Virus record (IMG/VR): IMGVR_UViG_3300032293_000769
Location: 1-21,677 of that record
Length of the DNA: 21,677 bases
Reading direction: 5' to 3' (one strand)
From: a virus
How positions within the stretch are numbered: position 1 is the first letter of the stretch; every line of letters begins with the position of its first letter. Below the pieces are notes generated by a model. The model worked only from the letters and a program-made list of their open reading frames with translations, ran no database searches and was not told where the DNA came from. Both the position numbers and the translations under genes were made by a program. Of the stretch, positions 1-21,677 are shown one piece after another.

Positions 1-42
1 CCTTCTAATTGGGACGGCACATATCGGGCTACGAATAAATGA
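1..42 (+). CDS. 3' end of an unidentified plus-strand gene (partial)
   Basis: Frame 1 is open from the window edge to a TGA at 40-42 and encodes the last 13 residues of a protein ending [10 protein letters not shown]. The stop overlaps the desaturase start as ATGA, the coupling seen throughout this genome, which is the main reason to believe in it. Only 39 coding bases are visible, so the product cannot be named. Confidence 0.4.
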   Translation, partial: PSNWDGTYRATNK

Positions 43-743
43 ACATTATACTTTACACACTTGTAGTAACACACATAACAATTATATCAGTAACACTATA
101 CCTACATCGCTCACAAACGCACCGTGGAGTTACATTTAATCCAGTAGTGAACCATTTCTTTAGATTTTGGTTGTGGATGACTACTGCAATGGTTACAAAG
201 CAATGGGTAGCAATACACCGTAAACACCATCAGTATAGTGATGTAGAAGGAGACCCACATAGTCCTAAATTATTTGGCATTAAAAATATATTATTTCGTG
301 GAGTTTATTATTACTATGTTACGGCCAAAGATGCGAGAATGACATTATCTTATGGTAAAGGAACACCAGAGGATTGGATAGAGAAAAATATATATTCAAA
401 ATATAACTATGCCGGTGTTTGTTTGATGTTGATAATCAATGTCGTATTATTTGGATGGATTGGTCCTATAATTTGGTTGATTCAAATGTTATGGATTCCA
501 TTTTGGGCAGCTGGTGTTATCAACGGAATAGGACATTGGTTTGGGTATCGTAACGGAACAACTAGAGATAATTCTCACAACATACTTCCAATAGGCATTT
601 GGATTGGTGGAGAAGAATTACATAACAATCATCATTTGGATCCAGCAAATCCAAAATTGAGTAAGAAGTGGTTTGAATTTGATGCTGGTTGGTTCTACAT
701 TAAAGTATTAGAAAAACTCAAACTAGCAAAACTTAAGCATTAA
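39..743 (+). CDS. Membrane fatty acid desaturase (delta-9 type)
   Basis: A 234-residue integral membrane di-iron desaturase that should put a cis double bond into fatty acyl chains, using O2 and a reductant. The three histidine boxes are visible: HRSQTH (23-28), HRKHH (60-64) and HNNHH (195-199), with the supporting GHWFGYRN segment around 165-172. Hydrophobic stretches lie near 3-21, 41-55 and 124-165, as in the acyl-lipid/acyl-CoA delta-9 family, though at 234 residues it is at the short end for that family. The ATG overlaps the stop of the preceding gene (ATGA), suggesting translational coupling. It is the only complete plus-strand gene here and converges on the iscA-like gene with an 11-bp tail overlap. 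It is probably an auxiliary metabolic gene that alters membrane fluidity; substrate and position of desaturation are inferred from family only. Confidence 0.9.
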
Positions 744-1056
744 AAGAAGAACCGCAACCACAGGTAGATTTGGCATTTGGGTTACTAATAACAAACTGTG
801 AATTGAATTTTTCTTCTTTATAATCCAATGTTGCGCCTTGTAGATATTGTGAAGAAATTATATCAACGACCACTTTGATGCCTTCATTTTCAATCACAAA
901 ATCATCTTCATTAATTTCTTCATCAAAAGTAAATCCATATTGATAACCAGAGCAACCGCCACCTTGCACAAACATTCTTAAAGCTCCATTCGGTAGTTTT
1001 TCTTCAACCAACAAATCACGAACTTTATTAATTGCACTACTGGTTATTTGAATCAT
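733..1056 (-). CDS. iscA: A-type iron-sulfur carrier (IscA/ErpA/HesB family)
   Basis: A 107-residue protein of the usual family length. The three conserved cysteines are present: Cys35 in [11 protein letters not shown], and Cys99 and Cys101 in the C-terminal TCGCGSSF. A-type carriers receive Fe-S clusters from a scaffold and pass them to apo-enzymes in the cytoplasm. No scaffold or desulfurase gene is nearby, so it probably works with the host machinery. The start overlaps the end of the upstream 56-residue gene by 20 bp, and the stop overlaps the convergent desaturase gene. IscA, ErpA and SufA cannot be separated by eye, so the symbol is only a family label. No enzyme in this window is an obvious cluster client (the desaturase is a di-iron, not an Fe-S, enzyme). 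Confidence 0.92.
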
Positions 1057-1207
1057 TTTGTTTTTCTATTTGTTTAAATTCTTCATCTTCAGCAATAGCA
1101 TCATCAATTTCTTTTGGTTCAGGTGGCTCAGCCCCAGTGCAAGAACCACCATCTTTGAACCATAAATCTAAAGCCATTTGTCGGTACTTTTCGATATCGC
1201 TGGTCAT
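1037..1207 (-). CDS. Small acidic protein of unknown function (56 aa)
   Basis: An ORF of 56 residues beginning [16 protein letters not shown] and ending in a charged, low-complexity tail. Its ATG overlaps the stop of the upstream 40-residue gene (ATGA), and its 3' end runs into the iscA-like gene. The overlapping arrangement and complete use of the space support a real gene. No family is recognised. The single motif-like feature is [16 protein letters not shown], a Cys/Gly/Pro segment. Confidence 0.65.
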
Positions 1208-1326
1208 CTTCCTCTACCTGCTTTTCTTTGAACTGTCATTTTAGGAACAAAGTTTTGTTTTGGTTTTTGAACTGGTGATTTTTGATTTGGCTTCATTACT
1301 GTTGGGGGTTTCTTTTGTTCAGTCAT
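1204..1326 (-). CDS. Small basic Pro/Lys-rich protein (40 aa)
   Basis: A 40-residue basic peptide (MTEQKKPPTVMKPNQK...RKAGRGR) rich in Lys, Pro and Gln and probably disordered. It has the clearest ribosome binding site nearby, AAGGAG eight bases before the ATG, and ends in an ATGA overlap with the 56-residue gene. The RBS starts directly after the CCA end of tRNA-Met. No family is recognised. The RKAG-type basic tail recalls the 64-residue protein at 2982-3176, but that is weak. Confidence 0.6.
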   Translation of the reverse strand: MTEQKKPPTVMKPNQKSPVQKPKQNFVPKMTVQRKAGRGR

Positions 1327-1339
1327 GATATCTCCTTAG

Positions 1340-1413
1340 TGGTTGCGGATCCTGGACTCGAACCAAGAACTGAGGATTATGAGTCCTCTGTGATTCCTTT
1401 TCACCAACCCGCT
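1340..1413 (-). tRNA. tRNA-Met (CAU)
   Basis: A 74-nt cloverleaf with encoded CCA (1342-1340). The anticodon stem is GAGGA/TCCTC around loop CTCATAA (anticodon CAT), the T-arm is CTTGG-TTCGAGT-CCAGG and the D-stem is GTGA/TCAC. The first acceptor pair is A1-A72, a mismatch. The anticodon stem lacks the three G-C pairs of an initiator, so this is an elongator. G4-C69 and G5-C68 do not match the TilS determinants of tRNA-Ile2, so Met is preferred over lysidine-Ile. Confidence 0.88.
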
Positions 1414-1501
1414 ATAATTATATATGTCAAAAACTAAATTAACTTTTTTGGATTTTGAAACCGTTGGAAAAATTTTCGGAGGTTCCGACTGTCCAACCTT
1501 T

Positions 1502-1759
1502 TTAGTAAACCAGAATTACATGTTCGATAGCAACGACATAAAATTCTTTATCTAATTCTTTACCTGAAACTTTTACTGCACCGTTCCAATTAATTAGAAC
1601 TTCATCTCCAACAGAAACTTCATCAACTTTAGGACCAATAGATTCAACTAATGCTCTATCAGGACCTTCTGATGATTTAAGAATGATGCCAAATTCAGTT
1701 TGTTTTTCACCTGCAATGCGTGAAACAACAATCTTGTCCTTTAATGGTTTCAAAATCAT
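1502..1759 (-). CDS. groES: GroES-like co-chaperonin
   Basis: An 85-residue Cpn10-fold protein. The start MILKPLKDKIVVSRI matches the first strands of GroES, residues about 16-32 form the mobile loop with the hydrophobic GIIL contact (24-27), and VGDEVLINWNG and EFYVVAIEHV match the later strands. It is slightly shorter than bacterial GroES (about 97) and shorter than T4 gp31 (111). It should cap host GroEL, probably to help fold the capsid protein as gp31 does in T4; that role is inferred. The RBS is AAAGG, 7 bases before the ATG. It follows a long repeat-rich leader (1760-2157) and is followed by tRNA-Met. Confidence 0.9.
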   Translation of the reverse strand: MILKPLKDKIVVSRIAGEKQTEFGIILKSSEGPDRALVESIGPKVDEVSVGDEVLINWNGAVKVSGKELDKEFYVVAIEHVILVY

Positions 1760-2157
1760 GATTTACCTTTCAATCAAATTAGTATGTAGTCATTGTTGAG
1801 AATACTGTTATGTGTTTAAGAGAATTCAAACGAGCCCCGTAAGGGACAAATCCGTTATTATACTTCTCTCCTATCATCGTCAATGCCACCTCAGCATGTG
1901 GCGTTCTCCATAGCTAGAGTGAGTTAGACAGGATTCTTATCTTCCTTAACAGTTAGGATTGCTTATTCTTTCTTGCACATTCTCAACAATGCTCTTTGTC
2001 CCTAAACAAAGAACCTTGTGTCTTGCCTGAGTGGCTCCGGACGACAATCCTCAGGCCTGAATGAGGATACTCGGACACAGCCATTCGTCTTTGTATTTTT
2101 CGCCACTTTGTGCATAACAGAATAGGGATTATCTGTCATAGGCATAGCACCTCTGTT
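1760..2157 (-). other. Repeat-rich intergenic stretch upstream of groES, candidate structured RNA
   Basis: These 398 bases hold no convincing long gene but much self-complementarity. A perfect 13-bp inverted repeat (1791-1803 with 1979-1991) closes a 175-nt interior. Inside are GCCAC/GTGGC (1885-1889/1898-1902) and a nested stem series (1819-1824/1864-1869, 1829-1832/1853-1856, 1835-1838/1843-1846) whose wobble pairs work only in the minus-strand RNA. Outside is a 7-bp hairpin (1993-1999/2006-2012) and a nested element at 2017-2079. A weak promoter-like pair, TTGACG-N15-TATAAT (1883-1857), could serve groES, but its spacer is short. It could be a groES leader or an independent small RNA; no known RNA family was recognised. 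Confidence 0.45.
2002..2139 (-). CDS. Possible small protein (45 aa)
   Basis: An ORF beginning MTDNPYSVMHKVAKNTK with GAGGTG eight bases before this ATG. A second ATG two codons earlier is too close to that site. It would be the first gene after tRNA-Gly. Its second half coincides with the nested stem-loops at 2017-2079, so the bases may be constrained as RNA rather than as protein. No family is recognised and the residue composition is only moderately protein-like. Confidence 0.3.
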   Translation of the reverse strand: MTDNPYSVMHKVAKNTKTNGCVRVSSFRPEDCRPEPLRQDTRFFV

Positions 2158-2231
2158 TGGAGCGGGATGACAGAATCGAACTGACAACGAAAGGTTGGAA
2201 ACCTTTAGTTTTACCATTAAACTAATCCCGC
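2158..2231 (-). tRNA. tRNA-Gly (UCC)
   Basis: A 74-nt cloverleaf with a perfect acceptor stem GCGGGAT/ATCCCGC, discriminator T and encoded CCA (2160-2158). The anticodon stem AAAGG/CCTTT encloses TTTCCAA, giving anticodon TCC for GGA codons. The T-loop is TTCGATT. It begins two bases after the stop codon of the 42-residue ORF. Confidence 0.95.
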
Positions 2232-2232
2232 A

Positions 2233-2361
2233 TTAATCTTTTCTTGCTTTCTTTTTTGCTTCTAATCTATCTAGTAAATCTAATAATTCTTGTTTTGTTA
2301 ATGTTCTACCCCAGCTAGATGTTGGTGTGTTTGCTTGAGGAACAACTTCAACTTTTTTCAT
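2233..2361 (-). CDS. Small protein (42 aa) starting on the tRNA-Thr CCA end
   Basis: A 42-residue ORF (MKKVEVVPQANTPTSSWGRT...) with an amphipathic, charged C-terminus (TKQELLDLLDRLEAKKKARK) that looks like a short helix. It fills the whole space between tRNA-Thr and tRNA-Gly. Its ATG uses the last A of the tRNA-Thr CCA, and the only Shine-Dalgarno-like bases (AGGTGAGG) lie inside the tRNA 3' T-stem and acceptor strand. Function unknown; the protein-like composition and exact fit argue that it is real. Confidence 0.6.
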   Translation of the reverse strand: MKKVEVVPQANTPTSSWGRTLTKQELLDLLDRLEAKKKARKD

Positions 2362-2435
2362 GGTGCCCTCACCTGGAATCGAACTAGGATTTGATGATTA
2401 CAAGTCAACTGTAATGGCCATTATACTATGAGGGC
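2361..2435 (-). tRNA. tRNA-Thr (UGU)
   Basis: A 75-nt cloverleaf with acceptor GCCCTCA/TGAGGGC, discriminator A and encoded CCA (2363-2361). The anticodon loop is CTTGTAA (anticodon TGT, ACA codons). The anticodon stem GTTGA/TCATC has one T-T mismatch. The final A is shared with the start codon of the next ORF. Confidence 0.92.
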
Positions 2436-2440
2436 AAATA

Positions 2441-2635
2441 TTAAACTGTGGCTGGCGTTTGAGTTTGAGTTCGTCTTGTAATTGCTCGTTGAATTTTTGC
2501 TTTGTGTTTTTTGCGAGCACCATCTAACAATTTTGTTAATTGCTCAACGTTCAAAGGACCTAATCTTGGCTTGCCAGTTTTGGTCAACATAGGATTTGAT
2601 TTACGAGTTTTTTGATTTGAACCTTTGGCTGCCAT
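2441..2635 (-). CDS. Small basic protein of unknown function (64 aa)
   Basis: A 64-residue, strongly basic protein (MAAKGSNQKTRKSNPMLTK...) with a central segment VEQLTKLLDGARKKHKAKIQ likely to form a helix, and a Thr/Gln-rich tail. The composition suggests nucleic-acid binding, but no family is recognised. The RBS-like AAGGA sits about 10 bases upstream. It is the first gene after the promoter at 2797-2825, behind a leader of about 150 nt, and stops five bases before tRNA-Thr, so the two are probably co-transcribed. Confidence 0.7.
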   Translation of the reverse strand: MAAKGSNQKTRKSNPMLTKTGKPRLGPLNVEQLTKLLDGARKKHKAKIQRAITRRTQTQTPATV

Positions 2636-2639
2636 GATA

Positions 2640-2795
2640 TTATATCCTTTAAACTAAAATTTGGAGCGGTGGTCTGCTATGCTCAGATAACTCAAGAGGG
2701 TATCTCAAATCGTACTATTACACACCGCATATCCTGCTTACCGGTTACAGGGTCACTTAATGACGGAAGTTTTGCTGTTTCACAACAGTAAATCT
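2640..2795 (-). other. Untranslated leader with stem-loops
   Basis: The stretch between the promoter at 2797-2825 and the 64-residue gene holds no gene. The minus-strand RNA can form a hairpin with a GTGA loop (CTGTT/AACAG) at its 5' end. A perfect 6-bp stem GCGGTG/CACCGC (2723-2728 with 2666-2671) encloses a second stem AGATA/TATCT (2701-2705 with 2685-2689). No known riboswitch was recognised. Confidence 0.4.
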
Positions 2796-2796
2796 A

Positions 2797-2825
2797 ATTA
2801 TATACTTATCTATGATGATTGTCAA
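2797..2825 (-). promoter_or_regulatory. Sigma70-type promoter, TTGACA-N17-TATAAT
   Basis: A perfect consensus -35 (2825-2820) and -10 (2802-2797) with a 17-bp spacer; transcription should start near 2790. It reads into the 64-residue gene, tRNA-Thr, the 42-residue ORF and tRNA-Gly. Confidence 0.85.
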
Positions 2826-2843
2826 TAGATGTTGTGGTACACT

Positions 2844-2918
2844 TGGTGGGCCAAAATAGAATTGAACTATTACTCAACCGATTATGAGTCGGACGCTTTA
2901 CCATTAAGCTATTGGCCC
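2844..2918 (-). tRNA. tRNA with CAU anticodon, probably Ile2 (lysidine type), otherwise Met
   Basis: A 75-nt cloverleaf with a perfect acceptor GGGCCAA/TTGGCCC, discriminator A and encoded CCA (2846-2844). The anticodon stem CCGA/TCGG encloses CTCATAA. The T-loop is TTCAATT. The C4-G69 and C5-G68 pairs match the determinants used by TilS on tRNA-Ile2, unlike the second CAU tRNA at 1340-1413, so this one would read AUA codons after modification. That assignment is inference. Confidence 0.85.
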
Positions 2919-2920
2919 TC

Positions 2921-2995
2921 TGGTCCGTCCACCAGGAATCGAACCTGGAAATCAGACTTAGAAGGTCTGTGTTATATCCATTTAACTATGGACAG
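2921..2995 (-). tRNA. tRNA-Arg (UCU)
   Basis: A 75-nt cloverleaf with acceptor CTGTCCA/TGGACGG (one T-G pair), discriminator A and encoded CCA (2923-2921). The anticodon stem CAGAC/GTCTG encloses CTTCTAA, anticodon TCT for AGA codons. The T-arm is CCAGG-TTCGATT-CCTGG. It lies two bases upstream of the CAU tRNA. Its 5' end overlaps the last 14 bases of the 64-residue gene at 2982-3176. Confidence 0.95.
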
Positions 2996-3176
2996 AATGT
3001 ATCCTATTATACACACTATTAACTGTAATGTCAATAATAGGATACATTTTATCCTTAATCTTTACCTTATCGTTACGCCTTATAGCTTTGTTACTTTTAC
3101 GGTGACTCCCCGCTTTACGAAACAATGCCAGTTTGACAAGATAGTTTCGTGGTTGGGGAGTATTTTTCTTCTTCAT
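2982..3176 (-). CDS. Small basic conserved phage protein (64 aa)
   Basis: The start MKKKNTPQPRNYLVKLA is chosen because AAGGAG lies seven bases upstream; an in-frame ATG 29 codons earlier lacks such a site. The segment LFRKAGSHRKSNKAIRR resembles small basic proteins seen in many tailed phages; function is unknown, and that resemblance is from memory. The last roughly 20 residues look atypical because they are encoded by the inverted repeat and promoter at 2996-3048 and by the first bases of tRNA-Arg. The ancestral protein may have ended earlier and been extended when the tRNA block was inserted. Confidence 0.75.
   Translation of the reverse strand: MKKKNTPQPRNYLVKLALFRKAGSHRKSNKAIRRNDKVKIKDKMYPIIDITVNSVYNRIHSVHS
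2996..3048. repeat. 15-bp perfect inverted repeat around a promoter
   Basis: The arms 2996-3010 and 3034-3048 are exact reverse complements (AATGTATCCTATTAT and its partner), separated by 23 bp. One arm contains most of the -10 of the promoter at 3006-3034, and the other begins at the edge of its -35. It could be an operator or a hairpin near the start of the tRNA transcript. Confidence 0.85.
3006..3034 (-). promoter_or_regulatory. Sigma70-type promoter for the tRNA pair, TTGACA-N17-TATAAT
   Basis: A perfect -35 (3034-3029) and -10 (3011-3006) with a 17-bp spacer, inside the 3' end of the 64-residue gene. Transcription should start near 2999, only about four bases before the tRNA-Arg 5' end. 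Confidence 0.85.
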
Positions 3177-3282
3177 AATACTCTCCTTAAAAAATGAAGC
3201 TCGTTGTGTAAACGGGACGGCAAACTCCGTTGTTGTTTGGCCAAGAATCCTCAACCCAGTCATTACACTTGATACAACAAAC

Positions 3283-3795
3283 TTATTGTGGGAGTTTCCA
3301 TCCTAGAGGTTCCGGATCAATAGGACTGTCCGGATTTTGAATGCCAAAGAATACTTCCCACAATTTTTCTTTTACTGCAAACTTACTGAATAGTCCAGAT
3401 TCCATACCATGTGCTTCTATTTCCCATGGTTGAACCCAATAATCCAAGTTATCCGAATCAACCCTAATACCTTTCCAACGAGTTAATGTTTCGTTGGTTT
3501 CACCATAAACATATTGTTTAATGTGTGTCATTTCATGAGCTAGAGTTTTTAATATCTCGGCTGCACCAATACCAGAATGAATCTCAATTTCAAACTCTCT
3601 TGCTTTACGAGAACTATTATACTCCAATATCTGAGCGTAACCGTAAGCTTCTATTTTGGAACTAAATTTAATTCGCAAATAGATATTTTCTAGTAATTTT
3701 GGTGAAATGAGTTCTTGAGCGTAGAACTGCGCCGCTCGCTTGACGTACGGACGAAATTGTTTTTTATCGGGACAACCAACTATACTTAACTGCAT
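3283..3795 (-). CDS. Zinc metallopeptidase-like protein (HExxH)
   Basis: A 170-residue protein with the zinc motif HEMTH (87-91) in the context TLAHEMTHIKQYVYGE. Downstream, PWEIEAHG (123-130) would supply the third ligand, Glu125 or Glu127. This pattern belongs to small SprT/gluzincin-like putative peptidases found in phages. No signal peptide is seen, so it should act in the cytoplasm or in the virion; the substrate is unknown. The ATG at 3795 is preferred because AAGGAG lies nearby; a GTG at 3852 in the same frame is possible but less supported. A CATAAATA at 3866-3859 resembles the late promoter motif, one mismatch from TATAAATA. Confidence 0.75.
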   Translation of the reverse strand: MQLSIVGCPDKKQFRPYVKRAAQFYAQELISPKLLENIYLRIKFSSKIEAYGYAQILEYNSSRKAREFEIEIHSGIGAAEILKTLAHEMTHIKQYVYGETNETLTRWKGIRVDSDNLDYWVQPWEIEAHGMESGLFSKFAVKEKLWEVFFGIQNPDSPIDPEPLGWKLPQ

Positions 3796-3892
3796 TTTAG
3801 GTCTCTCCTTAGTAAATTGACCCAATAATTGCATTACTCCGTTCCAACTCACACTGCTTATTTATGATAAACATCAATTTCACCTGGTAAAA

Positions 3893-4372
3893 TTACTTTT
3901 CTACCTTAAATATCATTATATCACATTTGGTCAAAAAGTCAAGCCCCATTGAATCCTTGTAGGAATCACGGTAATATACCTTTTTAATGCCTGCGGTATA
4001 CATTTGTTTAGCACAGTCAATACAAGGTGCATGGGTCAGGAACATTGTGGAACCATCTCCAGACTCAGAACTCTTGGCCAACTTAGCGATGGCATTAGCC
4101 TCTGCATGAATCACCTCAGGTTTGGTTTTCAGAATGTAGTAACTATCTTCATCTTCCGCTTTAAATAACCATGGGTCATCTCGAAAATTACCAAAAACAT
4201 AATGTTTATATTCACAAGTATTATCCCAACCTGCTGGCATTCCATTATAACCGATACTAATAATTCGGTCATCTTTTACTACAATGGCACCAACCTGTAG
4301 TCGTTTGGCAGAAGATAGTTTTGCAAACCTTTCGGCCACATCCATATATGCATCAACAAATTTTTGTTTCAT
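3893..4372 (-). CDS. cd: Deoxycytidylate (dCMP) deaminase
   Basis: A 159-residue zinc deaminase that should convert dCMP to dUMP, feeding dTTP synthesis. The zinc site is His89 with catalytic Glu91 (HAEANAI) and Cys117/Cys120 (PCIDC). The conserved YNGMPAG segment (42-48) is also present. T4 gene cd encodes the same activity (193 aa); this one is shorter. The ATG overlaps the stop of the 60-residue gene (TAATG), and no strong RBS is seen, so translation is probably coupled. A TTG two codons upstream is the only alternative nearby. Confidence 0.92.
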   Translation of the reverse strand: MKQKFVDAYMDVAERFAKLSSAKRLQVGAIVVKDDRIISIGYNGMPAGWDNTCEYKHYVFGNFRDDPWLFKAEDEDSYYILKTKPEVIHAEANAIAKLAKSSESGDGSTMFLTHAPCIDCAKQMYTAGIKKVYYRDSYKDSMGLDFLTKCDIMIFKVEK

Positions 4373-4554
4373 TACCAAGAACCATCATCAAACCAAACAC
4401 GAATTGTAATTGGTAAAAGCTCTAGTATAAAAGCGTCCTGTTCCCATGCTTCATTGGTTTTAAAATATTCACAACTCAATCTCCAATGAAATGGATTTAA
4501 CTTTAAGGTAATGTTGCAACCAGAATATTTTAACCACTTCATCAAAGTTTTCAT
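4372..4554 (-). CDS. Small protein of unknown function (60 aa)
   Basis: A 60-residue protein rich in aromatic residues, with a C-terminal ELLPITIRVWFDDGSW that suggests beta strands. RBS AAGGA is six bases before the ATG, which overlaps the previous stop (ATGA). It sits in an overlapping chain of four genes ending in dCMP deaminase. No family is named with confidence, and no membrane segment or cysteine pair is obvious. Confidence 0.75.
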   Translation of the reverse strand: MKTLMKWLKYSGCNITLKLNPFHWRLSCEYFKTNEAWEQDAFILELLPITIRVWFDDGSW

Positions 4555-4757
4555 TTCAATCCTTTGAGTGTGTATTCTGTGATTTTATCTTTTACCATAG
4601 AAGGAACATCTAGATAAGGCCACTCCAAAAAGAATGGACATCCATCATTTCCCCAAGAATGGTTGTGAAGATATTTTTTAACTAATTTTAAATCATCTTT
4701 ACTACTGGCATCAAATTCATGACGTTGCATATTTTTAAAATTTTGAATTTTATTCAT
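4551..4757 (-). CDS. Small protein of unknown function (68 aa)
   Basis: A 68-residue protein with a charged N-terminal helix-like half and a second half WGNDGCPFFLEWPYLDVPSM, rich in aromatic residues and Pro. It has RBS GGAG eight bases upstream and ATGA overlaps on both sides. Not recognised. Confidence 0.75.
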   Translation of the reverse strand: MNKIQNFKNMQRHEFDASSKDDLKLVKKYLHNHSWGNDGCPFFLEWPYLDVPSMVKDKITEYTLKGLK

Positions 4758-4951
4758 TTCACATACTCCACATTATCTTTACGCAACCAAAAAGTGTGTT
4801 GCAACTTTTCACTAGGAACTTCTTTAACCACGGGAATAAAGGTAACACCTTCAATTTCTCTGGTGTCCCAGTTAGAGAAGGTGTAATAGGTGTCAGAGTT
4901 CGTTTTTGAACGAACCTTTTTTAGAATAGGTTTAATTTTCACATTTTTCAT
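4754..4951 (-). CDS. Small protein of unknown function (65 aa)
   Basis: A basic-start 65-residue protein (MKNVKIKPILKKVRSK...) with alternating hydrophobic strands. The ATG at 4951 is chosen because the strong promoter at 4961-4989 lies just upstream and would be inside the gene if the TTG at 4993 were used. The predicted transcript would start only about three bases before this ATG, leaving no room for an RBS. It is the first gene of the chain leading to dCMP deaminase. Function not recognised. Confidence 0.65.
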   Translation of the reverse strand: MKNVKIKPILKKVRSKTNSDTYYTFSNWDTREIEGVTFIPVVKEVPSEKLQHTFWLRKDNVEYVK

Positions 4952-4960
4952 AGTATATAC

Positions 4961-4989
4961 ATTATAACATAAAGATGAGGGATTGGCAA
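4961..4989 (-). promoter_or_regulatory. Sigma70-type promoter, TTGCCA-N17-TATAAT
   Basis: -35 TTGCCA (4989-4984) and a perfect -10 (4966-4961) with a 17-bp spacer. The -35 lies in the distal half of the terminator hairpin that ends the hsp20 unit. The start site is predicted near 4954. Confidence 0.75.
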
Positions 4990-5001
4990 CCAACCCCTCA
5001 T
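4975..5001 (-). terminator. Hairpin terminator candidate after hsp20
   Basis: The minus-strand RNA forms a 12-bp stem (ATGAGGG, one G-U, TTGG / CCAA, CCCTCAT) with a 3-nt loop. The wobble pair exists only in the minus-strand RNA, which points to that strand. The following CTTTATGTT is a poor U-tract, so termination may be partial. Confidence 0.55.
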
Positions 5002-5012
5002 ATTATTACCAC

Positions 5013-5072
5013 TTATTTTGGATAATTCAACTGTTCCCATTCCTCATCAGATACAGGCCACCAGTTACTCAT
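5013..5072 (-). CDS. Possible 19-residue peptide after hsp20
   Basis: An ORF encoding MSNWWPVSDEEWEQLNYPK whose start overlaps the hsp20 stop (ATGAGTAA). It ends before the terminator hairpin. The composition is protein-like, but there is only a weak RBS (GAAAG), and the length allows chance. Confidence 0.3.
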   Translation of the reverse strand: MSNWWPVSDEEWEQLNYPK

Positions 5073-5535
5073 CTTTCTTTTCCTTGATGGCAATCTTCTT
5101 GATGGCGTCTTGGGTTTGCACCAAAGATTCCAACCAGATTCGTAACATACCATTTACCATATCGGCGTCTTTGATTTCAATTTTGTCAGCCAATGTAAAT
5201 GAACGCTCGAAACCACGGTTAGCAATGCCTTTGAAGAAGTATGTTTCATCTTCTTTAAGGTTATCTTCTTTTGCGTTTCCTTTAACGATCAATTTGTTAC
5301 CATCTAGAGTAACTTCAATATCTTGTTTTGCAAAACCAGCAACAGCCAATTCAATGACGTATTTGTTTTTGTTAATCTGTTTGATATTGTATGGAGGATA
5401 GGTTACCTTCTTAGAAATTTCTTTGGTCATATCACCAAGATCAACAAAGAATTTGTCGTAACCTACGGTGAAAGGATCCAAAGAACTGCGGATGGTTTCC
5501 AATTGTGGGAATAATGCGTTTAAAGTTGTGTTCAT
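5065..5535 (-). CDS. hsp20: Small heat shock protein, HSP20/IbpA type
   Basis: A 156-residue alpha-crystallin-domain chaperone that binds unfolding proteins without ATP. The N-terminus ends in VGYDKFF, like the IbpA arm, followed by YPPYNI. The crystallin domain covers about 40-130 (VIELAVAGFAKQDIEVTLDG..., GIANRGFERSFTL, NGMLRIWLE). It ends in a charged KEKKDE tail without a clear IxI motif. The ATG at 5535 is supported by AAGGAG upstream and by the match to IbpA; an in-frame ATG at 5622 has no RBS. HSP20 is a hallmark cargo of cyanobacterial and other environmental T4-like phages. Stacked early and late promoter motifs precede it. Confidence 0.93.
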   Translation of the reverse strand: MNTTLNALFPQLETIRSSLDPFTVGYDKFFVDLGDMTKEISKKVTYPPYNIKQINKNKYVIELAVAGFAKQDIEVTLDGNKLIVKGNAKEDNLKEDETYFFKGIANRGFERSFTLADKIEIKDADMVNGMLRIWLESLVQTQDAIKKIAIKEKKDE

Positions 5536-5674
5536 GCTTATTTCTCCTTGTATTAAGCGAGTTTCAAATTTAGATACCCCGAAGGCATATCTGTTTATAC
5601 TGGTTACGGTATCCAGCGGCATCGTAGCGTCATGCCCGCTTTAAAACGCTTCGTTAACTTAGCGGTCCTAAGGT
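5536..5674 (-). other. hsp20 leader with competing stem-loops
   Basis: The predicted transcript carries about 140 untranslated bases. Near its 5' end is an imperfect hairpin, GCTTC/GAAGC plus CTTAG/CTAAG, within 5645-5680. A UUCG-capped hairpin lies at 5573-5591, and its 3' strand can pair instead with 5608-5613 (GATACC/GGTATC). The RBS sits in the loop of a weak GCTTA/TAAGC stem just before the ATG. An RNA thermometer is conceivable but not shown. Confidence 0.4.
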
Positions 5675-5680
5675 GAAGCC

Positions 5681-5709
5681 AGTATATCAGTATTTATACT
5701 GAAAGTCAA
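5681..5709 (-). promoter_or_regulatory. Sigma70-type promoter of hsp20, TTGACT-N17-TATACT
   Basis: -35 TTGACT (5709-5704) overlaps the regA stop codon, and -10 TATACT is at 5686-5681 with a 17-bp spacer. Start predicted near 5674. Confidence 0.75.
5691..5698 (-). promoter_or_regulatory. T4-type late promoter motif TATAAATA
   Basis: An exact match to the gp55-dependent late consensus, lying inside the spacer of the sigma70-type hsp20 promoter and in a CAGTAT-AA-ATACTG inverted repeat. gp55 itself is encoded at 15027-15569. Confidence 0.65.
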
Positions 5710-6113
5710 TAAGATTCAGGTTTTTTACCAATACTGTATTTTGGTACTAATTCCCAATCGTCTTTTTCTTTGTGGGAAAGAATCTTAATTTGTGATAAAA
5801 ATATTGGAGGTGGAGTTTCGATTTGAGATTTACGAACAATCTTTACCAGTCCCCAATCTTCCAATAATTTTATAATTGCATTCCTACGAGATAAGTCGTT
5901 TTCGGAAATATCAGTAGGTTTACCATCTAAGGCAAATAGTTCTTTGAAGTGGACAATATAGTATTGTCCTCTTTTGTGTAGTATATGGCACGATTGAAAT
6001 AGTATCTGGTCCTTTTTAGACGCCACTCCAATACGGGTTAGTGTTTCTCTGACTTTTAGAAAATCATCCTTTTCACCTAAAGTCACTTCAACCAAATCTG
6101 TAATATTAATCAT
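5706..6113 (-). CDS. regA: RegA translational repressor
   Basis: A 135-residue RNA-binding protein (T4 RegA is 122) that in T4 represses translation of early mRNAs, including its own and the clamp-loader messages. Recognisable segments are DFLKVRETLTRIGVASKKD, QSCHILHKRGQYYIVHFKELF, LLEDWGLVKIV and the end WELVPKYSIGK. The order 45-44-62-regA is the T4 order. The start overlaps the gene 62 stop (TAATG), with GGAG about ten bases upstream. Gene 43 (DNA polymerase), which follows regA in T4, is not next. Confidence 0.96.
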   Translation of the reverse strand: MINITDLVEVTLGEKDDFLKVRETLTRIGVASKKDQILFQSCHILHKRGQYYIVHFKELFALDGKPTDISENDLSRRNAIIKLLEDWGLVKIVRKSQIETPPPIFLSQIKILSHKEKDDWELVPKYSIGKKPESY

Positions 6114-6502
6114 TACTTGTTCACTCCGCCTTTATCTGTTTTTCTTTTTATTTCAGCGATTTGTTCATCAGTAAGAATCCTTAGAGCTTCTTTGGCCTTC
6201 TGATTGGAATAACCAAAGTACACCTTAATACATTCTATATTCTTGTCGGCCTCTGATTTCTGCCACGGTTGGAATTTCCGTTTCATAGACCTTATGGTAT
6301 TTAGAAGATATTGATATTGAAGGTCTTTATCGACCTCAGGATACAAATTCATCTCATTCGCATATAGAACACAATCCATGTGATAAGACAAAGCTCTATT
6401 GACCACAAAGGGTGTATAGTCTTTTGCATCTATGTCATCGTGGATTACAGACTTTTTAGTTTGGAGTATTGAGGGTATAATCTCCTTGAATAAATCTGGC
6501 AT
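6113..6502 (-). CDS. 62: Clamp loader small subunit (gp62)
   Basis: A 129-residue protein between the gene 44 and regA homologues, the position of T4 gene 62. In T4, gp62 and four gp44 subunits load the gp45 clamp. It is shorter than T4 gp62 (187), as in cyanophage homologues. MPDLFKEIIPSILQTKK and FVVNRALSYHMDCVLYANEMN are characteristic of the family. It has no ATPase motif, as expected. It is joined to its neighbours by TAATG overlaps on both sides. Confidence 0.92.
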   Translation of the reverse strand: MPDLFKEIIPSILQTKKSVIHDDIDAKDYTPFVVNRALSYHMDCVLYANEMNLYPEVDKDLQYQYLLNTIRSMKRKFQPWQKSEADKNIECIKVYFGYSNQKAKEALRILTDEQIAEIKRKTDKGGVNK

Positions 6503-7434
6503 TATTTAAACTCACAATCCACCATAATCTCTGTCAAACAGGCAATTAGATTAATCTCAGCATCAGCCACAAAGGCGGCTTGATATTGATATCGTGCAAG
6601 GATAAGGACCAATTGTGGCACAGATTGTGGTTTTAATGATTCATATAAACCGTCATACAATTTACGGAAGATTCTGGCTGGATCGTTATCTAGATTGTTG
6701 GTAACCCACTTACGAGCCGAGGCAAAATCTTTTTCTTTAAGTGCCTTGATTAATTCACCGAGTTGTATATCACTAACAGAAGAAAGTATACCTTTATCGA
6801 TTGTGCCAGAAACGGCATATCGTTGTAGTTCATTCAAAATTCTACGATTGTCTGGAAAGTGTTTTGTGATAACCGCAGCCACCACTTCTTTGTCGTATGT
6901 AACACCTTCTTGTTCTAAAATCCATTCTACTCTCTTGAAGAATTGAGAAGCCATCTTAGCCTTTTGGCCATTGATTCGGAAGTCAATAACGGTACAACGA
7001 GAATGAATCGGATCAATAATGCGATTCTTATAGTTACAAGTAAAGATGAATGAACAGTTTGAGGCGAACTCCTCAATCGCACCACGCAATGCAGGTTGAG
7101 TTGAATTGGGATTTAGATAGTCTGCTTCGTCAATGATGATGACCTTACGACCACCCATTAAGGAGACTGATGATGCATAGTTTTTGATTTTAGTACGGAG
7201 AACATCAATGCCTGATTCGTCTGAACCGTTGATGATGATATAATCACAACCCACTTCTTCACACAAAGCTTTGGCGATTGTTGTCTTGCCAACACCTGCA
7301 CTACCAGATAACAGTAGATTAGGTATTTCTTTTTTGTTTACATATTCTTGAAATGTGGATTTGATTGCATCCGGTAGGACGCAATCTTCCACTTTAGATG
7401 GTCGATACTTTTCGACCCATAATAAATGTTCCAT
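6502..7434 (-). CDS. 44: Clamp loader ATPase subunit (gp44)
   Basis: A 310-residue AAA+ protein that opens and loads the gp45 sliding clamp at primer ends. Walker A GSAGVGKTT (44-52), Walker B DEAD (102-105) and the SRC motif carrying the arginine finger (145-147) are all present, followed by the lid and collar domains. Length is close to T4 gp44 (319). The leader just upstream of the RBS (GAGGT) is AT-rich and could be a RegA target by analogy with T4; that is inference. The stop overlaps the gene 62 start. Confidence 0.96.
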   Translation of the reverse strand: MEHLLWVEKYRPSKVEDCVLPDAIKSTFQEYVNKKEIPNLLLSGSAGVGKTTIAKALCEEVGCDYIIINGSDESGIDVLRTKIKNYASSVSLMGGRKVIIIDEADYLNPNSTQPALRGAIEEFASNCSFIFTCNYKNRIIDPIHSRCTVIDFRINGQKAKMASQFFKRVEWILEQEGVTYDKEVVAAVITKHFPDNRRILNELQRYAVSGTIDKGILSSVSDIQLGELIKALKEKDFASARKWVTNNLDNDPARIFRKLYDGLYESLKPQSVPQLVLILARYQYQAAFVADAEINLIACLTEIMVDCEFK

Positions 7435-7469
7435 TCACATACCTCATAATATAATTTACAACTAAAATA

Positions 7470-7661
7470 CTACTCAATTTGTCCTTGCAAGACACCAACT
7501 ACATCAACCTGCGATTCTTCTACAACGATATTACCATTTGTTAATCCAACAACTGTTTTGCCTTTCATCTCACCGTCAGGCAAAACAAAAACTACAACCA
7601 CATACTTTGGATTAATTGCAACTTTTTGTTGGTTGGTCGCATCTGTAAAATATACTAACAT
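7470..7661 (-). CDS. Small beta-rich protein of unknown function (63 aa)
   Basis: A 63-residue protein between genes 45 and 44. It consists of alternating hydrophobic strands (AINPKYVVVVFVL, KTVVGLTNGNIVVEE) and looks like a small barrel. The LTNG turn recalls the FlbD/Sm-like type, but that is weak. The RBS (AAGGG) lies in the end of gene 45, two bases away. Its place inside the clamp operon suggests a replication-linked role, otherwise unknown. Confidence 0.75.
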   Translation of the reverse strand: MLVYFTDATNQQKVAINPKYVVVVFVLPDGEMKGKTVVGLTNGNIVVEESQVDVVGVLQGQIE

Positions 7662-7663
7662 GA

Positions 7664-8341
7664 TTACCCTTCGAATTTAGATTCTTTAGATTCTGTCGCT
7701 ACCCAATAATGAATATCAACATTTTGATTTTTGAATGAAGCCAGACCTTTGGATGAAATTTCAACATCATATGATCCTGGAATCATTTTAAGGTTATCAG
7801 TTAAGAAAACCATCTTGAAGTTTTTACCATTGCCTTCAGCAACTTCAATCGAGTTTGTGTGTGCAGCATCATCTTTGGCATTAAATGTGGTCAAACAGAT
7901 TTTATCGTCTTTAGATTCAACGGCAATATGTGGCGATTGAAGAACTGCGGCACTCTTTAGAAGGTCACTAAAATCTTCTTTTGTTAGTGTAAAGGAAACA
8001 TCAACAGAAGGAAGACTTAATTCTTTTTCTGGTGGAGTAACAATCATTTCTTTTGCCGTCATGCGATATTTTGTAGACTTCTTAGGTCCGCTCTTGAAAA
8101 TAACATTCTTGTCGCCTTCAAATTCAATTTCAGTATTGTCAAATAGACCGTGAACCGATAAAAACTGATTCAAATCATAGATACAAAAATCTTGTGGGAA
8201 TTCATCTTTGAGATTGGCTTTGGCAAGGACTGTCTTACCAGAGGACATCGTTTTGATTGTGTTGCCTTTTTTGAATTGAATACCAGAATTGATTGTTGAA
8301 AAGTTTTTTAACACATCAAGTGTATCTTTGGTTAACTTCAT
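7664..8341 (-). CDS. 45: Sliding clamp (gp45)
   Basis: A 225-residue DNA polymerase processivity factor; T4 gp45 has 228. It forms a trimeric ring that tethers the polymerase and, in T4, also activates late transcription with gp55 and gp33. The start MKLTKDTLDVLKNFSTINSG aligns with T4 MKLSKDTTALLKNFATINSG, so the ATG at 8341 is chosen. An in-frame ATG four codons earlier (8353) belongs to its ATGGAG ribosome binding site. A sigma70-type promoter lies directly upstream. Confidence 0.95.
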   Translation of the reverse strand: MKLTKDTLDVLKNFSTINSGIQFKKGNTIKTMSSGKTVLAKANLKDEFPQDFCIYDLNQFLSVHGLFDNTEIEFEGDKNVIFKSGPKKSTKYRMTAKEMIVTPPEKELSLPSVDVSFTLTKEDFSDLLKSAAVLQSPHIAVESKDDKICLTTFNAKDDAAHTNSIEVAEGNGKNFKMVFLTDNLKMIPGSYDVEISSKGLASFKNQNVDIHYWVATESKESKFEG

Positions 8342-8370
8342 TTGTTTCTCCATTATGTAAAGTTGTTACT

Positions 8371-8399
8371 ATCATACTACATTCTAAAATAGAAGTCAA
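8371..8399 (-). promoter_or_regulatory. Sigma70-type promoter of the clamp operon, TTGACT-N17-TATGAT
   Basis: -35 at 8399-8394, one base after the stop of the upstream gene, and -10 at 8376-8371. Start predicted near 8364; it reads genes 45, 44, 62 and regA. Confidence 0.75.
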
Positions 8400-8400
8400 G

Positions 8401-8853
8401 TTATTCTTTGGAATACTTAACATCGTGTTCATATAAAAACATTAGGCAACACATCGCATGTGCCAGATGCGGCAATCCAGATTCTTGGTCGATTTGTTCG
8501 CTTTGTTTCCAAGCCCAAAGGTGTCGTTGTAAGGCATCGAAATACCTACGCTTAGAATCAGGTACAAACTGCCAATTATCAGGTTCATATTTTTGAGCAC
8601 CAAATGTTAATACTTTAACTGTTTCTTCCAATGCCAATGGTGGAAGAAGTCCATACATTAATTTACCACCATCAAACTTACGGCCAATCTCTTGTGTTGG
8701 TTGTGGCACAGCATCTTCATATCCAGGTTGATAAGGAGCTTCCGCAACAATTCTATCAGATTCTTTCATATGATATGTCTGTCTATTTGATTCACCAAAG
8801 TTTCTTTCGTATATGGTTTTACCTTTATCCGGACTTTCATAAATTTTAACCAT
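8401..8853 (-). CDS. dATP/dGTP diphosphohydrolase domain protein (DUF5664 type)
   Basis: A 150-residue protein whose C-terminal part (57-150) has the pattern RKFDGGKLMYGLLPP, LTFGAQKYEPDNW, RRYFDALQRHLWAW, SGLPHLAHAMCCLMFL, typical of the phage all-alpha domain named dATP/dGTP diphosphohydrolase. This would cleave dNTPs to dNMPs and alter nucleotide pools. The N-terminal 56 residues are unlike any family I recognise. The ATG at 8853 is chosen because GGAG lies eight bases upstream and it overlaps the previous stop (TAATG). Specificity is known only from relatives, some of which help produce modified genomes; no such synthesis gene is in this window. Confidence 0.8.
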   Translation of the reverse strand: MVKIYESPDKGKTIYERNFGESNRQTYHMKESDRIVAEAPYQPGYEDAVPQPTQEIGRKFDGGKLMYGLLPPLALEETVKVLTFGAQKYEPDNWQFVPDSKRRYFDALQRHLWAWKQSEQIDQESGLPHLAHAMCCLMFLYEHDVKYSKE

Positions 8854-9671
8854 TACATTTCTCCGACAAAATTTGCAACAGCTGGCATATCTCCTTGGAA
8901 GTGGTAGGTACCAATGTGTGATGTTTTCATCCAAGGACACAACCAGATTGAACCACCCATCTTACGCCACATCTGACAGAACATATAATCTTCACTTAGG
9001 TAACGATCCGAGCCGCCACCAGTGATTGAATTTTTTGTATCAATGACCGTATCAAAGAAAGCGTGAATGTATCGTGATCCATCAAAGTTAGCCTGACCTA
9101 CATGGTCTGGTTTATAACGAATTTCTGGATATTGTTTTTCCATCTTTGCAAACACTTCACGGCGGATCATCATGAATCCTGTGCCAATTTCCAATACTTC
9201 AAGTGGTTCTGTTACCGAAAATTGTGCGGTACCCTTAACTGGATTAAACACATAATCACCAGTAACTTTTTCAAGTGTCTGTGGATCAATATCTGGTTTC
9301 TTCTCTACAGCTTTCTTAACTGATTTCCATTTAATGGCCTTCTTAGGATAAGGACCACCAGCAACTTCTTTATCAAGTGCAAGTAGAGCAATCACATCTT
9401 GTGGATTGAAAGAAATATCCGAATCCAAGAACAACATATGTGTGCAATCGGACCGGTGAATAAACTCATCTACAAGATAGTTTCTTGCACGAGTAATTAG
9501 TGATTCGTTGAAAAGAAATGAAAATTTAATCTGTACACCATATTGCAAACATAGACCTTGTAGGTCCAGACAGGCTTTCATGTATAGTCCGTGATTCATG
9601 CCGCCATACATTGGTGTAGCGACAAATAGACTCTTTTTTTGTAATTCTTCTTTTTTAATTGAAATTTCCAT
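8853..9671 (-). CDS. Glycosyltransferase-like protein (GT-A fold, DxD)
   Basis: A 272-residue protein with SLFVATPMYGG near the N-terminus, the conserved Asn-rich segment SLITRARNYLVDEF, the metal-binding DSD (83-85, in MLFLDSDISF) and a late EDYMFCQMWRKMGG acid/base-like segment, the arrangement of family-2-like GT-A glycosyltransferases. It could modify DNA bases, virion proteins or host surface sugars; the sequence does not say which. The start MEISIKKEEL has RBS GGAG; an upstream in-frame start would lie inside the terminator. It has no promoter of its own. Confidence 0.75.
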   Translation of the reverse strand: MEISIKKEELQKKSLFVATPMYGGMNHGLYMKACLDLQGLCLQYGVQIKFSFLFNESLITRARNYLVDEFIHRSDCTHMLFLDSDISFNPQDVIALLALDKEVAGGPYPKKAIKWKSVKKAVEKKPDIDPQTLEKVTGDYVFNPVKGTAQFSVTEPLEVLEIGTGFMMIRREVFAKMEKQYPEIRYKPDHVGQANFDGSRYIHAFFDTVIDTKNSITGGGSDRYLSEDYMFCQMWRKMGGSIWLCPWMKTSHIGTYHFQGDMPAVANFVGEM

Positions 9672-9687
9672 TTGTTCTCCGAGAAAT

Positions 9688-9722
9688 AAAAAAAAAGGGG
9701 TAACCACTTTCGTGGAAACCCC
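9688..9722 (-). terminator. Rho-independent terminator after the HTH gene
   Basis: The minus-strand RNA folds GGGGT...CCAC-GAAA-GTGG...ACCCC (two internal U-U mismatches, GNRA loop) followed by nine U residues (9696-9688). It lies about 15 bases before the RBS of the glycosyltransferase gene. Confidence 0.9.
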
Positions 9723-9737
9723 CTGCATCAAATCAGA

Positions 9738-10004
9738 TTAAACTGACTGAACACGAACACCGTTAGCACGGCATTGTGCTTTGAAAGACTTGCTTGGTGT
9801 ACCTAAGCGATACACGGTCTGCACTTCGCCACCGATGTTTTTCTTGTTACCGTAAACAGCGTAACCTTCTTGACGCAATTCAGAAATGCGAGCAGAAACA
9901 TTGGTGATACCAAAACGGCGTTGAGCTTGTTTGGTTGTGAATGTGTTGTAACCTTCTGTTTTTGTCAAAGCGGCCAACATCTTTTCTTTTGCTGATAATT
10001 TCAT
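9738..10004 (-). CDS. Phage helix-turn-helix protein (HTH_39-like)
   Basis: An 88-residue winged-helix-like DNA-binding protein: MKLSAKEKMLAALTK, TTKQAQRRFGITNVSARISELRQEGYAVY (recognition helix around SARISELR) and the tail VYRLGTPSK, the form of small phage HTH proteins. It probably regulates transcription or plays an architectural role; the target is unknown. The ATG at 10004 is preferred, with GGAG six bases upstream; an in-frame ATG four codons earlier is part of the ATGGAG site. Between a strong promoter (10065-10093) and a strong terminator (9688-9722), it forms its own transcription unit. Confidence 0.82.
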   Translation of the reverse strand: MKLSAKEKMLAALTKTEGYNTFTTKQAQRRFGITNVSARISELRQEGYAVYGNKKNIGGEVQTVYRLGTPSKSFKAQCRANGVRVQSV

Positions 10005-10064
10005 GTAAAACTCCATAGTTTAGTTAATAATAAATCTCGTCAGACATCTTCAACGAGTGAACAC

Positions 10065-10093
10065 AGTATAACATTATGTAGTGTGTGTGTCAA
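10065..10093 (-). promoter_or_regulatory. Sigma70-type promoter, TTGACA-N17-TATACT
   Basis: -35 TTGACA (10093-10088) and -10 TATACT (10070-10065) with a 17-bp spacer containing a CA repeat. The leader of about 50 nt can form CTCGT/ACGAG. Confidence 0.82.
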
Positions 10094-10114
10094 GCATATT
10101 TGTGGTATACTTGT

Positions 10115-11437
10115 TTATCTGCCAACTTGTGGCAAATATTTCGCCTTGGTATCTTCCCAAGACATTTTGATTAGGTCATCATAGAAAAGTGTTTCATATG
10201 AAACATTATTTTTTTTCTGTAATTGCCTAATTCGACCCTTAGCGTACTTGGTTTTCCAAATATTGGCAAGAGCTTCTTCACTGGTATCAAACGACTTTAC
10301 CAGTTCAGAATCGGTAATCTCTTTACGGAGAAATTCATTGGTGTTATTATAGAGAGGACTAAAATAGATACCACGTTGATGTTCGGTACGTTGCAAATGT
10401 TTTGGTATTTGTAGTTTAGAATACGCAAAATTTAATGAACGATTTTTATGGTCTCGTTTGAGTGGAAGACCTTGTAGATTTTTGGCATCCCACCATTCAA
10501 AATATTTACGAGTATGATTTTCTTTAATCCAATCAAATACTATTTTTTTAGTTGATCTTGATGGCTCAAATGCCACCGAACCACTAGAAAAACCCATAGG
10601 ATTCCAATGTTCGAGATTATCATATTGAGAAAGTCCATTTGCTTTTGTTTTTCCATATAGTGATGTTGTAGTAACGCCAACAAGAGTGTCTCCATATTGC
10701 CTTTTCCAATCTGCTTGAACTGTATCAGATAAACACATTAATGCCAATAATTTACCACCCATGTAATTAAAACCTAATGGTTGTAACGGAACGATGGTGG
10801 ATCCAATTGCAGTATGATTAATCATGTGTTGCTGTGTCTTAACATCTCTCGACCATCCGATTGCGGTATCTCTCGGAGTCAAATCCAGGAAGTCTGAGGA
10901 GATACAGATAACACCAAGATATTTTTTAGTTACTTCATCGGTAAGAACGTAGAATAAATTACGGCCAATATTAGAATTGTTTTTCATTGTAGATGAGAAT
11001 GTACGAATGGCATTCCATTTTTCGGCATAGGGACCATTTGAAAGAACCATAACTGGTTTCAATTTCTCATAATCATCAGGATCTTTTGGCATCCAGAAAT
11101 TACTTTTAACTTCATTAATGATTTCTTCCTGTTTTGAATCAACCATTTCAATATCGGTACCCCACAATTGAGAAGTTTCATGGACAGGATATCGTTCTTT
11201 TATTTCGCACCATTTTTGATATAAAGTGTATTCACGAACATCCATACCTGAAACATAAGTTAAATCATCAATCAAGGATTGTTTCACATATTCATCTTCT
11301 ATACTTTTGGTCAACGAATCAATATTTTCTTTTTGCCAAATTTTCCATTGTTCATCAACAGAAGGTATTGTTTTTGTAGATACAATAACTTCTTTTTCAC
11401 CAAATAGTGTAGACTTAATTTGAATTTCTTTTGCCAT
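10115..11437 (-). CDS. DUF4338 (DruA-like) family protein
   Basis: A 440-residue protein. The region 130-265 has the DUF4338 pattern: YLGVICISSDFLDLTPRDTAIGW (173-195), an IVPLQPLGFNYMGGKLLALM segment (about 215-234), DWKRQYGD (243-250), then VTTTSLYGK. DUF4338 includes DruA of the Druantia anti-phage system, whose biochemistry is unsettled. Flanking N- and C-terminal regions (1-125, 300-440) show nothing known. It is the last gene of the 47-46-def chain, overlapping the def stop (TAATG), so it is probably expressed with recombination genes. A role in DNA handling or host takeover is inference. No other Druantia gene is nearby. Confidence 0.7.
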   Translation of the reverse strand: MAKEIQIKSTLFGEKEVIVSTKTIPSVDEQWKIWQKENIDSLTKSIEDEYVKQSLIDDLTYVSGMDVREYTLYQKWCEIKERYPVHETSQLWGTDIEMVDSKQEEIINEVKSNFWMPKDPDDYEKLKPVMVLSNGPYAEKWNAIRTFSSTMKNNSNIGRNLFYVLTDEVTKKYLGVICISSDFLDLTPRDTAIGWSRDVKTQQHMINHTAIGSTIVPLQPLGFNYMGGKLLALMCLSDTVQADWKRQYGDTLVGVTTTSLYGKTKANGLSQYDNLEHWNPMGFSSGSVAFEPSRSTKKIVFDWIKENHTRKYFEWWDAKNLQGLPLKRDHKNRSLNFAYSKLQIPKHLQRTEHQRGIYFSPLYNNTNEFLRKEITDSELVKSFDTSEEALANIWKTKYAKGRIRQLQKKNNVSYETLFYDDLIKMSWEDTKAKYLPQVGR

Positions 11438-12042
11438 TATTGTTTAATCTTTGCCAAGTTTTTATTCATTTTATTAACCATCTTCAATATCTTATCTCGT
11501 TTTTTTATGCCTGTTTGTAGTGCCAGTGGTTTTACTTTACTAGTATACACGATTCCATTTAAATGGTCAAGCTCATGTTGAAAACAACGAGCAGACATAC
11601 CATTAAAGGTTGCCTGTTTCCATTCTCCATTGAAATCTTGGTACGTTACCGCAACTTCTTCTGGTCGTGTGATACTCAATGCCAATAAAGGAAAGGACAA
11701 ACAACCTTCGGCCATATGAACTTCTTTGTGAGATTTCAATACAATACTGGGATTAAAGAATGCCACAAAATTATCACCAGAACCCATTACAAAAACTCGA
11801 TAAGGAAAACCACATTGATTGGCAGACAATCCATAACCATTATGTTTCTTACAGGTTTCAACCAATGAAGAGGCAAACTCCATTGGATTAACCGGTGGGT
11901 TTTTAAAATCAAATTCAGGTAAGACCTGACGGAGAATTGAATTGGTATCTGGTACTAAATCAAATAAAGGAATATTATATGTTGTTGTATAATTATTATC
12001 CTTTAATGTATCTTCTGTGTTAAAGACAATTGTTTCGCTCAT
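11437..12042 (-). CDS. def: Peptide deformylase
   Basis: A 201-residue iron/zinc enzyme that removes the formyl group from nascent N-termini. All three motifs are present: GYGLSANQ (69-76), EGCLSFP (112-118, ligand Cys114) and QHELDH (155-160, ligands His156 and His160, catalytic Glu157). Motif 1 starts some 25 residues later than in typical bacterial enzymes, so there is an N-terminal extension. The C-terminus is a basic helix (KKRDKILKMVNKMNKN), unlike the truncated cyanophage forms I recall. Phage deformylases are known auxiliary genes. It overlaps genes on both sides. Confidence 0.95.
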   Translation of the reverse strand: MSETIVFNTEDTLKDNNYTTTYNIPLFDLVPDTNSILRQVLPEFDFKNPPVNPMEFASSLVETCKKHNGYGLSANQCGFPYRVFVMGSGDNFVAFFNPSIVLKSHKEVHMAEGCLSFPLLALSITRPEEVAVTYQDFNGEWKQATFNGMSARCFQHELDHLNGIVYTSKVKPLALQTGIKKRDKILKMVNKMNKNLAKIKQ

Positions 12043-13754
12043 TTTGCAATCCTACTAAAGTTATTGTGCTTCTCAAATTTAATAATCGACCGAAATTTAT
12101 CAAATAACTGGTCACCTTTGTGTGAGATAACAAATACATTGGTATCTGTTCCCATCTCATGAATCAATTTCAAAAATTCTTCCGTACCAACGCCATCAAG
12201 AGAAGAATCAAATACTTCATCCAGTATGAGTAAATTGGTATTTGTGGAATTCTTCAACTTAGCAATCTGTCGCCATGTAAACAATAGAGCCAAGTCAATA
12301 CGCATCTTTTCACCTTCAGAGAAGTTGGCATATGAGAACTCATCACGGTGTCTAGACTTAATTGTTTCTTCAAACGATTCATTGATGTTAAAGTTTACAA
12401 AGAAGTCCATGGCAGTCAAATACTTATTAATCAATTTATTCATGATAGGTAAGTATTGACGAATGATTTTGGTTTTGATGCCAGTATCTTTCAACAATGA
12501 TCCTGCAAATTCATAGTATTGTTTCTCTGTGGCCAGTTCTTCTTGTTTCTTAACCAATACACCAAGTTCTTCTTTGAGTTCTTTTAACTTGGCATTTTCT
12601 TCTTCAAGACTATCTTTGTGGTTGGTAAGTTCTTCTACTTCTTTTTGCAATTTTGTAACGAACTTATTGATGGCAGATATCGTTGAGTTGTGTTTCACGA
12701 CCTCGTTGTTATGTGCCGTGATGTGTTTAAGTCCGTGTTGTATTTCTTCGATTCGTTTATTCGTTGCCGTAATTTGAGCAGAGATATCCGATAAGGCTGT
12801 ATTGACTTCTGACTTGGTGTTATTGAGAACAGAAACTTGGTCAGTTCGGAAAGATTCTGCAATTCCTTGTTTACAAGTTGGACAATCAGAGTGTTCTTCA
12901 TAAAAGGTTACCTCTTTGTCAATCTTCTTAATGCGAGATTCAAGTTTAGATTCTAACTGTATTAGTTTGGCACTTTTCTTTTGTACTGCCATTTGATCGG
13001 CAATCTTACTCTGCAATACGGCAATATGTTTTTGAATTAATTCAACATCTCTTTCTAGTGTAAAGATTTGATCAACCGAATCGGCAATCTCTTTACGCTT
13101 CTTGGCAATTTCTTCATCAGAACGACTTTTGTGTTCTTCAATACTTTGTTTCTGAAAGTTGATTCTTTCTGAAGAAATATCCATCTCATATTTGTTTTTG
13201 GTCGAGATGTCTTTGATTGATGACATCTTCTCTTTGACAATACCATTCATAGAGGAAAAGATGCCAATGTCCAACAAATCTTCAATAATCAATCTGCGGT
13301 CAGCCGGAGATAATTGCATGAAAGGAATAAACGATGCCGAACCAAGAATAACCACTTGTGTAAATGATTTGTAGTTAATCTTGAGAATGAACTTCTCCAA
13401 GAACTCTTGATAGTCTTTTGCCTTGGCATCTTGGTCAAGTAGTTTATCATCAAGATAAACCTCAAACACATTGGGCTTAATACCACGAATTACTTTGTAT
13501 TGTTTTTTGCCAATAGAAAATTCAATCTCTACAACACAATCGGATTGGTTAATACTGTTCAAAAGTTGCGGCTTGTTTATCTTACGAAATGGTTTACCAA
13601 AAAGACCAAAACACAATGCATCAAGAATGGTGGATTTACCTGCACCATTGTTGCCAATAATTAATGTATTGGGTGATCTTTGAAAATTAATTTCAGTAAA
13701 ACTTGCACCGGTCGATAAAAAGTTTTTCCATCGAACTTTTTGAAATGTAATCAT
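12039..13754 (-). CDS. 46: Recombination endonuclease subunit gp46 (Rad50/SbcC-like)
   Basis: A 571-residue SMC-like ATPase (T4 gp46 has 560). Walker A GNNGAGKST (34-42) is followed by a long coiled coil interrupted by the zinc hook CPTC (291-294), then the ABC signature FSEGEKMRID and Walker B LLILDEVFDSSLD near the end. With gp47 it resects double-strand ends for recombination-dependent replication and degrades host DNA in T4. It overlaps gene 47 by ATGA and def by ATGA, so the three are translationally coupled. Confidence 0.97.
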   Translation of the reverse strand: MITFQKVRWKNFLSTGASFTEINFQRSPNTLIIGNNGAGKSTILDALCFGLFGKPFRKINKPQLLNSINQSDCVVEIEFSIGKKQYKVIRGIKPNVFEVYLDDKLLDQDAKAKDYQEFLEKFILKINYKSFTQVVILGSASFIPFMQLSPADRRLIIEDLLDIGIFSSMNGIVKEKMSSIKDISTKNKYEMDISSERINFQKQSIEEHKSRSDEEIAKKRKEIADSVDQIFTLERDVELIQKHIAVLQSKIADQMAVQKKSAKLIQLESKLESRIKKIDKEVTFYEEHSDCPTCKQGIAESFRTDQVSVLNNTKSEVNTALSDISAQITATNKRIEEIQHGLKHITAHNNEVVKHNSTISAINKFVTKLQKEVEELTNHKDSLEEENAKLKELKEELGVLVKKQEELATEKQYYEFAGSLLKDTGIKTKIIRQYLPIMNKLINKYLTAMDFFVNFNINESFEETIKSRHRDEFSYANFSEGEKMRIDLALLFTWRQIAKLKNSTNTNLLILDEVFDSSLDGVGTEEFLKLIHEMGTDTNVFVISHKGDQLFDKFRSIIKFEKHNNFSRIAK

Positions 13755-14827
13755 GCCTGTTCTTGGTTCAATGCCTCAACATATAATTCTTTCATTATAG
13801 TTTTCAGCCTTTCATTATCAATATGTTCTTCTTTAATACTGTCTACATACTTGCCAATAATTGACATGGTATCTTCAGCTTGATCCAGCATATCATCTTC
13901 TACGCCTTCTGTCAAGTCTGTAAAGTCTTCCGCAATGGTAATATCGATTGGATTAACTTTGTATAGATTGTCCATAAACTTGTCAAACAGATAGGGATTA
14001 GTTTTGTTAAGTACCACAACCTTAACATAGGTATTGGTATACTTACTCAAATCTTTATCCATAACTTCAGTAATGGTGGTTTCTTTGTCATCATAAACGA
14101 TGCGATGAAACATTACATTGGGGTTTTTTATGAAAGTAAGATCATGTGTATTAAGATCAAAAAGATGAAAACCTCTATCGTCATTATAATCTTGCCAAGT
14201 AAGTTCATATGGATTGCCAAGATAGTGTATGTTGCCATTTGAACTGCGATGATGATAGTGACCACTAAAAGTAAAATTGAAGCGTCCGAATAAGTCACGA
14301 TGTAGTCCCTCTAAAGATGGCATGCCACGATGCATGGCAAAACCGGCAATTTCAAAATGACCCATACAAATATTCGATTTAGTATTTTTTAATACTTCCA
14401 TTGATTGTTCATAGTTATCGGGGCAAATCCACGGCATCATACAAATGGGATGTTTTTCATCATCTAACCAAATTGTGGTTGGTTTATCAATGACTGTAAT
14501 ATTGGTATACTCTTGTAACAACAATCGAACCGAGTTTACCTCATTTGTATTTTTAAAGTAGGTGTCGTGATTGCCGGCCAACATATAAACTTTGATGCCC
14601 ATACCATACAGACGGTCAAAAAACATTTCTCGAGCTCGTTTGTATGTGTAGAAGTTAATATATTTTCTACGATCAAAGGTATCACCAAGTATTAATAGTG
14701 TGGTGATGCCTTCTTCTTTTAATTTTGGAAAAAAAGTTTCGATGTAGAACTTTTCATAATAATCTAAAAAGTGTGTTGAATCGTTTCTGGCACCAAAATG
14801 TTGATCTGTTATAATCGCAATTTTCAT
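13751..14827 (-). CDS. 47: Recombination nuclease gp47 (Mre11/SbcD-like)
   Basis: A 358-residue metallophosphoesterase nuclease (T4 gp47 has 339). Metal-binding motifs are DQH (8-10), GDTFDRR (48-54), GNHD (85-88), MGHFEIAG and the late SGHYHHR. It partners gp46. Bases before the ATG are AT-rich with no clear RBS, so translation may depend on read-in from the 59-residue gene upstream. The C-terminal part is acidic (EDFTDLTEGVEDDMLDQAED). Confidence 0.97.
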   Translation of the reverse strand: MKIAIITDQHFGARNDSTHFLDYYEKFYIETFFPKLKEEGITTLLILGDTFDRRKYINFYTYKRAREMFFDRLYGMGIKVYMLAGNHDTYFKNTNEVNSVRLLLQEYTNITVIDKPTTIWLDDEKHPICMMPWICPDNYEQSMEVLKNTKSNICMGHFEIAGFAMHRGMPSLEGLHRDLFGRFNFTFSGHYHHRSSNGNIHYLGNPYELTWQDYNDDRGFHLFDLNTHDLTFIKNPNVMFHRIVYDDKETTITEVMDKDLSKYTNTYVKVVVLNKTNPYLFDKFMDNLYKVNPIDITIAEDFTDLTEGVEDDMLDQAEDTMSIIGKYVDSIKEEHIDNERLKTIMKELYVEALNQEQA

Positions 14828-14842
14828 AATATATTTTTTTTA

Positions 14843-15022
14843 TTATAACAAGGTTGATGGCCTTGGATTATTTGGGTTATTTTCATCATAATATTTAATT
14901 TCAATAATTGACTCTGGAAATTTCATTTGTAGTGAAAATTCAGTTGATTCTTTAAAAGTTTTAAACCATTTAAAAAACACCAAATCTTTTTTTTCGGTTG
15001 CATAGTAAGTTACTTTATACAT
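14843..15022 (-). CDS. Small protein of unknown function (59 aa)
   Basis: A 59-residue ORF filling the gap between gene 55 and gene 47: MYKVTYYATEKKDLVFFKWF, then FKESTEFSLQMKFPESIIEIKYYDENN, the shape of a small alpha/beta protein. RBS AGGAG lies about nine bases upstream within the last codons of gene 55. Its amino-acid pattern and RBS make it a real gene; the function is unknown. Confidence 0.75.
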   Translation of the reverse strand: MYKVTYYATEKKDLVFFKWFKTFKESTEFSLQMKFPESIIEIKYYDENNPNNPRPSTLL

Positions 15023-15026
15023 TATA

Positions 15027-15569
15027 TCATTCTCCTAAGAATTTTTCAATACCTTTTGATTTCTTTGCCGTTGCGATATCCTTCTTTGCCTGTTTGGCTT
15101 CTTCGTAGTTGCCAATAAACTCTGCAATGTTATCGTATAGTTCAAACTGTTTTGTGGTACCATCTTCTAGTTCCATCATTTCCATTTCATCCAATATACC
15201 CATTTGTTCAGTAGCTTTGTACTTCACATAGGTTTGTTTTTTTTCTTTTTGTATTCTTCGTAAAAAGGCAAAATAGATAATCTGTGTAAAATAAGCAAAT
15301 GGATTCTTCGATTTGGCCGGATCAAAGTTGTCAAAGTACATTAAACAGTTTTCAATACCATCCGACATCATTTCATCACGATAGGTATAGTTAATAAAGT
15401 TTGGCTTATGTGAAAGACCTTCTGCAATCTTCATAAAGCATTCACCAATATAGTTTGGAATGGCTGGAGGAGATTTATTTTCTTTCTTTGCCAATTTACA
15501 AGCCTCTTTGTAGTCGATCAAGGAGTTTAAGAAAGCTTCGTTATTGATGTAATGTTTTTGCTTAGCCAT
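15027..15569 (-). CDS. 55: Late-transcription sigma factor (gp55)
   Basis: A 180-residue divergent sigma factor (T4 gp55 has 185) that directs host RNA polymerase to TATAAATA late promoters with gp33 and the gp45 clamp. Family segments are YRDEMMSDGIENCLMYFDNFDP and NPFAYFTQIIYFAFLRRIQKEKKQ, the region-2-like core. The start MAKQKHYINNEAFL at 15569 is chosen by similarity to the family; an ATG four codons earlier (15581) is also possible, and neither has a good RBS. Matching late motifs are visible at 21222-21229 and 5691-5698. A strong stem-loop precedes it. Confidence 0.94.
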   Translation of the reverse strand: MAKQKHYINNEAFLNSLIDYKEACKLAKKENKSPPAIPNYIGECFMKIAEGLSHKPNFINYTYRDEMMSDGIENCLMYFDNFDPAKSKNPFAYFTQIIYFAFLRRIQKEKKQTYVKYKATEQMGILDEMEMMELEDGTTKQFELYDNIAEFIGNYEEAKQAKKDIATAKKSKGIEKFLGE

Positions 15570-15590
15570 AAAGTATACCATAAAAAGTTG

Positions 15591-15619
15591 TTGACAAGGG
15601 GCTTGACATCGTGTATAGT
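15591..15619 (+). promoter_or_regulatory. Plus-strand promoter-like sequence, TTGACA-N17-TATAGT
   Basis: Perfect -35 (15591-15596), near-perfect -10 TATAGT (15614-15619) and a 17-bp spacer, pointing away from gp55 and antisense to the Sm-like and uvsW genes. No plus-strand gene follows. The -10 lies in the loop of the stem-loop at 15596-15635, so it may be coincidence. Confidence 0.4.
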
Positions 15620-15635
15620 TCTCGGTGTCCCCCTT
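15596..15635. other. Strong stem-loop upstream of gene 55
   Basis: AAGGGG (15596-15601) pairs with CCCCTT (15630-15635) and GACATCG (15605-15611) with CGGTGTC (15623-15629), giving 13 bp with one G-U and a 3-nt bulge around an 11-nt loop. No U-tract follows in either direction, so it is not an ordinary terminator; a processing or stability element in the gp55 leader is possible. Confidence 0.6.
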
Positions 15636-15650
15636 TGATGTTAATATTAA

Positions 15651-16028
15651 TCAATGTAATACCTGTCCTTCTGAATCTTCTAATGCATCCATAATATCTT
15701 CAATTTCTTCATCGGTCATCTCGTCAGAGAGTTCTTTTGCCTTCATCAAAGATTTAATCTTTTCCACAGTGTTCAAATAATATTCTTCAAATTCTGGATT
15801 AGGTTCAAACATTGTAAGCACATCACAAGATTTGATTGTAATCTCATTCTTCTTGATTAATTGTACCGGTAACCAATGATTCATTATCAAACCACTTTCA
15901 GAACCTCTAGTATTAATGTATACTGACATTGGTTCTTCAATCACAAACTCATCAATTGGATTTTTTGAAAGGCAACCAATTACATCTTCTCCGGTTTTTA
16001 ACCGAACTATCTTTACTATGCCGTTCAT
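15651..16028 (-). CDS. Possible Sm-like (LSm) domain protein
   Basis: A 125-residue protein. The first 70 residues are short strands (GIVKIVRLKTGEDVIGCL, DEFVIEEPMSVYI, GLIMNHWLPVQL, EITIKSCDVLTMF) in the order of an Sm1/Sm2-like barrel; the phrase LKTGEDVIG is typical of such phage proteins. The tail (75-125) is acidic and helical. It might bind RNA or proteins, but this is fold-level inference. It overlaps the uvsW stop (ATGA), so it is the third gene of the uvsY-uvsW unit. Confidence 0.6.
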   Translation of the reverse strand: MNGIVKIVRLKTGEDVIGCLSKNPIDEFVIEEPMSVYINTRGSESGLIMNHWLPVQLIKKNEITIKSCDVLTMFEPNPEFEEYYLNTVEKIKSLMKAKELSDEMTDEEIEDIMDALEDSEGQVLH

Positions 16029-17518
16029 TTCTTGAGTCCTATTTTATAAGTTTTATAAACAAACTGTTCTTCATTATATATTTTAACTCGTTCAACGAAA
16101 TGTTTCAAAGTAAAATTCATGTGTTTCTTATATCTTAAATCATCTGCAATGTCGTAGAGGACGGCTTTTTCTTTTCCTTCACTTTGTCGTAATCCTCGGC
16201 CGATTGATTGTAAGTTCCGTACTCTAGACTTTGATGGACTTGCGAATATAATATTGTGCAAGTTTCTAATGTTAATACCAGTACTAAAGGTGCCAAAAGA
16301 AGCAACAACAATCGCATCATTTTCAATTTCCATTATTCGTCTAACTTCTTCTCTATCCGCAACATCAGTACCACCATGGATAAAGAACACTTTTCTATCA
16401 CCAATATTCTTGGTGTCTTTAATCATATCATACAGTATTTGTCCATGTTTGTCAACCATTTGATATAATATCAAGGTATTATTACCTAAGCTAACTGCAA
16501 GATTTTTAATGAATTTATTCCTATTTTCATTTGAAATAAGATACTGTATTTCTTCTTGGTAAGTTGAATCTTTCATTCTCAAACATACATCATCATCGTG
16601 TTTAAGAATTAGACATTTAATTTCAAAGTCCGATACCTGTTGTTTATCAATTAACTCCCTTGTAGTTATTACCTTTTTAACTGGACCAAACAATCCTTCT
16701 AACACCAGTTTATGTGTTTTGGTACCATCCAAAGTGCCTGTAAGACCTATTCTATATTTAGCATTGACACAGGACGTAAGTATGGTGGTAAGAGATTGAG
16801 CTTTGAATAAATGTGCTTCGTCACCTATGATATAATCAAACTGTTCAAAATATTCTTTTGGGAGTTTATACAAAGACTGCCAAGTGGATATTGTCAACGG
16901 TTTGTCTGTGTCTTTTTCTTTGCCTTGATATATTCTATGGAGAAATAGTTCCATATTTTCATTATTATAATCTGCAAAGTCGGAATATAACTGTTCAACC
17001 AATGAGGTGGTTGGAACAATAACCAAACCTTTAAGATTTTGGTATTTGTATAACTGTTGAAATATTAAGTAAATGATTAATGATTTACCTGAAGCCGTTG
17101 GAGACAATAATAAACTTCTCCGTTTTTGCATGGCATGAATGTATGCCTCTATTTGATGTTCTCTTACCTCAATAGGTTCACCACGAGCATGTATGTTTAA
17201 TTCACCAATAAACTTTTTGGCATGATAGACTGAATACTCATCTTCTATGTCCAAGTCATCTTCATATTCAAATATATATTCTCTCGATTCACAGAACTGT
17301 TCAATGTAAGGTAATAATCCTCGATACAACATGGAAGTTTGTAGATTATACAAGCGAATTTTTCCGTCCCACACTCGATTGCGAAATGCAGGAACAAACT
17401 GGTGACCAGGAACAAAGAAGGTAAAAAACTCCGATAACTCTTGTGCAATGTGCCGCTCACAAGTTATCTTGGCATAGACTTCATCCTTTTTGGAGATTAA
17501 TATATCATTGTCCGCCAA
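16025..17518 (-). CDS. uvsW: UvsW recombination helicase
   Basis: An SF2 helicase of about 497 residues (T4 UvsW has about 500) that unwinds R-loops, branched DNA and stalled forks, switching replication from origin to recombination mode. The N-terminal double-stranded-DNA-binding part ends around 110. Walker A is SPTASGKS (139-146), motif II is DEAH (233-236), and motif VI is QSIGRGLRQ. No ATG lies near the N-terminus in this frame. A TTG at 17518 is chosen because GGGAG is seven bases upstream and DNDILISKKDEVYAKITC then aligns with the T4 start; a TTG at 17536 is the alternative. It overlaps uvsY. Confidence 0.95.
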   Translation of the reverse strand: MADNDILISKKDEVYAKITCERHIAQELSEFFTFFVPGHQFVPAFRNRVWDGKIRLYNLQTSMLYRGLLPYIEQFCESREYIFEYEDDLDIEDEYSVYHAKKFIGELNIHARGEPIEVREHQIEAYIHAMQKRRSLLLSPTASGKSLIIYLIFQQLYKYQNLKGLVIVPTTSLVEQLYSDFADYNNENMELFLHRIYQGKEKDTDKPLTISTWQSLYKLPKEYFEQFDYIIGDEAHLFKAQSLTTILTSCVNAKYRIGLTGTLDGTKTHKLVLEGLFGPVKKVITTRELIDKQQVSDFEIKCLILKHDDDVCLRMKDSTYQEEIQYLISNENRNKFIKNLAVSLGNNTLILYQMVDKHGQILYDMIKDTKNIGDRKVFFIHGGTDVADREEVRRIMEIENDAIVVASFGTFSTGINIRNLHNIIFASPSKSRVRNLQSIGRGLRQSEGKEKAVLYDIADDLRYKKHMNFTLKHFVERVKIYNEEQFVYKTYKIGLKK

Positions 17519-17939
17519 TGAATCTCTCCCAATCAATAAATGATTTTAACTCCCAATGCCGATTCTTTAATTCACCCATGATGGACTCTAAGACTGAAAC
17601 CACTTCTTCATGGTACACCTTCTTTTCCAATAAACGAATCAGGTCATCATCACCTTCTAGATAGGCACTAATGTCTGATTTCAACACAAACTGAAATGGT
17701 TCCCATCCACGAGAATCGAGTTCTTCTTGGTCCATACGGCCAGAAAAATACTCAACCTTTAACTTACGCATACGCAAATAATCAAAGTGTGCCTTCTTTG
17801 AGGCAATCTTGTGTTTGGTAAGAATAGAGAGATATTTGTTGTGAAGTGTGGGTATGCGGATGAGCTCTTTACCAGGCTCTGTCTGGTCCATTCCTGCATC
17901 ATTTTCCCAATGTTTCAATACTTGTTCTAGATTTTCCAT
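17505..17939 (-). CDS. uvsY: UvsY recombination mediator
   Basis: A 144-residue protein (T4 UvsY has 137) that loads the UvsX recombinase on gp32-coated single strands. Recognisable are the central KKAHFDYLRMRKLKVEYFSGRMDQEEL (T4 LDYYSGRGDGDE) and the C-terminal helical region LESIMGELKNRHWELKSFIDWERF. The order uvsY-uvsW matches T4, though transcribed here directly after a tail gene. A sigma70-type promoter (17971-17999) drives it. Confidence 0.92.
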   Translation of the reverse strand: MENLEQVLKHWENDAGMDQTEPGKELIRIPTLHNKYLSILTKHKIASKKAHFDYLRMRKLKVEYFSGRMDQEELDSRGWEPFQFVLKSDISAYLEGDDDLIRLLEKKVYHEEVVSVLESIMGELKNRHWELKSFIDWERFIGGQ

Positions 17940-17970
17940 AATATTTTCAATAGTCTAACACGAATTTTAC

Positions 17971-17999
17971 ATCATAACACAATTCATGTTACATGGCAA
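17971..17999 (-). promoter_or_regulatory. Sigma70-type promoter of uvsY, TTGCCA-N17-TATGAT
   Basis: -35 TTGCCA (17999-17994) and -10 TATGAT (17976-17971) with a 17-bp spacer. Start predicted near 17964, so early expression of uvsY-uvsW is separated from the late genes upstream. Confidence 0.7.
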
Positions 18000-18012
18000 G
18001 AATTAATGTTAA

Positions 18013-18558
18013 TTAAACTGGTACAAATTTAAACTGGTCATAAACAAAAGTGGCATCAGCCGTAATAATATCATCTGCGGATAACTTGGTATCAAAATCA
18101 ATATCAGATAACGAAACAGGAAATACATTGGTAAATTCAACACGAACCACGGGATTATTCAAATTATTCAAAATGGTTAAAGTGGCATCCGCATAAACCA
18201 ACTTTGATTTATTTTGGCTTGAGGGAGTTACATACTGATTTTGTATTTGTGTTTTCAAATTTCTTTCATCTGTACCATCCGGTGATGCAAAAGAACGAAA
18301 CCAATTGTATATACCTTGCCATGATTCTAATGCTTCGTCCACTAAAAATACCACATTTAAATTGTTGTAAGTTAATTGATTACCAGGCGAGTATACAATC
18401 ACACTTGGAAAGTTCAATGGGGCCTGTCCTATACTTACCCCTGGTATGTTTACAGACTGGCAGAAATATGGTACCGAACCTGCTCTGTTGAAGGTTAACA
18501 GATACTTGGTTGGTTGTAGTAAGTTGGTATTTTGTGGTGTTCTAGATAGTACGGTCAT
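18013..18558 (-). CDS. Tail-tube-like structural protein (gp19/Hcp fold)
   Basis: A 181-residue protein with the pattern of T4-type tail tube proteins: LLTFNRAGSVPYFCQSVNIPGVS near the start, then YSPGNQLTYNNLNVVFLVDEALESWQGIYNWFRSF, then ATLTILNNLNNPVVRVEFTNVFPVSLSDIDFD and a final VYDQFKFV strand. These suit the gp19/gp54 and Hcp fold forming a tail tube layer. T4 gp19 has 163 residues and is not next to gp23, so this could be a paralogue or another virion protein of the fold. A CTAAATA motif precedes it. Confidence 0.8.
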   Translation of the reverse strand: MTVLSRTPQNTNLLQPTKYLLTFNRAGSVPYFCQSVNIPGVSIGQAPLNFPSVIVYSPGNQLTYNNLNVVFLVDEALESWQGIYNWFRSFASPDGTDERNLKTQIQNQYVTPSSQNKSKLVYADATLTILNNLNNPVVRVEFTNVFPVSLSDIDFDTKLSADDIITADATFVYDQFKFVPV

Positions 18559-18585
18559 ATTACAATCTCTGTTTTGATATACATC

Positions 18586-18592
18586 TATTTAG
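18586..18592 (-). promoter_or_regulatory. Late-promoter-like CTAAATA
   Basis: CTAAATA about 28 bases before the ATG of the tail-tube-like gene and directly after the gp23 terminator. It shares TAAATA with the T4 late consensus. It is the only candidate promoter in the gap. Confidence 0.45.
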
Positions 18593-18597
18593 GAGCC

Positions 18598-18627
18598 AAA
18601 AAAAAGAGACCTCCGAAGAGGCCTCTT
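18598..18627 (-). terminator. Rho-independent terminator after gp23
   Basis: The minus-strand RNA forms AAGAGGCCTC-TTCG-GAGGTCTCTT, ten pairs with one G-U and a UUCG loop, followed by eight U residues (18605-18598, two of them also used in the stem). Confidence 0.92.
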
Positions 18628-18632
18628 AAAAT

Positions 18633-18657
18633 GTCATTCTTGTGATGACTTTTTTTT
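18633..18657 (+). terminator. Weak plus-strand terminator candidate
   Basis: GTCAT-N7-ATGAC followed by eight T residues (18650-18657) on the plus strand. The stem is only 5 bp. It would stop antisense transcripts before they enter gp23. Confidence 0.35.
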
Positions 18658-18658
18658 A

Positions 18659-19987
18659 TTACATCAAGTTCTTCACACCAAAAATGCGATAGTACCTGTT
18701 TGTACGAGCATTCAAACCACCTAAGCCAGCTCCAAGTCCTTCTGCGAATGGGTTTGATACCATTCCGTAACGAGTCTTGAAACCAATCTTTGGTTGGAAT
18801 GTATACTGGTCTACAGCACGAACCATCTGTAATGGAACGTATGGGCAATAGAACAAACCAGCATCGTATGGGCTAGAACCTTTGTAACCGATAGTTACGA
18901 GTTCTTGATTGCTTGTGTATCCACCGAAGTATGGGTCAATATAAACCTTGATACGACCGTGTAACATACCAGCAAATGTGTTGCCTGTGTCATCTACTTG
19001 CAAGTCAGCTTGGAGAGCAGGTGTGTACTGAAGAACACCAGCCATTGCCATAGCAGAAGCAACGTCAGAAGAAACGATTAACACGTTACCTTTTCCTCTA
19101 CGAGTTTGCTTAGCAATTACGTTAGCATCACGCTCGATTTGAAAAATTAGACCTTTGAAACGCTCAACTGACCAACGGCCGTTTGAGTCTGTATCTAAGT
19201 CAAAGAAACCTGCTGTGGTTGTACCATACTGAGCACCTGGAACGGCAACAGTATAGATGGTACGGATAACTTCACGGTTAATTTCAGCGAGAACTTCTGT
19301 AGACAGAATGTTAGACAATTCTGTTTCAGCATCAAGACCATGAATTGCTTTCAAGTCTTGTGCTAGTTCTAAAGAGTACTCAGCTTTCAATGCACGGCTT
19401 TGAGCAGTTACAGTAACTTTCTCAATAGAGAAAGCCATCTGACCAAATGCTGTATTGCCATCTGAACCAAGGTATTCAGCAGTAGCTGTTGGTAGTCCAA
19501 TACCAGTTGTGTACGAGTTAGCAGCTAAAGTTGCAGAAACAACAGGGTTTGTACCTGTGTCAGTTGCAGTTGTACCAGCGAAACCGTATGGGTTACCAGC
19601 AGAACCTTTACCAGAGAACATCGTGTTAGCTTCGTTGTAGAATGCCTCAGCACCAGTTTGATCTACGTACTTAGCACGCATTGCAAAGATCAAGCCTGTT
19701 GGGCCTGTCATTGGCTGAACACCAGCAACGTCATAAGCAATAAGATTTGGAAGCGCACGGCGTACCAAAGAAATCAAAATTGGGTCAAAGTTTTGAACAC
19801 CACCAGTTACGTTTGTAGGACCGGGATCAGCTTCGTTCAAAGCAACACGATCTTGACGCATAGCTTGTTGTTGATTTTCCAAAACAAGTGCTGTTACAGC
19901 CTTCTTGTATGGGTCTTTAATGGACTCAAGTTCTGGATGCTCCAGAACAGGCTGCCATTTCTTTTGTAGTTCTTCTGTCATATACAT
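18659..19987 (-). CDS. 23: Major capsid protein (gp23)
   Basis: A 442-residue homologue of T4 gp23 (521), the hexamer-forming shell protein. Diagnostic segments are DPILISLVRRALPNLIAYDVAGVQPMTGPTGLIFAMRAKY, KAEYSLELAQDLKAIHGLDAETELSNILSTEVLAEINREV and the C-terminal FQPKIGFKTRYGMVSNPF. The N-terminal propeptide should be removed by gp21 after Glu52 (LNE|ADPGPTN), matching the protease preference for a hydrophobic residue two before Glu. The RBS AAGGA is eight bases before the ATG at 19987. No late motif lies directly upstream, so it is probably transcribed with gp22. A strong terminator follows the gene. Confidence 0.97.
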   Translation of the reverse strand: MYMTEELQKKWQPVLEHPELESIKDPYKKAVTALVLENQQQAMRQDRVALNEADPGPTNVTGGVQNFDPILISLVRRALPNLIAYDVAGVQPMTGPTGLIFAMRAKYVDQTGAEAFYNEANTMFSGKGSAGNPYGFAGTTATDTGTNPVVSATLAANSYTTGIGLPTATAEYLGSDGNTAFGQMAFSIEKVTVTAQSRALKAEYSLELAQDLKAIHGLDAETELSNILSTEVLAEINREVIRTIYTVAVPGAQYGTTTAGFFDLDTDSNGRWSVERFKGLIFQIERDANVIAKQTRRGKGNVLIVSSDVASAMAMAGVLQYTPALQADLQVDDTGNTFAGMLHGRIKVYIDPYFGGYTSNQELVTIGYKGSSPYDAGLFYCPYVPLQMVRAVDQYTFQPKIGFKTRYGMVSNPFAEGLGAGLGGLNARTNRYYRIFGVKNLM

Positions 19988-20011
19988 GGTTATTTTCCTT
20001 ATGTTTGTATA

Positions 20012-21193
20012 TTACTTCATAGTTTGTGAAATAGTTTTTGCATAGATGTTAATTGAAGGATCATCGGAAAGAATTTTTTCTTTCTTTTCTTCTTCTACCA
20101 CCACCTCATCTAAAGCAGATGAATCGGCAACTTTAACATCAGCCTTGAAATAACCTTCTTTCAATGTTGTAAGTTTAGTACCAAATTCTTCTTCAGTAGT
20201 AAATTCCACACCCTCTGCGAGTGACTTCAATTTTTCTACTTGAGTCTGCGTAAGGCCCTCACACGCTGCGTAAATAGCCTCAACCTTTTTGGACTCGCTG
20301 AGTTCTTTCTTCATCTCAACAGCCACTTTGATCTGTTCATTCAAAGCATCTTCCAGTTCTTCAACCTTAGCTGTCAAACCTTCAACGACATCTACCTTCT
20401 CGGCAGGAATGTCAATGTAATGCTCTTCAAACAAACCTTTTAAACCTGTAATAAAATCTTCAACGATTTCGGAACGGAGTCCTTTTTCGATTGCGATTTC
20501 ATTGTCTTTGACCCATTCTTCAACCATATAGTTAAGGTAGTCATCAACCTTGGCAGCCAAATCTTCTTTAACTTCTTCAATGGCAGCTTCAAATTGTTCC
20601 ATCAATTCTGTTTCAGCTTCGGCAATAACTTCTTCTGCACGAGCAATAACAGCAGCTTCAAAAATTGTTGAAGCCTTCTGAACAAATTCTTCCGAAAGGT
20701 TCTCGCCACCTAAAAGGGCATCTAAATCTTCTTTCATTTTTTCCTTGTTCATCATTTTTTTGATCATTTTTTTATCTTCGGCTTCATCTTCATGACCTTC
20801 GTCTTTTTCTTCGGCAAATACATCACCTTCAGATTCAGCTTCTTCGTATGTTTGAACACCAACAGAACCTTTGTTCAAAGGCATTTGGTTTTTGCCAGTC
20901 TTGCCTTCAGGTTGTTCTACTGTACCAGACTGTGATGGTTGTGCAGACAACTTCTTCATTGGCTCAGAACCTACAGGAGGTGTTGCGCCTGGTGCTGTTG
21001 CTGTTGGAGAACCTGAAGTGTAATCAGGTAAAGCATCGGTTGTTTTGGTTACTGGACCACCAATGCTTACTTCTTTAGTACCGTAAGCTACATCGCCAGT
21101 AAGTTTTTCTGGTTTATCTTGACCACTTTTTTTACTATTTACAGTTCCCTGCAAGATGTCTTTAGCGGCTTCGGACAGATTAAATTTTCCCAT
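20012..21193 (-). CDS. 22: Prohead core scaffolding protein (gp22)
   Basis: A 393-residue protein between genes 21 and 23, as in T4. The N-terminal 110 residues are Pro/Thr/Gly-rich and probably disordered; 115-145 is highly acidic, and 150-310 is Glu/Ala/Lys-rich helix with coiled-coil character (ARAEEVIAEAETELMEQFE, VEELEDALNEQIKV). The scaffold fills the prohead and is cut to peptides by gp21. It is longer than T4 gp22 (269), as in cyanophage-type relatives. The RBS AAGGAG and a TATAAATA late motif lie upstream. Confidence 0.9.
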   Translation of the reverse strand: MGKFNLSEAAKDILQGTVNSKKSGQDKPEKLTGDVAYGTKEVSIGGPVTKTTDALPDYTSGSPTATAPGATPPVGSEPMKKLSAQPSQSGTVEQPEGKTGKNQMPLNKGSVGVQTYEEAESEGDVFAEEKDEGHEDEAEDKKMIKKMMNKEKMKEDLDALLGGENLSEEFVQKASTIFEAAVIARAEEVIAEAETELMEQFEAAIEEVKEDLAAKVDDYLNYMVEEWVKDNEIAIEKGLRSEIVEDFITGLKGLFEEHYIDIPAEKVDVVEGLTAKVEELEDALNEQIKVAVEMKKELSESKKVEAIYAACEGLTQTQVEKLKSLAEGVEFTTEEEFGTKLTTLKEGYFKADVKVADSSALDEVVVEEEKKEKILSDDPSINIYAKTISQTMK

Positions 21194-21221
21194 TTTGAAA
21201 ATCTCCTTGATTTATATTGGA

Positions 21222-21229
21222 TATTTATA
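21222..21229 (-). promoter_or_regulatory. T4-type late promoter motif TATAAATA upstream of gp22
   Basis: An exact late consensus beginning two bases after the gp21 stop and ending about 29 bases before the gp22 ATG. It probably drives gp22 and gp23 with gp55-programmed polymerase. Confidence 0.85.
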
Positions 21230-21230
21230 A

Positions 21231-21677
21231 TTAAAGTTTTTTGACGAGTGATTCCCAAATGCGTAGACTTACTTTCTCTATATCAGCCTTAGAAGCTTCT
21301 TGAATCATCTTCTTTGCCTGAGTATATTGTTGTTCAGTCCATACACCGTTTACCATCACCCATTCTTTGCCTTCCATGATACCTTGTACGAAAGCATTTG
21401 GAGCAGAGGGGTCTGCTACAATATCCGCCGCTGTGGCCAGATGAAAATCATCTTGAACTATGTTTACACCATTAACAGCTTTAAGAGAACCCATACCACG
21501 GGAGGACACACCAATTTGTGCGCCACCTTCGATAAGACTCTTAACTATGTTGCCCATAGGTGTGTCAAGAATTTTTGCTTTGCCTATCCAATCATTACCT
21601 TCTTGACGGAGACCCACGACCATGTGGGATACTCTGTCTAGATTGATCGATGGGGTGTCTGGATGTCCCAGTTCACC
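21231..21677 (-). CDS. 21: Prohead core protease gp21 (5' end beyond the window)
   Basis: The frame stays open to the window edge, giving 148 C-terminal residues. GELGHPDTPSINLDRVSH carries the catalytic His of the herpes-assemblin-like serine proteases, and IGVSSRGMGS carries the catalytic Ser. The LDTPMG segment between them is also characteristic. gp21 cuts the scaffold and the gp23 propeptide during head maturation. An internal Met (21623) should not be taken as the start. T4 gp21 has 212 residues, so roughly a third is missing. Confidence 0.95.
   Translation of the reverse strand, partial: GELGHPDTPSINLDRVSHMVVGLRQEGNDWIGKAKILDTPMGNIVKSLIEGGAQIGVSSRGMGSLKAVNGVNIVQDDFHLATAADIVADPSAPNAFVQGIMEGKEWVMVNGVWTEQQYTQAKKMIQEASKADIEKVSLRIWESLVKKL

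Follow-up and report, generated by a model that had tools for sequence, protein, structure and literature searches.

The gap between a tRNA-Gly gene and a groES-like gene in a phage DNA contains a long perfect inverted repeat. This raises the question whether a structured RNA is encoded here and, if so, whether it is a leader of groES or an RNA in its own right. The DNA analysed (21,677 nucleotides, here called the window) is, by comparison with known phages, part of the genome of a T4-like phage, and the capsid protein encoded in it shares 66% identity with the counterpart in Methylophilales phage Melnitz. The gap is bordered by two minus-strand genes, tRNA-Gly(UCC) (2158..2231), recognized by ARAGORN and Rfam, and an 85-aa groES-like ORF (1502..1759), whose distant phage relatives include an annotated GroES. 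On the same strand a candidate sigma-70 promoter, TTGACA-N17-TATAAT, agrees with the consensus in 12 of 12 letters (2797..2825), a second perfect candidate is found at 3034-3006, and a terminator-like hairpin with a U-run follows the 3' end of groES (1476..1488), all three being assigned by consensus only. The promoters and the terminator-like site outline a putative minus-strand operon in the order tRNA-like RNA D, a small ORF, tRNA-Thr, tRNA-Gly, RNA B, RNA A and groES, where A and B are the two RNAs described below. Another long perfect inverted repeat (2996-3010 with 3034-3048), located between tRNA-Arg and the next ORF, overlaps the second promoter. A groES gene within a tRNA cluster is also present in Stenotrophomonas phage DLP_6 (L110, 1986-2234).

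The sequence CATTGTTGAGAAT at 1791-1803 is, as predicted, the exact reverse complement of 1979-1991, and the repeat cannot be extended. The original prediction held that such a perfect 13-bp repeat was unlikely by chance within 400 bp. Perfect inverted repeats of at least 13 bp occurred in 3 of 5000 dinucleotide-preserving shuffles of 1760-2157. Shuffles of the whole window contained on average 0.3 such repeats, 19 of 100 having one or more, and the repeat alone is thus suggestive and not decisive. Folding of 1760-2157 was better than that of shuffled sequences for the minus strand (z = -2.6) as well as for the plus strand (z = -2.9), and folding energy thus does not tell which strand matters.

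A conserved block in the gap was first seen through IMG/VR relatives of the groES gene. At its ends are UUGAGAAU and AUUCUCAA; it also contains a strand GAAAGAnUAAGCAAUCC and, on the 3' side, UUAAACA....AACAGU. Scans of IMG/VR for these motifs added dozens more contigs. A covariance model (R1) built from 41 sequences of less than 93% mutual identity gave 76 matches in 99 loci, namely the window and 75 others, one of which is a bare P1 hairpin; E-values of the short-calibrated models used here are rough. Some contigs are near-duplicates, and the distinct copies of the RNA, called A, number 52. L127 (76 bits) and L121 (38 bits), both of them distant relatives in the family, are outside the R1 training set. 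The homologues were partly gathered by sequence patterns, which inflates motif conservation and leaves covariation at free positions and in P1 unaffected; the interior, too, was at liberty to vary. There is one copy of A per genome in 19 of 19 records, the largest of 236 kb. No convincing match to A was detected in Melnitz, Pelagibacter phage Mosig, DLP_6 or Limnohabitans phage DC31. A blastn search with the window region and seven diverse copies of A gave no match in 50,697 phage records, the plasmids searched gave none, and the exact motifs of A and B were absent from 84,980 bacterial and archaeal genomes. The 71.7-kb record L007, from a close relative, has neither RNA, and both may thus be dispensable. 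The junction in L007 retains the CAAC of P1 before GACTACATAC, carries no target duplication and looks like a deletion.

RNA A occupies about 205 nt of the minus strand (1789..1993), where R1, of which the window is itself a member, scores 179.5 bits. In the fold derived by comparison (alignment A1) the molecule is closed by helix P1, whose strands CAUUGUUGAGAAU (5' strand, 1979..1991) and AUUCUCAACAAUG (3' strand, 1791..1803) are the two arms of the repeat. Among the 41 homologues, 10 of the 13 P1 pairs show double-sided changes and 97.7% of the cells are paired. The joining strand GUGnnnGAAAGAnUAAGCAAU (1959..1978) is mostly unpaired and conserved, with several invariant or nearly invariant columns. 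It is followed by the P2 hairpin, UCCU-AACUGUUA-AGGA (1943..1958; 1958-1955 with 1946-1943), which contains the top covarying pair of the alignment (columns 59-68: C-G in 18, U-A in 16 and A-U in 7 sequences). Within the P2 loop ACUGUU (1948..1953) forms a 6-bp pseudoknot with AACAGU (1804..1809), which abuts the 3' side of P1; in pair 66-268 of the pseudoknot U-A was found 33 times, C-G seven times and G-C once (E 0.15 against the tree-aware null). The P3 domain (1869..1933), closed by UCCU 1933-1930 with AGGA 1872-1869, has double changes in three of four pairs, and the P5 hairpin inside it (GCCA/UGGC, 1902-1899/1888-1885) in four of four. In the P6 arm (1820..1868), GAGA 1868-1865 pairs with UCUC 1823-1820 in 93.9% of the cells. 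The interior of this arm is replaced as a whole from one phage to another; at least four mutually unrelated modules were seen, besides a group of short interiors. The conserved unpaired UUAAACA (1813..1819) forms seven invariant columns, its letters being also part of one search pattern used to gather the homologues.

In the helices of A taken together 96.1% of the cells pair, compared with 40-58% when the partner strand is slid by one to three columns, and double-sided changes occur in 23 of 35 pairs. Covariation was evaluated with our own R-scape-like script, not R-scape itself, the null being alignments simulated on the tree in which each column keeps its number of changes. Among all columns the five top-covarying pairs were P2 59-68, P1 14-275, P5 122-139, P1 7-282 and pseudoknot 66-268 (E 0 to 0.15); covariation beyond phylogeny is thus present in the proposed helices. 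In L127, a sequence outside the model, five P1 pairs are changed (CAUGGUCAAGCCU with GGGCUUGACCAUG) and all are still paired, and in the L121 pseudoknot, ACCGCU with AGCGGU, two pairs are altered on both sides. The 41 homologues have 46 G-U cells and 18 A-C cells in the helices, indicating that the RNA is made from the minus strand, and every tRNA flanking a copy of A is on that same strand. A conserved protein reading frame, the other explanation considered for the conservation, was not found: no frame remains open across A in any of the 52 homologues, whichever strand is read. The homologues, the covariation, the lack of an Rfam match and the lack of a reading frame thus lend strong support to the predicted new structured phage RNA of the minus strand. 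By this comparative evidence the inverted repeat marks a new RNA family.

The original prediction treated the region as one element. Two RNA families, found apart in other phages, are present in it. The 7-bp hairpin at 1993-2012 and the nested element at 2017-2079, described as neighbours of the repeat, are real, but both are parts of the second RNA, B, which occupies about 165 nt of the minus strand (1994..2158) directly downstream of tRNA-Gly and directly upstream of A. The corresponding model, R2, matches 1978-2159 with 141 bits (alignment A2) and gave 41 matches in all, 40 of them beyond the window. About 16 copies of B are joined to A; the remaining ones stand alone or are followed by a bare P1-like hairpin. 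In four loci A has shrunk to a bare P1 hairpin right behind B (L086 5824-5864, L090 1066-1106, L098 5961-6001 and L099 496-536).

Comparison of the B copies indicates a multi-helix RNA, a second new family. Its helices are paired in 96.5% of the cells, compared with 34-49% when slid. The 3' hairpin with the loop UUUAGGGA (1995..2010), equivalent to the predicted 7-bp hairpin, has double changes in four of four tested pairs and 99% paired cells, whereas the GGAUUGUCGUCC hairpin (2039..2050), located within the predicted nested element, is nearly invariant. A long-range helix between 2150..2152 and 2066-2064 alternates between AGG/CCU and UCC/GGA in different subtypes, with double changes in three of three pairs, and a GGC/GCC loop pairing is weaker (80% of cells). 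In all 27 sequences the loop UCCCUA (2123..2128) and UAGGGA (2004-1999) are complementary, except that the last pair is kept in 26. The two probably form a pair of kissing loops; since they are otherwise invariant and give no covariation, this is a proposal and not a proven pairing. The copy of B in the window departs from its relatives after UCGUCC, where it has GGAGCCACUCAGG in place of the usual AAnAGUAnn, and may thus be partly decayed. The strand ACAA of B (2019-2016) can pair with UUGU of the 5' strand of P1 of A, and this pairing covaries (columns 202-235 and 203-234). Because B and P1 share this strand, joined copies may fold in alternation.

When five copies of B were compared by blastn with the 50,697 phage records, one record was hit, that of the isolated Limnohabitans phage DC31 (PQ492658), in which B is unannotated and lies just behind a likewise unannotated tRNA-like gene. 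This phage can be cultured, which makes knock-out and pull-down tests feasible. In DC31 (L100 3949-4262; about 44964-45275) B stands alone, and the domain behind it is a different one, closed by a long stem, UUAUAGUUCAGUAUAUUUC with GGAAUAUACUGAACUAUAA. The strand before the last hairpin of B, ACUAUAAU, competes for this pairing, a possible switch.

The neighbourhood of A bears on what the RNA may do. A tRNA is found within 300 nt in 50 of the 52 copies, and the 54 tRNAs that flank A within 150 nt all share its orientation. Downstream of 31 copies a tRNA begins within 150 nt, in most cases 3-16 nt past P1, and about a dozen copies have a P1 that starts inside the CCA of the preceding tRNA. A canonical sigma-70 promoter ends 9 nt before P1 in L065 (TTGACA-N17-TATAAT), 18 nt before it in L013 (TTGACA-N18-TATAAT) and 21 nt before it in L022. 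Such a promoter can be present where no tRNA directly precedes A; most other copies have none.

The interpretation that we consider probable is that A and B are stable noncoding RNAs acting in trans, made with and processed from tRNA operons. They would be transcribed within the operons and released when the tRNAs are trimmed, or be started from a promoter of their own, and would then act as stable RNAs during infection. Several other readings were weighed. That A is a long groES leader, as had been suggested for the window, acting as a riboswitch or a thermosensor, would agree with its conserved pocket-like strands and with the distance of about 30 nt between its end and the groES start in the window and eight other copies. 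However, groES follows within 100 nt in only these 9 of the 52 copies, and the other 43 have tRNAs or other genes downstream. The leader reading is thus largely refuted by context and highly improbable. A purely cis-acting role, in which A (and B) would be a folded spacer that places or protects tRNA ends, or steers RNase processing or decay, with no role after excision, is rather unlikely. It would account for the tight packing against tRNAs and for the overlap of P1 with CCA ends, but for a spacer A is elaborate and its unpaired strands are highly conserved, the core of A is unchanged whatever tRNA or gene flanks it, and some copies follow a promoter and not a tRNA.

It could also be argued that A and B are one RNA machine with B as its 5' module, as B abuts A in the joined loci and the covarying ACAA/UUGU pairing gives them a shared strand. 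This is very unlikely, since most of the large records have A but no B, and many others, DC31 included, have B but no full A; the two are thus separate genes, joined in some cases. Finally, the inverted repeat might mark the ends of a small mobile DNA element, a reading to which the presence and absence of A in close relatives (L007) and the bare P1 hairpins in L086, L090, L098 and L099 would lend themselves. It has hardly any credibility, because A is single-copy in every one of the 19 records, the L007 junction, deletion-like and still carrying CAAC, lacks a target duplication, the repeat ends covary with each other with G-U pairs included, and the interior is conserved and structured.

In A the most conserved unpaired strands, GUGnnnGAAAGAnUAAGCAAU and UUAAACA, meet at the junction of P1, P2 and the pseudoknot, where the contact with a partner would be expected. 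This partner might be a translation or tRNA-metabolism factor, a defence protein or a second molecule of the RNA itself. Tentatively, and with less confidence than for the trans-acting role itself, we suggest that this surface serves to bind a single factor involved in translation or in tRNA metabolism, or a defence protein attacking these. Phage tRNA arrays are usually taken as codon or anti-nuclease supplements. More speculatively still, and on present evidence doubtful, A and B might belong to a broad, unrecognised set of tRNA-array RNAs whose folded or multimeric bodies act in trans as decoys for host factors, in counter-defence or in the takeover of translation, with P6 setting the specificity. 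To our knowledge ROOL and GOLLD, two structured phage RNAs of this kind of location, are still unexplained. A and B add two further well-defined families of tRNA-array RNAs, for which the available sequences suffice to derive consensus structures.

At gathering scores, tRNAs were all that Rfam 15 identified in the window. When 1700-2240 and 13 homologous loci were scanned at lenient thresholds, the matches were limited to tRNA, a permuted tmRNA elsewhere and chance matches, and the window region thus matches no family besides tRNAs. In location the closest parallel is with rnaC and rnaD of T4 (the species 1 and species 2 RNAs), two small stable RNAs that lie in tandem behind a tRNA in the T4 cluster, at a distance of 1-6 nt. 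They are shorter than A and B (139 and 119 nt), and rnaC ends in a tRNA-like T arm, whereas A and B have none. When R1 and R2 were run on T4 with filters off, the best scores were 8.1 and 5.1 bits, neither at rnaC/rnaD, and a covariance model of RNA D gave no real match there. We know of no function assigned to rnaC or rnaD.

In kind A and B are nearest to ROOL and GOLLD, structured phage RNAs that contain kissing loops and pseudoknots and are encoded near tRNA islands (PMC12286853). The location in which these are found is shared by A, with a tRNA within 300 nt of nearly all copies. GOLLD often exceeds 800 nt (PMC12286853), far above the 165-240 nt or so of A and B, and the assembly into a homo-oligomeric RNA-only cage is a trait of ROOL and GOLLD. 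The ROOL and GOLLD models of Rfam did not match A or B. The permuted tmRNA of aquatic phages is another phage-encoded stable RNA (PMC9004378); unlike it, A and B have no tRNA-like domain, and the tmRNA models did not match them. One contig (L017) carries A as well as a permuted tmRNA (3490-3750, minus strand). No homology to any of these RNAs was found, and A and B are filed, on comparative grounds, outside the named families, as two families new to an already known kind of phage RNA. No paper naming A or B was found in a literature search with limited reach into subscription journals, and an earlier description is possible.

Mimicry of ribosomal RNA, suggested by the short shared words AGUCCCGCAA and AGAUACC, was tested in sense and antisense orientation against E. 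coli 16S and 23S rRNA and rejected, as A, B and the element of L071 and L076 scored no better than shuffled sequences. The latter is a short RNA-like element with GGUCAGAUACC upstream of A (L071, about 10110-10200; L076, about 6340-6433; both minus strand), and its likeness to the 790 loop of 16S rRNA was not significant. RNA D gave one marginal antisense match to rRNA (p 0.03, uncorrected).

RNA D itself (2662-2730, minus strand) is tRNA-like, with a cloverleaf-like fold, a UCCA end and an anticodon-like loop AUACCCU. Its T-arm loop is AGCAUAG in place of the usual TTCGANC, and it is missed by both ARAGORN and the Rfam tRNA model. RNA D is kept in dozens of loci, and in L034 a pair of its acceptor stem is compensated.
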